Below, in pieces: positions 1 through 64,000 of a stretch of 64,000 bases of DNA. This DNA is from Catenuloplanes atrovinosus. GTDB lineage: Bacteria > Actinomycetota > Actinomycetes > Mycobacteriales > Micromonosporaceae. Under the pieces are notes generated by a model. That model worked only from the letters and a program-made list of their open reading frames with translations, was not told the origin of the DNA and did not search any database. Every line of letters begins with the position of its first letter. Positions within the stretch are counted from its first letter, which is position 1. A program made the position numbers and the translations under genes. The stretch is taken from assembly GCF_031458235.1 (NCBI RefSeq), contig NZ_JAVDYB010000001.1:8023001-8087000 (forward strand). The letters run 5' to 3'.

Positions 1-1202
1 TCGGGCGCGCGCAGCCCGGGATCCAGTTCCTCGGGCCGGCTGCTGGTGCACACCACGGCCGCGCCTGCCTTGATCAGACCCGCGACGACCTGCCGGAACA
101 CGGTGGCGACCGGGCCGGCGTCGGCACGCGGGACCAGCGCGTCCACGTCCGCGACCAGCAGCACGCCGGGCGTGCCGGCGCCGGTGAGCGAGTCCGCGGC
201 GGTACGCAGCCGGCGCGCCGCGGCGTCGTTGGCGAGCGCGGCCAGCTCCGGTGCCCAGAGCGAGACCACCCGGGCGCCGACCGACGCCGCCACGGACCTG
301 ACCAGCACGCCCTTGCCGGACCCGGCCGGGCCGGTGATCAGCACGCCGAGCGAGACGGTGGCGCCGAGCCGGCCCAGCACCTCGTGGTGGTGGAAGCCCA
401 GGTCGAGCAGTTCGCGCAGTTCGTGGGCCTGCGCGCGCAGGCCGGGCAGATCCTCGACCGGCGGCACCGCCTCCACGTCCTCGACGATCTCCCCCTCGAT
501 CGGGTCGGCCGAGGCGGGAACGGACGTGGCGGTGACGGACGTGGCGGAGGACGAGACCGGGGGGACGGGCGTGCGGCGTACCGCCGATGGGGGTGCGGGT
601 TCGGCGTGGAAGGTCTGCCCGTGCGTGGTGTGGCCGGCCGCCCACGTCACCACCGTGTCCATCGTGACCAGCGCGCCGTCCGCGTCCTCGACCGCGTCCA
701 CCCGCAGCAGCGTGGTCGTCCAGCCGAAGCCGACCGTGTTCGCCAGGCTGCGCCGCGCGGTCTGCACCAGGCTGTGCGTGGTGGCGTCCGGCAGCACGTC
801 CTGCGGCAGCAGCGACACGTCGTCGCCGGCCGTGACCACCTTGCCGAGCAGCGCGAGCCGCAGCATGTCCGCCGAGACCGCGACCACGATCTCCGGCGGC
901 CCGGAGAGCACCACGCGGCGCGCCCCCCGCGTCGGGATCGGCGCGATCGTGATCTGCCCGCCCTCGCGCAGCCCGAGGTTGCCGAGGATCAGGTCGTCCG
1001 CGTAGAGGATCGCGCGGCTGGACGTCGGCTCCGCGAGCGCGACGATGCCCGCGGTGGTGCGCCGCCCGGACAGCCGGACCGGATCGCCCGGGTGCAGACC
1101 GAGCGCGGCCAGCACCTCAGGGTGCAGCCGGACGATCCCCCGGCGTGCGTCCAGCGCGGCGGGTCGCAGCATCGCGGTCAGCGTCAGCTCAGCATCGCTC
1201 AC
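1..1202 (-). CDS. CDC48-like AAA ATPase, cut by the window edge
   Basis: Reads leftward off the window; 400 residues are visible from a GTG at 1202. The first ~170 residues resemble the CDC48/VAT N-domain (RRGIVRLHPEVLAALGL early, LLGKVVTAGDDVSLLPQDV near residue 117). A Pro/Ser/Thr/Val-rich linker follows, then an AAA module with Walker A GPAGSGKG at residues 291-298 and a Walker B-like LLVADVDAL near 350, where the usual DE is DVD, so this first module may hydrolyse ATP poorly. The pattern matches the mycobacterial CDC48 homologue Rv0435c, a family of hexameric cytosolic unfoldases. A second AAA module should lie outside the window. The gene is divergent from the one starting at 1269. The start is chosen from frame and homology; no strong ribosome site is visible. 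Confidence 0.85.
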   Translation of the reverse strand, partial: MSDAELTLTAMLRPAALDARRGIVRLHPEVLAALGLHPGDPVRLSGRRTTAGIVALAEPTSSRAILYADDLILGNLGLREGGQITIAPIPTRGARRVVLSGPPEIVVAVSADMLRLALLGKVVTAGDDVSLLPQDVLPDATTHSLVQTARRSLANTVGFGWTTTLLRVDAVEDADGALVTMDTVVTWAAGHTTHGQTFHAEPAPPSAVRRTPVPPVSSSATSVTATSVPASADPIEGEIVEDVEAVPPVEDLPGLRAQAHELRELLDLGFHHHEVLGRLGATVSLGVLITGPAGSGKGVLVRSVAASVGARVVSLWAPELAALANDAAARRLRTAADSLTGAGTPGVLLVADVDALVPRADAGPVATVFRQVVAGLIKAGAAVVCTSSRPEELDPGLRAP

Positions 1203-1268
1203 CTCAGCGAGACTAGCGTGATCACGCTTCGCCGCGTCGGCACCGCCGCCGCGCCGTAGGCTCGCGCC

Positions 1269-4004
1269 ATGCCCCGTGTGCTGTCGCGAATGACCCCCCG
1301 CCGCTGGATCGCCGGTACGGCGGCGCTGGCGGTGCTGGCCGGGCTGACCGGGTGGGCGGTGTGGCCGGAGGATCCCGGCTTCACGTTCCACGACGAGGTG
1401 ATCACCGTGGCGTCCGGCCCGTCCGGGACCGAGCCGGTCGCGCTGGACACCCGCTACTTCGTGCCGGACGGCGCGTCGGAGTCCGCGCCGGTGCCGGCGC
1501 TGCTGCTGGCGCACGGGTTCGGCGGCGACATGCACAGCGTGCACGCGCAGGCGGAGGACCTGGCCCGGGCCGGGTACGCGGTGATGACCTGGACCGCGCG
1601 CGGCTTCGGCAAAAGCGGCGGGCAGATCCACCTGAACAGCCAGGACCACGAGGTACGGGACGCGCAGCGGCTGCTGGACCGGCTGGCCGCCCGGCCGGAG
1701 GTGCGCCGGGACGCGCCGGGCGATCCGCGGGTCGGCGCGGTGGGCGGCTCCTACGGCGGCGCGCTCGCGCTGCTGCTGGCCGCGCGCGACTCCCGGGTGG
1801 ACGCGATCGTTCCGATGATCACGTGGAACGACCTGGGCCGCGCGTTCCTGCCGGACGCGGCCGGCGGCCCGGTGGTGGACGGCGTGTTCAAGAAGGCCTG
1901 GGCCGGAACGTTCTTCTCCAGCGGGGCCGGGCCACCGGGGCCGGACACCGATCCCGCCTGCGGGCGCTTCGCCGCGGACGTCTGCGCCGCGTTCCTGGCG
2001 ATCGCGACCACCGGCCGGGCCACGCCGGAGACGGTCGCGGTGCTGGACCGGTCCAGCCCGGCCCGCGTGCTCGACCGGATCAAGGCGCCCACGCTGCTGA
2101 TCCAGGGCCTGGCGGACACGCTGTTCCCGCTCTCCGAGGCGGACGCGAACGCGCGCGGCATCGCGGCGAACGGCCACGGCACGCCGGTCCGGGTCGCCTG
2201 GTACGCGGGCGGGCACGACGGCGGCCCCGGCCCGCGCACCGACCAGGACCGGGTCGAGGAGCTGACCGATGAGTGGCTGGACCACTACGTGGCCGGTGAG
2301 GGCGGCGCGCCGCCGGACTCGTTCACCTACTCGCGGGTGGCCGGCTTCGACGCGCTGGATCGCGGACTGGTCACGAACGCGTACTCGATCGCGGACTATC
2401 CGGGTCTGACCGCGGAGCCGGCCGTGTCGGTGGGCGTGACCGGCCCGCCGCAGCGGATCGCGAACCCGCCGGGCGGCAACCCGGCCGCGCTCTCCTCGCT
2501 GCCCGGCGCCGGGTCCGCGCTGTCGTCCGTGCTCGGCACCGCGCTCTCCGACCTGCCGGGCCAGCACGCGTCCTATGTGTCCGACCCGTTGACGGCCGCG
2601 CTGGACGTGGGCGGCTCACCGCGGGTCCGGCTGCGCGCCGCGTCGCCGACCGGCGAGGCCGTGCTGTTCGTCAAGCTCTACGACGTCGACCCGGACGGTG
2701 GTGCCACGCTCTCCGAGGGTCTGATCGCGCCGGTACGGCTGACCGGCCTGCCCGCCACGATCGACGCCGCGCGCCCGGTCACCGTGACGTTGCCGGCCGT
2801 CGTGCGCCGCGTCGACGAGGGGCACCGGCTGCGGGTCGTGGTCGCCACCTCGGACCAGGCGTTCGCCGGCCCGGACACGCCCGCGGTCTACACCGTCGCG
2901 GTCGAGCCGCAGGTCAGCCTGCCGATCCTGACCGGTACGCCGATGGCCGGCCCGGGTGCGATCTGGCGCTGGGTGCTGGCCGGGCTGCTGGCCGCGATCG
3001 CGCTCGGCCTGGCCGCGGTGCTGCTGGTGGCGCGCGCCCGGCACCGCCGCATCGACCGCTCGGTCGCGGCCGAGCACGCGGACACGCCGCTGGTGGTGTC
3101 CGGGCTGCGCAAGGAGTACGCGGACGGCTTCGTCGCGGTGTCCACCGTGGACTTCACGGTCCGGCGCGGCCAGGTGGTCGGGCTGCTCGGCCCGAACGGC
3201 GCCGGGAAGACCACCACCCTCCGGGTGCTGATGGGCCTGACCCAGCCGACCCGGGGCGAGATCCGGATCTTCGGGCACCGGCTGACGCCCGGCTCACCGG
3301 TGCTCTCCCGGGTCGGGGCGCTGGTCGAGGGCCCGGGCTTCCTGCCACACCTGACCGGCGAGGAGAACTTGCGGGCGTACTGGCGCGCGACCGGCCGGCC
3401 GTGGGAGGACGCCCGGTTCGAGGAGGCGCTGGAGATCGCCGGCCTCGGCGACTCGGTGCACCGGCGGACGCGCAAGTACAGCCACGGCATGCGGCAGCGG
3501 CTGGCGATCGCGCAGGCCATGCTGGGCCTGCCCGAGTTGCTGGTGCTGGACGAGCCGACGGACGGCCTGGATCCGCCGCAGATCGCGGAGATGCGCCGGG
3601 TGCTGCGGCGGTACGCCACGGACGGCCGGGCCGTGCTCGTCTCCAGCCACCTGCTGGCCGAGGTGGAGCAGACCTGCACGCACGCGGTGGTGGTGAACAA
3701 GGGCACGATCGTGGCGTCCGGCCCGGTCGAGGAGATCGTCGGTGACTCGCCCACCGTGCACCTGGACGTGGACGATCCGGTCGCGGCGCGCGCCGCGCTG
3801 GACGGGCTCGGCGGCGTGCGGTTCCTGCAGGAGGCGGAGAACGGCGGCCTGATCGTGGACCTGAACGGCACGCCCCGCCGCGAGGTGGTGGCGTCGCTGG
3901 TCCGGGCCGGCGTGGGCGTGGACCGGGTGGCGCCGCGCCGCCGCCTGGAGGACGCCTTCCTGGCGCTGGTCGGGGAGAACTCGCGGGGGAGTGGGGACCG
4001 ATGA
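1269..4004 (+). CDS. CocE/X-Pro peptidase-like hydrolase fused to an ABC ATPase
   Basis: A 911-residue fusion. An N-terminal signal anchor (about residues 12-30) is followed by an alpha/beta hydrolase of the CocE/X-Pro dipeptidyl-peptidase type with an apparent triad: Ser161 in GGSYGG, Asp283 and His316. A beta-rich PepX-C-like domain follows (about 370-555). A membrane helix at about 565-590 joins this to a full cytosolic ABC ATPase: Walker A GPNGAGKT at 641-648, signature SHGMR at 738-742, Walker B LLVLDEP with Asp761-Glu762. Topology implies an extracellular hydrolase and an intracellular ATPase on one chain. A permease follows at 4075, so I infer one transporter whose ATPase carries an exported hydrolase. 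The stop overlaps the minigene at 4001. Substrate unknown. Confidence 0.9.
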   Translation: MPRVLSRMTPRRWIAGTAALAVLAGLTGWAVWPEDPGFTFHDEVITVASGPSGTEPVALDTRYFVPDGASESAPVPALLLAHGFGGDMHSVHAQAEDLARAGYAVMTWTARGFGKSGGQIHLNSQDHEVRDAQRLLDRLAARPEVRRDAPGDPRVGAVGGSYGGALALLLAARDSRVDAIVPMITWNDLGRAFLPDAAGGPVVDGVFKKAWAGTFFSSGAGPPGPDTDPACGRFAADVCAAFLAIATTGRATPETVAVLDRSSPARVLDRIKAPTLLIQGLADTLFPLSEADANARGIAANGHGTPVRVAWYAGGHDGGPGPRTDQDRVEELTDEWLDHYVAGEGGAPPDSFTYSRVAGFDALDRGLVTNAYSIADYPGLTAEPAVSVGVTGPPQRIANPPGGNPAALSSLPGAGSALSSVLGTALSDLPGQHASYVSDPLTAALDVGGSPRVRLRAASPTGEAVLFVKLYDVDPDGGATLSEGLIAPVRLTGLPATIDAARPVTVTLPAVVRRVDEGHRLRVVVATSDQAFAGPDTPAVYTVAVEPQVSLPILTGTPMAGPGAIWRWVLAGLLAAIALGLAAVLLVARARHRRIDRSVAAEHADTPLVVSGLRKEYADGFVAVSTVDFTVRRGQVVGLLGPNGAGKTTTLRVLMGLTQPTRGEIRIFGHRLTPGSPVLSRVGALVEGPGFLPHLTGEENLRAYWRATGRPWEDARFEEALEIAGLGDSVHRRTRKYSHGMRQRLAIAQAMLGLPELLVLDEPTDGLDPPQIAEMRRVLRRYATDGRAVLVSSHLLAEVEQTCTHAVVVNKGTIVASGPVEEIVGDSPTVHLDVDDPVAARAALDGLGGVRFLQEAENGGLIVDLNGTPRREVVASLVRAGVGVDRVAPRRRLEDAFLALVGENSRGSGDR

Positions 4005-4078
4005 GCGAGCTTGCGAGCGAATCATGGGCTCAGCGCCTCACCCGGCGCGACCGCGGCGAAGCAGGGGAGTCGGCATGA
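4001..4078 (+). CDS. 25-aa bridge minigene (75-bp repeat family, locus 1)
   Basis: A complete short frame from ATG 4001 to TGA 4078, reading MSELASESWAQRL and ending GESA. Its ATG overlaps the stop of the hydrolase-ABC fusion (ATGA at 4001-4004), and its stop overlaps the ATG of the permease (ATGA at 4075-4078). Near-identical peptides of the same length sit at 40742 and, as tandem units, at 43894. The tail carries AGGGGAG, a good ribosome site for the permease start. Translation is inferred from the preserved frame and overlaps. It may instead be a non-coding insertion that happens to be open; the peptide has no recognised domain. Confidence 0.6.
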   Translation: MSELASESWAQRLTRRDRGEAGESA

Positions 4079-4929
4079 GCGGTGGCGCGGTGGGTTACCG
4101 GCCGGGGCGGACGCTGTCGTTCGGGGCGGAGTTCCGGCGGCAGGCGACGCGGATGCGTACCCGGCTGGCATTGGGTTTCATGGTCCTGCTGCCTTTGATC
4201 ATTCTGATCGCGTTCCAGTTCGAGGCCGATGGCGACGATGACGACGGCAACGGCGAGTTCGGCAGCCTGATCGATCTGGCCACGTCCGGCGGGCTCAACT
4301 TCACGCTGTTCACGCTGCTGGTTTCCGCGGGTTTCATGCTCGGCGTGGTGGTGGCGCTGTTCCACGGCGACACCGTCGCCAGCGAGGCGAGCTGGGGCAG
4401 CCTGCGCTACCTGCTGGCGGTGCCGGTGCCGAGGGCGCGGCTGCTGGCCGTGAAGCTGGCGGTGGCGCTCACCTACTCCGGGCTGGCGCTGCTGACCCTG
4501 GCCGCGACGGCGCTGCTGCTGGGCACGGCCCGGTACGGCTGGTCGCCGCTGCGCAGCACGGTCGCGGCGCAGATCCCGCCCGGTGCCGGCCTGCTCCGGC
4601 TGTGCGGCGTGGTGGGCTATCTCGCGGTCAGCCTGCTGGTCGTGGCGGGCCTCGCGTTCCTGCTGTCGGTGCTGACCGACGCGCCGCTCGGCGCGGTCGG
4701 CGGCGCGGTGCTGCTGGTGATCCTCTCCAACATCCTGGACCAGATCACCGCGCTCGGCGGCCTGCGGAACCTGCTGCCCACCCACTTCTCCGACGCCTGG
4801 CTGGGCCTGCTCTCCACGCCCATCCAGGCGGACGACATGGTCAAGGGCACCATCTCCGCGGTCTGTTACGCGACGTTGTTCTGGTCGGCCGCGTTCTGGC
4901 GATTCACCCGCAAGGATGTGACGTCGTAA
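4075..4929 (+). CDS. ABC transporter permease
   Basis: Integral membrane partner of the fused ATPase. About six helices are visible: after residue 22 (FMVLLPLIILIAF), then pairs around LFTLLVSAGFMLGVVV, VALTYSGLALLTLAATALL, YLAVSLLVVAGLAFLLSVL, GAVLLVILSNILDQI and a last one near the C-terminus. This is the ABC-2 permease pattern of NatB/CcmB-like exporters. The start ATG at 4075 follows AGGGGAG at a good distance, so the longer upstream reading from 3991 is rejected. 284 residues. It is translationally joined to the ATPase gene through the 25-aa minigene. Export is the family's usual direction; the cargo is unknown. Confidence 0.85.
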   Translation: MSGGAVGYRPGRTLSFGAEFRRQATRMRTRLALGFMVLLPLIILIAFQFEADGDDDDGNGEFGSLIDLATSGGLNFTLFTLLVSAGFMLGVVVALFHGDTVASEASWGSLRYLLAVPVPRARLLAVKLAVALTYSGLALLTLAATALLLGTARYGWSPLRSTVAAQIPPGAGLLRLCGVVGYLAVSLLVVAGLAFLLSVLTDAPLGAVGGAVLLVILSNILDQITALGGLRNLLPTHFSDAWLGLLSTPIQADDMVKGTISAVCYATLFWSAAFWRFTRKDVTS

Positions 4930-5040
4930 CCGCTCACCCGTTCGTGGCACCTTCGCACACGCCGTGCGACGGAGGCCGGACCCGGTGCCTCACCGTCTGC
5001 TGCCAGACGGTCACCGGTTCGGTTTTCGAGAAGAGGCCAC

Positions 5041-7425
5041 ATGCGGAACTCCCTCCGTTCCATATCGGAGCGTCGCCACGGGCCCATCGTTCCTGAGTGG
5101 ACGCAGGCGCCGATCGAGCCACCGGGGGTGGACGCCGCCGAGCGCGACCGGCGCGGCCGGTCGGCCACCATCCACGGCCGCGTCGCACGCCTGCTGGCCG
5201 TGCCGCTGGTGGCGGTGCTGCTGCTGCTCGGCGACCTGGTGCTCAAGGAGATCGACGAGTACCACGCCGCGGACGGCGCCACCGCCACGGTGGAGCTGGG
5301 CATGTCGGCGCAGGATCTGGTGCACGAGCTGCAGTACGAGCGCGACCTGACCGGCGTGGTGCTGGCCGGCGACGCCCGGTGGCGCGCGGACCTGGTCGCC
5401 CAGCGGGTGAAGGTGGACGCCGCCCGCAGCGCGCTCGAGGGCGTCCGCGACGCGGAGGGGCCCGGTCCCGAGGCGGTCTACGCGGTCGTGCGGCAGCTCG
5501 ACGACCTCGGCCGGGTACGCGTGGAGGCGGACACCGGCCGGACCGCGCGGCAGCCCGCCGCGCAGTGGTACACCGATCGGATCGCCGCGTTGAACCGGCT
5601 GGACACCGGGCTGGACGCGCCGTTCCCGGACCCGGACCCGGAGCTGCGCCGCGGGCTCGCCGCGCTCCAGGCGCTCTCCGGCGCGAAGGAGTCCGGCTCC
5701 GCGGCGCGCGGGCTGATCGGCGCGGCGTACGTGCGCGGCCGGCTGGAGGACGGCGAGCGCGCCGACCTCTCCACGCTGATCGCGGCGAAGCGGGTCGCGC
5801 TGGCCGAGGTCTCCCGCTACGCCTCGCCGCGCGCGCTGGATCGGCTCAAGGCCGCCACCACCGGACCGGACGGCACCGAGGTCACCGCCGCCGAGCAGGC
5901 CGCGCTGGACGCGGCGCCGGAGGGCGACCCGGCGGACTGGCTGCGCGCCAGCACGGTGCTGACCGACGAACTCGGCGCGGTGCAGGGCATCGTCGCCGAC
6001 GACGTCCGGGCCCGTACCGACGACCTGCGCGGCGAGGCGATCTTCGACCTGAGCGGGCTCGGCGTCGGCATCCTGTTCGCGCTCATCGCCGGCCTGCTGC
6101 TCGGCCGGTCCGCCTCGACCGGCATCACCCGGCCGCTGGCCCGGCTGGCGAGCGAGGCGGACGCCGCCGCGTCGCAGCGACTCCCGGCCGCGGTCGCGCG
6201 GCTGCACGAGGGCGAGACGACCGGCCCGCCGCCGCCGGTGGCGGTGCCGGCCCGGGCCACCGCGGAGATCCGCTCGGTGACGGAGGCGCTGAACCGCCTG
6301 CAGTCCTCCGCGTACGGGCTCGCCGCCGAGCAGGCCGTGCTGCGCCGGAACACCGCGGACTCGATGGCGAACCTGGGCCGCCGCAACCAGAACCTGCTCC
6401 GCCGCCAGCTCAGCTTCATCACCCAGCTGGAGCGCGAGGAGACCGATCCGGCCGGTCTGGCGAACCTGTTCGAGCTGGACCACCTGGCGACCCGCATGCG
6501 GCGCAACGCGGAGAGCCTGCTGGTGCTGGTCGGGGAGGCGACGCCGCGGAGCTGGTCGCGCCCGTTGCCGATGGCCGACGTGCTGCGCTCCGCGCTCGCC
6601 GAGGTGGAGGACTACCGCCGGGTGTCGCTGCGCCGGATCGATGACGCGTTCGTGCCCGGCGCGTACGTGGCCGACCTGGCCCACATGGTCGCCGAGCTGG
6701 TCGAGAACGGGCTCACCTTCTCCCCGCCGGACTTCGACGTGGAGGTGCACGGGCGGTGGGTGGACCGGGAGGCGTACCTGATCGCGATCGTGGACCAGGG
6801 CGTCGGCATGAGCCCGGAGGAACTGGCCCGGGCCAACGCGCGGCTGGCCGGCGCGGAGCCGTTCTCGGTGGCGCCCACGAAGTACCTGGGGCACTACGTG
6901 GTCGGCCACCTCGCCGGGAAGCTCGGCATGACCGTGGAGATTTGCCAGTCGCCGGTGACCGGCACGACCGCCCGGGTGAAGGTGCCGGCCTCGCTGCTGG
7001 TCGCGCCGCCGGCGGAGAACGTGCCGGCGTCGACGCCCACCACCACGTTCCACATCGACGCGGTGCCGGTGCCGGCGCCCGCCTCCGCACCGCCCGCCCC
7101 GGCGCCGCGCACTCCCGCCCCGGTGCCGCGCACTCCCGTCCCGGCGCCGGTCGCGCCGGCCGCACCGGAGGCCGAGGTGACGCCGAACGGGCTGGTCAAG
7201 CGCGTACCGAGGCATCGTCGCGGCCCGGCCGGAGGCGCCGTCCCCCGGCAGGGCCCGCGCGGCGCCGGGAACGGCACGGCCGCGCGCCTCGCCGCGGAGC
7301 GGCCGGTGCCGGCCGACATCGGCGCCACCATGACGGCGCTCCGCCGCGGCCTGCACCTGGGCCGCGCGGCGAGCGAGGGCACCACCCACGACGGCTTCGA
7401 CGACGAGAACGGGAAGGCGCGATGA
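5041..7425 (+). CDS. Conservon kinase-like sensor with NIT domain (CvnA-type)
   Basis: 794 residues. A cytosolic N-terminus leads to helix 1 (about 53-67), a long extracellular nitrate/nitrite-sensing-like region (about 75-330), helix 2 (about 340-360), a HAMP-like linker and a C-terminal HATPase domain with N-box LVENGLTFS and VDQGVGMS. The dimerisation region reads NLGRRNQNLLRRQLSFITQL, with no classical H-box histidine, as in the conservon kinases of Streptomyces, so autophosphorylation is doubtful. A Pro/Ala-rich tail follows residue 650. It is first in a four-gene set with overlapping ends (7422-8317), the standard cvnA-B-C-D order. The start ATG follows GAAGAGG. The conservon is thought to act as a membrane-associated heterocomplex resembling eukaryotic G-protein signalling; ligand unknown. 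Confidence 0.9.
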   Translation: MRNSLRSISERRHGPIVPEWTQAPIEPPGVDAAERDRRGRSATIHGRVARLLAVPLVAVLLLLGDLVLKEIDEYHAADGATATVELGMSAQDLVHELQYERDLTGVVLAGDARWRADLVAQRVKVDAARSALEGVRDAEGPGPEAVYAVVRQLDDLGRVRVEADTGRTARQPAAQWYTDRIAALNRLDTGLDAPFPDPDPELRRGLAALQALSGAKESGSAARGLIGAAYVRGRLEDGERADLSTLIAAKRVALAEVSRYASPRALDRLKAATTGPDGTEVTAAEQAALDAAPEGDPADWLRASTVLTDELGAVQGIVADDVRARTDDLRGEAIFDLSGLGVGILFALIAGLLLGRSASTGITRPLARLASEADAAASQRLPAAVARLHEGETTGPPPPVAVPARATAEIRSVTEALNRLQSSAYGLAAEQAVLRRNTADSMANLGRRNQNLLRRQLSFITQLEREETDPAGLANLFELDHLATRMRRNAESLLVLVGEATPRSWSRPLPMADVLRSALAEVEDYRRVSLRRIDDAFVPGAYVADLAHMVAELVENGLTFSPPDFDVEVHGRWVDREAYLIAIVDQGVGMSPEELARANARLAGAEPFSVAPTKYLGHYVVGHLAGKLGMTVEICQSPVTGTTARVKVPASLLVAPPAENVPASTPTTTFHIDAVPVPAPASAPPAPAPRTPAPVPRTPVPAPVAPAAPEAEVTPNGLVKRVPRHRRGPAGGAVPRQGPRGAGNGTAARLAAERPVPADIGATMTALRRGLHLGRAASEGTTHDGFDDENGKAR

Positions 7426-7853
7426 GCATCGACGCAGGGCCGGACACCACGGCTCACCGCTTCAACTGGCTGATCACCAACTTCGTCCGGGGTACGGCCG
7501 GCGTGCGCGAGGCCGTAGCCGTCTCCTCGGACGGCATGCTGATCGCCACGTCCGCCGGTCTGTCCCGCGCCGACGCCGACCACCTCGCGGCGATCGTCTC
7601 CGGACTGAGCAGCCTGGCCCGCAGCGCGGCCCGCCGCTACGAGTTCACCGGCCTCAAACTGATCATGATCGAGATGACCTCCGGCTTCCTGATCGTCTCC
7701 GCGCTCGGCGGCGGCACCTGCCTCGGCGTGCTCGCGGTCGGCGACTGCGACGTGGCGCTGATCGGGTACGAGATCGCGCTGCTCGGCGAGCGGGTCGGCG
7801 ACCTGCTCACGCCGGCGCTGATCGCCGAGTCCCGCCGGACGCTCCCGCGGTGA
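7422..7853 (+). CDS. Roadblock/LC7 domain protein (CvnB-type)
   Basis: 143 residues covering one roadblock/LC7 domain (LITNFVRGTAGVREAVAVSS, later SALGGGTCLGVLAVGDCDV). Roadblock proteins of this type bind and regulate small GTPases, in bacteria typically MglA-like partners. The start overlaps the stop of the kinase-like gene (ATGA at 7422-7425), and the stop overlaps the next start (GTGA at 7850-7853), so the three are likely translated together. Within the conservon model it would link the membrane sensor to the GTPase at 8301. No signal peptide or membrane helix is visible. Confidence 0.92.
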   Translation: MSIDAGPDTTAHRFNWLITNFVRGTAGVREAVAVSSDGMLIATSAGLSRADADHLAAIVSGLSSLARSAARRYEFTGLKLIMIEMTSGFLIVSALGGGTCLGVLAVGDCDVALIGYEIALLGERVGDLLTPALIAESRRTLPR

Positions 7854-8317
7854 GCGCCGGGGACCTCGGCCCGCGGGTGCCGGACCCGCGGATGGTGCCG
7901 CCCTGGCACCGCACGGCGGACGAGTTGCCCCGCCGCCGCGGTCAGGCCGCCGGTGCGCCGGAGGAGCCGGTCCGCGGCGGTGAGGACGAGGGCGTTATCC
8001 GGCCGTTCCTGCTGACCGGCGGCCGGACCCGGCCGCTGCGGGACGGGCTGCGGCTGGAGACGCTGATCCGCGCCGCGCCCGCCGCGCTGTCCGCGCCGCT
8101 GCGCTTCGAGCTGCTGCGCATCGTCCGGTTCTGTCAGGAGCCGCGCGCGCTCGCGGACGTCGCGACCTGCCTGGGTGTGCCGGTCGGGGTGGCCCGGGTG
8201 CTGGTCGCGGACCTCGCCGCGGACGGCTACGTGACCGTGGACGAGCCGATGCCGGACTCCTCCGCCCTGCCCATCGAGCTGATCGAGAGGATCGTCGACC
8301 GTGTCCGGGCCCTCTAG
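7850..8317 (+). CDS. DUF742 protein (CvnC-type)
   Basis: 155 residues, starting at GTG 7850, which overlaps the preceding stop. The core RPFLLTGGRTRP at about residues 48-59 is the signature of the DUF742 family found only in conservons. The C-terminal half (LRFELLRIVRFCQEP, ADVATCLGVPVGVARVLVADL) reads like a winged-helix fold. The N-terminal ~45 residues are low complexity. The 3' end overlaps the GTPase gene by 17 bases. Its biochemical role is unknown; position and family point to a structural or regulatory subunit of the conservon complex. Confidence 0.9.
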   Translation: MSAGDLGPRVPDPRMVPPWHRTADELPRRRGQAAGAPEEPVRGGEDEGVIRPFLLTGGRTRPLRDGLRLETLIRAAPAALSAPLRFELLRIVRFCQEPRALADVATCLGVPVGVARVLVADLAADGYVTVDEPMPDSSALPIELIERIVDRVRAL

Positions 8318-8900
8318 TGCGACGACCACCCCGGTGGTCGTGAAGATCGTGATCAGCGGCGGCTTCGGAGTGGGCAAGACCACCTTCGTGAGCGCCATAT
8401 CCGAGATCGAGCCGCTGCTCACCGAGGCGGACATGACCGAGGTGTCGATCGGCGTGGACGACACGCGTGCGGTCGCCGGCAAGACCACCACCACGGTCGC
8501 GCTCGACTTCGGCCGCATCCACCTCGACGCGTCGCTGATGCTCTACCTGTTCGGCACGCCGGGCCAGGACCGCTTCTCGTTCCTCTGGGACGACCTGGTG
8601 GACGGTGCGCTGGGCGCGGTGGTGCTGGTCGATACGCGCCGGATCGAGGACAGCTATCCCGCGGTCGACTACTTCGAGGAGATGGGCCTGCCGTTCCTGC
8701 TGGCGGTGAACCCGTTCGACGGCGCGCCACGGTTCGCGCTGGAGGAGGTGCGGGACGCGCTCGGCGTGGGACCGGAGGTGCCGATCGCGGAGTGTGACGC
8801 CCGCGCGCGGTCCTCGGTGAAGGACGCGCTGGTGCAGCTGATGGAGCAGGTGCTGCGCCGGCGGATGCGAGGGCTGGCCACCGCCTCGGTACGTGAGTGA
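8301..8900 (+). CDS. Small GTPase-like protein of conservon (CvnD-type)
   Basis: 199 residues starting at GTG 8301 inside the end of the DUF742 gene. P-loop GGFGVGKTT lies near residues 20-28, a switch-like FGTPGQDRF replaces the DxxG motif near 90, and VNPFD near 137 stands where NKxD would be. This is the conserved ATP/GTP-binding family that closes cvn operons. It should act as the nucleotide switch that binds the roadblock protein at 7422. No lipid-modification signal is visible. The altered third and fourth motifs are usual for this family and do not by themselves imply loss of binding. Confidence 0.9.
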   Translation: MSGPSSATTTPVVVKIVISGGFGVGKTTFVSAISEIEPLLTEADMTEVSIGVDDTRAVAGKTTTTVALDFGRIHLDASLMLYLFGTPGQDRFSFLWDDLVDGALGAVVLVDTRRIEDSYPAVDYFEEMGLPFLLAVNPFDGAPRFALEEVRDALGVGPEVPIAECDARARSSVKDALVQLMEQVLRRRMRGLATASVRE

Positions 8901-8985
8901 ACGGCGACGATTCGCTCACACCTCGGGATCGCCTGGTGGAGATCCGGAAACCTGCCCGTAAACTCGAACCCGCACAACTGAATAC

Positions 8986-9116
8986 CTCATCCAGAGGGGC
9001 TGAGGGATACGGCCCGATGACGCCCCGGCAACCACCCCGCGCGCTCGACGACGAGCGCGGCGGCGGCAGGTGCCAATTCCGTCCCCGTCACACGGTGTGG
9101 CGATGGGAAAGATGAG
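8986..9116 (+). promoter_or_regulatory. SAM riboswitch (S-box, SAM-I type) upstream of thrC
   Basis: P1 is formed by CTCATC (8986-8991) and GATGAG (9111-9116). Core elements in order: CCAGAG after P1, GAGGGATACGGCCCGATGA, CGGCAACC at 9026-9033, a variable GC-rich hairpin, GGTGCCAATTCC at 9069-9080, and GGGAAAGATGAG at the 3' end. These are the SAM-I class landmarks. The 3' strand of P1 overlaps the ribosome site GAGAGGA (9114-9120) for the ATG at 9130, so SAM binding would be expected to hide it and lower threonine synthase translation. The assignment rests on motif match, not on a covariance-model score. Confidence 0.9.
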
Positions 9117-9129
9117 AGGACACCTCCTC

Positions 9130-10389
9130 ATGACGTCTGCCGTCAGCCCCGCTCGCGCCCTCGTCTGTCGCGGTTGCGGCGCCGAATACCCGCTCGCCGC
9201 GCAGCACGCCTGTTACGAGTGTTTCGGCCCGCTCGAGGTCGCCTACGACCAGGACCTGCTGAAGCGGGTCACCCGTGAGCAGATCGAGGCCGGTCCGAAC
9301 AACATCTGGCGGTACGCGGGGCTGCTCCCGTCCGGCCAGGACCCGGCCGACCGGATCACGCTGAACCCGGGCATGACGCCGCTGGTCTCCGCGCCCGCGC
9401 TCGCCGCGGAGCTGGGCATGACCGGCGCGCTGTGGGTGAAGGACGACTCCGCGAACCCGACGCACTCGTTCAAGGACCGGGTGGTGTCGGTGGCGCTGTC
9501 CGCCGCCCGCGGCCTGGGCTTCACGCGGTTCGCCTGCGCCTCCACCGGCAACCTGGCCAACTCGGTCGCCGCGCACGCGGCCCGGGCGGGCGTGCCGTCG
9601 ATCGTTTTCATCCCGGCCGACCTGGAGCAGGGCAAAATCATCACCACCGCGGTGTACGGCGGCGACCTGGTGGCGATCGAGGGGTCGTACGACGACGTCA
9701 ACCGCCTGTGCAGCGAACTGGTCGAGACGGACGAGTTCGAGGACACCGCGTTCGTCAACGTCAACGTCCGGCCGTACTACGCGGAGGGCTCCAAGACGCT
9801 CGGCTACGAGGTCGCGGAGCAGCTCGGCTGGCGGATTCCGGAGCAGGTCGTGATCCCGATGGCCAGCGGCGAGCTGCTGACCAAGGTCGACAAGGCGTTC
9901 TCCGAGCTGGTCGAGATCGGACTGGTCGAGGCGCCGGCGAACGGCTGGACCGTGTTCGGCGCGCAGTCCGCCGGCTGCAACCCGATCGCGGTGGCGCTGC
10001 ACGAGGAGACCGACGAGATCCGCCCGGTGCGCCCGACCGGCATCGCGAAGTCGCTGAACATCGGCGACCCGGCGGCCGGCCTCTATGCGCTGGAGGCGGT
10101 GCGGCGGACCGGCGGCTGGATGGACTACGCGGACGACGACGAGATCCGCGACGCGATCCGGCTGCTGGCGCGCACCACCGGCGTCTTCGCGGAGACCGCG
10201 GGCGGCGTCACCACCGCGGTGCTGGCCAAGCTGATCAAGTCTGGCCGGCTCGACCCGGCGAAGGAGACGGTCGTCTACAACACCGGCGAGGGATTGAAGA
10301 CGCTGGACGCGGTGGCTAGCCTCGTGGGGCCGACGCACACGGTGAAGCCGTCGCTGCGTTCCGCGCGGGAGGCGGGCCTGCTCGGCTGA
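9130..10389 (+). CDS. thrC: Threonine synthase
   Basis: 419 residues. It converts O-phosphohomoserine to threonine with PLP in the cytosol. A zinc-ribbon-like start (CRGC then CYEC) precedes the fold-type II PLP domain; the cofactor lysine lies in NPTHSFKDR and the phosphate-binding loop in STGNLANS. The C-terminal YNTGEGLKTLDAV is typical of the family. The ATG at 9130 is placed by the ribosome site GAGAGGA that forms the riboswitch edge; earlier in-frame starts lie inside the aptamer. SAM control makes sense because homoserine carbon is shared between threonine and methionine. It stands alone as a single-gene unit. Confidence 0.96.
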   Translation: MTSAVSPARALVCRGCGAEYPLAAQHACYECFGPLEVAYDQDLLKRVTREQIEAGPNNIWRYAGLLPSGQDPADRITLNPGMTPLVSAPALAAELGMTGALWVKDDSANPTHSFKDRVVSVALSAARGLGFTRFACASTGNLANSVAAHAARAGVPSIVFIPADLEQGKIITTAVYGGDLVAIEGSYDDVNRLCSELVETDEFEDTAFVNVNVRPYYAEGSKTLGYEVAEQLGWRIPEQVVIPMASGELLTKVDKAFSELVEIGLVEAPANGWTVFGAQSAGCNPIAVALHEETDEIRPVRPTGIAKSLNIGDPAAGLYALEAVRRTGGWMDYADDDEIRDAIRLLARTTGVFAETAGGVTTAVLAKLIKSGRLDPAKETVVYNTGEGLKTLDAVASLVGPTHTVKPSLRSAREAGLLG

Positions 10390-10452
10390 CTGATCACCCT
10401 CCGGGGTGGCCTGTTGATCGACGCGTAGCGGAAAGCCTTGACGTGATTCTCG

Positions 10453-10563
10453 CTACACCGCAAAATGCTCCGTGCGGGGAGACGCGACGCCGTAAGAGTT
10501 GCGGATCCTGAGCTTGGCGACAATCTCTTCCGCCGACTCGACGACCCAGTGCTGATCGTTCAT
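10453..10563 (-). CDS. Possible 36-aa small protein
   Basis: An open frame of 36 codons on the minus strand in the 248-base gap between thrC and the acetyltransferase gene, starting MNDQHWVVESAEEIV and ending TEHFAV. About three quarters of third codon positions are G or C, close to that of real genes here, but there is no clear ribosome site and no family I recognise. It could be a gene remnant or chance. A weak hairpin at 10395-10408 (CACCC/GGGTG) just after thrC is the only other structure seen in this gap. Confidence 0.2.
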   Translation of the reverse strand: MNDQHWVVESAEEIVAKLRIRNSYGVASPRTEHFAV

Positions 10564-10637
10564 CGAGGTGCTGTGCGAGCGTCTCCCCGACCAAATTCAT
10601 TCGCCAGATCGCGGGCTTCCCGGGCAGGGTGCACGGC

Positions 10638-11648
10638 ATGAGCCTGCGCGTCACCGCCGTCGACCTCGCCGACGACCCCGAGTGCGGGGAGGCGACGGCG
10701 ATCATGCGCCTCGCCGGCCGCACCGACACCCCGGACCTGCCCGTTCTCAGCCAGCGCCGATACCTGTCCCGGTTACGGAATCCGCAGGTCGGCGAGCGTC
10801 GGCTCGGCTTCCTGGCCCGGGCGGACGGCGTCGCGGTCGGCACCGGCCTGCTGGTCCTGCCGGACGAGCGGAACCGGGACACCGCGATGATCGAGGTGCA
10901 CGTGCTGCCGGAGCACCGCCGCCGGGGCGCGGGCCGCGCGCTGCACGAGCACCTCACCGGGATCGTCCGCGGCGAGGGCCGCACGACCGTGCTGGCGACC
11001 ACGTCGGAGTCGCTGCCCGGTGGCCCGGCGCGCCCCGGTCACGGCTCCGCGTTCGCGGAGGCGCTCGGCTACCGGCGCGCCTCGACCGCGCACGGGCAGG
11101 CACTGGACCTCGACGACGTACCGGTCGAGCGACTCCTGTCGCAGGCCACGCCGCACACGGCGGGATACTCGCCGGTGCTCTGGACCGGCGAGGTGCCGGA
11201 GGCCGACGTCGAGGACATCGCCTATCTGAACGGGCGGCTGCTGCTCGACGCGCCGACCGGCGAGCTGGAGCTGGAGGCGGAGAAGCCGGACCCGTCCGTG
11301 ATCCGCGCCTACGAGCGGGGCTACCGCGACAAGGGCGGCACGCTGTTCCACGCGGCCATGCGGGACGACGCCACCGGCCGGCTCGTCGCCTGGACGATGA
11401 TCGAGCAGCTGGACGAGCCGGTCTCGTGGGGCTGGCAGCAGATCACGCTGGTCGACCCGGCGCACCGCGGTCACCGCCTCGGGATGGCCGTCAAAATCCA
11501 CAACCATCTGCAGGTACGGGCGAAAGCGCCCGAACTTCGCCACCTGCACACCTGGAACTCGGCCGCGAACACGCACATGATGGCGATCAACGCGGCGCTC
11601 GGCTTCCGTCCCGCCGGAGCGACGATCGACTGGCAGCGGCGCTTCTAG
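10638..11648 (+). CDS. Tandem-GNAT acetyltransferase
   Basis: 336 residues with two GNAT folds. The first has the acetyl-CoA loop RRRGAGRAL near residue 97 after VHVLPEH; the second has HRGHRLGMAVKI near 278 and the closing NAALGFRPAG. Two-domain GNATs include mycothiol synthase MshD, but the sequence does not let me assign that. The substrate is unknown. The ATG at 10638 is preferred over GTG 10629 because GGGCAGGG precedes it at a workable distance. Monocistronic. It likely acylates a small amine or alcohol in the cytosol. Confidence 0.8.
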   Translation: MSLRVTAVDLADDPECGEATAIMRLAGRTDTPDLPVLSQRRYLSRLRNPQVGERRLGFLARADGVAVGTGLLVLPDERNRDTAMIEVHVLPEHRRRGAGRALHEHLTGIVRGEGRTTVLATTSESLPGGPARPGHGSAFAEALGYRRASTAHGQALDLDDVPVERLLSQATPHTAGYSPVLWTGEVPEADVEDIAYLNGRLLLDAPTGELELEAEKPDPSVIRAYERGYRDKGGTLFHAAMRDDATGRLVAWTMIEQLDEPVSWGWQQITLVDPAHRGHRLGMAVKIHNHLQVRAKAPELRHLHTWNSAANTHMMAINAALGFRPAGATIDWQRRF

Positions 11649-11810
11649 GGCCTGTCTGGCGGATCGTCGCCGGCCTGCGGCGTGGCCCAGCCGCCGCCTG
11701 ACCGCACGTCGCGGAAGCCCACATGCAGCACCGGTATCCGGACTTCCGCGCCGCACACCCGGACGACAGCTGGACCTCGCCTCGGCTCGGCGAGATCCGC
11801 CGAACCCGCC

Positions 11811-12269
11811 CTAGGGTGCGCCCTGGTCGGCGCGTGTCCGGCGCAGCCGCGTGGCCCACGGGCGCAGCGGGTTCTCCCGGTACCGGCCGGCGGCCAGGCC
11901 GGCGCGCCGCTCGAACCAGTTCCGCGAGCCGTACGACTTGGTCAGCAGGTACGACCAGCCGCAGGCCAGCCAGTAGGCGGGGAAGAACAGCGGGCCCAGC
12001 CCGGCGTACTGGGCGACGTGCCGCGTCTCGTGCGCGAGCAGCTCGGCCTGGTCCGGGTGCAGCATCCACTCGGCCGGCCGCCGGGTGAGGATCACGGAGC
12101 CGACCGTGAACGTGCGGCGCAGCGCCGGGCGGCGGCACTCGCCCGCGATCAGCACGCCGCCCGGCCCGCGACGGAGCCGGGCGCGGGCGGCCGTGGCGAT
12201 CAGCAGCCCGATCGGCGTCGTGCCGTTTATGGCGGTCAGTGCCGTCCGACCCACGTGCCGCGCCCGCAT
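11811..12269 (-). CDS. Small protein with HExxH-like motif, possibly membrane-associated
   Basis: 152 residues from ATG 12269. A hydrophobic patch near residues 12-27 is followed by [17 protein letters not shown] and then [16 protein letters not shown] near 80-95, an HExxH arrangement as in zinc peptidases. Another hydrophobic segment ([17 protein letters not shown]) follows, and the C-terminus is basic. This matches short actinobacterial proteins of unknown function with a single HExxH; a third zinc ligand is not obvious. Activity is inferred only from the motif. The gene stands alone between two acetyltransferase genes. The 162 bases between 11649 and 11810 hold nothing I recognise. Confidence 0.65.
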
Positions 12270-12332
12270 GTCCTCACTCTCCGTAATTGATACGTATCTG
12301 TGTGGAGTTTTGTGTCCGCCGTGCCATTCCGC

Positions 12333-12866
12333 TCAGGCCCGCCGTCGCATTTGGAGTTCGGTCAGACCGGGCAGCGTCGGATGTGGTACCCGGATGCCGG
12401 TGTCGCGGAAACCGAGTCGTTCGTACGCCCGGACCGCGCGGTCGTTGCCGGTCACCACCTCCAGCATCAGCTCCGGCCGCCGCTCGTCCCGCGACCATCG
12501 CGCCACCGCCTCGATCAGCTCTCCGACCAGCCCCGTTCCGCGCAGCCGCGGCGTCACGTAGACCGCGAATATCACGGTCACCCGGCGGTCCGAGGCCAGC
12601 ACGATCCCGCCCGCATGCCCCACGAACCGTCCATCCTCGACGGCCACGAACTGGACGGCCAGACCCGATCGGATGTTGTGCGCGATCTGTGCGCGGAAAT
12701 CCTCGTGCGGCCGTGCCGCGGCATCCGCCACCGTTTCCAGAAATGCGAGCGGAGAATCGGCGAGCATTTCCAGTCGCAGCGCCCGCATTCGCGCGGCGTC
12801 GGGGACCCGAACGCGCGCGATCGTGACGGGGGCGGGGTGGCGTACCGGGGCAATGGTGCTGGTCAT
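12333..12866 (-). CDS. GNAT family N-acetyltransferase
   Basis: 177 residues from ATG 12866. A single GNAT domain: AARMRALRLEMLADSPLAFLE at the N-terminus, VYVTPRLRGTGLVGELIE with the acetyl-CoA loop RLRGTGLVG near residue 112, and the closing NDRAVRAYERLGFRDTG. Similar to acetyltransferases acting on small amines or protein N-termini; no substrate can be named. The first 33 codons of the longer frame (to 12965) are unlikely to be coding and were dropped. Divergent from the cold-shock gene. Confidence 0.85.
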   Translation of the reverse strand: MTSTIAPVRHPAPVTIARVRVPDAARMRALRLEMLADSPLAFLETVADAAARPHEDFRAQIAHNIRSGLAVQFVAVEDGRFVGHAGGIVLASDRRVTVIFAVYVTPRLRGTGLVGELIEAVARWSRDERRPELMLEVVTGNDRAVRAYERLGFRDTGIRVPHPTLPGLTELQMRRRA

Positions 12867-13162
12867 GTTGCTCTGCCTACCCGGAAGCGGGGGATCGGGC
12901 AACCGGTATCGACGAGAAGGAACCGTCCGGGATCGTTCCTTGGCGGGCCGGGCAACGATCACCATCAGTAGCCGCGGGCGGAAGCGCTGCGTCCACGGTG
13001 TCCGTTTTAGGGTAGTGCACGGTTGGTGTTGCTCGTGTAGCGTGCGGTTCGGCCGCAGTGTTTCGAGGACCCAGACGGACCCGGATCAGGCGGCCCCGGA
13101 TGAGCAGTTGCTTAAGCCGGGGGGTTGGCGCAACCAGCACCATTGAAGTGAGGAAGTGCACC
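12867..13162. other. Divergent regulatory gap upstream of cspA
   Basis: 296 bases with no credible gene between the acetyltransferase start and the cold-shock start. The right part (about 13010-13162) is less GC-rich and is probably the promoter and 5' leader of the cold-shock gene; a small hairpin GGTTG-GCG-CAACC lies at about 13125-13137, just before the ribosome site. Long structured leaders are common for csp genes. I could not fix a promoter with confidence. Confidence 0.4.
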
Positions 13163-13366
13163 GTGGCACAGGGCACCGTCAAGTGGTTCAACAGCGAAAA
13201 GGGCTACGGTTTCATCGCGGTTGACGGGGGGCAGGACGTCTTCGTCCACTTCTCCGCGATCGAGATGGACGGCTACAAGGCGTTGGACGACGGGCAGCGC
13301 GTGGAGTTCGAGATCGCGCAGGGTCAGAAGGGACCGCAGGCGGAGAAGGTGCGGGTCATCGCCTGA
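13163..13366 (+). CDS. Cold-shock protein (CspA family)
   Basis: 67 residues, the usual length, forming one OB-fold cold-shock domain. Both RNA-binding motifs are present: KGYGFI (RNP1) and VFVHFSAI (RNP2). It begins [17 protein letters not shown], the standard actinobacterial form, from GTG 13163 preceded by GAGGAAG. It binds single-stranded RNA and DNA and melts structure in the cytosol. It is transcribed alone. An imperfect hairpin around 13416-13444 may end the transcript. Confidence 0.97.
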
Positions 13367-13574
13367 TTCGCCGGTGGCGGCCCGGACCGGGCCGACCTCT
13401 CCATCTCCCATTCGGGGCGTCGCTCCTCACTCGTTGAGGCGGCGCCCTGCTCACGTGTGGGCACGGTTGCACCCCACCCCGGCATGTTGATGAGCTTCAA
13501 ACTCTTATTCGGCTTCGTAATGCGAGCATGAGCCGCTAGCTGTATCAGACAGCTTTTCCTGAGGAGCGCCACCG

Positions 13575-14483
13575 GTGGGTTACCCGCCTATCGAGCAACC
13601 TTATTACTATCAGCCTCAGTACGACGTGAACGATCCGCTCGTCACCCCGCCCGGCGCCGGAGTCAGCGGCTGGGTCTCGCGGATCAGCGACACGTTCAAA
13701 CGCAGCTGGCGAAGCGTCTTTTCGATCATCTTTGTCACCCAGTTCCTGCCGGGCATCGGGATTGCGCTGGTCGCCGTCGGGATTATCGTCGCGGTGCTGA
13801 TCTCCAACCCGGATCTGCCGGACCGGCTGATCGGTCCGGACCCGTTCGGCGACTCGCCGCCGCCCCCGCGCGTGACGATCGCGGTCGGCGCCGCGCTCGT
13901 GGCCGGCGGCGTCGCCCTCCTCCTCGTCAGCCTGTGGGTCCAGGTGGTCGGCATCGCCGCGAGCACCTGGGCGATCGTCCGCGAGGCCGCCACCGGGCAG
14001 CCGGCCGGGCTGGGTGCGGCGCTGCGGTACGGCGTCCGGCGCGGCTTCGGTCTCGTCGGCTGGTCGCTGCTCGGCGGCCTGCTGTTCGTGCTCGGCATCG
14101 TGGCCTGCGTCCTGCCCGGCATCTACGTCGCCTTCGGCCTGGCCATGCTCGCGCCGGTCGTGATCTTCCAGCGGCAGGGGCTCGGCGCGTCGTTCGGCGC
14201 GCTGCACCGCAACGCGCTGACGATCATCGTGCGCGTGATCATCGTCTACGGCGTGGTGCAGTTCGCCAGCGGCATCGTCAGCACGCTGTTCCAGATCCCG
14301 ATGGCGGTGCTCACCGACCCGGCCACGATCCTCGCGTTCGCCGCCGGCGGCGGCGTGGTGCTGGCCCTGGTGATGTTGCCCCTGCAGGCGATCCAGATCA
14401 TCGGCACCCTGCTCACCTACGCGGAGCAGCGGGCGGCGTCCGCGCCGCTGACCACCGCGCAACTGGCGGACGAACTCGGCTGA
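13575..14483 (+). CDS. Polytopic membrane protein (GDPD membrane-domain-like)
   Basis: 302 residues from GTG 13575 after TGAGGAGC. A Tyr/Pro/Gln-rich cytosolic start ([10 protein letters not shown]) leads to about six hydrophobic segments. The layout ([20 protein letters not shown], then long helices, [40 protein letters not shown]) resembles actinobacterial proteins annotated as the membrane domain of glycerophosphodiester phosphodiesterase, but no catalytic domain is attached. Function unknown. It precedes groEL but is separated from it by the CIRCE promoter, so it is a separate unit. Confidence 0.75.
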
Positions 14484-14521
14484 ACGGGTCCTCCGCGCGG
14501 TCGCGGGACCACGCATCGTGC

Positions 14522-14547
14522 TTGCACTCGCATGGGCAGAGTGCTAA
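14522..14547 (+). promoter_or_regulatory. CIRCE operator 1 with overlapping promoter
   Basis: TTGCACTC (14522-14529), nine bases, GAGTGCTAA (14539-14547): a near-perfect CIRCE element, the binding site of the heat-shock repressor HrcA. TTGCAC (14522-14527) and TAAAAA (14545-14550) are 17 bases apart and could serve as -35 and -10, so the repressor would cover the promoter. Confidence 0.9.
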
Positions 14548-14556
14548 AAAAGGTTC

Positions 14557-16396
<1,840 letters not shown>

Positions 16397-16411
16397 GTCC
16401 GAGCTTCACCG

Positions 16412-16443
16412 AACGGGCGGGTCGCGCGAGCGGCCCGCCCGTT
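16412..16443 (+). terminator. groEL terminator
   Basis: AACGGGCGGG (16412-16421) and CCCGCCCGTT (16434-16443) form a perfect 10-bp stem around a 12-base loop, followed by TTCC. It lies 16 bases after the groEL stop. Confidence 0.85.
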
Positions 16444-16577
16444 TCCGTTCCACCGGCGACTCCACGAGCGTCGATCTTGCGGAAAATGTCCGTTTCGCGT
16501 GAAAGTCTGGGATTTCGGGGCTGCATCCGCGTCCTCCGCGGGTGGCCCGGCCAAGCCGAAACCCGCAAAGGACCGAC

Positions 16578-17393
16578 ATGCGCAACGAAGGCACGGAACC
16601 CACCGCCGAAGGCCCGGAGCCGGACGACGGCAGCACCTACACCTCCGCGGTGGCGCACCGGCCCCGGCGGCCGAAGCAGCAGCTGATCGCGGGCGCCGCG
16701 GGCGTGCTCGCCGTCCTCGGCGTCGGCGGCGTCATCCTCGCCACCCAGGGCCGGAACGAACCCGTCGCCATCTCCACCGCGGACCCCGCGCCGCCGCCGG
16801 GCGTGGCCACCGTCGTCCCGTCGGTGCCGCTCATCCCGACGGCCTCCGGCCTGCCGGTCCCGCCCTCCGCGACCGCCGGCGCCGCCCCCTCCGCGCCGGC
16901 CCCCGCCCCGGTGTCGCCGCGGCCCGGCGCCGCGGCCCCGACGGCGGCGACGAGGGCGGTCCCGGCACCGGCGGCCACCGCGCGGTCGGAGCGGAACGAG
17001 CAGCCCGGCGCGGCCGCGCTGCCGCAACCGTCCAAGACTCTGCGCGCGCAGCCGCAGAGCACCGCGGTCAAGGACTCGGAGGTGCAGGTGGTCCAGACGG
17101 CCTCCCCGGACGACAAGGAACGGCTGAAGGTGGCGTCCGCGCGGGCGGATCTGACCGGGTACCGCGAGCTGTCCTGGGTGACCGAGGAGAACGAGCGGAT
17201 CGGCGACGTGCGGTGCACCAACAGGATCCGGCTCAGCCCGGACCTGCCGGCTCAGCCGCGGTCCACGCTGCTGATCTGCTGGCGGGTCAGCGCCACCAGG
17301 AGCGTCTACACGGTCGCGGTGAACGTGGACGGCAAGCCGTCCCGGGTCCGGAGCATCGAGGCGCTGGAGGCGGCCTGGCGCAAGCTCGGCTGA
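16578..17393 (+). CDS. Single-pass membrane protein with Pro/Ala-rich extracytoplasmic region
   Basis: 271 residues from ATG 16578, which follows AAAGGA. A short acidic cytosolic N-terminus, a basic stretch (RPRRPKQQ) and one helix at about residues 36-60 (LIAGAAGVLAVLGVGGVIL) are followed by ~110 residues of Pro/Ala/Thr/Ser linker. The C-terminal ~90 residues look folded (SARADLTGYRELSWVTEEN, RCTNRIRLSPDLP) with two cysteines that could pair. The topology suggests a wall-spanning linker that presents the outer domain. I do not recognise the family. It is separate from groEL, with terminators on both sides. Confidence 0.75.
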   Translation: MRNEGTEPTAEGPEPDDGSTYTSAVAHRPRRPKQQLIAGAAGVLAVLGVGGVILATQGRNEPVAISTADPAPPPGVATVVPSVPLIPTASGLPVPPSATAGAAPSAPAPAPVSPRPGAAAPTAATRAVPAPAATARSERNEQPGAAALPQPSKTLRAQPQSTAVKDSEVQVVQTASPDDKERLKVASARADLTGYRELSWVTEENERIGDVRCTNRIRLSPDLPAQPRSTLLICWRVSATRSVYTVAVNVDGKPSRVRSIEALEAAWRKLG

Positions 17394-17403
17394 CACACGC
17401 GAC

Positions 17404-17431
17404 GGCGCCCGGGGCGTGAGCCCCGGGCGCC
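17404..17431. terminator. Bidirectional terminator
   Basis: GGCGCCCGGGGC (17404-17415) pairs perfectly with GCCCCGGGCGCC (17420-17431) across a 4-base loop GTGA. It lies between two convergent genes ending at 17393 and 17461. Confidence 0.85.
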
Positions 17432-17460
17432 GCCTCAGTGCGGTACGGCTACCTGCCGGA

Positions 17461-19584
17461 TCAGTACGGCGAGACCGTGAACGTCGAGCCGCTGGTGATC
17501 AGCGACTGCGTGACGTCGGCCACGGCGGTGGCGTCACCGACCACGCCGCTGCTGACCACGGTCACCGTGTAGGTGCCGTTCGGCACCGGGTTGCCGGTCG
17601 GGGTCGGCGGGTCGGTGTTGGTCACGCTGTTGGTGAGATCCAGCGTGCAGAGCAGCTCCAGGTCACTGATCACCAGGACGCTGGTGCACTCCTGGATCTG
17701 GCCGACCGTCTTGATGCCGCTGCCGCCGGTCGTCTCCAGCGGGTTGTAGGCGGTCGCCGTGCCGGAGCCGCCGCGCACCAGGTAGACGTGCGCGCTCGCC
17801 GCGTTGCCGGTGCCGAACGGCGCCAGATCCTCGAAACCGGCGCCGAGCACGTCCAGCGTCACGGTGGTGTTGGACGGCGCCGTGTTGGGCGTGACGGTGA
17901 TGCCGAACGAGTAGTCGTAGGCCGAGGACAGCGACTTCGTACCGGCGTCGGTCTTGACGGTCAGCGCGAGATTGTTGCCGGCCGCGCGCGGCGTGGTCGT
18001 ACCGGTGAAGCTGGTGCCGTTGGCCGCGACGACGATGTCCTCCAACTCGGCCCCGCCGATGGAGGCGGTGAGGCCGGCGGTGAAGCCGCTGCCCTGCACC
18101 GTGACCGTGTTGCCACCCTGCGCCGGGCCGCTACCCGGCGAGATGGAGCTGACGGTCAGCGTCGCGCCGACCCGGTAGACACTCGTGCCGACCAGCGTGT
18201 CGGAGGCGGTGTTACCCGTGTAGATGCACACGTTCCACGCGCTGGTGGTGCCGTCCGCGGGCGTGTAGACCACGGTGTTCGGCACCGTGAGCGCCGCCTT
18301 GGTGTTCGAGATCCGGATGACGTTCGTCGCGGCGAGGACCGTACCGCTGGTGGCGTAGGTCGACGGGCAGGCGCTCTTGGTGAGCGTCGCCGCCGGCGTG
18401 GTCACGCCGAGCAGGAAGTTGGCGGTCGTGGACGAGGTCGCCGTGATCGTGGTGGCCGTGGCGGTGGACCCGGACTCCGGGCTCAGCGTGACGGTCGGCA
18501 GCGTCGGCGTGTAGGCCGCGTTACCGGCCGCGATCTGCCCGCTGCCGGCGGTGTTGCCACCGTAGATGCAGACGTTGTAGGTGCCCGGTGCCAGCACGCC
18601 GGTCGGCACCGTGATGGTCACCGTGTCGTTGTTCGACGAGGTCGTCGCGACCGTGCCGGCGCCGGGCGAGCCGTAGGTGGTGGGGCACGAGGGAGCGGAC
18701 GAGAAGACCACGGCCGGGGTGATGCCGGTGAAGGCGCCGGCCAGCGTGGCGGTGATCTGGTTGCCGCCCGCGTTCTTGCCCGTGGTGCTGCTCAGGATGG
18801 CCTGCGGGAACGACGGCTGGTACGTCGCGCTACCCACGCCGAGCAGCACGCTCGTCGCGGTGGAGCCGTTGTAGAGGCACACCCGGTACGGTCCGCCGGA
18901 CGCCGTCGCGCCGGCCGGGATCGTGACGGAGGCCTGGTCGGCCGAGTTCCGCGTGGCGGTGGCCGCGAAGCTGGTGTTGCCGGTGGTGTACGTCGCGGGG
19001 CAGGACGCGCCGCTGGTCAGCGTCGCGCCGACGGTGGTGGCGGTGCCGATGATGCCGGTCGCCCCGATGGTGATCTGGTTGCCGCCGGCGGACGGGCCGG
19101 TGGTGGCCGACAGCGTGCCCGGCAGGTAGCTGCGGAAGGCCGTGGTGGCGGTCGACGCGTTGCCGATCAGCGGAGAGCCGACGGCCACGGTGCCGCTGGT
19201 GACGCCGTAGATGCACACCCGGAACGTGTTGGGCGCGGTGCCCAGGTTCGGCGTGACGAAGGAGACCGCGTCGTCGGAGATCCTGGTGATGCTGAGGCCG
19301 GCCAGGTTGGTGGCGGACGTCGCCACGTTGGTGGCCGGGCAGGTGGCCGCCGTCGTCAGCCGGACGTCGATCTGCGCGGCCGTCGCGATGCCGGTGAGGA
19401 GGCCGGTCGCGTTGGCGGTGACCGTGGTGCCGCCGGTGACGGGTCCGCTGTTGGGCGTGAGGGTGACGGCCACGTTCGCGGCGAACGCGGGTGGAGCGGC
19501 CGCGAGCAGGACGGCGGATACCGCTCCTGCCGCGATACCGGCGCGGAGCAGCCGGCGGCCGATGGTTGGCTGGGACTTGCGCAT
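17461..19584 (-). CDS. Secreted IPT/TIG repeat protein
   Basis: 707 residues with a clear signal peptide: basic start, hydrophobic core, and likely cleavage after PPAFA at residue ~35. The mature part is Thr/Ser/Gly/Ala-rich beta sandwich repeats of the IPT/TIG type (TPNSGPVTGGTTVT, SPGSGPAQGGNTVTVQGSGF). Four tandem modules of about 105-113 residues each carry one CPxT(N/Y) near the middle and one VC(I/L)Y near the end, so each probably has one disulfide; two less regular modules close the protein. There is no sortase signal or membrane anchor. Likely a surface or extracellular adhesive or scaffold protein; ligand unknown. The 287 bases upstream (19585-19871), shared with a divergent gene, show no other feature. 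Confidence 0.85.
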   Translation of the reverse strand: MRKSQPTIGRRLLRAGIAAGAVSAVLLAAAPPAFAANVAVTLTPNSGPVTGGTTVTANATGLLTGIATAAQIDVRLTTAATCPATNVATSATNLAGLSITRISDDAVSFVTPNLGTAPNTFRVCIYGVTSGTVAVGSPLIGNASTATTAFRSYLPGTLSATTGPSAGGNQITIGATGIIGTATTVGATLTSGASCPATYTTGNTSFAATATRNSADQASVTIPAGATASGGPYRVCLYNGSTATSVLLGVGSATYQPSFPQAILSSTTGKNAGGNQITATLAGAFTGITPAVVFSSAPSCPTTYGSPGAGTVATTSSNNDTVTITVPTGVLAPGTYNVCIYGGNTAGSGQIAAGNAAYTPTLPTVTLSPESGSTATATTITATSSTTANFLLGVTTPAATLTKSACPSTYATSGTVLAATNVIRISNTKAALTVPNTVVYTPADGTTSAWNVCIYTGNTASDTLVGTSVYRVGATLTVSSISPGSGPAQGGNTVTVQGSGFTAGLTASIGGAELEDIVVAANGTSFTGTTTPRAAGNNLALTVKTDAGTKSLSSAYDYSFGITVTPNTAPSNTTVTLDVLGAGFEDLAPFGTGNAASAHVYLVRGGSGTATAYNPLETTGGSGIKTVGQIQECTSVLVISDLELLCTLDLTNSVTNTDPPTPTGNPVPNGTYTVTVVSSGVVGDATAVADVTQSLITSGSTFTVSPY

Positions 19585-19871
19585 GCGTGGGTCCTCCTAC
19601 GGTTATGCAACCGCATAGTTCGGCTCTGGTCTTGGCCCGCGCGTTGTCGTGTGTCGGGCCGTCCGATCCAGCGCTGCCGTGCAGCACAGCCGTGTACTTT
19701 GGGTGATCAGAAGATAACCGAACGCAACTAGCCGTGGTCCGAAGTCACCAACTTTGTGGCCACATATCGTCATGACGCGGGCAGCGCGGCGACGATGGCT
19801 GCCACCGTGCGTGGCCGATCCGGTGATCGTGACGGCTGGATTCCGCCGCGGACAGCGCTAGTCTCGATCGG

Positions 19872-20555
19872 GTGGAGAGCCGCGAGGGCGAGGAGCTGGA
19901 CATCCTCCCGCCCGGCCTCGACCTTCATGATCTTGATCGGGTGACCGAGCCGCCGTCGGCCGACCTCACCGACGCACACGTCTCCGCCGCGGACTGGGCA
20001 GGCCTGGAGCTGGCCGGGGTGCGCCTGACCCGGTGCTACCTCACCGATGTGGAACTGCTCGAGGCGGATTGGCGCAACGTCCGGCTCACCGAGTGCGTGC
20101 TCGACCGCGTCGACCTCTCCAGTGCGTACCTTCGCGGCCTGACGATCGAGCGCTGCGAGCTGATCGGATGCCGGCTCACCGGCGCGCAACTGTTCGACGC
20201 CACGCTGCGGGACGTCACGTTCGAGGACTGCCGGCTGGACTTCGCGGTCTGGGAGGCGGTGGTCGCGAAGGGGCCGGTCACCTGGGTCGGGTCCAACCTG
20301 AGCAAGGCGTCGCTGACCCGGTGCCGGCTGACCACGGCCACGTTCACCGACTGCCGGCTGACCGACCTGGAACTGGCCGACTGCGACCTGGAGGGCGCGG
20401 ACCTGCGCGGCAACGACCTCTCCCGGATCAACGGCGTGCCGAGCCTGTACGGCGCGCGGATCAGCCGCGTCCAGCTCGCCGACATCGCGCAGCTGGCGGT
20501 GCGGGATCTCAGCCTCGACGTGGAGGACGAGGTCAGCTTCCGCGCGGCGCAGTGA
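19872..20555 (+). CDS. Pentapeptide-repeat protein
   Basis: 227 residues. Successive five-residue units with Leu or Val at the centre (for example ADLTD, VRLTE, CVLDR, VDLSS, CRLTG, CDLEG, ADLRG, NDLSR) run from about residue 30 to 200 and should fold as a right-handed square beta-helix. Some members (Qnr, MfpA) mimic DNA and protect gyrase, but most have unknown roles and nothing here decides. Cysteines recur in the repeats. The start is GTG 19872. The 3' end overlaps the convergent nucleotidyltransferase gene by 23 bases. Confidence 0.85.
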   Translation: MESREGEELDILPPGLDLHDLDRVTEPPSADLTDAHVSAADWAGLELAGVRLTRCYLTDVELLEADWRNVRLTECVLDRVDLSSAYLRGLTIERCELIGCRLTGAQLFDATLRDVTFEDCRLDFAVWEAVVAKGPVTWVGSNLSKASLTRCRLTTATFTDCRLTDLELADCDLEGADLRGNDLSRINGVPSLYGARISRVQLADIAQLAVRDLSLDVEDEVSFRAAQ

Positions 20556-21237
20556 AGCTGGGCGTGACCACCGCGCCGCGCCGGCGGAAGTCGAAGACCG
20601 GGTGCCGGGCGTAGTCGACCGCCCGGTCGATCGAGTCGGTCAGGTCGTCGATCTCCACGAACCACGGCGCCTGCACCGTGTGCACCTCCCACGGCGTGCC
20701 CTGCACCGCGCACAGCAGCATCCAGCCGGGCGGGCGCAGGCAGTGGCCGACCGCGTGTTCGTAGTGCACGTCGGTCAGGTACCGGTCCAGCTCCGCGTGG
20801 TGCTCCGGCCAGAACGAGGTGGCGAAGACCGCCCCCCAATCGCTGCCGGTGTGCCGGGACGCGCCCTCCCGGCCGAAGATCCGGATGCCGCGGTCCGGCG
20901 TGCCGGCGATGGTGGAGATCGCCTCGGGCGTGAAGTACACGTCGCCGAGCAGCAGCACCGTGCGGTCGTCGGTGGACCACAGGTCGCGGGTGGAGGCGTA
21001 CTCGCTGGGATAGTCGCCGGCGCGCACGTGCCGGGTGATGCCGGGCAGCCCGGAGAGCACGTCGTACCGGGGATCGTCCGGCAGCGTCACGTGCACGTCG
21101 TCGCACATCGAGACGGCCTGGTCGATGGTGTGGGCGAGCAGTGGCGCGCCGTGCAACGGCGCGAGTTGCTTGGGCACGCCGAGGTGGTTCGCCCACTTCG
21201 GGTCGTCCCCCTCGGACGCCGCGATGATCACCCGCAT
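20533..21237 (-). CDS. Nucleotidyltransferase-like protein (MobA/NTP-transferase fold)
   Basis: 234 residues from ATG 21237. The N-terminal MRVIIAASEG, then LGVPKQLAPLHGAPLLAHTI, follows the sugar-nucleotidyltransferase pattern, with Lys in the position that binds the sugar phosphate. DRTVLLLGDVYFTPEAI supplies the metal-binding Asp (LLGDV). The usual GxGTR loop is weak (AASEGDDPKW), so the nucleotide may be bound differently. The substrate is unknown. There is no neighbour in a sugar pathway. Cytosolic. Confidence 0.7.
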   Translation of the reverse strand: MRVIIAASEGDDPKWANHLGVPKQLAPLHGAPLLAHTIDQAVSMCDDVHVTLPDDPRYDVLSGLPGITRHVRAGDYPSEYASTRDLWSTDDRTVLLLGDVYFTPEAISTIAGTPDRGIRIFGREGASRHTGSDWGAVFATSFWPEHHAELDRYLTDVHYEHAVGHCLRPPGWMLLCAVQGTPWEVHTVQAPWFVEIDDLTDSIDRAVDYARHPVFDFRRRGAVVTPSFTAPRGS

Positions 21238-21301
21238 CGGCGCACCCCCCAGTCACTGAACAACGTCAGACCGGGGGTACGGCCAGATTATCCGGAAAAG
21301 G

Positions 21302-22246
21302 TCAGAGCTGTTTGCGGTACAGGAAGAACACCCGCTCGATCCGCGCGCCGGCCGCGCCGGAGTAGAACGGCACCGGGCCGACCCAGCCGATCTGCGCCGC
21401 GGAATGGCCATGCGCGTGCTGGTCGGCCAGGCACCGCCGGAGCAGCACGCCTCCGATGCCCAGCCCTTCCGCGGCGGCGGCCGTGCCCATCGGCCCGAAC
21501 CAGCTCGGCCGCGACGATCCGTACGCCGCGAAGCCCAGGATCTCCCCGTCGCGCTCGGCCAGATGGCAGCCGGCCCGGTCCCGGCCGATCGAGTCGGCGA
21601 CCTCGCTCGGCCAGTCGCCGCCGAAGGTCCGGTCCGCGAACTCGACCAGCCGCGGGATGTCGCCGCGGTGCGCGAGCCGTACCGTGATGCCGGCCTCGGC
21701 CAGCCGCCGTTCCGCGGTCGCCGTCTCACGCAGCGCCGCGGAGCCGGGCGCCAGGTCCGCCGTCATGTTCCACGCGGTCCGGTCCTGCTCGTAGCCGAGC
21801 GCCATCGCGGCGCACACCGCCGGCGTGTACCGCACGTCGACGCCGGGCCACGCGTAGTACGGCGAGTTGCCCGCGAGCAGCACCTCCGAGGCGCCGAGCC
21901 CGGCCAGCCCGGCCTCCGCGCGCACCATCAGCGCCCGCCCGATGCCACGCCGCCGGGCGTCCGGGCGCACCGCGATCAGGTCCACGTGGCCGGTGCCCGG
22001 GTCCCGCTGCGCGATGGAGCAGAGCACCGCGCCCAGCACCGCGTCCTCCGCGTCGAACGCGACGTATCCCAGCGTCCGGTGCCCGGCCGGTGACTCCGGG
22101 GACGGCCGCTCGCGCAGCCGCAGCACGATCTCGGCCGCCTCCGCCGCGTCCTCCGGCAGGTCCAGCGCGCCCGCGCAGAGCGTCACCACCGCCGGTACGT
22201 CGTCGTCGGTCAGCTCCCTGATGGCGAACTCGGCATCCATGATCAT
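21302..22246 (-). CDS. Tandem-GNAT acetyltransferase
   Basis: 314 residues with two GNAT domains. The first has VDLIAVRPDARRRGIGRAL with the acetyl-CoA loop RRRGIG near residue 100; the second has GTAAAAEGLGIGGVLLRRCL near 265. The start is uncertain: ATG 22246 (MIMDAEF) is given, but GTG 22264 would overlap the stop of the preceding protease gene by GTGA and suggests coupling. Internal domain duplication is clear. Substrate unknown. It may be co-transcribed with the membrane subtilase gene upstream. Confidence 0.78.
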   Translation of the reverse strand: MIMDAEFAIRELTDDDVPAVVTLCAGALDLPEDAAEAAEIVLRLRERPSPESPAGHRTLGYVAFDAEDAVLGAVLCSIAQRDPGTGHVDLIAVRPDARRRGIGRALMVRAEAGLAGLGASEVLLAGNSPYYAWPGVDVRYTPAVCAAMALGYEQDRTAWNMTADLAPGSAALRETATAERRLAEAGITVRLAHRGDIPRLVEFADRTFGGDWPSEVADSIGRDRAGCHLAERDGEILGFAAYGSSRPSWFGPMGTAAAAEGLGIGGVLLRRCLADQHAHGHSAAQIGWVGPVPFYSGAAGARIERVFFLYRKQL

Positions 22247-22260
22247 GACAGTAGCGGCCG

Positions 22261-24717
22261 TCACGAGCCGAGCGCGGCACGCACGGCCTGATTCGCGGAG
22301 ATCAGCCCGGCGCCGGACTCGTTGCCAGGCGCGCCGCAGTCGCCGCTCGCCCGGACCGGGACGGTGTTCCCGGTGATCAGCGCGCGGGTGGCCGGCAGGT
22401 CGCCGATCAGCGCGGGGTCCGCCGACCAGATGAGCGCCACCTCGCCCGCCACGTGCGGCGTCGCCATCGAAGTGCCGCTGTTCGCGCCGTAGGTGCCGCC
22501 CGGCATCGCGGACAGCACCTCCTCGCCGGGCGCCATCACGTCCGGCTTGGCGGCGCCGCCCTCGGCCGGGCCGCGGCTGGAGAAGTCGCTCACCGTGCCG
22601 GTGTCGTCGACCGAGCCGACGGTCAGCACGTCCGCGTACGGCGCCGGCGCGTCGTCGATCGAGTCGCAGGCCGGCCCGGTGTTCCCGGCCGCGGCGACGA
22701 ACATGATCCCGGCGGCGGCGAACGCGGCCGTGGCCCCGGCCAGCGTGCCGGTCTCGCAGCCCTCGATCGCCGGGCAGCCCCACGAGTTCGTCAGCACGTG
22801 CGGCGCGCGCTGCGGCCGCCCGTCCCGGAACGGATCACCGCCGGCCGGGAACGGCGCCAGCATGAACTGCAGGCAGTCCAGGTAACGCGCCGGGCTGCCG
22901 AGGTTGCGGTCGAGGTTGACGCAGCCGACCCACTGCGCGTCCGGCGCCACGCCGATGCCGCCGTCGCCGACCGCGGAGCCGATCGTGTGCGTGCCGTGCC
23001 CGCCGTGGTCGGTCGGCGCGGTGGTGTCGTTCCACGGGTCGAGCCAGGAGTCGTCGCCGCCGCGGAACCCGTCCCGCAGCGCCGGGTGGCCGCCGTCCAC
23101 GCCCGAGTCCGACGTGCCCACCACGATTCCGGCGCCGCGCACGCCCTGGCTCCAGGCCTGGTCCGCGCCGACCGCGCGGATCGCGGACGTGGGACCGCCG
23201 GGCGCGTCCGCCGATCCGGTGCTGGTGCCGACCGGCTCGGGCAGCGGGCGCAGCAGCGGACTGGGACGCACCTCCGCCACGTCGTCCCGCGACTCCAGCC
23301 AGGCGCGCACCCCGGCCCCGGCGTCCACCTCGATCGCGTTGACCAGGTAATAGGGTGTGTAGTCCAGGCCGAACCGGTCCAGCGCGGCTCGCAGGTCGCG
23401 CTGACTGGTGTCCGCCTGCGTGACCAGCGCGCGGTAGACGTCGGCCGCGCGCGCGTCCCGGCCGGCCTGCCCGGTGCGCGTGGTGTCGATGCCGGAGAGG
23501 TCCGCCTGGTCCGCCATCACCACGAACAGCCGGTCGCCGTAGAGACCCGGCGTGCCCGGCCCGGCGTAGACGAACCCGGCCGCGGCCACCAGCAGCAGCG
23601 CCGCGACGGCCGCGACCGGCGTCCGGGCCCGGCGCACGCCACCGCCCAGGAGCAGGCCGTACGCGATGCCCGCGACCAGCGCGACCAGCCACATGCATCC
23701 CGCGGCCACGGCGGTCCAGTACGGCACGTCCCGGCCGGTGAGCAGGAGCGTGACCTCCTCCGGGTCCACGAAGCCGAGCGGGCCGAACGCGGCGGCGGCG
23801 ACCAGCACGGCGACCGGACCGCTGGCCCGGCGGCGCCCGGGCCGCGCGGGGCGCGGCGTGCGCGCGTGCGGCTGGAGCGCCGCGGCCGTGAACGCCACGA
23901 TCGGGATCAGCAGCATCGCCAGGTCGGTGCCGGTCTGCCCGGTGCCGCCCGCGATCGCGGCCAGCGCCACGCCCGCCACCAGGCCGCCGACCAGCACCAT
24001 CCGCGGGCCGCCGTGCCCGCCGTACGCGCGCCAGAACGGCTCGTCCAGCACCGCCGCGGCGAACCAGCCGACCGCGGCGGAGGCGGCGGCGGCCAGCAGC
24101 GTCTCGGTCAGGCCGCCGAGCGCGCCCGCCCACAGCCACGGCGCCAGCATCGCCAGGCCGGCGCCGAGCGCGAGCAGCAGTGCCGGCCACCGGCCGTCCA
24201 TATTCGCGTCATCGGCTGAAGACGACTCTTCGGAAATTTCGCCTTTATCGCGACCGGTCAGCCGGAGCAGCAGCGCGCCGGCCGTCGCGGCCACGGCCAG
24301 CGCCAACAGGTACAGCTCGTGCTCCAGCGTCGGCACCAGCCGCAGCAGGCTGAACGCGGCGAGCCCGATCGCGCCCAGCAGCCACGCCCGGCCCGCCGCG
24401 CGCACCCCCGGCGAGCGCGGCAGCAGGGCCAGCAGCAGGCTCGGGATCGCGGCCAGCACCGCCGCGACCACCCCGCAGATCGCGGCCACGCCGGCCGGCG
24501 CGTCACCGGTCGTGGCCTGCCCGAGCTGCTCGACGAACCAGCCGATCCACTGTGCGACGACGGTGACCACGGCGATCCACAGACCGGCGAAGACGGCGCC
24601 GACCACCGGCCACGGGTTGGTGCGCGGCGGCCCCGGATCCCAGGGCGGCATCGGCGCGCCCGGCCACGGGCCGGGGTACGGACCTTGGTGCGGCGGAGGG
24701 GGACCCGGCACAGTCAT
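22261..24717 (-). CDS. Polytopic membrane subtilase (S8 peptidase)
   Basis: 818 residues from ATG 24717. After a Pro/Gly-rich start there are about ten or eleven hydrophobic helices (residues ~35-390). Next comes an I9-like propeptide (LFVVMADQADLSGIDTT, RDLRAALDRFGLDYTPYYL; ~392-475) and then a complete subtilisin domain: Asp in TSDSGVDGGHP (~535), His in GGHGTHTIGSA (~572), Ser in NSGTSMATPHVAGEVAL (~748). The protease therefore sits on the outer face, tethered by a large membrane domain, an arrangement far from the usual secreted S8 or single-helix mycosin form. Autoprocessing at the propeptide is expected. Target unknown. The gene is divergent from glpD. Confidence 0.88.
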   Translation of the reverse strand: MTVPGPPPPHQGPYPGPWPGAPMPPWDPGPPRTNPWPVVGAVFAGLWIAVVTVVAQWIGWFVEQLGQATTGDAPAGVAAICGVVAAVLAAIPSLLLALLPRSPGVRAAGRAWLLGAIGLAAFSLLRLVPTLEHELYLLALAVAATAGALLLRLTGRDKGEISEESSSADDANMDGRWPALLLALGAGLAMLAPWLWAGALGGLTETLLAAAASAAVGWFAAAVLDEPFWRAYGGHGGPRMVLVGGLVAGVALAAIAGGTGQTGTDLAMLLIPIVAFTAAALQPHARTPRPARPGRRRASGPVAVLVAAAAFGPLGFVDPEEVTLLLTGRDVPYWTAVAAGCMWLVALVAGIAYGLLLGGGVRRARTPVAAVAALLLVAAAGFVYAGPGTPGLYGDRLFVVMADQADLSGIDTTRTGQAGRDARAADVYRALVTQADTSQRDLRAALDRFGLDYTPYYLVNAIEVDAGAGVRAWLESRDDVAEVRPSPLLRPLPEPVGTSTGSADAPGGPTSAIRAVGADQAWSQGVRGAGIVVGTSDSGVDGGHPALRDGFRGGDDSWLDPWNDTTAPTDHGGHGTHTIGSAVGDGGIGVAPDAQWVGCVNLDRNLGSPARYLDCLQFMLAPFPAGGDPFRDGRPQRAPHVLTNSWGCPAIEGCETGTLAGATAAFAAAGIMFVAAAGNTGPACDSIDDAPAPYADVLTVGSVDDTGTVSDFSSRGPAEGGAAKPDVMAPGEEVLSAMPGGTYGANSGTSMATPHVAGEVALIWSADPALIGDLPATRALITGNTVPVRASGDCGAPGNESGAGLISANQAVRAALGS

Positions 24718-24760
24718 GATCCGCACAGTACGGCTACAGCGCTCCCGCAGGGGAGTTACG

Positions 24761-26593
24761 GTGGGACACGTGCGTGACCCAGCCGTGTCTCGATACACCG
24801 CCGGCCAGCTGTCCCCGCTGCGCCGCGCCGCCGACCTCCGCCGCCTGCGCAGCGAGCGCTTCGACGTGCTCGTCATCGGCGCGGGCGTCACCGGCGCCGG
24901 CGCCGCGCTGGACGCCGCCTCCCGGGGCCTCAAGGTCGCCCTGGTCGAGGCGCGTGACCTGGCCGCCGGCACGTCCAGCCGCTCCTCCAAGCTGATCCAC
25001 GGTGGCCTGCGCTACCTGGAGCAGTTGGAGCTGCACCTGGTGCACGAGGCGCTGACCGAGCGCGGCCTGCTCGCCACCCGGATCGCGCCGCACCTCGTGC
25101 GCCCGGTGCCGATCCTGGTGCCGCTGGAGGGCCGGGAGGGTCCGCGCGAGTGGCCGATGCGCGCGTTCCGCCGGGCCTACTACGGCGCCGGCGTCGCGGC
25201 GTACGACGTGTTCGCCGGCATCTTCGGCGGCGGCCGCGGCATGCCGCTGCACCGGCACCTGACCCGCACCGGCGCCCGCGAGATCTTCCCCAGCCTCCGG
25301 CCGGACGTGCTCACCGGCGCGATCCGCTACTACGACGGCCAGGTCGACGACGCGCGCCTGGTGGTCAACACCGCCCGCACCGCGGCCAGCCTCGGCGCGG
25401 CCGTGGTCACCAGCGCCCGGGTCACCGGCCTGCTCCGCCAGGCCCGCGAGGTCACCGGCGTGCGCATCCGCGACATGGAGGCGCCGGCCGGCTCGCCGGA
25501 CGCGGAGTTCGAGGTCAAGGCGCGCACGGTGATCGCGGCCACCGGCGTGTGGAGCGACGACATCACCCGCATGCTGCGCGAGGTCGGCGTCCGGCCCGGG
25601 CTGCGGGTGCGCGCGTCCAAGGGCGTGCACCTGGTGGTGCCGCGCTCGGCGATCACCGGCGAGGCCGGGCTCATCCTGCGTACCGCCACGTCCGTGCTCT
25701 TCGTGATCCCCTGGGGCGGGCACTGGATCATCGGGACGACGGACACGGACTGGCAGCTCGACCGCTCGCACCCGGCCGCGTCCGCGAAGGACATCCAGTA
25801 CCTGCTGGACCAGGTCAACAAGGTGCTCGACCGGCCGCTGAGCACGGACGACATCCAGGGCGTCTACGCCGGCCTGCGCCCGCTGCTGGCCGGCGAGGCC
25901 GACTCGACCTCCCGGCTCTCCCGCGAGCACGCGGTCGTCGAGCCGATGCTCGGCCTGCTGCTGGTCGCCGGCGGGAAGTACACGACGTACCGGGTGATGG
26001 CCGCGGACGTGATCGACAAGGCCGCGCGCCGTCTCGGCCCGAGCGTGCGACCGTCCCGCACCGACCAGTTGCCGCTGCTCGGCGCGGACGGCTACGCCGC
26101 CGCCTGGCGCGACCGGGCCGACCTGGCCCGCCGCCACGGGATGCCGGTCGGCGTGGTCGAGCACCTGCTGGAGCGCTACGGCACGCTCGCCATGCACCTG
26201 ATCGCCATGATCGACGCGGACCCGCTGCTGGCCACGCCGCTGGCCGGCGCCCCGGAGTACCTGGCGGTCGAGGTCGCCTACGCCGCGCACGCCGAGGGCG
26301 CGCTGCACCTCGACGACGTGCTCACCCGGCGTACCCGGATCTCGTTCGAGACGCCGGACCGCGGCACCGAGAGCGCGGAACAGGCCGCCGAGATCATGGG
26401 CTCCGTGCTGGGCTGGGACGAGGCGGTCCGCGCGCGCGAGGTCGAGCACTACCTCGCCCGCGTCGCCGCGGAGCGCCAGTCCCAGCTGATGCCGGACGAC
26501 CTCACCGCGGACGCGGCCCGGCTCGGCGCGGCCGACGTCCGCGGCTTCGCGGCCGACCGCAACGAGGCGGCCGAGGAGCTGCCGAAGCTGTAG
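24761..26593 (+). CDS. glpD: Glycerol-3-phosphate dehydrogenase, FAD-dependent
   Basis: 610 residues. Oxidises sn-glycerol 3-phosphate to dihydroxyacetone phosphate at the membrane, feeding electrons to quinone. The FAD-binding VIGAGVTGAGAALDAASRG near residue 45, LIHGGLRYLEQLELHLV, GVWSDDITRML, VIPWGGHWIIGTTDTDW and the C-terminal DAO_C domain are all present. Start: GTG 24761 has GGGGAG five bases ahead; GTG 24770 is an alternative. No glycerol kinase or facilitator is adjacent. The gene ends at 26593; the 208 bases before the next gene hold no feature I recognise. Confidence 0.95.
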   Translation: MGHVRDPAVSRYTAGQLSPLRRAADLRRLRSERFDVLVIGAGVTGAGAALDAASRGLKVALVEARDLAAGTSSRSSKLIHGGLRYLEQLELHLVHEALTERGLLATRIAPHLVRPVPILVPLEGREGPREWPMRAFRRAYYGAGVAAYDVFAGIFGGGRGMPLHRHLTRTGAREIFPSLRPDVLTGAIRYYDGQVDDARLVVNTARTAASLGAAVVTSARVTGLLRQAREVTGVRIRDMEAPAGSPDAEFEVKARTVIAATGVWSDDITRMLREVGVRPGLRVRASKGVHLVVPRSAITGEAGLILRTATSVLFVIPWGGHWIIGTTDTDWQLDRSHPAASAKDIQYLLDQVNKVLDRPLSTDDIQGVYAGLRPLLAGEADSTSRLSREHAVVEPMLGLLLVAGGKYTTYRVMAADVIDKAARRLGPSVRPSRTDQLPLLGADGYAAAWRDRADLARRHGMPVGVVEHLLERYGTLAMHLIAMIDADPLLATPLAGAPEYLAVEVAYAAHAEGALHLDDVLTRRTRISFETPDRGTESAEQAAEIMGSVLGWDEAVRAREVEHYLARVAAERQSQLMPDDLTADAARLGAADVRGFAADRNEAAEELPKL

Positions 26594-26801
26594 CCCGCGG
26601 GTGGCGGGAAGATCAAATTCGCGATCTTCCCGCTTCCGGCGGGTCCGGTTCCGCATGCTCCCGCGGGCACCGGTCGTCGCCGGCGCTCCTCCCTGCCGGT
26701 TCCGCGCCGGCGAGACGATGAGGTCCGCACGCCGGGCGACCTGGCCGACCCTGACCGTTCCGGACGCCGCGAAGCCATCCGATCGGCGCGAACCGCACGC
26801 C

Positions 26802-28196
26802 CTAGAGGACCTTGCCGGGGTTGAGGATGCCGAGCGGGTCGAGCGCGTCCCGGATCGACCGCTGCACGCGCATGCCCACCGGGCCGGCCTCGCGCGCCAG
26901 CCACTCGCGCTTGAGCAGTCCGACGCCGTGCTCGCCGGTGCACGTACCGCCGAGGGAGAGACCCAGCTCCATGATCTCGTTGAACACCACGCGCCCGCGG
27001 TCGACGCAGGCGGGGTCGGTGCGGTCGACCACGATGTTGGGGTGCATGTTGCCGTCGCCGGCGTGGCCGATCGTGCCGACCGGGATGCCGTGCCGCTCCG
27101 CGATCCGCTCCACGCCCTCCAGCAACTCGGCCAGGCGGGCGCGCGGCACGGCCACGTCGTCGATGATCAGGGCGCCGATGCCCTCCGGGTACGTCTCCGC
27201 GGCCAGCCGCTCCATCGCGGCGTGCGCCAGCCGGCGCGCCTCCAGCAGCGCGGCGGCCTCGGCCGCGTCGGTGGCGGCGAAGACCTCCTCCGCGCCGGCG
27301 GACCGGCACGCCTCCTCGATCATGGCGAGGTCGGCGGCGGCGCGGGAGCCGGTGTCCGCGGCGGCGAGCAGCAGGGCCCGCGCGTCCGTGCGCAACCCCA
27401 TCGGGCGGTACGCCTCGATCGCCCGCAGATGCGTCCGGTCCAGCAGCTCCAGCAGGCTCGGGGACAGCCCGCGCCGGGCGATCGCGGCCACCGCGCGCCC
27501 GGCGGCGGCGACCGAGCCGAACACGGCCACCAGCGTCAGCGCCTGCTCGGCCGGCGGGCGCAGCCCCAGCGTCACCTCCGTGATCACCCCGAGCGTGCCC
27601 TCCGAGCCGACGAAGAGGCTGGTCAGGTCGTACCCCGCGACGCCCTTGGCGGTTCGCCGGCCGGTCCGGAGCACCTCGCCGGAGGCGAGCACCACCTCCA
27701 GGCCGAGCACGTACTCCGTGGTCACGCCGTACTTCACGCAACACATGCCGCCCGCGTTGGTGGCCACGTTGCCGCCGATCGTGCTGGTCAGCCAGGACCC
27801 CGGGTCGGGTGGATAGCGCAGCCCGGCCTTCGCCACCTCCGTGGCCAGCACCGCGTTGACCACGCCGGGCTGCACCACGGCGATCCGGTCGACCGGGTCG
27901 ATCGTGCGGATCTCGGTCATCGCGGTGGTGGACAACACGATCGCGCCGTCCACCGCGTTCGCCGCGCCGGCCAGCCCGGTCCGGGCGCCCTGCGGCACCA
28001 CCGGCACGCGCAGCTCGGACGCGATCCGCAGCACGTCCGACACCTGGGCGGTGGTGCGCGGCCGCACCACCACGGCCGGGACGCCGGAGTCGCAGAGGTC
28101 GGCCTCGTCGTGCCGGTGGCCGTCGATCAGATCCGGGTCGGTCAGCACCGCCCCGGCGGGCAGCACCTCCGCCAGTCGCGCGATCAGGTCCGCCAT
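26802..28196 (-). CDS. FAD-linked oxidase, glycolate oxidase GlcD / D-lactate dehydrogenase type
   Basis: 464 residues from ATG 28196. An N-terminal PCMH-type FAD domain (VVVRPRTTAQVSDVLRIA, PQGARTGLAGAANA, TIGGNVATNAGG, GYDLTSLFVGSEGTLGVITE) is joined to the C-terminal oxidase cap with IGHAGDGNMHPNIV and GTCTGEHGVG. Family members oxidise 2-hydroxy acids such as glycolate or D-lactate; which one cannot be told. GlcE and GlcF partners are absent, which favours a stand-alone D-lactate or 2-hydroxyglutarate type enzyme. Divergent from the small DUF4031 gene. Confidence 0.9.
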   Translation of the reverse strand: MADLIARLAEVLPAGAVLTDPDLIDGHRHDEADLCDSGVPAVVVRPRTTAQVSDVLRIASELRVPVVPQGARTGLAGAANAVDGAIVLSTTAMTEIRTIDPVDRIAVVQPGVVNAVLATEVAKAGLRYPPDPGSWLTSTIGGNVATNAGGMCCVKYGVTTEYVLGLEVVLASGEVLRTGRRTAKGVAGYDLTSLFVGSEGTLGVITEVTLGLRPPAEQALTLVAVFGSVAAAGRAVAAIARRGLSPSLLELLDRTHLRAIEAYRPMGLRTDARALLLAAADTGSRAAADLAMIEEACRSAGAEEVFAATDAAEAAALLEARRLAHAAMERLAAETYPEGIGALIIDDVAVPRARLAELLEGVERIAERHGIPVGTIGHAGDGNMHPNIVVDRTDPACVDRGRVVFNEIMELGLSLGGTCTGEHGVGLLKREWLAREAGPVGMRVQRSIRDALDPLGILNPGKVL

Positions 28197-28218
28197 CCTT
28201 CGACGGTACGGTTTAAGA

Positions 28219-28506
28219 GTGATCTTCGTCGACCCTCCCGCCTGGCCCGCCCACGGACGGCTGTGGTCGCACATGGTCAGCGACCACTCACTGGCCGAGT
28301 TGCACGCGTTCGCCGAGAAGATCGGCGCGCCGCGCCGCGCGTTCGACCGCGACCACTACGACGTGCCGGCCGAGCGCCTGCAGACCGCGATCCTGCTCGG
28401 GGCGCGGCTGGTCTCCAGCCGGGAGATCGTGGCCGTGCTGCGCGCCTCCGGGCTGCGCAAGCCGAAGCACACGGTCAGGCGGTCAGCTCCGCCAGCTCGC
28501 GAGTGA
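28219..28506 (+). CDS. DUF4031 protein
   Basis: 95 residues from GTG 28219. The pattern MIFVDPPAWPAHGRLWSHMVSD, with HAFAEKIGAPRRAFDRDHYD and later RLVSSREIVAVLRASGLR, is the DUF4031 family, short soluble proteins of unknown function in actinobacteria. Conserved His and Asp residues (SHMVSD, DRDHYD) hint at a catalytic or metal site, unproven. Its 3' end overlaps the convergent HD-domain gene by 32 bases. Confidence 0.85.
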   Translation: MIFVDPPAWPAHGRLWSHMVSDHSLAELHAFAEKIGAPRRAFDRDHYDVPAERLQTAILLGARLVSSREIVAVLRASGLRKPKHTVRRSAPPARE

Positions 28507-29101
28507 GGTTGGCGCGGGCCGGCGCCTCCCAGCGCGCGGCCAGTTCCGGATCGCGGAACAGCGCGGGCAGGTCGAGCAGCCCGCGCAGCACGGCGGCGCG
28601 CCCGAGGCGGAACAGCTCGTCGGGCACGTGCGCGTACTCCCGGCGTACCGCCCGGGTGTATCGCTCGTAGTCGGCCGGAGGCCGGGCCAGCACGGCCAGG
28701 TCGGCGTCGCAGAGCAGCGCGCCGTTGCGGTCATCGTCCGTGACCGCGTGCCCGGCCGTGAGCCGCACCAGCCGCGCCACCTCGGCCACCGCGTGCTCCG
28801 CGACACCCAGCGCGGCCAGCTCCGACTCGGCGAGCCGGGCGCTGGCCTCCTCGTTCCCGGGCGCGGTGGGATCGTAGACCGCGTCGTGGTACCAGACCGC
28901 GAGCCGCACCAGGTCCGGATCATCCGCCTTGCCGGCGTGCCGGTCCACGGTGGAGAGCATCGAGGTGAGGTGGTCCTCGTCGTGGTACGCCCGATGCGGC
29001 TCGCGCCAGCGCGCCAGCAGCGCCGCGCCCGCCACGTCGCCCGGATCCGTGCCACCCGCACCGGCCAGCGCGCCGCGCCAGCCCGCCATCAGCTCGCTCA
29101 C
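28475..29101 (-). CDS. HD-superfamily predicted metal-dependent phosphohydrolase
   Basis: 208 residues. RAYHDEDHL supplies the first His ligands, AVWYHDAVYD the HD pair, and LLCDADLAVL the last Asp, the pattern of the COG4339 family. The start GTG 29101 is chosen for AGGA seven bases upstream; GTG 29104 and ATG 29089 are alternatives. Substrate unknown, possibly a nucleotide. Divergent from the FUSC membrane gene. Confidence 0.83.
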   Translation of the reverse strand: MSELMAGWRGALAGAGGTDPGDVAGAALLARWREPHRAYHDEDHLTSMLSTVDRHAGKADDPDLVRLAVWYHDAVYDPTAPGNEEASARLAESELAALGVAEHAVAEVARLVRLTAGHAVTDDDRNGALLCDADLAVLARPPADYERYTRAVRREYAHVPDELFRLGRAAVLRGLLDLPALFRDPELAARWEAPARANLTRELAELTA

Positions 29102-29150
29102 CACGTCATCCTGGCAGGAGAACTCCCATGATCGACGGTAGGGTCGGTAC

Positions 29151-30299
29151 ATGGGCAGCGCGCCGTTCGGCCAACGCGTGGCCGAGCTGGGCCGCCGGTC
29201 CGGCGGCACGTTCCGCGAACGGCTCGGCCGGGTGCGCGGCAACGCGGGCCTCGCGCTGCAGACCGGCGTGGCCGCCGGCATCGCCTGGCTGATCGCGAAC
29301 GACCTGCTGCACCACCAGACGCCGTTCTTCGCGCCGATCGCCGCGGTGATCACGCTCGCGGTCTCCGTCGGGCAGCGGCTGCGCCGCGCGTTCGAGCTGG
29401 TCATCGGCGTGGCGCTGGGCATCGCGGTCGGCGACGCGCTGATCCTCCTGATCGGGACCGGGCCGTGGCAGATCGGGCTGTCCGTGGGCCTGGCCGTGGT
29501 CTCCGCGATATTCCTCGGCGGCGGCTCGTCGCTGGTGGTGCAGGCCAGCTCGTCCGCGGTGCTGGTCGCCACGCTCACGCCGCCGACCGAGGGCATCTAC
29601 CTCGGCAGGTTCTGGGACGCGCTGATCGGCGGCGCGGTCGGCCTGGCCGTGATGGCGCTGCTGCTGCCGATCAACCCGCTCACCGTGGTCATCCGCGCGG
29701 CGAACCCGGCGCTCGACGTGCTCGCCGACGGCCTCCGGCACGCGGCCGGCGCGCTGGTCGCCGGCGAACCGGAGAGCGCCGCCGAGGCGCTGGAGCGGCT
29801 GCGCGCGGCCGAGTCGGACCTCAGCACCATGGACGAGGCGATCAAGGCGGGCCGGGAGAACGCGACGCTGGCACCGGTGCGCTGGCGGGCCCGCGCGCCA
29901 CTGGCGCAGTACCTGGACAGCGCGCGGTACGTGGCGCACGCGCTGCGCAACAGCCGCGTGCTGGTCCGGCGGATCGTGACGATGCTGAACGACGGCGAGC
30001 CGGTGCCGCGCACCCTCGCGCCCGCGGTGGTCGCGCTGGGCGAGGCGGTCGAGCTGCTCCGCACCGAGCTGGAGCTGGGCGTGGAGCCGGAGGCCGCGCG
30101 CGGGCGGGCGCTGCGCGCGGTGTCCGACGCCGGGCGGGCCTACGCGGACGGCGTGGGCTTCTCCGGCTCCGTGGTGGTGGCGCAGGTGCGGTCCACCGCG
30201 ACGGACCTGGTCCGGGCCTCCGGCGTCGAGCACGAGGAGGCGATCCGGCAGGTCCGTCGCGCGTTCGGCCGCCCGTTCGAGACGAAGACCGCGGCCTAG
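29151..30299 (+). CDS. FUSC/ArAE family membrane protein
   Basis: 382 residues. Four to six hydrophobic segments lie in the N-terminal 180 residues (VAAGIAWLIANDLLHHQTPFFAPIAAVITLAVSVGQRLRR split over two helices, then LVIGVALGIAVGDALILLIG and so on). The run from PFFAPIAAVI to SVGQRLRR is the signature of the aromatic-acid exporter/FUSC group. The C-terminal half is a helical cytosolic domain (ALERLRAAESDLSTMDEAIKAG). The fold is linked to efflux of aromatic acids; the substrate here is unknown. It ends four bases from the convergent aminotransferase gene. Confidence 0.85.
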   Translation: MGSAPFGQRVAELGRRSGGTFRERLGRVRGNAGLALQTGVAAGIAWLIANDLLHHQTPFFAPIAAVITLAVSVGQRLRRAFELVIGVALGIAVGDALILLIGTGPWQIGLSVGLAVVSAIFLGGGSSLVVQASSSAVLVATLTPPTEGIYLGRFWDALIGGAVGLAVMALLLPINPLTVVIRAANPALDVLADGLRHAAGALVAGEPESAAEALERLRAAESDLSTMDEAIKAGRENATLAPVRWRARAPLAQYLDSARYVAHALRNSRVLVRRIVTMLNDGEPVPRTLAPAVVALGEAVELLRTELELGVEPEAARGRALRAVSDAGRAYADGVGFSGSVVVAQVRSTATDLVRASGVEHEEAIRQVRRAFGRPFETKTAA

Positions 30300-30303
30300 C
30301 GTT

Positions 30304-31566
30304 TCACCCCAGCGCGGCGATCAGCGCGTCCACGTCGGACTCCGTGCTGCCCAGGCCGACGCTGACCCGCAGCGCGGTCGGCGGCAGCGTGAGCCCGGAC
30401 CGCGCGGACGCCTCGGACAGCAGCCGCTTCGCCAGCGGGTGCGCGCAGAACAGCCCGTCCCGTACGCCGATGTTGTGCTCCCGCCCCAGCTCCGCCGCGA
30501 CCGCGGACGAGTCCCGCCCGGCCACCGCGAACGACACGATCCCCACCCGCTCCGCGTCCGGGCCGAACGTGCGCAGCTCCACCACGCCCGGGATCGACGC
30601 CAGGCCCGCGCGCAGCCGGGCGACCAGCCGCTCCTCGTCCGCCCGCAGCGTGTCCCGGTCCGCCACCTGCAACGCCGCGCAGACCGCGGCCAGCGCCACC
30701 GCGCCCAGCAGGTTCGGCGTGCCGGCCTCGTGCCGCGCCGGCCCGGTCGCCCAGGTCACGTCGTGCGTACCGGCGCCGACCCGGGTGGTGGCGCCGCCGC
30801 CGCGCAGGTACGGCTCGGCCGCGTCCAGCCAGTCGCCGCGCCCGGCCAGCACCCCGGCGCCGAACGGTGCGTACAGCTTGTGGCCGGAGACCGCCACGTA
30901 GTCCACGTCCAGCGCCGCCACGTCCACCGGCAGGTGCGGGGCCAACTGCGCCGCGTCCAGCGCGATCCGGGCGCCGTGCCGGTGCGCCACCGCGGCCAGC
31001 TCCGCGATCGGCCACACCTCACCGGTGACGTTGCTGGCGCCGGTCACCGCGACCAGGATGTGCGCCGGCGCGTGCGGGCCGCGGCGCAGCTCGGCCAGCG
31101 CCTCACCGAGCGAGCGCACCGCGGCGCCCGGCGACGACGGGACCGGCAGCCGCAGCGGGTGGCCCGGCCAGGGCAGCAGGTTGGCGTGATGCTCGCCGCC
31201 GAACGTGACCACGGTGGTGCCGGCCGGCAACGCCGAGGCCAGCAGGTTCAGCGCGTCCGTGGTGTTCCGCGTGAAGATCACGTGGTCCTCGGCGCGCGCG
31301 CCGAGGAAGTCCGCGACGGTCTGCCGGGCCCGCTCGTAGGCGAGCGTGCAGCGCTGGGAGAGCGCGCCGGCGCCGCGGTGCACGCTGGCGTACCAGGGCA
31401 GGATCGCGTTCACCGCCTCGGCGGCCGCGACCGCGCACGGCGCGGTGGCCGCGTAGTCGAGGTTGATCTGGCCGGGCACGCCCAGGACGCCGGGCACGCC
31501 CAGGACGGCGGGCGCGGTGCTCTCGGCGGCGGTGGCGACGGCGGCGGGCAGCGTGAGCGTCGACAT
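30304..31566 (-). CDS. Class V aminotransferase / cysteine desulfurase-like, SAM-IV controlled
   Basis: 420 residues, fold-type I PLP enzyme. The cofactor lysine is in VSGHKLYAPFGAGVL; INLDYAATAPCAVAAAEAVN, SVHRGAGALSQRC, FTRNTTDALNLLA and ALDAAQLAPHLPVDV follow the SufS/CsdA pattern. A cysteine in the catalytic loop (GLFCAHPL) fits a desulfurase. A low-complexity VLGVPGVLGVPG repeat sits at residues 21-32. The leader carries a SAM-IV riboswitch, so a role in sulfur or methionine metabolism is likely; in relatives this gene class sits behind the same RNA. Start ATG 31566 follows GGAGG. Confidence 0.9.
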   Translation of the reverse strand: MSTLTLPAAVATAAESTAPAVLGVPGVLGVPGQINLDYAATAPCAVAAAEAVNAILPWYASVHRGAGALSQRCTLAYERARQTVADFLGARAEDHVIFTRNTTDALNLLASALPAGTTVVTFGGEHHANLLPWPGHPLRLPVPSSPGAAVRSLGEALAELRRGPHAPAHILVAVTGASNVTGEVWPIAELAAVAHRHGARIALDAAQLAPHLPVDVAALDVDYVAVSGHKLYAPFGAGVLAGRGDWLDAAEPYLRGGGATTRVGAGTHDVTWATGPARHEAGTPNLLGAVALAAVCAALQVADRDTLRADEERLVARLRAGLASIPGVVELRTFGPDAERVGIVSFAVAGRDSSAVAAELGREHNIGVRDGLFCAHPLAKRLLSEASARSGLTLPPTALRVSVGLGSTESDVDALIAALG

Positions 31567-31576
31567 GCGATGACCT

Positions 31577-31597
31577 CCGGGGTCTGAGGGACCCCGA
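31577..31597 (-). promoter_or_regulatory. Hairpin abutting the ribosome site, likely riboswitch expression platform
   Basis: GGGGTC/GACCCC arms with a short loop, ending directly against the GGAGG ribosome site at 31573-31577 on the minus strand. Upstream, GACCTC at the 3' edge of the aptamer can pair with GAGGTC of the ribosome site. Together these give a plausible translation on/off switch. Confidence 0.5.
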
Positions 31598-31615
31598 GCA
31601 CACCGTCGGGAACGA

Positions 31616-31730
31616 GGTCCGCGCTTGCCCGCGCGGACACGCGGGCCCGGTCATCACCCGGGGCACCCCACCGCGAACAGACGAGGGTTGCCGGTCAGCT
31701 AGCCGGGGCTTGTCGCTGACGCTCGTGACC
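31616..31730 (-). promoter_or_regulatory. SAM-IV riboswitch
   Basis: On the minus strand the leader reads GGTCACGAGCGTCAGCGACA, AGCCCCGGCT, CCGGCAACCCTC, GGTGGGGTGCCCCGGGTGAT, GACC and ends GCAAGCGCGGACC. These segments follow, nearly base for base, the SAM-IV aptamer known from Mycobacterium and Streptomyces, including the SAM core GGCAACC, GGTGCC and the closing GGTCA/TGACC helix. The class identification is from memory of the consensus; a covariance search would confirm it. It controls the class V aminotransferase gene. Confidence 0.9.
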
Positions 31731-31794
31731 TGGCGGCAATCATAGCCACGCACTGGGCGATCGTGGCAAGCCCGTTCTGGATACGCTGAACCTC

Positions 31795-33219
31795 ATGTCG
31801 GAGATTCCACCGCAGCCCTACGCGCCCGCCGGTCCGATGCCGCCGGCCGGTCCGGTGCCGCCGGCCGGTCCGGTGCCGCCGAGCGGTTCGCTGCCGCCGA
31901 GCGGTTCGCTGCCGCCGGCCGGTTCGCTGCCGCCGGCCGCGCCGGAGCCGGGCCTGCGGAGGCGGGTGTGGCGGATCATCGGCCTGGCCGTGATGATCGT
32001 CTTCATCGCCGCCTGCGCGATCGCGGTGACGGTCTTCCTCGGCTTCAACATCGGCATCGACGGGCTGCTGCTCGGCACCGCCGCGGCGCTGCTGCCGGTG
32101 CCGGTGCTGATCGGCGCGTTCATGTGGCTCGACCGGTACGAGCCCGAGCCGATCGGCTACCTCGCGTTCTGCTTCGCCTGGGGCGCGTTCGTGGCGACCG
32201 GCGCCGCTCTGGTGGTGAACAGCGTCTCGGCGTACCTCTTCGAAGGCTGGGGTCTGTCCGACTCGCTGGTGGCGGTGCTGGTCGCGCCGTTCATCGAGGA
32301 GGCGATGAAGGCGCTCGGGCCGGTGCTGCTGCTCTGGTGGCGACGGCGCGAGTGGTCCGGCATCACCGACGGCATCGTCTACTGTGGCCTCTCCGCGATC
32401 GGCTTCGCCATGGTGGAGAACATCCTCTACCTGGGCGGGCACGGCTACGCGGCCAGCAACGAGCAGTACGGCCCGGCCAGCGGCGCGCAGCAACTGTTCC
32501 TGATCTTCATCGTGCGCATCCTGTTCACCGGCTTCGCGCACCCGCTGTTCACGTCCATGGCCGGCGTCGGGCTGGGCATCGCCGCCCGTACCGCCGCGCG
32601 CCCGGTCCGCTGGCTCGCGCCGATCTCCGGCCTGCTGGTCGCCATGATGATCCACGGCACGTGGAACCTGCTGCCGTCGCTGGTGGTGGCGACCGGCGAG
32701 CCGATCGTGCTGCTCTACGGCTACCTGGGGCTCATGATCCCGGTCTTCTTCGCCACGGGCGGCTTCGCCATCTGGCTGCGCGGCTGGGAGGGGCGGCTCA
32801 CCGAGCGGACGCTCCCGGCGTACGTCCGGGCCGGCTGGCTCTCCCCGCCCGAGGTGGCCACGCTGAGCAGCCTCGGCCGCCGGCACTCCGCCCGCCGCTG
32901 GGCGAAGCGGGTCGCCGGTGACGCCGGCGTGCGCGCGATGCGCAACTTCCAGTTCGCCACCACGAAGCTCGCGCTGCTGCGCGACGGGATGGACCGCGGG
33001 CTCTACCGGAACCTGGACGCGGCCGGCGCGGAGGAGCGGGCGCTGCTCGGCCGGATCTCGGCCGAGCGGTCCGTCTTCGTGGGCCGGGACCCGCAGACCC
33101 CGCCGGCCCGCTGGGACGGCGAGCGGTACCACATCACGTTCCCGGACGGGGTGAGCCGGCCGATCGAGGCGCCCGCCTCGCCGGTGGTGCCGATCCCGAT
33201 CACCAGCTACTACAGGTAG
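31795..33219 (+). CDS. PrsW-family intramembrane metalloprotease
   Basis: 474 residues. A Pro-rich cytosolic start with six repeated units (PPAGPV, PPSGSL, PPAGSL) precedes about eight helices. The family motifs are all there: VAPFIEEAMKALGPV (EExxK), GFAMVENILYLG, FTGFAHPLFTSMAG and MIHGTWN. PrsW and relatives cleave membrane anti-sigma factors inside the bilayer. The substrate is unknown and no sigma/anti-sigma pair is adjacent. The C-terminal ~120 residues are soluble. Its stop overlaps the end of the convergent GroES-like gene. Confidence 0.9.
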   Translation: MSEIPPQPYAPAGPMPPAGPVPPAGPVPPSGSLPPSGSLPPAGSLPPAAPEPGLRRRVWRIIGLAVMIVFIAACAIAVTVFLGFNIGIDGLLLGTAAALLPVPVLIGAFMWLDRYEPEPIGYLAFCFAWGAFVATGAALVVNSVSAYLFEGWGLSDSLVAVLVAPFIEEAMKALGPVLLLWWRRREWSGITDGIVYCGLSAIGFAMVENILYLGGHGYAASNEQYGPASGAQQLFLIFIVRILFTGFAHPLFTSMAGVGLGIAARTAARPVRWLAPISGLLVAMMIHGTWNLLPSLVVATGEPIVLLYGYLGLMIPVFFATGGFAIWLRGWEGRLTERTLPAYVRAGWLSPPEVATLSSLGRRHSARRWAKRVAGDAGVRAMRNFQFATTKLALLRDGMDRGLYRNLDAAGAEERALLGRISAERSVFVGRDPQTPPARWDGERYHITFPDGVSRPIEAPASPVVPIPITSYYR

Positions 33220-33536
33220 AGGCCGATCCCGTCGGACTCGACGCGCTCGGCCGCGACCGCGTGCACGTCCCGCTCGCGGAGCAGCACGTACTCCCGGCCG
33301 TGCAACTCCACCTCGGACCGGTCCTCCGGGTCGAAGAGCACCCGGTCACCGGCGGCCACGGACCGCACGTTCGGGCCCACGCCGACCGCGGTGGCCCAGG
33401 AGAGGCGGCGGCCCATCGACGCGGTGGCCGGGATGACGATGCCGGCGGACGAACGGCGCTCCCCCTCGGCACCGTCGAGCCGGACCAGGACGCGGTCGTG
33501 CAGCAGCCGAATCGGCAGCTTGGCGTCGTCGTTCAC
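33210..33536 (-). CDS. GroES/Cpn10-like protein
   Basis: 108 residues from ATG 33536. The 10-kDa chaperonin fold is seen in LHDRVLVRLDG, SSAGIVIPATA (the mobile loop, normally TxSGIVLPD), VGVGPNVRSVAAGDRVLFDP and a modified YVLLRERDVHAV end. It is a diverged stand-alone paralogue that is not next to groEL and has no CIRCE site that I can see, so it is unlikely to be the main GroES. It might cap one of several GroEL forms or have another role. Confidence 0.85.
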   Translation of the reverse strand: MNDDAKLPIRLLHDRVLVRLDGAEGERRSSAGIVIPATASMGRRLSWATAVGVGPNVRSVAAGDRVLFDPEDRSEVELHGREYVLLRERDVHAVAAERVESDGIGLYL

Positions 33537-33616
33537 GTCAGGAGACGCTACCCGTACCCGGCCGGGCCCGGCGCGCGGGTGCGCGGGTGATCACGCGTTA
33601 ACGTCGGGAGGTGCGT

Positions 33617-34840
33617 GTGGGACGACTGAGCAGCATCCGGCGCAACCTCCGCCGCGCCTACGAATCCCGGATTCCGGAGCCACCGGCCGCGGTGGAGGCG
33701 CCGCCGCCGGAGGACGCGCCGGAGATCGTCCACACGTCCACGATCAGCCGCGACGACGCCGAGGTCCCGCACGCGCTGCGCCTCGCCGCCGCCTGGTCCT
33801 GGCGCCTGATCGTGGTGGGCGTGATCGGCTACGTCCTGCTCCGCTTCTTCGGCGTGATCCGGATCGTGATAATCCCGCTCTCCATCGCGCTGCTGCTCTC
33901 CGCGCTGCTCACGCCCGCGGTCGGCTGGCTGCTCAAGCTGCGCTTCCCGCGCTCGCTGGCCACCGCGCTGGTCCTGGTCGCCGGCCTGGGCGCGGTGGTC
34001 GGCACGCTCACCATGGTCGTCACCCAGTTCGTCGACGGCCTGCCGGAACTCACCAGCAACGCCACCGTCGGCATCCGGCAGATCCAGGACTGGCTGCGCG
34101 ACGGTCCGCTGCACCTCGACGACGACCAACTCGACACCGCGCTCACCACCGGCCAGCAGTGGCTCGACGAGAACACGCAGGCGCTCACCACCGGCGCGGT
34201 CTCCACCGCCACCACGGTCTTCGAGCTGTTCACCGGCGCCCTGCTGGTGCTGTTCTCGACGTTCTTCTTCCTCCGCGACGGCCGGAGGATCTGGCGCTTC
34301 GTGGTCAGGCTGTTCCCGGTCACCGCGCGCTGGCGGCTGGCCGACGCGGGCGAGGCCTCCTGGCAGACGCTCGTCGCCTACGTCCGCGCCACCGTGCTGG
34401 TCGCGTTCATCGACGCGGTCGGCATCGGCCTGTTCCTCTTCATCTTCGACGTCCCGTTCCCGTTCCCCCTGGCCGCACTGGTCTTCCTGGCCGCCTTCGT
34501 CCCCATCGTCGGCGCCACCGTCTCCGGCGCCGTCGCGGTCCTGGTCGCCCTGGTCGACAGCGGCTGGGTCACCGCGCTGATCATCCTGGGTGCCGTCATC
34601 GCCGTCCAACAGATCGAAGGCCACATCCTCCAGCCCTTGATCATGGGCCGCGCCGTCGCCATCCACCCCCTCGCCGTGATCATCGGCATCGCGGCCGGCG
34701 TCGTCCTGGCCGGCATCACGGGCGCCCTGGTCGCCGTCCCCCTGATCGCCGTCCTCAACACCGCCGTCCGCCGCCTCACCGCCGACCCCCGCCCCGAGGT
34801 CCCGGCCGACGCGATCGTCGTCAACCCCAAAAACCCATAA
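33617..34840 (+). CDS. AI-2E family transporter (UPF0118)
   Basis: 407 residues from GTG 33617 (GGGAGG five bases upstream; GTG 33611 has no spacing). About eight helices with the family layout: WRLIVVGVIGYVLLRFFGV, VIIPLSIALLLSALLTPAV, a central soluble loop (residues ~130-200), then FPFPLAALVFLAAFVPIVGA, QQIEGHILQPLIMGRAV and VIIGIAAGVVLAGITGALV. Members include AI-2 exporters and Na+/H+ antiporters; the substrate here cannot be told. The 195 bases after it, before the convergent helicase gene, hold no clear feature. Confidence 0.88.
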   Translation: MGRLSSIRRNLRRAYESRIPEPPAAVEAPPPEDAPEIVHTSTISRDDAEVPHALRLAAAWSWRLIVVGVIGYVLLRFFGVIRIVIIPLSIALLLSALLTPAVGWLLKLRFPRSLATALVLVAGLGAVVGTLTMVVTQFVDGLPELTSNATVGIRQIQDWLRDGPLHLDDDQLDTALTTGQQWLDENTQALTTGAVSTATTVFELFTGALLVLFSTFFFLRDGRRIWRFVVRLFPVTARWRLADAGEASWQTLVAYVRATVLVAFIDAVGIGLFLFIFDVPFPFPLAALVFLAAFVPIVGATVSGAVAVLVALVDSGWVTALIILGAVIAVQQIEGHILQPLIMGRAVAIHPLAVIIGIAAGVVLAGITGALVAVPLIAVLNTAVRRLTADPRPEVPADAIVVNPKNP

Positions 34841-35035
34841 AGGCGGACTTTCCCACTCCCGGCGTGCCCACTCCCGTCCGCTCCCGCGGGCTCCCGCCTC
34901 CGTGTGGTCACCTCACCGACCCACCCCCGCACGCAACCGACCACCGCGCGCCGCTGGCCGCGGTCCCGGCGGCCGGGCGCCGGAACAGACACCACGGACG
35001 GAACGGCGAGGAAGACCAGGCCGGGGTGCGGGTGG

Positions 35036-37150
35036 TCAGGACTTGGCGAGGCGTTGGAGGGCGCCGAGGGCGACTTCCGGGCGCGTGGTGTACCAGAACG
35101 GGGGGAGGGTCTTGCGGAGGAAGGGGCCGTAGCCGCGGGCGGTTTCGAGGCGGGAGTCGAGGACGGCGACCATGCCCTTGTCACCGGCGGCGCGGATGAG
35201 GCGGCCGGCGCCCTGGGCGAGGCGGATGGCGGCGATGGGGACGCTGACGGAGGAGAAGCCGGAGCCGCCGGTGGCGTCGACGGCGGCGGAGCGGGCGGCG
35301 GCCAAGGGCTCGTCGGGGCGGGGGAACGGGAGGCGGTCGATGATGACCAGTTGGCAGGCGTCGCCGGGGACGTCGACGCCCTGCCAGAGCGACATGACGC
35401 CGAACAGGCAGCTCTCCCGCTCGGCGCGGAAGCGGCGGACCAGGACCGGCAGCGCGTCCTCGCCCTGGAGCAGCACCGGGATCGACGTCTTCGCGCGGAC
35501 CAGCTCGGCGGCCTGCTGCGCGGCCTTGCGGGAGGAGAACAACCCGAGCGTGCGGCCGCCGAGCGCGGTGATCAGCTTGAGCAGTTCCTCGCCGGTGGCC
35601 TCCGGCAGGCCGGACGCGGCCGGCCGGGGCAGGTGCGCGGCGACGTAGAGAATGCCCTGCCGTGCGTAGTCGAACGGGGAGCCGACGTCGAGCGAGCGCC
35701 AGCCCGGGCCCTCGGCCGGTGCCGGTGGCTTGGGCCCGGCGGTCGCCGGGCGGGCGGCCTCCGCGGCGGCGGCCGCGATCGGGGTGGGCTTGACCGGGCC
35801 GAGCGGCAGGCCGAGCGAGCGAGCGACCAGGTCGAACCGGCCGCCGAGCGCGAGCGTGGCGCTGGTGGCGACCACGGTGCGCTCCTCGTAGAGCGTCTCG
35901 GAGAGCAGGCCGGCGACGGAGAGTGGCGCGACGACCAGCGCGCGCCGGGTGCCGGTCTCGTGCTTCTCCACCCAGGCGACGTCGTGGTCGCTGCCCTCCA
36001 GCAGGCGCTGGGCGGTGTTGCCGATCTCGTCGAGCACGGCCTTGGCCTGCTGCTTGCGGACCGGGTCGGGGTCGTCGGCCTTGACGTCGCCGATCGACTC
36101 GAGCGCGCGGCGGGTGGCGGCGTCGACCAGCGTGCACGCCTCGGCCAGCGCCTGCGGCAGCTCGCCGGTGATCAGACCGTTCGGCGCCTCGGCGAGCCCG
36201 AGCGTGAGCGCGTCACCGGCCTCGGTGAGCGCGGAGTGCACGTCCGGCTGGACGACCGGGCGGGCGCGCCGGGCCGCCGCGGTGATCGACTCGGGGGTCA
36301 GCTCGGCCTGGGACGCGGAGGAGACGCGGTCGGCCAGCTCGTGCGCCTCGTCGATGATCAGCAGCTTGTGCGGGGGCACGATGTGCCGGCCGGCGAGCAT
36401 GTCGACCGCGAGCAGGCTGTGGTTGGTGACGACCACGTCGGCCTCGCGGGCCCGGGCGCGGGAGGCCTCGGCGAAGCACTCCTCCCCGTACGGGCAGCGG
36501 GCCGCGCCGACGCACTCGCGCGCGGGCATGGACACCTGCCGCCAGACGCGGTCGTCGACGCCGGGGTCGAGCTCGTCGCGGTCACCGGTCTCGGTCTCCA
36601 TGGCCCAGTCGTGGACCCGCTCCACCTGCTTGCCGAGCTTGCCCGACTCGCCGAGCCAGCCGGACCCGGACGCTGACCCGGCCCGCGCGGGGGAGTCGAC
36701 CTCGAAGAGGCCCTCGTCCTCGGGCTCGTCCTCCTGCGAGTTCTCCAACTTGGCCAGGCAGAGGTAGTGGTGCCGGCCCTTGAGCACGGCGAACGTGGGC
36801 TGCCGGCCGAGCACCGGCTCGACCGCCTTGGCCAGCCGGGGCAGGTCGTGGTCGACGAGCTGGGACTGCAGCGCCAGCGTGGCGGTGGAGACGACGACCG
36901 GGCCCTCGACCATCAGCGCGGGCGTGAGGTAGCCCAGCGACTTGCCGGTGCCGGTGCCGGCCTGGACGAGCAGGTGCTCCCTGTCCGCGATGGCGTCGGC
37001 GATCGCCTCCACCATCTGCTGCTGGCCCGCGCGCGAGGAGCCGCCGGGGACCGCGCCGACGGCGGCGGCCAGCAGCTCGACGGCGCGCTCGCGGCTCTTG
37101 CGCTGGCGTGGGGTCGGCGTCTTGGCGGTCTCGGAGGAAGCGATCGTCAC
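35036..37150 (-). CDS. DinG/XPD-type ATP-dependent DNA helicase
   Basis: 704 residues from GTG 37150. Superfamily 2 helicase: Walker A QAGTGTGKSLGYL near residue 65, DEAH box LLIIDEAHELADRV near 265, and motif VI RLAQGAGRLIRAAGDKG near the C-terminus. Four cysteines for a 4Fe-4S cluster are plausible: one in HYLCLAK and three in CVGAARCPYGEEC. It unwinds 5' to 3', clearing R-loops and repair intermediates. Full length for the family. No LexA box was identified upstream. Convergent with the AI-2E transporter, divergent from DUF402. Confidence 0.9.
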   Translation of the reverse strand: MTIASSETAKTPTPRQRKSRERAVELLAAAVGAVPGGSSRAGQQQMVEAIADAIADREHLLVQAGTGTGKSLGYLTPALMVEGPVVVSTATLALQSQLVDHDLPRLAKAVEPVLGRQPTFAVLKGRHHYLCLAKLENSQEDEPEDEGLFEVDSPARAGSASGSGWLGESGKLGKQVERVHDWAMETETGDRDELDPGVDDRVWRQVSMPARECVGAARCPYGEECFAEASRARAREADVVVTNHSLLAVDMLAGRHIVPPHKLLIIDEAHELADRVSSASQAELTPESITAAARRARPVVQPDVHSALTEAGDALTLGLAEAPNGLITGELPQALAEACTLVDAATRRALESIGDVKADDPDPVRKQQAKAVLDEIGNTAQRLLEGSDHDVAWVEKHETGTRRALVVAPLSVAGLLSETLYEERTVVATSATLALGGRFDLVARSLGLPLGPVKPTPIAAAAAEAARPATAGPKPPAPAEGPGWRSLDVGSPFDYARQGILYVAAHLPRPAASGLPEATGEELLKLITALGGRTLGLFSSRKAAQQAAELVRAKTSIPVLLQGEDALPVLVRRFRAERESCLFGVMSLWQGVDVPGDACQLVIIDRLPFPRPDEPLAAARSAAVDATGGSGFSSVSVPIAAIRLAQGAGRLIRAAGDKGMVAVLDSRLETARGYGPFLRKTLPPFWYTTRPEVALGALQRLAKS

Positions 37151-37313
37151 CCGGGGAACGGTACCGGGACCCACCGACGTTTCCCGGCCCCCGGTGTCCG
37201 CGAAACGCGCGACGGCTACGACTTGCCGTCGATTTGCGGAACTTTCCGCAACGCCGTGCGGGGACGCACCATGATCGCGCGGCGGGATCGATCGCATCGG
37301 TTAAGGTGCGCTC

Positions 37314-37814
37314 ATGTCAGACGTGGTCCGGGTGGTCTACCAGAAGTACGACGGCACCGCACACCGGGACTACCCCGCGCGCCGCCTGGCCGAGGACGAC
37401 CTCGGTGTCTGGCTGGGCGTGACGGCCGGCACGCCGAGTGTCTACCACGGCCGGGCATCCGTGGAGCGCATCCCGTTCATCCTGCTGGTGCCGCACAGCG
37501 CGCACTGGACCGGCATGTTCAACCCGCCGCCGCGCACCAGCGAGGTCTACTGCGACATCACCACGCGCGCGCGGTGGGAGGGCGACACCGTACACCTGAT
37601 AGATCTTGATCTGGACGTGGTGCGCCGGCGCGCGACCGGCCTGGTGGAGTTGCGCGACGAGGACGAGTTCGCGGAGCACCGGGAGCGGTTCGGCTACCCC
37701 GACGACCTGGTCCGCGAGGCGCATCTGGCCGCGGACTGGCTGCTCGGCGCGCTGGGCGACGGCACCGAGCCGTTCGCCTCCGCCTATCGCAAGTGGCTGG
37801 CCCTGGTCACCTGA
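37314..37814 (+). CDS. DUF402 protein
   Basis: 166 residues. The DUF402 beta-barrel core is seen in HWTGMFNPPP, EVYCDITTRARWEGDTVHLIDLDLDV and RDEDEFAEHRERFGYPDDLV, including the conserved Tyr-Cys-Asp-Ile and Asp-Leu-Asp segments. Some members are nucleoside di/triphosphatases or part of RNA-associated proteins; nothing here decides. Soluble. It lies just before the two-component system but has its own start; coupling is uncertain. Confidence 0.88.
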   Translation: MSDVVRVVYQKYDGTAHRDYPARRLAEDDLGVWLGVTAGTPSVYHGRASVERIPFILLVPHSAHWTGMFNPPPRTSEVYCDITTRARWEGDTVHLIDLDLDVVRRRATGLVELRDEDEFAEHRERFGYPDDLVREAHLAADWLLGALGDGTEPFASAYRKWLALVT

Positions 37815-37851
37815 TCGCCGATCACTCGCGGTGGTCGGGGACACTGGTCGC

Positions 37852-39123
37852 GTGACGACGGCGGGGGACATGGAGTGGCGGCGGCCCGGGCCGACCGCCG
37901 ATCAGCGGCGCAACGACATGCTCAGCGGCATCGCCGCGACGGTGGGCAGCACGTTCAGCCTGGTGCTTTCCACGAGCGTCGGCGTCTTCCTGTTCGACGA
38001 CCCCGCTTCCCGTCCGGAGCAGGCGTTCTGGGCGGTGGCGACCACGCTGCCGCTGATGTGGCGCCGCCGCTTCCCGGAGCCGGTGATGCTGCTGGTCGCG
38101 GTCGCCTACATCGCCAGCCAGGCCCGGCACGCGCAGGAGGCGCAGATCTCGCAGATCGCGCTCTTCGCCGCCATCTACACGGCCGGGGCGTGGAGCGGAG
38201 ACCGGCGCCGGGCCAGGCTCTCCCGCATCGTGGTGATCGCGGCCATGTTCGGCTGGATGACCATCTCCATGTCGATCAACCTGCCCAAGCTGCCACCGGA
38301 CGCGTTCTCCACCGCGGCCGGGCCGCTTCCGCCGATCCTCTCCGCGATCCTGGTGCAGATCTTCCTGAACGCGCTCTACTTCGGATTCGCGTACTACTTC
38401 GGTGACGTGTCCTGGACCGCCGCGCACGACCGACACCTGCTGGTGCAGCGCGCCGAGGAGCTGCGCCGGGAGCAGGACAAGGAGGCGGAGCGGGCGGTGC
38501 TGAACGAGCGGGTCCGGATCGCCCGCGAGCTGCACGACGTGGTGGCGCACCACGTGGCCGTGATGGGCGTGCAGGCCGGCGCGGCCCGCCGGGTGCTGGA
38601 CAAGGACGCGGGCAAGGCGCGCACCGCGCTGGCCGCGGTCGAGCAGGAGGCCCGGACCGCGGTCGACGAGCTGCGTCGCATGCTGGGCGTGCTGCGCGCC
38701 ACGGACGCGGAGGGCCCGGTCCCGCCGGTGCACGGCATCGACGACCTGCCCGCGCTGCTGGAGAGCTCCCGCCAGGCCGGCCTGACCATCGACCACGGCG
38801 TGTACGGCGACCCGGTGGACGTACCCGAGTCGGTGTCCGTCGCGGTCTACCGGATCGTGCAGGAGGCGCTGACCAACACGCTCAAGCACGCCGGGCCGGT
38901 CGGCGTGGACGTCCGCATCCGGTACCTGAGCCGCGAGGTGGAGATCGACGTGACCGACCAGGGCCGGCCGGCGGCCCCGCCGAACGGGCGCGGCATGGGC
39001 CTGATCGGCATGCGCGAGCGGGTGGCCGCGCACGAGGGCGTGCTGGAGGCCGGCCCGCGCGAGGGCGGCGGCTTCCGCGTGCGCGCCCGGTTCCCCCTGA
39101 CCAAGAAGGAGGCCGCGGCATGA
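37852..39123 (+). CDS. Sensor histidine kinase (NarL-partner type, HisKA_3)
   Basis: 423 residues. About five helices in residues 20-190, no large outer domain, so it probably senses the membrane or an internal signal. The dimerisation box RIARELHDVVAHHVAV carries phospho-acceptor His228, and a HATPase domain ends with NGRGMGLIGMRERV. The start GTG 37852 is by frame; ATG 37870 is possible. The stop overlaps the regulator's ATG (ATGA at 39120-39123). With the ABC pair at 39849-41910 it looks like a stress-responsive exporter cassette. Confidence 0.92.
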   Translation: MTTAGDMEWRRPGPTADQRRNDMLSGIAATVGSTFSLVLSTSVGVFLFDDPASRPEQAFWAVATTLPLMWRRRFPEPVMLLVAVAYIASQARHAQEAQISQIALFAAIYTAGAWSGDRRRARLSRIVVIAAMFGWMTISMSINLPKLPPDAFSTAAGPLPPILSAILVQIFLNALYFGFAYYFGDVSWTAAHDRHLLVQRAEELRREQDKEAERAVLNERVRIARELHDVVAHHVAVMGVQAGAARRVLDKDAGKARTALAAVEQEARTAVDELRRMLGVLRATDAEGPVPPVHGIDDLPALLESSRQAGLTIDHGVYGDPVDVPESVSVAVYRIVQEALTNTLKHAGPVGVDVRIRYLSREVEIDVTDQGRPAAPPNGRGMGLIGMRERVAAHEGVLEAGPREGGGFRVRARFPLTKKEAAA

Positions 39124-39788
39124 TCCGCGTTCTGCTGGCCGACGATCAGCACCTGGTACGCAGCGGCTTCCGGGTCATCCTGGAGACGGAGGACGACATC
39201 GAGGTGGTCGGCGAGGCGTCGGACGGCCTCACCGCGGTGGACCGGGCCGCGGAGCTGCGCCCGGACGTGATCCTGATGGACGTGGAGATGCCCGGCGTGG
39301 ACGGTCTGGAGGCCACCCGGCGGATCGTGGCGGGCACCGGCGAGGACGGCCCGGCCGTGCTGATCCTGACCACGTTCGACCGGGACGACTACCTGTTCGC
39401 GGCGCTGCGCGCGGGTGCCAGCGGGTTCCTGCTCAAGACCGGCACGCCGGAGGCGCTGATCGACGCGGTGCGCATCCTGTCCCGCGGCGACGCGCTGCTC
39501 GATCCGCAGCTCACCCGCAGGGTGATCTCCACGTTCGCGGGCCCGGAGAAGGCGGTGCCGGTTCAGGCCGACGCGCGCCTGGCCGAGCTGACGCCCCGGG
39601 AGAACGAGGTGCTGGTGCTGCTCGCCGGCGGCTGCACGAACGCGGAGATAGCCGAGCGGCTGTTCCTCGGCGAGGCGACCGTGAAGACGCACGTCAGCCG
39701 GGTGCTGACCAAGCTGGGCCTGCGCGACCGGGTCCAGGCGGTGGTCTTCGCCTACGAGCACGGCGTCGTGGGTCCGTCCCGAGGGTGA
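39120..39788 (+). CDS. Response regulator, NarL/LuxR family
   Basis: 222 residues. Receiver domain with phospho-acceptor Asp54 (VILMDVEMPGVDG), Thr in LILTTFD and Lys in FLLKTGTPE. A GerE-type HTH at the C-terminus (LTPRENEVLVLLAGGCTNAE, LFLGEATVKTHVSRVLTKLG). Translationally coupled to the kinase gene at 37852. Likely activates the ABC exporter genes that follow 60 bases downstream, though no binding site was defined. Confidence 0.95.
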   Translation: MIRVLLADDQHLVRSGFRVILETEDDIEVVGEASDGLTAVDRAAELRPDVILMDVEMPGVDGLEATRRIVAGTGEDGPAVLILTTFDRDDYLFAALRAGASGFLLKTGTPEALIDAVRILSRGDALLDPQLTRRVISTFAGPEKAVPVQADARLAELTPRENEVLVLLAGGCTNAEIAERLFLGEATVKTHVSRVLTKLGLRDRVQAVVFAYEHGVVGPSRG

Positions 39789-39848
39789 CCCGCGTGATCC
39801 GTCGCATGCCGGACGCCGGGACGATCATCACCGCCTAGCGTTGACGGC

Positions 39849-40745
39849 ATGACGAAGGTGCTCAGGGTGAGCGCGGTCGACCGGGGGTTCGCCGGTCGGC
39901 AGGTGCTGAAGGACGTCTCGTTCGACGTGACGGCGGGACGCATGACGGGTTTCGTCGGCGCCAACGGTGCCGGCAAGACCACCACGATGCGGATCATTCT
40001 CGGCGTGCTCGCCCCGGACTCCGGCGAGGTGACCTGGGACGGCCGTCCGCTGACCCGGGCCGACCGCCAGGCCTTCGGCTACATGCCCGAGGAGCGGGGC
40101 CTCTACCCCAAGATGTCGGTCCGGGAGCAGGTCGTCTACCTGGGACGGCTGCACGGGCTGACCGCGGCCGAGGCGACGCGCGGCGCGGACGACCTGCTGG
40201 CGCGCGTCGGGCTGACCGACCGGGCGGAGGACAAGCTCGAGACGCTGTCGCTCGGCAACCAGCAGCGCGCGCAGGTGGCCGCCGCGCTGGTGCACGACCC
40301 GGAGGTGCTGGTCCTCGACGAGCCGTTCTCCGGCCTGGACCCGATGGCGATCGACACCGTCGTCTCCGTGCTGCGGGAGCGCGCGCGGGCCGGCGCGTCC
40401 GTGCTGTTCTCCAGCCACCAGCTCGACGTGGTGGAGCGCCTCTGCGACGACGTCGTGATCATCGCGGACGGCGTGATCCGCGCGGCCGGCGAGCGGGAGG
40501 CGCTGCGCCGTCAGTACGCACGCCGCGAGTTCGAGCTGATGGTCGACTCCGACCTGGGCTGGCTGCGGGACCGGCCGGAGACCAGGCTGACCGACCTGGA
40601 CGGCCGCCGCGCGATCGTCGAGCTGGAGCCGGGCGCCGACGATCAGGAACTGCTGCGCGACGCGCTCGCCCGCGGCCCGGTCCGCACGTTCCGCCCGGTC
40701 GTACCCACGCTGGCCGAGATCTTCCGAGAGGTGACCACCCGATGA
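39849..40745 (+). CDS. ABC transporter ATP-binding protein (NatA-like)
   Basis: 298 residues. Walker A GANGAGKTTTMRI near residue 38, signature LSLGNQQRAQVAAAL near 135, Walker B VLVLDEPFSGLDP near 155, and the switch His in LFSSHQLDVVERL. The C-terminal ~80 residues resemble the DUF4162 domain of NatA-type exporters. The permease partner is at 40816. The stop overlaps the minigene start (ATGA at 40742-40745). The spacing to the two-component regulator suggests joint regulation. Confidence 0.93.
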   Translation: MTKVLRVSAVDRGFAGRQVLKDVSFDVTAGRMTGFVGANGAGKTTTMRIILGVLAPDSGEVTWDGRPLTRADRQAFGYMPEERGLYPKMSVREQVVYLGRLHGLTAAEATRGADDLLARVGLTDRAEDKLETLSLGNQQRAQVAAALVHDPEVLVLDEPFSGLDPMAIDTVVSVLRERARAGASVLFSSHQLDVVERLCDDVVIIADGVIRAAGEREALRRQYARREFELMVDSDLGWLRDRPETRLTDLDGRRAIVELEPGADDQELLRDALARGPVRTFRPVVPTLAEIFREVTTR

Positions 40746-40819
40746 GCGAGCGTGCGAGCGAATCGACGGCTCAGCGCCGACCACGCCGGAACCGCGGCAT
40801 CGCGGGAGGTGCGGCATGA
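40742..40819 (+). CDS. 25-aa bridge minigene (75-bp repeat family, locus 2)
   Basis: A complete frame from ATG 40742 to TGA 40819 reading MSERASESTAQRRPRRNRG and ending GGAA. It is exactly the same length (78 bases) as locus 1 at 4001, overlaps the upstream ATPase stop by ATGA and the downstream permease start by ATGA (40816-40819). GGGAGG in its tail is the ribosome site for the permease. About two thirds of peptide positions match the other loci. Translation is inferred, not shown. Confidence 0.6.
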   Translation: MSERASESTAQRRPRRNRGIAGGAA

Positions 40820-41910
40820 GCGGACGGCAGCTGTCCAGCTGGGAGGCGACGCGGCTCGTCACCGCGCGCGAGATCAAGGTCAAGATCAGGGACAAGGCCT
40901 TCCTGATCAGTACGGCGTTCCTGTTGATCTTCGCGGTCCTCGGTACGGTTCTGCCGTCCTTCTTCGACGGTGGCCCTACCAGCGTGGCGGTCGTCGCCGG
41001 CACGTCCACCGAGCCGCTCACCGCGGCCGGCCTGGAGGTGCGCGAGGTCGCGGACGCGGCCGAGGCCGAGCGCCTGGTCCGCGACGGCGAGGTCGACTCC
41101 GCCGTGGTCGGCGGCGTGGTCCTGGCGATGGAGGACGCGCCGGACGACGTGGTGTCCGCGCTCAGCACCGAGCCGGAGGTCCGCCTGCTCGACGCGGACG
41201 TGCTCAGCGCGACGCTGGCGTTCCTGATCCCGTACCTGTTCGCGATGACGTTCTTCTTCACGTCGCTGATGTTCGGGCTGCAGATCGCGCAGAGCGTCAC
41301 CGAGGAGAAGCAGACCCGGATCGTGGAGATCCTGGTGTCCAGCGTGCCGCCGCGGGTGCTGCTGACCGGCAAGGTGCTCGCCGGGGCGATCCTGGCGTTC
41401 GGCCAGATCGCGCTGCTCGCGCTGGTGGCCGTGGCCGGCCTGCGGTTCACCGGCGGGGAGACCGACGGCGACGTGAGCCTGCTGAAGCTGCTGGCCCCGG
41501 CGATCGGCTGGTTCCTGCCGTTCTTCGTGGTCGGGTTCGTGCTGCTGGCCGGGATGTGGGCGGTGGCCGGCGCGCTGGTGAGCCGGCAGGAGGACATCAA
41601 CAGCGCCTCCACGCCGGTGCAGCTCACCATCATGCTGCCGTTCTTCGGCGTGATCTTCCTCAGCGGCAACCCGCTGGCGATGACCATCATGTCGTACGTG
41701 CCGTTCTCCGCGCCGATCGCGATGCCGGTGCGGCTGTTCACCGGCGACGCCGCGGGCTGGGAGCCGATCGTGTCGCTGGTCGTGCTGGTGCTGGCCGCGG
41801 CCGGGATGCTGATCGCCGCGGCGCGGCTCTACGAGGGCTCGCTGCTGCGGACGAACGGCAGGACGTCGCTCGCCCAGGCGTGGCGCTCCCGCGAGGCGCT
41901 GCCCGGCTGA
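40816..41910 (+). CDS. ABC transporter permease (NatB/ABC-2 type)
   Basis: 364 residues. One N-terminal helix (AFLISTAFLLIFAVLGTVL, ~30-48), an outer domain of ~120 residues (VAVVAGTSTEPLTAAGLEV onward), then five more helices (FLIPYLFAMTFFFTSLMF, GAILAFGQIALLALVAVAG and later), with EEKQTRIVEILVSSV between them, the hallmark of NatB/ABC-2 exporter permeases. It pairs with the ATPase at 39849. ATG 40816 follows GGGAGG. Probably exports a drug, lipid or ion; the substrate is unknown. Confidence 0.92.
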   Translation: MSGRQLSSWEATRLVTAREIKVKIRDKAFLISTAFLLIFAVLGTVLPSFFDGGPTSVAVVAGTSTEPLTAAGLEVREVADAAEAERLVRDGEVDSAVVGGVVLAMEDAPDDVVSALSTEPEVRLLDADVLSATLAFLIPYLFAMTFFFTSLMFGLQIAQSVTEEKQTRIVEILVSSVPPRVLLTGKVLAGAILAFGQIALLALVAVAGLRFTGGETDGDVSLLKLLAPAIGWFLPFFVVGFVLLAGMWAVAGALVSRQEDINSASTPVQLTIMLPFFGVIFLSGNPLAMTIMSYVPFSAPIAMPVRLFTGDAAGWEPIVSLVVLVLAAAGMLIAAARLYEGSLLRTNGRTSLAQAWRSREALPG

Positions 41911-41922
41911 TCGGCACACCTG

Positions 41923-41956
41923 GAGCCGGCCCGCCTCGACCGAGGCGGGCCGGCTC
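41923..41956 (+). terminator. Terminator after the ABC exporter genes
   Basis: GAGCCGGCCCGCCTC (41923-41937) pairs perfectly with GAGGCGGGCCGGCTC (41942-41956) over a 4-base loop. It lies 13 bases after the permease stop. There is no T-run, as usual in this GC range. Confidence 0.85.
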
Positions 41957-42088
41957 GGTCGTGCACCGTCCGGCGCGAGCACCGCGACCAGGCCCGCCGG
42001 GTCGCCGCGTGCGGCGACGGCGAGGAACGCGGCGCTGCTCGGCCGGTGCGGCCCGTTCGGCCCCGAACTCGGTGGCGAGATCGCTCAT
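41945..42088 (-). pseudogene. Remnant of an ECF sigma factor gene (SigJ-like), probable
   Basis: A strong ribosome site (GGGGAGGCGG) and ATG 42088 begin MSDLATEFGAERA. After about a dozen codons the frame loses protein character, while the +1 frame reads SSAAFLAVAARGDPAGLVAV then LAPDGA, which resembles the C-terminal SnoaL-like region of SigJ-type sigma factors (AFLAAARGGDxxALLxxLAPD). So start and tail survive with the middle deleted and the frame shifted. Just upstream (42102-42121) two ATCGAT hexamers eight bases apart form a palindrome that may be an old operator. The identification rests on a short match and is tentative. Confidence 0.45.
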
Positions 42089-42192
42089 CAGCCGCCTCCC
42101 CATCGATTTGTGTCGATCGATAGGGCCATCCGGCCAGCGCGTGCCCGACGAAATGTGATGCAGCGATTACGTATTTCGTACTATTTGTCCCT

Positions 42193-43062
42193 ATGACGGG
42201 AAGCGTGTCCACGGTCGCCAGCGGGCTGGTCGGCCTGGCGGGTGCCGGCGGTGCCGCCGCGATCGGGCTGGCCGTGCTCCGCCGCCCGCGTCCCTACCTG
42301 CCGGGCAGTCACGCGCTGCTCGACCCGGACCGCCGCGACCCGCTCGGCGAGGCACTGCGCCGCGGGTACGGCAGCGCCTCCATCCCGATCCAGGCCGGCC
42401 CGGACGGCGGGCCGCTGGTGCGCGGCCGCCCGGTCGGCCACCTGCTGCTCCGCCCGCTGCTGGACCGCGCCCGGCGCCGCGGTGGACGCGTGCACCACGG
42501 CCCCACGCCGCCGTTCGGGCTGGTGCTGGAGGTCTCCTCGGCCGTACCCGTGCGTGATCTTCTGGGGTGCCTGCACGAGGAGGTGGCGCCGCACGCCGGG
42601 CTGGTCACCCGCTGCGTGGACGGCCGCGTCGTGCCCGGCGCGATCACCGTGCTGGTGTCCGGGCCGCCCGAGGTGCGCGACGTGCTGGCCGCCGACCCGG
42701 GGCGGCACATCTTCGCGGACGGTACGTTCGACGATCTCGGCGTGGCGGAGGTGCCCGCGTCGCTGGTGCCCATGGTGAGCGAGCACTGGTCGTGGCGGTT
42801 CGGCTGGGACGGCGAGGAGCCGATCGCGGCGGAGGAGCGCTACCTGCTGCACGACCTGGTTCGGCGGGCGCACGAGGACGGCCGCCGGGTGCGGCTGTTC
42901 GGCGCGCCGCGGCGGACCCGGCGGATCCGGGCGGCGTGCTGGGCGGAGCTGGCCGCGGCCGGTGTGGATCTCATCGGTGACGCGGATCTCGCCGGGCTGG
43001 CCCGCTACCTGCGCACGGCCCGGCGGCCTCGCCGTCCGGTGGTGCCGCCAAGGTCGACGTAG
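42193..43062 (+). CDS. PI-PLC/AIM6-like protein with degenerate active site
   Basis: 289 residues with an N-terminal hydrophobic stretch (~8-27). The order of motifs follows PI-PLC-like phosphodiesterases of the AIM6 group: GSHALLD where HSHNDY is expected, a GYGSASIPI where SVEADV is expected, VRGRPVGHLLLRPLLDRARR, ITVLVSGPPEVRDVL, IFADGTFDDLG, EHWSWRFGWDG, then AHEDGRRVRLFGAP and AGVDLIGDADLAGLARYL. The acidic metal ligands and one catalytic His appear lost, so it may be non-catalytic. Preceded by 282 bases holding a terminator and a sigma-factor remnant. Confidence 0.55.
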   Translation: MTGSVSTVASGLVGLAGAGGAAAIGLAVLRRPRPYLPGSHALLDPDRRDPLGEALRRGYGSASIPIQAGPDGGPLVRGRPVGHLLLRPLLDRARRRGGRVHHGPTPPFGLVLEVSSAVPVRDLLGCLHEEVAPHAGLVTRCVDGRVVPGAITVLVSGPPEVRDVLAADPGRHIFADGTFDDLGVAEVPASLVPMVSEHWSWRFGWDGEEPIAAEERYLLHDLVRRAHEDGRRVRLFGAPRRTRRIRAACWAELAAAGVDLIGDADLAGLARYLRTARRPRRPVVPPRST

Positions 43063-43110
43063 GCTACGAAAAGTATTCACGACACCACTGGACGCCAGGC
43101 CGGCATGAAT

Positions 43111-43132
43111 CCATGGTGAACATGGTCCTAAC
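43111..43132 (-). promoter_or_regulatory. Possible PHO box upstream of the DUF47-PiT genes
   Basis: On the minus strand GTTAGGACCAT and GTTCACCATGG stand as adjacent 11-base units. The second fits the PhoP direct-repeat consensus; the first only partly. It lies ~140 bases before the DUF47 gene. The same GTTA-then-GTTCAC pairing occurs upstream of pstS at 60948. Phosphate control is a reasonable inference given the downstream genes. Confidence 0.35.
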
Positions 43133-43270
43133 GGAATGATGCATACGGTATCCGGGGGTTTACGTCGTGACAGCGTTCCTTAGCATCACCTGCGCAGGAT
43201 CAACGTCGACCTGCCGGCGCGAACAACCCCGGCCGCAGGAACGCCGGCCAGACGCAGCGAGGTCCACCCT

Positions 43271-43897
43271 GTGAAGTTTTCCTTCCGCCCCGTCGAGGGC
43301 GCCTTCTACGAGCTCTTCACCCGGGCCGCGTACAACCTGGTACGCGGCACCGAGCTGCTGAACGAGCTGGCCCTGCCGGGGGTCGACGTGCAGTCGGTCA
43401 GCGAGCGGCTGACCGAGGTGGAGCACGACAGCGACGCCATCACGCACGAGTTGTACAAGAAGATCAACTCCACCTTTGTGACGCCGTTCGACCGGGAGGA
43501 CATCTATTCGCTCGGCTCGCAGCTGGACGACGTGATGGACCACCTGGAGGCGGTCGGCAACCTGCTCTACCTCTACGGGCTCACCAAGCTCCCGGCGCTG
43601 CCGCGCGAACTGCACGAACTGGTCAACGTGCTGGACCAGCAGGCGAAGCTGACCGCGGACGCGATGCCGCGGCTGCGCGCCATGAAGGACCTCGACGAGT
43701 ACTGGATCGAGTGCAACCGGCTGGAGAACGACGGCGACCGGGCGTACCGGATGCTGCTGGTCCGCCTCTTCTCCGGCGAGTACGACGCGCTGACGGTGCT
43801 GAAGCTCAAGGAGGTCGCGGACGAGCTGGAGGCCGCCTGCGACGCCTTCGAGCACGTGGCCAACACGGTCGAGACGATCGCGGTCAAGGAGTCATGA
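43271..43897 (+). CDS. DUF47/PhoU-like accessory protein of phosphate transporter
   Basis: 208 residues of helical PhoU-like fold (FYELFTRAAYNLVRGTELL, VEHDSDAITHELYKKIN, FVTPFDREDIYSLGSQLDDV, NRLENDGDRAYRMLLVRLF). The conserved E-x-x-x-D clusters bind metal and the protein partners with PiT transporters (YkaA/Pit accessory protein). It is followed by a PiT gene, but the two, which in many genomes abut, are here held apart by a 75-bp tandem repeat frame; the stop overlaps that frame's ATG (43894). Start GTG 43271. Confidence 0.93.
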   Translation: MKFSFRPVEGAFYELFTRAAYNLVRGTELLNELALPGVDVQSVSERLTEVEHDSDAITHELYKKINSTFVTPFDREDIYSLGSQLDDVMDHLEAVGNLLYLYGLTKLPALPRELHELVNVLDQQAKLTADAMPRLRAMKDLDEYWIECNRLENDGDRAYRMLLVRLFSGEYDALTVLKLKEVADELEAACDAFEHVANTVETIAVKES

Positions 43898-44271
43898 GCG
43901 AGCTTGCGAGCGAATCATCGGCTCAGCGCCGACCACGACGCGACTGCGGCATGCGAAGGATCTCCGGCCTCCGTGAGCTTGCGAGCGAATCATCGGCTCA
44001 GCGCCGACCACGACGCGACTGCGGCTTGCGAAGGATCTCCGGCCTCCGTGAGCTTGCGAGCGAATCATCGGCTCAGCGCCGACCACGACGCGACTGCGGC
44101 TTGCGAAGGATCTCCGGCCTCCGTGAGCTTGCGAGCGAATCATCGGCTCAGCGCCGACCACGACGCGACTGCGGCTTGCGAAGGATCTCCGGCCTCCGTG
44201 AGCTTGCGAGCGAATCATCGGCTCAGCGCCGACCACACGGATACCGCAGCGTGAAGGGCAGCCCGGCATGA
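43894..44271 (+). CDS. 125-aa bridge frame of tandem 25-residue units (locus 3)
   Basis: An open frame from ATG 43894 to TGA 44271, overlapping the DUF47 stop (ATGA 43894-43897) and the PiT ATG (ATGA 44268-44271). The peptide is MS, four 25-residue units (ELASESSAQRRPRRDCG then (L/M)RRISGLR), and a final diverged unit ending VKGSPA. The unit length of 75 bases preserves the frame through all copies. Loci 1 and 2 hold a single unit in the same setting. It is either translated as a basic, Arg/Ser-rich repeat peptide or kept open to carry ribosomes through. Confidence 0.6.
   Translation: MSELASESSAQRRPRRDCGMRRISGLRELASESSAQRRPRRDCGLRRISGLRELASESSAQRRPRRDCGLRRISGLRELASESSAQRRPRRDCGLRRISGLRELASESSAQRRPHGYRSVKGSPA
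43900..44236 (+). repeat. 75-bp tandem repeat, 4 full copies plus a partial fifth
   Basis: Copies start with GAGCTTGCGAGC at 43900, 43975, 44050, 44125 and 44200, an exact 75-base period. The full copies are almost identical; copy 1 has ATGCGAAGG where the rest have TTGCGAAGG, and the fifth diverges after GACCACA near 44236. Near-identity points to recent expansion by slippage or unequal recombination. There are no spacers, so it is not CRISPR. Single diverged copies lie at 4001 and 40742. Confidence 0.97.
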
Positions 44272-45275
44272 GCCCCGAGCTGGTCGCCGTGGTCGCGGTG
44301 ATCGTGATGGCGATGGTGTTCGACTACACCAACGGGTTCCACGACGCCGCGAACGCGATCGCCACCAGCATCTCCACCCGGGCGCTGACGCCGCGGGCGG
44401 CGCTGGTGATGGCCGCGTTCGGCAACCTCGTCGGCGCGCACTTCGGCTCCGGCGTGGCCGCGACGGTCGGCGAAGGGCTGGTCAACCTGCCGACCGGCGT
44501 GGCGAGCCTGGGCGTGCTCTTCGCGGGCGTGACCGGCGCGATCATCTGGAACCTGATCACCTGGTACCTCGGGCTGCCGTCCTCGTCGTCGCACGCGCTG
44601 TTCGGCGGGCTGGTCGGCGCCACGATGTTCGCGGCCGGCGGGTCGGTGCAGTGGGGGATCATCGTCGACAAGATCGTCGTACCGATGTTCCTGTCCCCGC
44701 TGGTCGGCGTGGTGCTCGGCTTCGCCGTCATGATCGCAATCCTGTGGATCTTCCGGCGCGGGCATCCGGCGCGGCTGAACCGGGGCTTCCGCGCGGCGCA
44801 GTCCGTGTCCGCCGCCGCGATGGCGATCGGGCACGGCATGCAGGACGCCGCGAAGATCGTGGGCATCGTGGTGCTGGCGCTCTACACCGGCGGGTTCGCG
44901 GCCAACCGCACCGATCCGCCGGAGTGGGTCGTCTGGGCGGCCGCGATCGTGCTGGCGGCCGGCACCTACGCGGGCGGCTGGCGGATCATCCGGACGCTCG
45001 GCCGCAAGATCATCGACCTGGGCCCGCCGGAGGGCTTCGCGGCCGAGACCGTCGCCAGTGGCGTGCTCTACTTCAACGCGCTGGTCCTGCACGCCCCGAT
45101 CTCCACCACGCACACGATCACCAGCGCGATCATGGGTGTCGGCGCCACCAAGCGGCTCTCCGCGGTCCGGTGGAACGTGGCCGGCAACATCGTGATCGCC
45201 TGGGTCATCACGTTCCCGGCCGCCGCGTTCTTCGCCTGCCTGACCTACTTCGTGGTGGCCCCGATCTTCGGCTGA
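44268..45275 (+). CDS. Low-affinity inorganic phosphate transporter (PiT family)
   Basis: 335 residues, about ten helices. Both halves of the duplicated PiT signature are present: DYTNGFHDAANAIATSISTR near residue 20 and ISTTHTITSAIMGVGATKR near 280. Moves metal-phosphate with protons across the plasma membrane. The DUF47 accessory gene lies upstream and the two are joined by the 125-aa bridge frame; GAAGGG ahead of ATG 44268 serves as ribosome site. A possible PHO box lies further upstream. Together with pstSCA at 61 kb this window holds both low- and high-affinity uptake. Confidence 0.95.
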   Translation: MSPELVAVVAVIVMAMVFDYTNGFHDAANAIATSISTRALTPRAALVMAAFGNLVGAHFGSGVAATVGEGLVNLPTGVASLGVLFAGVTGAIIWNLITWYLGLPSSSSHALFGGLVGATMFAAGGSVQWGIIVDKIVVPMFLSPLVGVVLGFAVMIAILWIFRRGHPARLNRGFRAAQSVSAAAMAIGHGMQDAAKIVGIVVLALYTGGFAANRTDPPEWVVWAAAIVLAAGTYAGGWRIIRTLGRKIIDLGPPEGFAAETVASGVLYFNALVLHAPISTTHTITSAIMGVGATKRLSAVRWNVAGNIVIAWVITFPAAAFFACLTYFVVAPIFG

Positions 45276-45282
45276 GCCGCGG

Positions 45283-45305
45283 CCCCTCCCGGCTGCCGGG
45301 AGGGG
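45283..45305. terminator. Bidirectional terminator
   Basis: CCCCTCCCGG (45283-45292) and CCGGGAGGGG (45296-45305) form a perfect 10-bp stem with a 3-base loop between the convergent PiT and oxidoreductase genes. Confidence 0.85.
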
Positions 45306-45316
45306 CGGCCGGCCGC

Positions 45317-46297
45317 TCAGTCGTACGAGACGCCGATCCGCGCCCGGATGTCGTCCAGCAGACCCATCATGTCCAGCGTGAGCGAGTGCGGCACGACCGG
45401 GCTCTCGGTCAGGCCGTCGCGCAGGCACCGGTGGATCTCCGCGGCCTCGTAGTGGTAGCCCTTGCCCGGGAAGTCCTCGGTGATCACCTCGGATTCCGCG
45501 CCGGCCCGGTGCAGCGTCATCGCGCGCGGCACGAACGCCGGGTCGTGCAGCGTGATCCGGCCCGCGCTGCCGCTGATCACCGCGCTGTTCGGCGTGGCGC
45601 CGAGCATGCCGCAGGTCAGCGTGGCGACGGCGCCCCGGTCGTACCCGAAGATGATCCCGGTGTTCTCGTCCGTGCCCTCCGGGCCGAGCTTCGCCCAGGC
45701 CCGCACGTGATCTGGCATGCCGAGGAACAGGTGCGCGATCGTGATCGGGTAGACCCCCAGGTCTAGCAGCGCGCCGCCGCCCAACCGCCGTGCACGCATG
45801 CGGTGCTCCGGCGGGAACGGCCCGGCCACGCCGAAGTCCGACGACACCGTGGTGACCTCGCCGATCGCGCCGTCCCGGACCAGCTGCACCGCGCGCAACA
45901 CCACCGGGTTGAGGCGCGTCCACATCGCCTCCATGAGCAGCACGTTCCGTTCCCGAGCCCGCGAGATCATCCGCTCCGCACGCGCCCGGTCCAGCGTGAA
46001 CGGCTTCTCGCAGAGCACCGCCTTGCCGGCGTCCAGGCAGAGCATGGTGGCCTCGAAGTGCGCGGAGTGCGGCGTCGCCACGTAGATCACGTCGACGTCC
46101 GGGTCCGCGGCCAGCTCCTGCCAGGTGCCGTGGGCACGCGGGATGTCGTGCGTCCCGGCGAACGCGCGCGCGGACTCCGGCGACCGCGAGCCGACGGCCA
46201 CGACCTCCGCGTCCGGCAGCAGCTTCAGGTCCTCCACGAACGAGGCGGCGATGCCGCCGGTGGCCAGGATGCCCCAGCGAACGGGTCGATCATTCAT
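45317..46297 (-). CDS. Gfo/Idh/MocA-family oxidoreductase
   Basis: 326 residues from ATG 46297. N-terminal Rossmann fold RWGILATGGIAASFVEDL binds NAD(P); EKPFTLDRARAERM carries the conserved EKP lysine; the C-terminal alpha/beta domain includes RRLGGGALLDLGVYPITI. Related to dehydrogenases of sugars, inositols or dihydrodiols (the GGGALLDLGVYP motif is common in the trans-1,2-dihydrobenzene-diol/xylose group). The substrate cannot be named. Divergent from the NUDIX gene. Confidence 0.92.
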   Translation of the reverse strand: MNDRPVRWGILATGGIAASFVEDLKLLPDAEVVAVGSRSPESARAFAGTHDIPRAHGTWQELAADPDVDVIYVATPHSAHFEATMLCLDAGKAVLCEKPFTLDRARAERMISRARERNVLLMEAMWTRLNPVVLRAVQLVRDGAIGEVTTVSSDFGVAGPFPPEHRMRARRLGGGALLDLGVYPITIAHLFLGMPDHVRAWAKLGPEGTDENTGIIFGYDRGAVATLTCGMLGATPNSAVISGSAGRITLHDPAFVPRAMTLHRAGAESEVITEDFPGKGYHYEAAEIHRCLRDGLTESPVVPHSLTLDMMGLLDDIRARIGVSYD

Positions 46298-46340
46298 GTG
46301 ACGCACGGTATCCGACCACGTCGCGGGTTAGGGTCGCGGA

Positions 46341-46943
46341 ATGGCTGAGCTGTGGTCCCTGCCCGCGCCCATGGTCGACCGCATGCGTCGCTTCGCCGAG
46401 TCGGGGGAGCCACCGGCCGTGCCGCGCGTCGCCGCCACGGTCGTCATGATCAAACCCGACGGGCCCATGCGGGTGTACGTCATGCGCCGCGCCTCCGCGA
46501 TGGTCTTCGGCGGCGTGTGGGCGTTCCCCGGCGGCAGCGTGGAGCCCGGCGAGACGCCACCGGAGGCCGCCGCGCGCGAGGTGGCGGAGGAGGCGGGCGT
46601 GCTGCTCGACCCGGCCGTGCTGACCCCGTGGAGCCGGTGGATCACGCCCGAGTTCGAGCCGCGCCGCTTCGACACGTACTTCTACCTGGTCGCCCTCCCA
46701 CCCGGCGCGGACCCGCGCGCACTGACCGAGGAATCGGACGCCACCGCGTGGGTGACACCGGCGGAGGCGCTGGACCGGCACGCCGCGGGCGAGTGGTCGA
46801 TGCTCCCGCCCACCGTCGTCACACTGCGCCAGCTGGCGGAGGCCGGCGACCTGGCGAGCGCGCTCGCCACCGCTGCCTCCCGCCCGGCCGCCGACCCGAT
46901 CATGCCCCGCGCGATCGACGGCAAGCTCGTCATCGACGTCTGA
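46341..46943 (+). CDS. NUDIX hydrolase
   Basis: 200 residues with the full Nudix box GGSVEPGE followed by seven residues and REVAEEAGV (residues ~55-77), so metal-dependent hydrolysis of an X-linked nucleoside diphosphate or CoA ester is expected. YVMRRASAMVFGGVWAFPGG and DTYFYLVALPPGADPR are typical of the coenzyme A/ADP-ribose-like subgroup, but the substrate is unknown. The last 25 residues are an extra tail. It ends just before an 18-bp tandem repeat. Confidence 0.93.
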   Translation: MAELWSLPAPMVDRMRRFAESGEPPAVPRVAATVVMIKPDGPMRVYVMRRASAMVFGGVWAFPGGSVEPGETPPEAAAREVAEEAGVLLDPAVLTPWSRWITPEFEPRRFDTYFYLVALPPGADPRALTEESDATAWVTPAEALDRHAAGEWSMLPPTVVTLRQLAEAGDLASALATAASRPAADPIMPRAIDGKLVIDV

Positions 46944-46961
46944 GCCGCCACCGCCACCCGC

Positions 46962-47193
46962 GCGGTCGTGCCGCCCGCGCGGTCGTGCCGCCCGCGCGGT
47001 CGGCGCCGCCCGCGCGGTCAGTGCCGCACGAGCGGTCAGTGCCGCACGAGCGGTCAGTGCCGCCCGCGCGGTCAGTGCCGCACGAGCGGTCAGTGCCGCA
47101 CGAGCGGTCAGTGCCGCCCGCGCGGTCAGTGCCGCCCGCGCGGTCAGTGCCGCACGAGCGGTCAGCGCCGCACGAGCGGTCAGTGGCGGCTCA
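46962..47193. repeat. 17/18-bp tandem repeat (about 13 copies) between convergent stops
   Basis: GCGGTC recurs at 46962, 46979, 46996, 47014, 47032, 47050, 47068, 47086, 47104, 47122, 47140, 47158 and 47176: two 17-base steps then 18-base steps. Two unit types alternate, with CCCGC or CACGA before GCGGTCAGTGCCG. The array fills nearly all the space between the NUDIX stop (46943) and the EI24 stop (47198). Read on the minus strand it would give LTARAA repeats, but no gene start leads into it. Probably a variable-number repeat. Confidence 0.95.
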
Positions 47194-47197
47194 GCGG

Positions 47198-48031
47198 TTA
47201 CCGGTGCTCGATCGGGAAGCCGAGGGCGCGGCGGGACAGCAGCGCGGCCCCGGCCACCGCGGCCGGTGTGACCAGGACCGCGCCGAGCGGGATGAGGAAG
47301 CAGACGAAGACGCCGACGCCGAAGCCGAGCGCGGCCGGGCGGTGTGCGCGGAGCACGCGGCGGCGGTCGGCCAGGCGCATGCCGCGGCGGTAGAACGGGA
47401 AGCCGGTCAGTTCGACGGCGAGGAACCAGCCGCCGACGAACGCCGCGACCACCGGGACCACGGTCTGGCCGAGGACCGGGACGAAGCCGAGCACGAACAG
47501 CGGGATGCCGCAGATGACGGTCAGCCCGATCAGCCGGATCGAGTCGGCCAGGCTCAGTCGCATGGTCTTGTGCCAGGGCAGGTCGATCTCGTCGGGCACG
47601 CCGCCGTACCGGTTCTCCACCGCCTCGGAGATCTTCTCGTAGAACGGGTCGCCGATCAGCAGCGTGATCGCGGTGAACGTGAGCATCCCGACCAGCACGA
47701 ACAGCCCGAGCACCGCGATCGCCACGGCCAGCCGGACCAGTTCCTGCGGGCCCTCCTCCCAACCGTCGGCGAACGGCGTGAGCCAGGACGCGATGTCCGA
47801 GATGAAGTAGAAGAGCGTGCCGAACGCGGCCAGGTAGAGCGCGAAGGAGATGAGCGCGGGGATCAGCCCGAAGAGCATCAGTCGCGGGTTGCTCAGGTAG
47901 AGGCCGAGGCCGCGCAGCAGCATCCGGACCCCGGCGAGGAACTCCTGCGCGGTGCCGCCGGCGCGCGCGGTGGCCGGGTGTGCGGTGATCGGGTGCCGGG
48001 TGCCGGGACCGAGCGGCTGCGGTTGCGTCAC
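47198..48031 (-). CDS. EI24/CysZ-like membrane protein
   Basis: 277 residues with about six helices (LMLFGLIPALISFALYLAAF, VAIAVLGLFVLVGMLTFTAI, IRLIGLTVICGIPLFVLGFV, VAAFVGGWFLAVELTGFPF, GFGVGVFVCFLIPLGAVLV). The loop GDPFYEKISEAVENRYGG and TGFPFYRRGM are EI24/CysZ hallmarks. CysZ takes up sulfate; actinobacterial members may do so or serve another role. GTG 48031 is chosen; GTG 48052 would add seven residues. The stop abuts the 18-bp repeat array. Confidence 0.88.
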   Translation of the reverse strand: MTQPQPLGPGTRHPITAHPATARAGGTAQEFLAGVRMLLRGLGLYLSNPRLMLFGLIPALISFALYLAAFGTLFYFISDIASWLTPFADGWEEGPQELVRLAVAIAVLGLFVLVGMLTFTAITLLIGDPFYEKISEAVENRYGGVPDEIDLPWHKTMRLSLADSIRLIGLTVICGIPLFVLGFVPVLGQTVVPVVAAFVGGWFLAVELTGFPFYRRGMRLADRRRVLRAHRPAALGFGVGVFVCFLIPLGAVLVTPAAVAGAALLSRRALGFPIEHR

Positions 48032-48086
48032 GACCTGGAAGCCTAAGACCACCGCGCCATTCCCGCCTCCCGGCGGGGCGCCGGCC

Positions 48087-48635
48087 TCACCGCTCGGACA
48101 TCTCCCACTCCCAGGACCAGTCCCAGTCCGGCGCGGGCGGCATCGGCTCCGGCCACGTCGTGGCCTCCGGCTCGCCGGTGCCGGCCTCGACCGGCGCGGT
48201 CGGCGTGCCGGCCTCCGCCGGCGACTCGGCGGGGGAGCCGAACGGCGGATCCAGATCGAGATCCAGGTCCGGGTCCACGTCCAAGTCCGGTGCCGGCGGC
48301 CGCGGCGTGGCCGCGCCGGTGCCGGCCGGTGGTGCGGGCAGCGGCCCGCCGGTCCAGCCGGACGGCGTGCCGGGTGCCGGCGTCACGCCGTCGCCGCCCG
48401 CGGCGCCGGGCGAATCCCGCGGCGCGGTGCCCGGTGGCGGCGTCCCCGGCGGCGCGGTGCCCCAGGTCGCAACCGCGCTGGGCGGTGCGCTGGTGGCCGG
48501 CGCGTCGCCGAACAGTCCGACACCGGACGGGCCGAGCGGGGAGGAGAGCCCGCCCAGGCGCCAGCCGACGTGGATGGCGGACGGCAGGCCGCACACCACG
48601 ATGGCCGCGAACACGATCCTCGGCGAGACCTTCAC
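48087..48635 (-). CDS. Exported or anchored Pro/Asp-rich protein
   Basis: 182 residues from GTG 48635 (AGAGG directly ahead). One N-terminal hydrophobic segment (IVFAAIVVCGLPSAIHVGW) is followed by a wholly low-complexity Pro/Gly/Ala/Thr region, an acidic DLDVDPDLDLDLDP run near residue 120, and a Trp/Glu-rich end (DWDWSWEWEMSER). No domain is recognised. Composition suggests a disordered surface protein, or a poorly conserved frame; codon bias is like that of neighbours. Confidence 0.5.
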   Translation of the reverse strand: MKVSPRIVFAAIVVCGLPSAIHVGWRLGGLSSPLGPSGVGLFGDAPATSAPPSAVATWGTAPPGTPPPGTAPRDSPGAAGGDGVTPAPGTPSGWTGGPLPAPPAGTGAATPRPPAPDLDVDPDLDLDLDPPFGSPAESPAEAGTPTAPVEAGTGEPEATTWPEPMPPAPDWDWSWEWEMSER

Positions 48636-48666
48636 CCTCTAATCACCGCAAAACGGTACGTAAAGG

Positions 48667-49560
48667 TTACGCCGCTTCGGCGAGGAAGCCGGAGATGCGC
48701 TCCCGCAGGTCCGCGCGGTGCGTGAAGACCGGTCCGGGCCGGTCGTAGACGTGCAGCGTCGCGTGCGGCAGCAGTTCGGCCAGCCGCTCCGCCGCCTCCA
48801 CCGGGTGCAGGTCGTCGCCGCGCGCGCCGATCACCAGCGCCTCCGCGGTGACCGCGGACAGCGCGGCCACGTCCGGCACCGGCACCGCGCCGGCCAGCCC
48901 GGCCAGGTCCGCGCCGAGCCCGTCCCGGGACAACTGCTCGACCCGCTGCCGCAGGTAGCCCCAGCCGGCCGGCGTGTTGCGCACGGACGGCGGCAGCTCG
49001 TCGGAGACCGCCTCCGCGATCGCGGCCAGGTCGCCGTCCTCCACGGTGGCCAGCAGCGTCTCGACGCGCTCGCGCAGCGCGTCGCCACGCGCCTCGTCGA
49101 CCGGGATCGGCAGGAAGAAGACCACGCGCCGGAAGCGGCCGGGGCTCTCGGCGAGCAGCCGGGCCAGCGCGGCGGCGCCCATGCTGACGCCGAGCGCCCG
49201 GCTCGCGTCCGAGAGGTCCGCGACGGCGCGCAGGTCACGGGCCAGGTCGCCGTAGTCCCACGGCCCGGGCGGCGCCTCCGAGCGCCCGTGGCCACGGAAC
49301 TGGAAGAAGATCCGTCGGCCGGCGACCGCGCTGCCCAGCGGCCGGGTCGCGGCGATGCTGCCGGCCAGCCCGTGCGCGAACACCGTGCCCGGCTCGCCGG
49401 CGCCGCTGATCAGGCGCTCCAGCCGTACCCCGTGCGGGGTCGAGATGATGTCGGTCGGCGGCTCGGGAAGCGTGGGACGGCCGCTGCGCGGTGCGGTGGG
49501 ACCGGGACCGTAGGTCCGCGGGCCGCCGTCGGGACGCGGCGGCCAGCGGAAATCCCTCAC
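48667..49560 (-). CDS. Alpha/beta hydrolase
   Basis: 297 residues from GTG 49560, whose GTGA overlaps the stop of the DUF2516 gene. After a ~45-residue Pro-rich start the hydrolase core begins: FAHGLAGSIAATRPLG (HG oxyanion loop), FQFRGHGRSEAP, the nucleophile region ALGVSMGAAALARLL (Ser in GVSMG), EALVIGARGDDLHPVEAA (Asp) and a late His (VFTHRADL). Likely an esterase or lipase-like enzyme; substrate unknown. It belongs to the operon that runs 50980 to 48667. Confidence 0.87.
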   Translation of the reverse strand: MRDFRWPPRPDGGPRTYGPGPTAPRSGRPTLPEPPTDIISTPHGVRLERLISGAGEPGTVFAHGLAGSIAATRPLGSAVAGRRIFFQFRGHGRSEAPPGPWDYGDLARDLRAVADLSDASRALGVSMGAAALARLLAESPGRFRRVVFFLPIPVDEARGDALRERVETLLATVEDGDLAAIAEAVSDELPPSVRNTPAGWGYLRQRVEQLSRDGLGADLAGLAGAVPVPDVAALSAVTAEALVIGARGDDLHPVEAAERLAELLPHATLHVYDRPGPVFTHRADLRERISGFLAEAA

Positions 49561-49865
49561 CAGAAGCCTTTGCCGTCGGACAGGTCGCGCAGTCCGACCC
49601 GGACGTCGAGCAGGTAGACCATCCCGGCCGCGATGCCGATCATCTGGAAGATCGTCTGGCGGTTGAGCAGCAGGCAGAAGACCATGCAGAGGCCGAGGAT
49701 CGCCAGCCAGCCGCCCTTGGGCAGCGTGCCGATGGCGGGGAACGCATCCGCTCGCTGGGTGAGGCAGTGCACGAACGAGACGCCGAGCACGACCAGCGCC
49801 AGGAACAGGATCGCCAGGTCGATGAGGTCGCGAATGATGAACGCGAGTGGGACGTCGGTGGCCAT
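49557..49865 (-). CDS. DUF2516 membrane protein
   Basis: 102 residues, three hydrophobic segments (LIDLAILFLALVVLGVSFV, LAILGLCMVFCLLL, IFQMIGIAAGMVYLLDV) joined by HCLTQRADAFPAIGTLPKGGW, the DUF2516 pattern. The same protein lies beside an HbhA-like gene and an HTH gene in M. tuberculosis (Rv0476 next to Rv0475 and Rv0474). Function unknown. The stop overlaps the hydrolase start. Confidence 0.9.
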   Translation of the reverse strand: MATDVPLAFIIRDLIDLAILFLALVVLGVSFVHCLTQRADAFPAIGTLPKGGWLAILGLCMVFCLLLNRQTIFQMIGIAAGMVYLLDVRVGLRDLSDGKGFW

Positions 49866-49940
49866 GCCCCAAGCTTAGAGCGTCCGCCGGGGCACGGAGT
49901 GGTGCGCGAGACCCGCGGACGGGCCTCGCGCACGCGTGGG

Positions 49941-50501
49941 TCACTCGGCGGCCGGGGTGGCCTTCTTCGCGTCGGCGGCCTCGGCCACGTCGGCCGGGGT
50001 GGCGGTGACCTCGGCCGGGGCCTCGGTCGCCTCCATGTCCGCGTTCACCGTGTCGGCGGCCTGCACCACGCCGGCCCCGACCACGCGCTCGCCGTGCGCG
50101 ACCAGCGCCGCGTACGTGGTCACCGCGCGCTGCTGCGCCACCTGCGCGCCGGCCTGGGCGACCGCGAGCGCGGCGACCGCGTTGCGCTTGGCGGCCTCGG
50201 TCAGCTTCGCCACCTCGCCGTCCGGCCCGGCGGCCCGCACGCGCAGCGCGTCGGCCTGCGCCTGCGCGACCCGCAGGCCGGCGACGGCCCGGGTGCGGAT
50301 CTCGTCGCGCCGGCCGTTCAGCTCGCCGGCCCTGGTGCGCAGCTCGGCGACCGCGACCGGGACGCGCTCGCGCAACTGCTCGACCACCTCGGGGAGCTTG
50401 CGGATCTGCTGGTACGCCAGGTCGCCGGCGCCGGCCACCGCGTAGAGCGGGGTGGGGATGCGGGTGTTGCCGGGGGTCGTGGTCTCGGGCTGGTTGGTCA
50501 T
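49941..50501 (-). CDS. HbhA-like heparin-binding hemagglutinin homologue
   Basis: 186 residues. TPLYAVAGAGDLAYQQIRKL matches the start of mycobacterial HbhA; a long coiled-coil helix follows (VVEQLRERVPVAVAELRTRA onward) and ends in an Ala/Glu-rich tail with few lysines (ADAKKATPAAE). HbhA of M. tuberculosis is a surface adhesin whose Lys-rich tail binds heparan sulfate; this tail is too poor in lysine for that, so the ancestral role is more likely in membrane or lipid-body association. Its start overlaps the stop of the HTH gene (50498-50501). Confidence 0.85.
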   Translation of the reverse strand: MTNQPETTTPGNTRIPTPLYAVAGAGDLAYQQIRKLPEVVEQLRERVPVAVAELRTRAGELNGRRDEIRTRAVAGLRVAQAQADALRVRAAGPDGEVAKLTEAAKRNAVAALAVAQAGAQVAQQRAVTTYAALVAHGERVVGAGVVQAADTVNADMEATEAPAEVTATPADVAEAADAKKATPAAE

Positions 50502-50980
50502 GGCGTCTCCTCCGTGATGGGGGTGGTCGTGGTCGGCGCCTTCGTCACCGTGGGCGCCCGCTCGGCCGCGTCACCGTCCGTCGCGGCCTGATCCGTGGGG
50601 TCCGGGTGCGTCTCGGCCTCGGCGGCGGCCGCCGCGGCCTCCCTGGCGTTCTCCCGGCGGAACGTGTCGTAGATCTGGCTGAGCGACTGCTTCTGCGCCA
50701 TCGTCAGGTCCGGGTCACCCGCGATGGCCTCCAGCACGCCCGGCGTCTCGCCCTCGAGCAGCCCGGCCCGCAGGTACATCGCCGGGGTGGAGACCCGCAG
50801 CGCGCTGGCGAGCTGCTGGAGCACCTCGGCGCTGGGCTTGCGGAGCCCGCGCTCGATCTGGCTGAGGTACGGATTACTGACCCCGGCCTGCTCGGCGAGC
50901 TGCCGAAGCGAGATCTTCGCGTTGCGCCGCATGTCGCGGATGAATCCGCCGATGTCGCGCGGGAGGTCTGCCGGTGCCAT
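50498..50980 (-). CDS. Xre-family HTH regulator
   Basis: 160 residues from ATG 50980. A Cro/C1-type HTH (MRRNAKISLRQLAEQAGVS, NPYLSQIERGLRKPSAEVLQ) at residues ~15-75 is followed by a region that may bind an effector and an acidic Ala/Thr tail. Equivalent to M. tuberculosis Rv0474 by position beside the HbhA-like and DUF2516 genes. A large nested palindrome 20 bases upstream (51000-51040) suggests autoregulation. Confidence 0.9.
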   Translation of the reverse strand: MAPADLPRDIGGFIRDMRRNAKISLRQLAEQAGVSNPYLSQIERGLRKPSAEVLQQLASALRVSTPAMYLRAGLLEGETPGVLEAIAGDPDLTMAQKQSLSQIYDTFRRENAREAAAAAAEAETHPDPTDQAATDGDAAERAPTVTKAPTTTTPITEETP

Positions 50981-50999
50981 GCCTCGACGGTAGCCCGGG

Positions 51000-51040
51000 G
51001 TGCTAACTCTTGCAAGCAAAGTGCTTGCCCGAGTTAGCAC
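51000..51040. promoter_or_regulatory. Nested palindromic operator
   Basis: Outer arms GTGCTAACTC (51000-51009) and GAGTTAGCAC (51031-51040), and inner arms GCAAGCA (51012-51018) and TGCTTGC (51022-51028), all centred on 51020. This is 10-bp plus 7-bp perfect inverted repeats within 41 bases. It sits between the divergent HTH gene and the hydrolase gene at 51111, so it may control both. Confidence 0.8.
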
Positions 51041-51110
51041 GCTCACTGCGTTACGGAACGTAGACAGATCTCGCATTGCCGCACGCATCGACGCGACCTA
51101 CTGTCGCTAG

Positions 51111-51920
51111 GTGCCTTATCTTGATCTTTCTGGGGCGAGTCTCGCCTATGACGACGACGGCACCGGCCCGGCCGTGCTCCTGCTGCACGCGGGCATCGCC
51201 GACCGCCGCATGTGGCGCGAGCAGGTCGGCCCGCTCTCCGCGATGCACCGGGTGATCCGCCTGGACCTGCGCGGCTACGGTGACTCCACGCTGACCAGAG
51301 CGTCGTTCGCGCACCACGACGACGTGGTCGCGCTGCTCGACTCGCTCGGCGTGCAGCGGGCCGTGCTGGTCGGTGCCTCGTTCGGCGGCGCGGTCGCGAT
51401 CGACACCGCGCTCGCCTACCCGGACCGGGTCGCCGGGCTCGCGCTGATCGGCTCCGCGCTCTCCGGCCACGAGTGGTCCGAAGAGGTGGACGAGCTGTGG
51501 GAGGCGCTGGCGGCCCAGGTCGGCACGGACGACGTGGACGCGATGGCCGAGGCCGAGGTGCGCTTCTGGGTGGTCGGCCCCGGCCGCGACCTCTCCACCA
51601 TGGACCCGGACCTGCTCGACTTCGCCTGGCGGATGGACCGGCGCGCGCTCGCCGCCGAGGCCGCGCTGGGCCAGGTGGACGTGCGCCAGCTGCAGCCGGT
51701 CGCCACCTACCGGCTCGCCGAGGTACGCCCGCCGACGCTGGTCACGGCCGGTGCGGCGGACGTGCCGGACATCCGGCGGCTCGCGGACCGGATGGCCGCG
51801 GAGATCCCGAACGCGCATCGCCTGCCGGACATCCCGGACGCGGCGCACCTGGCCCCGCTGGAACGGCCGGAGGCGGTCAACCGCATCCTGCTGTCGTTCC
51901 TCGGCGCGCTACGCGGGTAG
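51111..51920 (+). CDS. Alpha/beta hydrolase
   Basis: 269 residues from GTG 51111. LLLHAGIADRRMW (oxyanion loop), RLDLRGYGDSTL, nucleophile Ser in LVGASFGGAVAID, Asp in VTAGAADVPD and a late His in IPDAAHLAPLERPE, so the triad is complete. Resembles 3-oxoadipate enol-lactonase or haloperoxidase-like esterases. Divergent from the HTH gene over the palindrome at 51000. The 3' end overlaps the next convergent gene by 12 bases. Confidence 0.88.
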   Translation: MPYLDLSGASLAYDDDGTGPAVLLLHAGIADRRMWREQVGPLSAMHRVIRLDLRGYGDSTLTRASFAHHDDVVALLDSLGVQRAVLVGASFGGAVAIDTALAYPDRVAGLALIGSALSGHEWSEEVDELWEALAAQVGTDDVDAMAEAEVRFWVVGPGRDLSTMDPDLLDFAWRMDRRALAAEAALGQVDVRQLQPVATYRLAEVRPPTLVTAGAADVPDIRRLADRMAAEIPNAHRLPDIPDAAHLAPLERPEAVNRILLSFLGALRG

Positions 51921-52742
51921 GCCGAGCAGCTCCCGGGCCTGCTTCGGCGTGAGGGGCGGGCGCTGGGCCAGCTGAGCGAAGCCCACCGCCCGCGCCACCA
52001 ACTGCATGTTCGACTCGACCGGGCGGCGCTTCGCGTAGGTCAGCGTGTCCTCCATGCCGACCCGCAGGTGCCCGCCCGCCGCGAGCGCGGCCAGCATCAC
52101 CGGGATCGTGGAGCGCCCGACGCCGGTCGCGGAGAACGTGGTGTCCTCCGGCAGGTCCCGCATCGCGGCCCGGCACGCGGCCACCGACTCCAGGGTGCCG
52201 TCCATGCCGCCGGGCACGCCCATCACCAGGTCCAGGTGGACGTGCCCGCCGGCCGGCAGCCCGTGCTCGTCGAGCAGCCGCCGCAGCGCGTGCAACTGGC
52301 CGAGGTCGAAGATCTCGTACTCCGGCACGATCCCCCGGTCCCGCATGCGGACGTGCAGGTCCACGATGAAGTCCCAGCGGTTCAGGAAGACGCCGTCGCC
52401 GAAGTTGACCGAGCCCATGGTGAGCGACGCCGTGTCCGGCCGCGCCTCCAGCACCGCGCGCCGCGCCTCCTCCGGGTCGCCGACCGCGCCGCCGGTGGAC
52501 AGCTGCACGATCAGGTCCGTCTCGGCGCGCAGTGCGGCCACCGTCTCGCGCAGCCGGCCGAGGTCGAGCGTGGGCTCGGCCCGGTCGTCCCGCACGTGCA
52601 CGTGGATCATCGCGGCGCCCACCGCCACGCACTCCTTCGCGGTGAGCATCAGCTCGTCCAGCGTGACCGGCAGCGCGGGCACGTCCCGCTTGCGCGCCTC
52701 CGCCCCGGTCGGAGCCACCGTGATCAGCGTGCCGAGGGCCAT
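51909..52742 (-). CDS. BKACE-family (DUF849) beta-keto acid cleavage enzyme
   Basis: 277 residues. The TIM-barrel motifs are ITVAPTGAEARKRDVPALP, AAMIHVHVRDD (zinc-binding His pair), LSTGGAVGD, TLTMGS-like ASLTMGSVNFGDGVF, HVHLDLVMGVPGGMDGTLES and HLRVGMEDTLTYAKR. The family condenses a beta-keto acid with acetyl-CoA, the prototype being 3-keto-5-aminohexanoate cleavage in lysine fermentation; the substrate here is unknown. Its start lies 22 bases after the YgfZ stop, so they may be one operon. Confidence 0.92.
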   Translation of the reverse strand: MALGTLITVAPTGAEARKRDVPALPVTLDELMLTAKECVAVGAAMIHVHVRDDRAEPTLDLGRLRETVAALRAETDLIVQLSTGGAVGDPEEARRAVLEARPDTASLTMGSVNFGDGVFLNRWDFIVDLHVRMRDRGIVPEYEIFDLGQLHALRRLLDEHGLPAGGHVHLDLVMGVPGGMDGTLESVAACRAAMRDLPEDTTFSATGVGRSTIPVMLAALAAGGHLRVGMEDTLTYAKRRPVESNMQLVARAVGFAQLAQRPPLTPKQARELLGLPA

Positions 52743-52763
52743 CCGGCGTCCTTCCGAGGGGGT

Positions 52764-53858
52764 CTACAGGCTCATCGTGGGATCGATGGCCGCGGTCGCC
52801 ACGCCCACGCGCAGCGCCGCGTCGTCCGGCGTGTTGCGCTTGATCACGGCGAGTGCGATCGTGCCCAGCTCGTGGTGGCGCACGGCCGTGCCGACGAAGC
52901 CGATCTCCCGGCCGGTCTCGTTCGTCACCGGGGTGTGCCGGGCCGGCGGCTCGTCCGAGCTGATCCCGTCCAGGTGCAGCAGCACCATGCGGCGCGGCGG
53001 CTTGCCCAGGTTGTGCACGCGGGCCACGGTCTCCTGACCGCGGTAGCACCCCTTGTCCAGGTGGACCGCGGGCTCGATCAGCCCGACCTCGCTGGGCAGC
53101 GTCCGGTGGTCGGTCTCGAACCCGGCCCGCGGCAGGCCGGCCGCCACCCGCACCGCCTCATAGGCCCACAGACCCGCCGGCGGTACGCCCAGCGCCGCGA
53201 CCAGCTCCGGCACGCCGTCGCGCGGCACCACCAGGTCGTAGCCCAGCCGCCCGGCCCGGACGAAGCCGCCGGAGGGCAGCGCCCGCACCGCGTACCCACT
53301 GGTGGGCCGGGGTTCGAGCGCGCTGCTGGGGAACTTGGGGCCGGGCACCGGCTGCACCGACGGCGCCGGCAGCCCGGTCACGCCGACCCGGGCCAGCGCC
53401 TCCGCCGCCCGCGGCCCGGCCAGTGAGAGCACGGCCCGCTCCGCGGTCGCGTCGCGCGGCTCCACCCGGGTCAGGAAGACCATCTTGGACAGGAACGTGA
53501 GCAGGTCCCCGGTGCTGGCCGGCTCGGTGTCCAGCCAGACCGTCTCGCCGATCTCCGCGACGCCCGCGTGGTGCTCGACGTGCCCGTGCGGCGACAGCAC
53601 CAGCAGCTCGGTGCCCTGGCCGTCGCGCAGGTCCGCGAGGTGCTGCGTGGTCAGCGAGTGCAGCCAGCTCGCCCGCTCCGCGCCCGGCACGGCCAGCACG
53701 CCGCGGTGCGAACGGTCCACGATGGCCGCCTCGGTGTCGAGGAGGCGCTGCTCCCGGGCCGGATCGCCGTAGTGGGCGGCCACGTCCGTGAAGCCCTTCG
53801 CGTCCGGCACGGACTCGTCCAGCTCCCGGATCCCGATCGCGCCCGGCACGTCCAGCAT
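52764..53858 (-). CDS. ygfZ: Folate-binding YgfZ/CAF17 family protein
   Basis: 364 residues. The defining KGCYRGQETVAR motif is at residues ~266-277, and RASWLHSLTTQHLADLRDGQ, LLVLSPHGHVEHHAGV and a C-terminal barrel complete the GcvT-like fold. Members help assemble or repair 4Fe-4S clusters in a tetrahydrofolate-dependent way. The ATG at 53858 follows the Fur-family stop with no gap, so the two are likely co-expressed. Corresponds in position to Rv0811c of M. tuberculosis, whose neighbours recur here. Confidence 0.93.
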   Translation of the reverse strand: MLDVPGAIGIRELDESVPDAKGFTDVAAHYGDPAREQRLLDTEAAIVDRSHRGVLAVPGAERASWLHSLTTQHLADLRDGQGTELLVLSPHGHVEHHAGVAEIGETVWLDTEPASTGDLLTFLSKMVFLTRVEPRDATAERAVLSLAGPRAAEALARVGVTGLPAPSVQPVPGPKFPSSALEPRPTSGYAVRALPSGGFVRAGRLGYDLVVPRDGVPELVAALGVPPAGLWAYEAVRVAAGLPRAGFETDHRTLPSEVGLIEPAVHLDKGCYRGQETVARVHNLGKPPRRMVLLHLDGISSDEPPARHTPVTNETGREIGFVGTAVRHHELGTIALAVIKRNTPDDAALRVGVATAAIDPTMSL

Positions 53859-54290
53859 CTACTTCTCCCTGCCGCTGTCTCCGCAGTCGGCGCACGTGCC
53901 GAAGAGGGCCACGTGCCCGACGTCCACGGTGAATCCTTTCTCGCGGGCGAGCTCATCGGCCAGCGGCGCCATCAGCATGGGGTCCATCTCACTCACCGCG
54001 CCGCACTGCCGGCAGACCAGGTGGATGTGCTGGTCCTGCCCGGCCGGATGGTAGGTCGGCGACCCGTGCGACAGGTGCGTGTGCCGGACCAGCCCCAGCT
54101 CCTCGAGCAGCTCGAGCGTCCGGTAGACGGTGGTGATGTTGACACCGGCGGCGACCTCACGCACGGCGTGGTGCACCTGCTCGGGGGTGGCGTGGCCCAG
54201 CTCGTGCACCGCCTGCAGCACCAGCTGGCGCTGCGGCGTCAGCCGCAGTCCACGCTCCCGCAACATCTCGGCCAGCGAAGTTTCGGACAC
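53859..54290 (-). CDS. Fur-family metal-responsive repressor
   Basis: 143 residues from GTG 54290. The winged helix (RGLRLTPQRQLVLQAVHEL, ITTVYRTLELLEELGLVRHT) and the metal-binding C-terminus with HIHLVCRQCG and CADCG, four cysteines for a structural zinc. A Zur or Fur assignment is not certain from sequence. It precedes YgfZ directly, which ties it to iron-sulfur or metal homeostasis. Confidence 0.92.
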   Translation of the reverse strand: MSETSLAEMLRERGLRLTPQRQLVLQAVHELGHATPEQVHHAVREVAAGVNITTVYRTLELLEELGLVRHTHLSHGSPTYHPAGQDQHIHLVCRQCGAVSEMDPMLMAPLADELAREKGFTVDVGHVALFGTCADCGDSGREK

Positions 54291-54328
54291 CGTCCGAGCA
54301 TAGTCCGGCGGCCCGTGCCGTACGTCAC

Positions 54329-54691
54329 TCAGTAGACCAGTGCCTGAGCGCCCTCGGTCAGCGACTCCTCCACGAACACCGCGGCACCGGCGATCCGGAC
54401 GCCCTCGATCACGTCCTCCTGGCCGATGTCCCGCCGGGCCGCGCACTGCGTGCAGAGCGTCACCCGGCCGCCGGCCAGCACCGCGTCCAGCAGGTCGGGC
54501 AGCGGCGCGGAGTGCGGCAGCGAGAACTCGGCGGCCCGGCCCGGCAGCGCGAACCAGGCCGACTCGCCGGTCAGCCAGAGCGAGACGCCGACGCCGGCCG
54601 CGACCGCGGTGGCGGCCACCGTGAAGGCCTGCGCACAGCGCTCCGGCGCGTCGGAGCCGGCGGTCACCTTGATGACGAGAGATCGGGCCAT
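54329..54691 (-). CDS. DsrE-family protein
   Basis: 120 residues from ATG 54691. MARSLVIKVTAGSDAPERC, AQAFTVAATAVAAGVGVSLW, LTGESAWFALPG, VTLCTQCAARRDI and IAGAAVFVEESLTEGAQAL fit the DsrE/TusD fold. Two cysteines in TLCTQCA could carry persulfide sulfur. The neighbourhood of sulfurtransferases is suggestive. Divergent from the 34-aa gene. Confidence 0.85.
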   Translation of the reverse strand: MARSLVIKVTAGSDAPERCAQAFTVAATAVAAGVGVSLWLTGESAWFALPGRAAEFSLPHSAPLPDLLDAVLAGGRVTLCTQCAARRDIGQEDVIEGVRIAGAAVFVEESLTEGAQALVY

Positions 54692-54717
54692 GACCGTCAG
54701 CATAGGATGGGCCGGTC

Positions 54718-54822
54718 ATGGTTACCGAGATCGGGTTTGTCAGCCTGCTGGTGGCGGGCTTCGGCGCGCTCGCGGGCGGTCTCGCCTACCTCGCCGTCAG
54801 GATTTCAAGGGGACGCTGGTGA
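54718..54822 (+). CDS. 34-aa single-pass membrane protein coupled to nitrobindin gene
   Basis: From ATG 54718 to TGA 54822: MVTEIGFVSLLVAGFGALAG, then GLAYLAVRISRGRW. One helix of ~22 residues ending in a basic tail, so the C-terminus should be in the cytosol. Its stop overlaps the GTG of the next gene (GTGA 54819-54822), which suggests coupled translation. Too short for routine gene finding. Function unknown. Confidence 0.65.
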   Translation: MVTEIGFVSLLVAGFGALAGGLAYLAVRISRGRW

Positions 54823-55436
54823 CAACGCCTGCCACACCGTCGGACAACCCGCTGCTGCCGCCGTGGGCCTCGCTCGCTCCGGTGGAGTATGCGTACCCGT
54901 ACGAGGAGACGCACGATCTGCGCAGCGGGCCCGACCTGCACCCGCACCTGCTCGGCCTGCTGCCGTACGTGGGCGTGTGGCGCGGTCGCGGCCAGGGCGG
55001 CTACCCGACGCTCGAGGGCGAGGACTTCCACTTCGCGCAGGAGCTGCGGATCAGCCACGACGGCCGGCCGTTCCTGTTCTACGAGTCGCGCGCGTGGATC
55101 ATCGACGAGGAGGCGAAGCCGATCCGCCCGGCCGGCCGTGAGATCGGCTGGTGGCGCCCGGTGGTGGTGAACGACCGGATCACCGACGAGGTCGAGGCGC
55201 TGATGAGCAGCCCCACCGGCATCATGGAGATGTACCTCGGCAAGACCAAGGGCACCACCCAGCTGGAGCTGGTGACGGACCTGGTCGTGCGCACCTCCAC
55301 GGCCAAGGAGGTCACCGCGGGCCACCGGCTCTTCGGCATCGTCGAGGGAGCGCTGCTCTACGCGCACGACATGGCCGCCGAGGGCCTGCCACTCACCCCG
55401 CACCTGTCCGCGCGCCTGCTGCGCGTCGCGGGCTGA
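54819..55436 (+). CDS. Nitrobindin/FABP-like heme-binding protein
   Basis: 205 residues from GTG 54819. A ten-strand beta barrel with the nitrobindin signature GVWRGRGQGGYPT near residue 53, then FAQELRISHDGRPFLFYESR, EIGWWRP, GIMEMYLGKTKGTTQLELVT and a late HRLFGIVEGALLYAHDM, whose His may ligate heme. Homologue of Rv0813c by fold and place. Ferric nitrobindins isomerise peroxynitrite. The 34-aa membrane protein just upstream may localise it. Confidence 0.93.
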   Translation: MTTPATPSDNPLLPPWASLAPVEYAYPYEETHDLRSGPDLHPHLLGLLPYVGVWRGRGQGGYPTLEGEDFHFAQELRISHDGRPFLFYESRAWIIDEEAKPIRPAGREIGWWRPVVVNDRITDEVEALMSSPTGIMEMYLGKTKGTTQLELVTDLVVRTSTAKEVTAGHRLFGIVEGALLYAHDMAAEGLPLTPHLSARLLRVAG

Positions 55437-55452
55437 TCCGGCGCTCGGCGGC

Positions 55453-56313
55453 TCAGCCGCAGGAGGTGGTCGCCGCGACCGCGATCTCGCCGTCGGCCAC
55501 CTCCACCGCGACGCCCTCCGGGCCACCGGTCGTGTAGGCGAACCGGTCCTCCGCGTCGACCAGCACCTCACCGGCGCGCTGTTCCAGGACCTGTTTCAGC
55601 ACCGGCGCCCGCGCCGGGAACCCGGCCACCAGCGTGGTGGTGAGCGCGCCCCCGCCCGGGCAGGCCACGGACGCCGCGCTCTGCCGGGAGCCCTGGGCGC
55701 CGAGCGCGGCCAGCACGCCCTCCGCGCGCCCGGCCGACGCCGGGTCCGCGGGCGGGTCGGGCACGGCCGGCAGTGCTCCGTCGACCGGCCGGCAGCCGGT
55801 GGTCAGCGCCACCCGCAGCACGCCCGGCTCCTCGACGATGCCGCGCAGGCCGATGAACTCGCCCGCGTCCACCCGGAACGAGTTCGTCGCGCCGGCGGCG
55901 TCCCGGCCCAGCCAGATCCGGTAGCCCGCGGGCAGCGCACCGTCCGCGGCCAGCCGCTCGATCAGCGGCGCGCTGTCCGCCGGTGCGATGTAGACGGTGG
56001 CGCGGCGGGTCAGCTCCGCGCCGTCCCGCGCGCTCGTCACCCGGCAGCCCGGCTCGACGCGCGGCGGCTCCAGCACGATCACCGGCCGCGGGCCGCCGTC
56101 GCCCGGCACCGCGGCCACCCGGGCCAGCACGGTGCCGAAGGCGGTCTCCGCCACCGGCAGCGCCCGGTCCAGCGGCCGCTGGTCGCGCACGGTCGCGGCG
56201 TCCGTCCGGTACGAGTAGTACGCCAGCCCGACGATCACCAGCGCCCAGGCGGTGAGCGCGGCCGGCAGCACGCCCCGGCGCCGCCACCACGGGAGTACCT
56301 GGGCCTGCGTCAC
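55453..56313 (-). CDS. Membrane-anchored protein of unknown function
   Basis: 286 residues. One N-terminal helix (AALTAWALVIVGLAYYSYR, ~16-34) anchors an outer region of mixed beta structure with five cysteines (GCRVTS, TGCRPVD, VACPGGG, and TSCG at the C-terminus). No family is recognised. Ends 16 bases from the convergent nitrobindin gene. Confidence 0.7.
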   Translation of the reverse strand: MTQAQVLPWWRRRGVLPAALTAWALVIVGLAYYSYRTDAATVRDQRPLDRALPVAETAFGTVLARVAAVPGDGGPRPVIVLEPPRVEPGCRVTSARDGAELTRRATVYIAPADSAPLIERLAADGALPAGYRIWLGRDAAGATNSFRVDAGEFIGLRGIVEEPGVLRVALTTGCRPVDGALPAVPDPPADPASAGRAEGVLAALGAQGSRQSAASVACPGGGALTTTLVAGFPARAPVLKQVLEQRAGEVLVDAEDRFAYTTGGPEGVAVEVADGEIAVAATTSCG

Positions 56314-56390
56314 CTCGCCATGGTGCCAAAACCGGGAAAGCCGGCCCGCCCCGGGTGAGGCGGACCGGCTCTCACCGGAGTGCGGCGGCG

Positions 56391-56714
56391 TCAGTCGCCG
56401 ACGGTCACGGCGAACTGGTTGAGGCCGCGGTCGGCGGAGACCGTCAGGTCACCGTTGCCGTGGCGGGAGAGGGCGCGCAGCGTCCACGCGCCCGGCGCGG
56501 CGAAGAACCGGAACTGGCCCTGGGCGGACGTGACGACCTCCGCGGTGAACTCGCCGGTCGAGTCGAGCAGGCGCACGTACGCACCCTGCACGGTCTCGCC
56601 CTCGGACGAGGTCACCACGCCGGTGATCACGGTCTCCTTCTCCAGGTCGATGCCGGCCGGCAGCGGAGCCGACTGGTCGGGCGCGGCGCAGGTCGCGTCG
56701 GTGACAGCGGTCAT
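56391..56714 (-). CDS. sseC: DUF1416 protein, SseC-like
   Basis: 107 residues from ATG 56714. IDLEKETVITGVVTSSEGE, GAYVRLLDSTGEFTAEVVTS and FRFFAAPGAWTLRALSRHG are nearly identical in pattern to mycobacterial SseC (Rv0814c/Rv3118), which always follows a thiosulfate sulfurtransferase gene. Predicted beta-sandwich (CarboxypepD_reg-like). Role unknown but tied to sulfur metabolism. GTG 56723, overlapping the preceding stop by GTGA, is an alternative start. Confidence 0.93.
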   Translation of the reverse strand: MTAVTDATCAAPDQSAPLPAGIDLEKETVITGVVTSSEGETVQGAYVRLLDSTGEFTAEVVTSAQGQFRFFAAPGAWTLRALSRHGNGDLTVSADRGLNQFAVTVGD

Positions 56715-56719
56715 GGTGC

Positions 56720-57568
56720 TCACGCCTTTCCGGGCTCGTCGCCGAGGACCACGGGCACGCCGACGAGCGAGCCGTACTCGGTCCAGGAACCGTCGTAGTT
56801 CTTCACGTTCTGGTGGCCGAGCAGCTCCTTGAGCACGAACCAGGTGTGCGAGGAGCGCTCGCCGATCCGGCAGTACGCGATGGTGTCCTTGCCGTCGTCC
56901 AGCCCGGCCTCGCCGTAGATCCTGCGGAGCTCGTCGTCGGACTTGAACGTGCCGTCCTCGTTCGCCGCCTTGCTCCACGGCACGCTCACCGCGGTCGGGA
57001 TGTGCCCGCCGCGCTGCGCCGACTCCTGCGGCAGGTGCGCCGGGGCCAGCAGCCGGCCCGCGTACTCGTCGGGGGAGCGCACGTCGACCAGGTTCTTCGT
57101 GCCGATCGCGGCGACCACCTCGTCGCGGAACGCGCGCAGCGACAGGTCCTGCTCCTGCGCCACGTAGGTCGTGGCGGGGCGGGTGACCTCGCCCTTGACC
57201 AGCGGGCGGGCGTCGAGCTCCCACTTCTTGCGGCCGCCGTCGATCAGCTTGACGTCGCGGTGGCCGTAGAGCTTGAAGTACCAGTACGCGTACGCCGCGA
57301 ACCAGTTGTTGTTGCCGCCGTAGAGCACGACCGTGTCGTCGTTGGAGATGCCGCGGGACGACAGCAGCGCCTCGAACTGCTCCTTGTTGACGAAGTCGCG
57401 GCGGACCTCGTCCTGCAGGTCGGTCTTCCAGTTCAGCTTGATCGCGCCGGCGATGTGGCCACCGTCGTAGGCGGTGGTGTCCTCGTCGACCTCGACGAAG
57501 ACGACGCCGGGCGCGTCGATGTTCTTCTCGGCCCAGTCAGCCGAAACGAGTGCGGTGTCGCGACTCAT
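56720..57568 (-). CDS. Thiosulfate sulfurtransferase (rhodanese), SseA/CysA type
   Basis: 282 residues, two rhodanese domains. The active Cys233 is in YCRIGERSSHTWF of the second domain; the first has VLYGGNNNWFAAYAYW, where the catalytic Cys is replaced. SADWAEKNIDAPGVVFVEVD and DVRSPDEYAGR are typical. It moves sulfane sulfur from thiosulfate to thiol acceptors. It is the first gene after a cysteine-rich leader peptide at 57771 and is coupled to sseC. Homologous to Rv0815c (cysA2) in the same order. Confidence 0.95.
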   Translation of the reverse strand: MSRDTALVSADWAEKNIDAPGVVFVEVDEDTTAYDGGHIAGAIKLNWKTDLQDEVRRDFVNKEQFEALLSSRGISNDDTVVLYGGNNNWFAAYAYWYFKLYGHRDVKLIDGGRKKWELDARPLVKGEVTRPATTYVAQEQDLSLRAFRDEVVAAIGTKNLVDVRSPDEYAGRLLAPAHLPQESAQRGGHIPTAVSVPWSKAANEDGTFKSDDELRRIYGEAGLDDGKDTIAYCRIGERSSHTWFVLKELLGHQNVKNYDGSWTEYGSLVGVPVVLGDEPGKA

Positions 57569-57770
57569 CGAATCACTCCCTGTGAGGATTTGGTGGGTCG
57601 AGTCAGCGCGCGGATTTTCGGTGAGATGTTGTCGCACCACGCGCGGGACCCTGGGATGTAGGGATCTCGGGTTTGTGCGACGGCGCCGGTGCCGGGCTCA
57701 GAGATTGAGTGCCACGCGGTCGCGGCGGCTCAACCGAGCCGGCTCGCGGGCGTGAGAAGCAGCCCCGCCG

Positions 57771-57848
57771 TCAGTGGACGCGGGGACACAGGCAGGTGGC
57801 CACGCGGCACAGGTCGACCGCGCGCCTTTTAGTGAGCATCGTGCCCAT
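57771..57848 (-). CDS. Cysteine-rich leader peptide, probable attenuator
   Basis: A 25-aa frame from ATG 57848 (or ATG 57839) reading MGTMLTKRRAVDLCRVATCL then CPRVH. It has three cysteines (14, 19, 21). It matches the short leader peptides with a LTKRRAVDLCR core and repeated Cys found before sulfur-metabolism genes in actinobacteria. The stop lies ~200 bases before the sulfurtransferase start; in between are a CGGCTC-AACC-GAGCCG hairpin (57726-57741) and the overlapping palindrome GAGCCGGCTC (57736-57745). I infer control by ribosome stalling at Cys codons when cysteine is low. Confidence 0.85.
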   Translation of the reverse strand: MGTMLTKRRAVDLCRVATCLCPRVH

Positions 57849-57915
57849 GCGAAGGACCCTACCAGCGCGTCCACGTCACGGACAGAGGCAACCACCATGC
57901 GGGAAGTGACCGGGG

Positions 57916-58725
57916 TTACGCCCCCTGGTTCAGCGGGACGTCCTTCGCGTTCGCGGTCACCTGCAGCCCCTCGGCCGCCGGCTTGATCTCCGTGACCTGA
58001 AGGCCGAACGGCAGCGCCGGCAGCGCCACGTTGAGCGAGAGCTGCTCCGCGTACCCGCTGATCAGGTTCTGCACCAGGGGGTTGTCCGGCAGCCCGTCCG
58101 CGGTGAGCGTGTCGAAGCGGACCTGCACCTGGTTGTCCTGGACCGCGATGTTCGCCGTGCCGTTCAGCTCGAAGCGCTGGCCGAGGACCTCGACGGGCAG
58201 CGTCGCGCCCAGCTTGCCGTCGCGCTCGGCCAGCGTGATGCCCTCCTGGCCGATCATGGCGGCGAGGCTGGCGTAGTCGATGGTGCCGACGCCGGCCACG
58301 TCGGAGGCGACGATCTCGCCCTGGCCGGTGCGCAGCGTGTCGAGCGGCGCGGTGACGCCGGTGGCGTCGATGTCGAGCGTGGGGATGCGGACCACGTCGG
58401 CCGCGCCGGGCACCGGGCCCTGCACCTCCCGAAGCACCACCGATATCTGGTCGTAACGCCCGGCCAGCACCTGGGTGAGGAACGGGACGCCGCCCACGGA
58501 GACCTCGGCCGGCTCGGCGCTGAGGCCCTGCGTGGAGATCTGGTTGTCGATCTCGGTGCCGATCCGGTTCTCCGCGTAGCCGTGCGCCACCCGGTCCGCG
58601 ACCACCACCAGCACGCCGAGGATGATCAGCAGCACCAGCAGCGTGATGAGCAACGCCCGTCCCCGCCGGCGGCGTCGGGGCCGCTCGACCTCGTACTGCT
58701 CGGTCGGCTGCTCGTACACCGTCAC
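57916..58725 (-). CDS. DUF2993 / LmeA-like membrane-anchored lipid-binding protein
   Basis: 269 residues from GTG 58725. A basic RRRRRG stretch and one helix (ALLITLLVLLIILGVLVVV, ~24-43) are followed by the DUF2993 region (VEVSVGG-like AEVSVGGVPFLTQVLAGRYD, then VVRIPTLDIDATGV). In M. tuberculosis the family member LmeA (Rv0817c) acts in lipomannan elongation at the periplasmic face. Its place before glnR is conserved here. Confidence 0.9.
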   Translation of the reverse strand: MTVYEQPTEQYEVERPRRRRRGRALLITLLVLLIILGVLVVVADRVAHGYAENRIGTEIDNQISTQGLSAEPAEVSVGGVPFLTQVLAGRYDQISVVLREVQGPVPGAADVVRIPTLDIDATGVTAPLDTLRTGQGEIVASDVAGVGTIDYASLAAMIGQEGITLAERDGKLGATLPVEVLGQRFELNGTANIAVQDNQVQVRFDTLTADGLPDNPLVQNLISGYAEQLSLNVALPALPFGLQVTEIKPAAEGLQVTANAKDVPLNQGA

Positions 58726-58786
58726 CGTCGCCTCCCAGCGCGCTCGTTCACTCCAGTGTTCCTACGGATTCCGATACCCAGTGGGC

Positions 58787-59746
58787 TCAGGTGAGGAACA
58801 TGACAGACATCAGGTACGCGGCCGGGGCGGCCAGGGCGAAACCGCCCAGCGGGCCCTGCATGTGCCGCGCGATCCACATGGTCGGCGCGTCGCCGGCCAG
58901 CTGACGGCCCGCCTCCGAGTAGTCCGTGGCCAGGTCCACCAGGCTGGCGGCACCGGCCGCGACCAGCCCGACGATCGCGGCGCTGCCCGGATCGAAGCCG
59001 ACCTGGTACCGCCCGATGACCGCGGCCACGGCGGTGCCGATCATGGTGCCCAGCACCACGCCCAGCCCGCCGCGCGGCACCTGGGGCTCGAACCGCGGCC
59101 AGGCGAAGACCGAGTCCAGCGCGCGCGCCACCACCAGCGCCACGCCGGCCGCGCCGAGGCACACCACGATCGCCTGGGTGCCGGCCGGCTTGCGGGTCAG
59201 CACGATGAGCGTCGCGAGCGCCACCACGCCGAGCACGATCAGCAGCGTGGAGCCGAGCGACTCGCGCACCCGGGCCCGGTCCTGGGCGCGGAACAGCTGG
59301 CCCACCACGCCGGCCAGGAAGCCGCCGAGCGCGACCCAGAGCAGCGGGCGCACGCCGGCGATCGTGGGCATCACGGCGGCGGCGTCCGCGGCCAGCGCGG
59401 TGCCCACCGCCACGGTGGCGACCACCGGGAGCGCGGGCGGCCGGGTCGCCATGGTCCAGGCCAGGACGAACAGCAGCTGCACACCGAGGACCACGGTCGC
59501 GTACGGCAGGCGTGCCTGCCCCGGTCCCGAGGTCTGCGCACCGAAGATCAGGCCGATCGCCAGCAGCGCCGCGAACGCGGCGATGGCCAGCGACAGCAGC
59601 CGGCGCACCTCGACCGGCTCGATCGGCTCGTCGTCGTCCTCCTCCTCGGCGCGGCGCGCGTCACCGACCAGGCTCGGCGTCTTGGGGAAGAAACCGGCGT
59701 CCTTGGACGGGCCCGCGGGCCGGTCGTCATCAGCGGAGGGGAACAC
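58787..59746 (-). CDS. Polytopic membrane protein, unknown function
   Basis: 319 residues from GTG 59746, with about eight helices after an acidic cytosolic start (RRAEEEDDDEPIEPVE). LLSLAIAAFAALLAIGLIFG is the first, and LVLGTMIGTAVAAVI-like GVVLGTMIGTAVAAVIGRY is late. The GTG start is preferred from composition; ATG 59800 would add 18 residues. It lies beside the DUF2993 gene and divergent from glnR. No transporter family could be assigned. Confidence 0.7.
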   Translation of the reverse strand: MFPSADDDRPAGPSKDAGFFPKTPSLVGDARRAEEEDDDEPIEPVEVRRLLSLAIAAFAALLAIGLIFGAQTSGPGQARLPYATVVLGVQLLFVLAWTMATRPPALPVVATVAVGTALAADAAAVMPTIAGVRPLLWVALGGFLAGVVGQLFRAQDRARVRESLGSTLLIVLGVVALATLIVLTRKPAGTQAIVVCLGAAGVALVVARALDSVFAWPRFEPQVPRGGLGVVLGTMIGTAVAAVIGRYQVGFDPGSAAIVGLVAAGAASLVDLATDYSEAGRQLAGDAPTMWIARHMQGPLGGFALAAPAAYLMSVMFLT

Positions 59747-59877
59747 GACTGCGATCGTGCCAGACGCGGCACAGCGACGCTCAGGGCGATGAACGCGCAT
59801 GTGTGATTCCGGTGTCAATACCGCGTCCGCTTGCTCACTCCTTGAACTCGCAGGAGCGCTTTTGTTTAACGATCGGC

Positions 59878-59894
59878 TAAGGTAAAGCCTTACC
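59878..59894. promoter_or_regulatory. Short palindrome in the glnR upstream region
   Basis: TAAGG-TAAAG-CCTTA and, within it, GGTAA-AGCC-TTACC (59881-59894): a 5-bp perfect inverted repeat resembling half-sites of iron boxes but with the wrong spacing. It lies between the divergent membrane gene and glnR. Regulator unknown. Confidence 0.3.
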
Positions 59895-60001
59895 GCCCGT
59901 CAGTGACGCCGGGACCGACGCCAGTTCGGGGTGGCCGGCCTCAGGCTTGAGCTGCTACCGGTCACCTGCGCGGCCCATCCGCCGCCAGGACGGAGGTCTG
60001 T

Positions 60002-60718
60002 GTGGAAATTCTGCTGCTGGTGACGGCACGTGCCGGCGAGCCCTCGGTCGTGCTCCCCGCCCTTGATCTTCTCCCCCACTCGGTGCGGACCGCTCCCCGC
60101 GACGTACGCACCCTCGTCTCCGGCCCCAGCCCGGACGCCGTCCTCGTGGACGCCCGGTCTGAGCTGGCCGAGGCCCGCGCGACCTGCCGCATGCTGCACG
60201 CGACCGGACTGGGCGTCCCGCTCGTCGCGGTCGTGACCGAGGCCGGCCTGATCGCGCTGAACGCGGACTGGGGCGTGGACGACGTCATCCTGGCCAGCGC
60301 GGGTCCCGCCGAGGTCGAGGCGCGGCTGCGGCTGGCGGTCGGCCGGCTCACCAACGCGACGGCCGGGGCCGGTGGCCTGATCCGGGCCGGCGAGCTGTCG
60401 ATCGACCCGGACACGTACGCGGCGAAGCTGAAGGGCCGCCCGCTCGACCTGACGTACAAGGAGTTCGAGCTGCTGAAGTTCCTGGCCCAGCACCCCGGCC
60501 GGGTGTTCACCCGCGACCAGCTGCTGCGCGAGGTCTGGGGTTACGACTACTTCGGCGGCACGCGCACCGTGGACGTGCACGTCCGCCGGCTGCGCGCCAA
60601 GCTCGGCTCGGAGTACGAGTCGATGATCGGCACGGTGCGCCAGGTCGGCTACAAGTTCGTGGTGCCGCCGAGCCGGCCGCTGCCGGAGTCCGAACTCGCC
60701 CCGATCCCGGTCGGGTAA
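60002..60718 (+). CDS. glnR: GlnR-type OmpR-family regulator of nitrogen metabolism
   Basis: 238 residues. [19 protein letters not shown], then [15 protein letters not shown] and [20 protein letters not shown] match actinobacterial GlnR (Rv0818, SCO4159). Asp50 (AVLVDAR) is kept but the acidic pocket is atypical, as in GlnR, which acts as a phosphorylation-independent dimer. The winged helix holds [20 protein letters not shown] and [17 protein letters not shown]. It controls ammonium assimilation and links to phosphate genes. ATG 60002 replaces GTG options. Next to pstS. Confidence 0.95.
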
Positions 60719-60737
60719 CAAAACCTCCCATACCGCC

Positions 60738-60784
60738 AAGGGCCCGGCGGACGCGGTGATCTACATCGCGTCCGCCGGGCCCTT
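60738..60784 (+). terminator. glnR terminator, 18-bp perfect hairpin
   Basis: AAGGGCCCGGCGGACGCG (60738-60755) pairs with CGCGTCCGCCGGGCCCTT (60767-60784) around an 11-base loop, then CGTTAT. It starts 20 bases after the glnR stop and separates it from the pst promoter region. Confidence 0.9.
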
Positions 60785-60947
60785 CGTTATGCAGCCTTGA
60801 CCTGCGGATTTCATAACGGGAGTGTCACGGCAACAACTCATCGTGATCTCGGCTGACCGGAAATATGCGATATTTCGGTCAGGAGACGCTCGGTTCACGG
60901 GCTGGACAACTGCGCCTCAGACGCAAGCCAACTTCGGGGAGTGACGT

Positions 60948-60969
60948 GTTAAGTCCTTGTTCACTTGCA
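60948..60969 (+). promoter_or_regulatory. Possible PHO box upstream of pstS
   Basis: Adjacent 11-base units GTTAAGTCCTT (60948-60958) and GTTCACTTGCA (60959-60969); a further GTTCACGGGCT at 60893 is in phase (55 bases earlier, five times 11). The second unit fits the PhoP consensus. The 293 bases between the glnR terminator and pstS (60785-61077) hold no gene and presumably carry the pst promoter and leader. Confidence 0.55.
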
Positions 60970-61077
60970 CCGGGCGTTACGGCTACCTGACATCCCTAGC
61001 TTGCAAATCAGCCGGTGCGACTCCGGCGGCCGGGACGCCCAACCCGGCGAACCGTCCACTCGAAGGGAATTCCCAAG

Positions 61078-62190
61078 GTGAAGCTCCACCGGCACGGCGC
61101 TCTCGCGTGCCTCGCCCTGACCACGGCGCTCGCTCTGAGCGCCTGCGGATCGGATAACACGGAGACCGACGCCGCCGCTCCCGGCGCGTCCGCTCCCGCG
61201 GCCGCCAACTGCGCGACCGGCACGCTGAACGCTCAGGGTTCGTCCGCGCAGAAGAACGCGGTCGCTGAGTGGATCAAGGCCTACCAGACCGCGTGCGCCG
61301 GCTCGACCATCAACTACGAAGGTACCGGCTCCGGCGCCGGCATCAACGCGTTCATCAACGGCACCGCCGACTTCGCGGGTTCCGACTCGGCGCTGAAGGA
61401 AGACCAGCAGCCGCAGGCCGACCAGCGCTGCGCCGGCAACCCGGCGATCCACCTGCCGGCGGTCATCGGCCCGATCGCGGTCGTCTACAACCTCGACGGC
61501 GTCGACAGCCTCAACCTGACGCCGGCCACGCTCGCGAAGATCTTCGCCGGCAAGGTCACCAAGTGGAACGCTCCGGAGATCGCCGCCGACAACGCCGGCG
61601 TCACCCTCCCGGACACCACGATCAACCCGGTCCACCGCTCGGACGAGTCGGGCACCACGGAGAACTTCACCAAGTACCTGGCGAAGGTCGCCGAGGCCGA
61701 CTGGACCTACGAGGCCGCCAAGACCTGGCCGTCCGGCATCCAGGGTGGCACCGGTTCCAAGGGCTCGGACGGCGTCGCGTCCTCGGTCTCCGGCGCGGCC
61801 GGCGCCATCGGCTACGTCGAGATGTCCTTCGCGGAGAACTCGGACCTCGCCACCGCCAAGATCCAGAACGGTGCCGGCGAGTTCGTCGAGCTGACCCCGG
61901 AGGCGGCCGGCAAGACCATCGAGGGCGCTGAGGTCACCGGTACCGGTAACGACCTGAAGATGTCGATCGACTACGCCACCAAGACCGCGGGTGCCTACCC
62001 GATCGTCCTGGTGACCTACGAGATCGCCTGCTCCGCGGGCAACGCCGCCGACAAGCTCCAGCTGATCAAGGGCTTCCTCGGCTACGCGGCCAGCGCCCAG
62101 GGCCAGGCCACGCTGATCGAGCTGGGCTACGCCCCGCTGCCGGAGTCGGTGCGCGCCAAGGTCGAGACCGCCGTCGCGGCGATCGCCTGA
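61078..62190 (+). CDS. pstS: Phosphate ABC transporter substrate-binding lipoprotein PstS
   Basis: 370 residues from GTG 61078 (GAAGGGAA ahead). A lipoprotein signal with LALSAC lipobox (Cys ~21) anchors it to the outer face of the membrane. The phosphate-binding loops are visible: LNAQGSSAQKNAVAEWI, GTGSGAGINAF, FAGSDSAL and HRSDESGTTENF. Captures phosphate for the PstC/PstA channel that follows. A possible PHO box upstream indicates PhoP control. Confidence 0.95.
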   Translation: MKLHRHGALACLALTTALALSACGSDNTETDAAAPGASAPAAANCATGTLNAQGSSAQKNAVAEWIKAYQTACAGSTINYEGTGSGAGINAFINGTADFAGSDSALKEDQQPQADQRCAGNPAIHLPAVIGPIAVVYNLDGVDSLNLTPATLAKIFAGKVTKWNAPEIAADNAGVTLPDTTINPVHRSDESGTTENFTKYLAKVAEADWTYEAAKTWPSGIQGGTGSKGSDGVASSVSGAAGAIGYVEMSFAENSDLATAKIQNGAGEFVELTPEAAGKTIEGAEVTGTGNDLKMSIDYATKTAGAYPIVLVTYEIACSAGNAADKLQLIKGFLGYAASAQGQATLIELGYAPLPESVRAKVETAVAAIA

Positions 62191-62258
62191 CCTGAACAGC
62201 TAGTACGTAGGTAAGCGGCTAAGCCCCCCGATATCGAACGCTAAGACGGAGCGCGCTG

Positions 62259-63359
62259 ATGGGTGACAACCCTCCCCGCTCGGTCGACGCCAGCGCCGGC
62301 GGTCCAGGTGGCAACACCCGGGCCGCCGGCGTCGCGGCGTCTACCGATGGACTCACTGACAACCTCTCCGGCGGTGGCCGGGGCACCCCATCCGGGGGGC
62401 GTGGCCAGGGTGGTGGCGGCGCCCTGCCGCGCGCCAAGGCCTTCGGCACCGAGCCGGCCTTCCGCGGCCTGACGCTGGCGGCCGGCACGATGGTGCTGAT
62501 AATCATCGTGGCGATCGCGATCTTCCTCATCACCGAGGCGATCCCCGCGTTGCAGGCCAACGAGGCGAACTTCCTGACCTACCGCGACTGGGGCGCCACG
62601 GCGTCGCCGCCCCGGTTCGGCATCGCCGCGATCGTCTACGGCACCGTGCTCTCCGCCGTGATCGCGCTGCTGGTGGCCGTGCCGATCGCACTCGGCATCG
62701 CGCTCTTCCTCTCGCACTACGCGCCGCGCCGGATCGCCACCACGCTCGGCTTCATCATCGACCTGCTCGCGGCCGTGCCCTCGGTGGTCTTCGGTCTGTG
62801 GGGCCGCGCGGTGTTCATCGAGCCGGTCCGGGACTTCTCGGTCTGGCTCAACAAGTACTTCGGCTGGATCCCGCTCTTCGGCGGCGAGGGCCCGTACGGC
62901 AACTCGATCCTGCTCGGCTCGCTCGTGCTGGCCATCATGATCCTGCCGATCGTCACCTCGCTCTCCCGCGAGGTATTCATGCAGACGCCGAAGCAGAACG
63001 AGGAGGCCGCGCTCGCGCTCGGCGCCACCAAGTGGGAGATGATCCGCACCGCGGTCCTCCCGTACGGCCGCCCCGGCGTGATCGCCGCCGTCATGCTCGG
63101 CCTGGGCCGCGCGCTCGGTGAGACCATCGCGCTCGCCATGACGCTGGGCTCGCTCTACGTCATCACGCCGGACATCATCACGAACGGTGGGGTCACGATC
63201 GCCTCGAACATCGCCAACCGCTTCGGCGAGGCGACCGAGATCGGCCGTGGCGCGCTCATCGCCTCGGGTCTGGTCCTCTTCGCCATCACCCTGGTGGTCA
63301 ACATGATCGCTCGCATCATCATCTACCGCCGCCGCGAGTTCACGGATGTGGCCGCATGA
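62259..63359 (+). CDS. pstC: Phosphate ABC transporter permease PstC
   Basis: 366 residues. A ~65-residue Gly/Pro-rich cytosolic start, then six helices. The EAA loop region NEEAALALGATKWEMIRTAV is present, with YGNSILLGSLVLAIMILPIV before it and LGRALGETIALAMTLG after. Forms the membrane channel with PstA. The stop overlaps the PstA start (ATGA at 63356-63359). Confidence 0.95.
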   Translation: MGDNPPRSVDASAGGPGGNTRAAGVAASTDGLTDNLSGGGRGTPSGGRGQGGGGALPRAKAFGTEPAFRGLTLAAGTMVLIIIVAIAIFLITEAIPALQANEANFLTYRDWGATASPPRFGIAAIVYGTVLSAVIALLVAVPIALGIALFLSHYAPRRIATTLGFIIDLLAAVPSVVFGLWGRAVFIEPVRDFSVWLNKYFGWIPLFGGEGPYGNSILLGSLVLAIMILPIVTSLSREVFMQTPKQNEEAALALGATKWEMIRTAVLPYGRPGVIAAVMLGLGRALGETIALAMTLGSLYVITPDIITNGGVTIASNIANRFGEATEIGRGALIASGLVLFAITLVVNMIARIIIYRRREFTDVAA

Positions 63360-64000
63360 CCATCCTCGCCCCTCAGCAAGAGGTCGCCGCCGGTAGCCTA
63401 CACACCAAGCGGCTGCCCGCGTGGGCCGCGATCGTCACCGCGATCGTCGCGCTGGCCGTCTCGGCCGCGCTCGTGCTCGGCACCGGCATCGGCAACTGGG
63501 TGCTGGTCATCGTGCTCGGCGCCGTGTTCTACCTGATCGGCTTCTTCATCGCGACGAACGCGGTGGAGGGTTCCCGGTCCGCGCGCAACCGCACCTGGAG
63601 CGCGCTGATCCATGCCGCCTGTGTGCTGGCGATCCTGCCGCTGGCGTCGGTGACCTGGACCCTGATCTCCAACGGCGTCCGGCGGCTCGACGCGGACTTC
63701 TTCCTCACGTCGATGAACAACATCGGCGCGCGTGACCCGGACGGTGGTGCGTACCACGCCATCATCGGCACGCTGGAGCAGGTCGGCATCGCCGCGCTGA
63801 TCACCATCCCGCTCGGCGTGCTGGGCGCGATCTACCTGGTCGAGTACGGCCGCGGCAAGCTGGCGCTGGCGATCCGCTTCTTCGTCGACGTCATGACCGG
63901 CATCCCCTCGATCGTGGCCGGTCTGTTCGTGCTCGCGTTCTGGGTGCTGATCGTGTCGCGGTGGTTCAACAACGGGACCCCGCAGTACTCGGGCTTCGCG
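63356..64000 (+). CDS. pstA: Phosphate ABC transporter permease PstA, cut by the window edge
   Basis: 215 residues visible, starting MTILAPQQEVAAGSLHTKRL at ATG 63356 and coupled to pstC. Four hydrophobic segments are visible, with ISNGVRRLDADFFLTSMNN and the TLEQVGIAALITIPLGVLGA helix. The FVDVMTGIPSIVAGLF stretch is characteristic of PstA. The EAA loop and end lie beyond the window, as should pstB and, probably, phoU. Confidence 0.95.
   Translation, partial: MTILAPQQEVAAGSLHTKRLPAWAAIVTAIVALAVSAALVLGTGIGNWVLVIVLGAVFYLIGFFIATNAVEGSRSARNRTWSALIHAACVLAILPLASVTWTLISNGVRRLDADFFLTSMNNIGARDPDGGAYHAIIGTLEQVGIAALITIPLGVLGAIYLVEYGRGKLALAIRFFVDVMTGIPSIVAGLFVLAFWVLIVSRWFNNGTPQYSGFA

Follow-up and report, generated by a model that had tools for sequence, protein, structure and literature searches.

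The window examined here is a stretch of 64,000 nt from the genome of Catenuloplanes atrovinosus, in which three pairs of adjacent genes are separated by copies of a short repeated element. At each of the three loci the element begins at an ATG that overlaps the TGA of the upstream gene and ends at a TGA that overlaps the ATG of the downstream gene, as a first-pass annotation had described. The sequence confirms this layout in all three cases, together with the lengths given there of 78, 78 and 378 nt, and Pfam places the flanking genes in the types that had been named. The features are as follows.

1269..4004, + strand, upstream gene, X-Pro dipeptidyl-peptidase/ABC-ATPase fusion (Pfam); ends in the TGA of the 5' ATGA
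4001..4078, + strand, single element unit of 78 nt with a 25-aa mini-ORF, MSELASESWAQRLTRRDRGEAGESA, from ATGA 4001-4004 to ATGA 4075-4078
4001..4022, + strand, 5' dyad AT-GA-GC-GA-GC-TT-GC-GA-GC-GA-AT (sequence; covariation in 65 distinct cores)
4063..4069, + strand, ribosome-binding-like AGGGGAG, 5' of the 3' ATGA (sequence; Shine-Dalgarno test across arrays)
4075..4929, + strand, downstream gene, ABC-2 permease (Pfam)
39849..40745, + strand, upstream gene, ABC ATPase, DrrA-like (Pfam)
40742..40819, + strand, single element unit of 78 nt with a 25-aa mini-ORF, MSERASESTAQRRPRRNRGIAGGAA, ATGA to ATGA
40804-40809, + strand, ribosome-binding-like GGGAGG in the 40742 unit (sequence)
40816..41910, + strand, downstream gene, ABC-2 permease (Pfam)
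43271..43897, + strand, upstream gene, DUF47/PhoU-like (Pfam)
43894..44271, + strand, five-unit in-frame fused array of 378 nt and 125 aa, from ATGA 43894-43897 to ATGA 44268-44271
44253-44258, + strand, ribosome-binding-like GAAGGG in the 43894 array (sequence)
44268..45275, + strand, downstream gene, PHO4/PiT phosphate transporter (Pfam)

The two 78-nt units encode peptides of 25 aa that start MSELASESWAQRL... and MSERASESTAQRR..., and the array at 43894 is made up of four 75-nt units and a last unit of 78 nt (TRF: period 75, 4.5 copies, 99 % matches). The genes that adjoin the element in the window differ in kind, as judged by Pfam. No curated Rfam RNA family matches the window between 39000 and 45000, the two matches returned lying far under the gathering score. 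Elsewhere in the window there is an 18-bp tandem repeat of thirteen copies (GCCGCCCGCGCGGTCAGT, 92 % matches) at 46953-47185, and a second, shorter 18-bp array at 31823-31939.

The family numbers approximately 140-150 units in the 8.9 Mb genome (one contig, G000). A 29-base pattern allowing up to three mismatches gives 138 matches in the genome, compared with none for a reversed-pattern control, and a looser pattern gives 150 compared with two; the core matches seven times in the window, where 0.00 matches are expected from 100 dinucleotide shuffles. From among the matches listed, 59 arrays with 143 units, mainly of 74-75 nt, were read. Seven of 52 clusters, weak pattern matches lacking the layout, were discarded by hand, and one site, 7003022 (L323), holds no recognisable unit.

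The 5' tetranucleotide of the first unit is ATGA in 54 arrays, GTGA in three and TTGA in one (58 of the 59 arrays; L033 is truncated). An upstream frame of at least 100 codons and high GC3 ends in the 5' TGA of 41 of the 59 arrays, the remainder lying at first genes or fitting less clearly. At the other end, a chain of mini-genes or an in-frame fusion terminates exactly on a DTGA start in 52 of the 59, and this start opens a frame of at least 80 codons in 48. Fifty of these 3' ends were found by script, 46 of them opening at least 80 codons and four opening short frames of 23, 32, 53 and 72 codons; the other two, L045 and L314, were recognised on re-reading. In-frame fusion to the downstream gene is present in six arrays (L031, L040, L053, L058, L066 and L316). 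A crude count of coupled junctions without the element gave 27 ATGA, 31 GTGA and six TTGA, but this is noisy (18 impossible CTGA calls) and carries little weight.

A repeat period of 75 bp, which the first-pass annotation had assigned to the family, holds for the array at 43894 but not genome-wide, where 74 nt is the commoner period (21 arrays, compared with 14 of 75 nt); there are also 22 single units and two arrays of mixed period. A period of 74 is equal to 2 modulo 3, so that the TGA of each unit overlaps the next ATG and every unit has its own ATGA. Units with a period of 75 are fused in frame. The spacing from start to start is mostly 74 or 77 nt. One irregular array of seven units (L318; G000 2618000-2622700) has periods of 73, 73, 73, 74, 71 and 74, with ATGAGTGA after two of the three 73-nt units, giving a second, overlapping TGA in a shifted frame.

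Four sister genomes (G001-G004) were searched with joined flanks, first those of 22 junctions and then those of another 22, the better matches being taken and weak rows left. An exact empty site, at which the flanks meet at one DTGA, is present in at least one relative for 19 of 38 comparable own sites (45 distinct relative contexts), and a relative with its flanks no more than 8 nt apart for 29 of the 38 own sites compared. As 19 of the 38 sites have an empty relative, the element is a precise insert at DTGA. The polarity of insertion rests on parsimony, no new insertion having been seen within a species. The three loci in the window conform to this pattern to differing degrees. In place of the unit at 4001 there is a single ATGA in G001, G003 and G004 (flanks 7 nt apart) and a 34-nt in-frame remnant in G002 (L251). 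The 40742 unit is absent in all four relatives, with a few bases of shift. The site at 43894 has a single ATGA in G002, a single GTGA in G004, and one diverged unit each in G001 and G003.

Other junctions are variable in other ways. Different units occupy the L045 site in G002, G003 and G004. Remnants some 30 nt long are fused in frame as N-terminal extensions at the 4001 site (G002, L251) and at the L063 site (G002 and G004; L265), where the gene is presumably a galactokinase, from its motif. L095, like L265 and L251, is a truncated copy forming an in-frame N-terminal extension of a conserved gene. A different insert, starting GTGAGTGCGAGGAGTGCAGCGAAGCG, is present at L354 and L276 (G001; the junction orthologous to G000 1696738), and may represent another family of the same kind. 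At the site of L042 in G003 (L272), the junction holds a short ATGAACGGCGGTGCTGCG-like repeat array with no element core.

At four compared sites (L035b, L036b, L050 and L065), the D bases at the 5' and 3' ends in the element's own genome differ, which bears on which DTGA is old. L035b is exactly empty in two relatives, each with ATGA as at the own 5' end, and two other relatives hold inserts of other kinds that likewise run from ATGA to GTGA. The 5' base is also shared, though not in exact empty sites, at L036b (three relatives with GTGA, their flanks separated by 31-40 nt), at L065 (GTGA in two relatives, 18 and 24 nt apart, two others holding units that start ATGA) and at L050 (ATGG in one relative). 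Against an old 5' DTGA, relatives have G at three sites with A at both ends in the own genome (L056a, L056b and L322), and A at L031, whose own 5' base is G. It therefore seems likely, rather than settled, that insertion was 3' of the old DTGA, as judged from four sites, exact empty sites being present at L035b alone.

In 46 of 54 last units, the stretch ahead of the 3' DTGA has a match of at least 4 nt to the anti-Shine-Dalgarno complement. Within arrays, such a match is present in 38 of 41 internal 74-nt units, compared with 16 of 37 read-through 75-nt units, counts in which the units of one array are not independent. Conservation of a peptide was considered and rejected. The codon positions show little signal (entropy 0.23/0.26/0.35 for columns 5-24, 1.26/1.03/1.21 for columns 45-66), and compensatory changes, G17 to A and T22 to C among them, alter amino acids. 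The constraint is more on the nucleic acid than on the peptide.

The 5' dyad has Watson-Crick pairs at 1-22, 2-21, 5-18, 6-17, 9-14 and 10-13, with tandem GA mismatches between them; at 4001..4022, pair 1-22 takes in the D base of the 5' DTGA. Covariation was assessed in 65 of 82 distinct cores, a set that leaves out exact copies from the named scan and from which 16 cores that exceeded five mismatches to the consensus, and one other row, were removed by hand. In these 65 cores, 95.1 % of the dyad cells pair. The covariation score is 0.230, compared with 0.163 (SD 0.008) in shuffles, none of the 500 being as high, and no more than 0.067 when the dyad is slid; the cells are not independent events. 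Four dyad pairs are changed on both sides, a number reached by 17 of the 500 shuffles (one of five measures).

In first units over all loci examined, the D base at position 1 and the base at position 22 are A-T in 181, G-C in 26 and G-T in six, with A-C, T-T and C-T once each. These counts are biased in two ways: a scan requiring T22 supplied most A-T rows, and one excluding T22 supplied 21 of the G-C rows, in ten genomes most of which were picked after GTGA/C22 had been seen there. Neither scan pattern constrained D. In the Catenuloplanes loci alone there are 70 A-T and four G-C, with one exception (L320, A-C), and three copies in the family-genome matches are further ATGA/C22 exceptions. Inner array junctions need not obey the rule, which is what slippage predicts. 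If the D base belongs to the target, choice of target by pairing, or later compensation, would be the simplest readings; with a D base that is part of the element, the association could also come from two linked subfamilies. A folding-energy signal is absent, the mean z being positive throughout (+0.16 to +1.13) in three groups consisting of 60 of 87 Catenuloplanes units and of 39 and 49 named units. A second GA dyad, built like the 5' one and lying near the 3' end, was rejected as a general feature; 66 of 99 named units have it, but not one of 87 Catenuloplanes tails does, and the shuffle control ignores relatedness.

The core, TGAGCGAGCNTGCGAGCGAATCA, is present in at least 120 stretches of named actinobacterial contigs. 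After 17 placements near contig edges and three duplicates had been dropped, 120 distinct placements were examined. In 98, the 3' end falls on a DTG overlapping the TGA of the mini-ORF, and these open at least 80 codons in 79 cases, a next unit in 14 and a short frame in five. A further 20 open more than 90 codons (fusions or arrays) and two end elsewhere. An upstream frame of at least 100 codons runs into the 5' TGA in 98 of the 120. By the first-pass annotation's own criterion, the three cases would be chance if copies in other genomes were mostly intergenic, of random length or out of frame, and this is not the pattern encountered: where the next start was found by GC3 and not by the frame of the mini-ORF, 70 of 84 distances are equal to 2 modulo 3. 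That count leaves out placements followed by another unit, and 21 placements have no such start.

Coupling at both ends is found in at least 14 named genera, including Pseudonocardia, Actinoplanes, Amorphoplanes, Catenuloplanes, Kibdelosporangium, Kutzneria, Actinokineospora, Actinophytocola, Rhodococcus, Nocardia, Sciscionella, Amycolatopsis, Saccharothrix and Trebonia. In the genomes sampled, the core is present in 23 of 121 of the family (own genome included) and in seven of 394 of the class, so that its distribution is patchy. It occurs in one of 25 sampled genomes of genus g40 (taken as Mycobacterium) and in at least four Mycobacterium/Mycolicibacterium contigs, where none of the three placements that could be judged is coupled at both ends. 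Searches with one 80-nt query (E 1e-5) and with an exact 22-mer gave no match in plasmids, phages and viral contigs. In G502, C22 copies (L294, L298 and L301) lie within a longer repeat with the inverted flanks GGGCGCAAGGTCGCATAC and GTATGCGGCCTTACGCCC.

The suggestion, made from the window alone, of a mobile or dispersed minigene entering ATGA junctions is supported by the empty sites in sister species (19 of 38), by the 59 arrays and by the same core in other genera, where 98 of 120 placements are coupled at the 3' end. In our view the element is very probably a MIRU-like, non-autonomous mobile mini-cistron, which would be nearly silent because translational coupling is preserved. Insertion would occur at the DTGA formed by a gene's stop and the next start, converting one DTGA to two, as seen in the empty sites; the few informative sites point to insertion 3' of the old DTGA as most likely. 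A Shine-Dalgarno-like stretch precedes the second DTGA, and an open frame of fitting length lies between both. A ribosome ending the upstream gene could re-start on the mini-ORF and then on the downstream gene; frame and ribosome-binding stretch are present, and translation is predicted from them. Since re-starting would be possible at both DTGAs, an inserted unit should be almost silent. Together the two DTGA copies make up a short direct repeat, from which slippage could multiply units with a period of 74, each of them coupled. One extra base, giving a period of 75, would fuse units in frame, and the internal ribosome-binding stretch would then decay, in keeping with the pattern in the arrays.

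The outermost pair of the dyad, between the D base of the 5' DTGA and position 22, suggests that the target may be recognised by pairing in a folded single strand. A wider proposal, which we offer tentatively and regard as rather doubtful, is that a class of actinobacterial DNA elements finds its site by pairing of a folded strand with the operon stop-start tetranucleotide, T22 leading to ATGA and C22 to GTGA; the enzyme would not be a known Y1 HUH transposase, and the target read by the element would be the very sequence that permits translation through it, so that target choice and invisibility to selection would be one mechanism. We know of no explanation for the movement of MIRU-type repeats. 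With its many copies, clean empty sites and a compensatory pair at the insertion point, the family makes the question of movement testable in harmless soil actinomycetes. The element also indicates a route by which operons may gain mini-genes and N-terminal extensions, apparently without loss of translation.

Other explanations have to be set against a mobile mini-cistron of this kind. Movement as in single-strand IS200/IS605 or REP-like systems, in which a Y1 HUH transposase cuts 3' of a guide-paired tetranucleotide and moves the folded top strand, would account for the tetranucleotide at both ends and for covariation of its first base with an internal base. IS608, in which the TTAC target pairs with a guide inside the element (PMC5934647), is a precedent, and E. 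coli REP likewise has a mismatched stem (PMC8266576). A Y1/RAYT transposase was nevertheless rejected as partner: PF01797 (Y1_Tnp) is found in none of ten carriers, while five of 14 control genomes are positive. In addition, the partner positions, 19-22, are located 3' of the hairpin, whereas the IS608 guide is 5' (PMC5934647), and the pairing rule has exceptions (A-C at L320, and six G-T). We consider this explanation unlikely. Spread without a transposase, by template switching in replication or gene conversion between short DTGAGC-like homologies, is distinctly unlikely. The very short target, the direct repeats at both ends and the inner array junction base, which at L065 and L102 is the 3' D base as slippage predicts, are in its favour, but a homology of four bases would seem too little for precise insertion at coupled junctions across many genera, and covariation of D with position 22 would be unexpected.

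The element could instead be an expression device kept by the host, the mini-ORF, 5' hairpin or a promoter in the unit regulating the downstream gene. The start codon lies inside the dyad, whose pairs covary, the ribosome-binding stretch and frame are kept where re-initiation is needed, and a senX3-regX3 MIRU region is reported to drive regX3 expression (PMC4213456). Against this, presence and absence vary among sister species at the same junctions, the adjoining window genes are unlike one another, and folding energy is no lower than in shuffles. The first-pass annotation had itself offered a coupling device as one possibility; the coupling layout is preserved in sequence, but benefit to the host finds no support, and we consider such a role very unlikely. 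Chance or a gene-calling artefact has a negligible probability, being already refuted by the shuffles (0.00 expected), by the reversed-pattern controls (0 and 2, compared with 138 and 150) and by the empty sites.

Several known systems share features with the family. Rickettsia palindromic elements are small mobile repeats that keep the reading frame and lie inside proteins, unlike the element described here, which is located between genes and is only sometimes an N-terminal extension. Bicistronic designs and leader mini-cistrons also place a short coupled ORF before the next gene and deliver ribosomes to it (PMC12548453), but they are engineered or confined to a single locus, whereas this family is dispersed and mobile. 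The family resembles IS200/IS605 (IS608) and REP/REPtron (PMC5934647, PMC8266576) in insertion beside a tetranucleotide and in an imperfect hairpin, and the statistical pairing of D1 with position 22, which has exceptions, may correspond to their choice of target through an internal guide. IS608 inserts 3' of TTAC, which is retained in the left flank and pairs with the guide AAAG, the right guide being GAAT (PMC5934647). The element differs from both in having no Y1 transposase in the ten carriers, in the position of its pairing partner 3' of the hairpin, and in being an ORF with a ribosome-binding stretch. Because of the absence of Y1 and the location of the partner on the other side of the hairpin, it is filed with the MIRU kind and not as a member of IS200/IS605, although it may work like one.

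The first-pass annotation knew of no description of such an element, but there is a described precedent in the mycobacterial MIRUs, which PMC12548453 presents as inserts that are apparently mobile and that couple at start junctions of -4 nt. MIRUs are short dispersed units that often lie in tandem, and those at senX3-regX3 are of 77 bp and 53 bp, both equal to 2 modulo 3 (PMC4213456). The resemblance is one of layout and behaviour, drawn from MIRU descriptions and not from sequence (PMC12548453, PMC4213456, PMC2734929). Like MIRUs, the family is a dispersed short repeat in the range of approximately 40-100 bp, single or in tandem (59 arrays, 143 units); its mini-ORF overlaps the flanking ORFs at DTGA, by -4 nt (5' in 58 of 59 arrays, 3' in 52 of 59); and it is apparently mobile into DTGA sites, with exact empty sites at 19 of 38 junctions. 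In the family here the covarying dyad takes in the D base of the 5' DTGA, which may set it apart from MIRUs. Searches of an open-access library listed no account of this family. What is new is the sequence family, its empty sites and its structural signal; the kind of element is already known from MIRUs.
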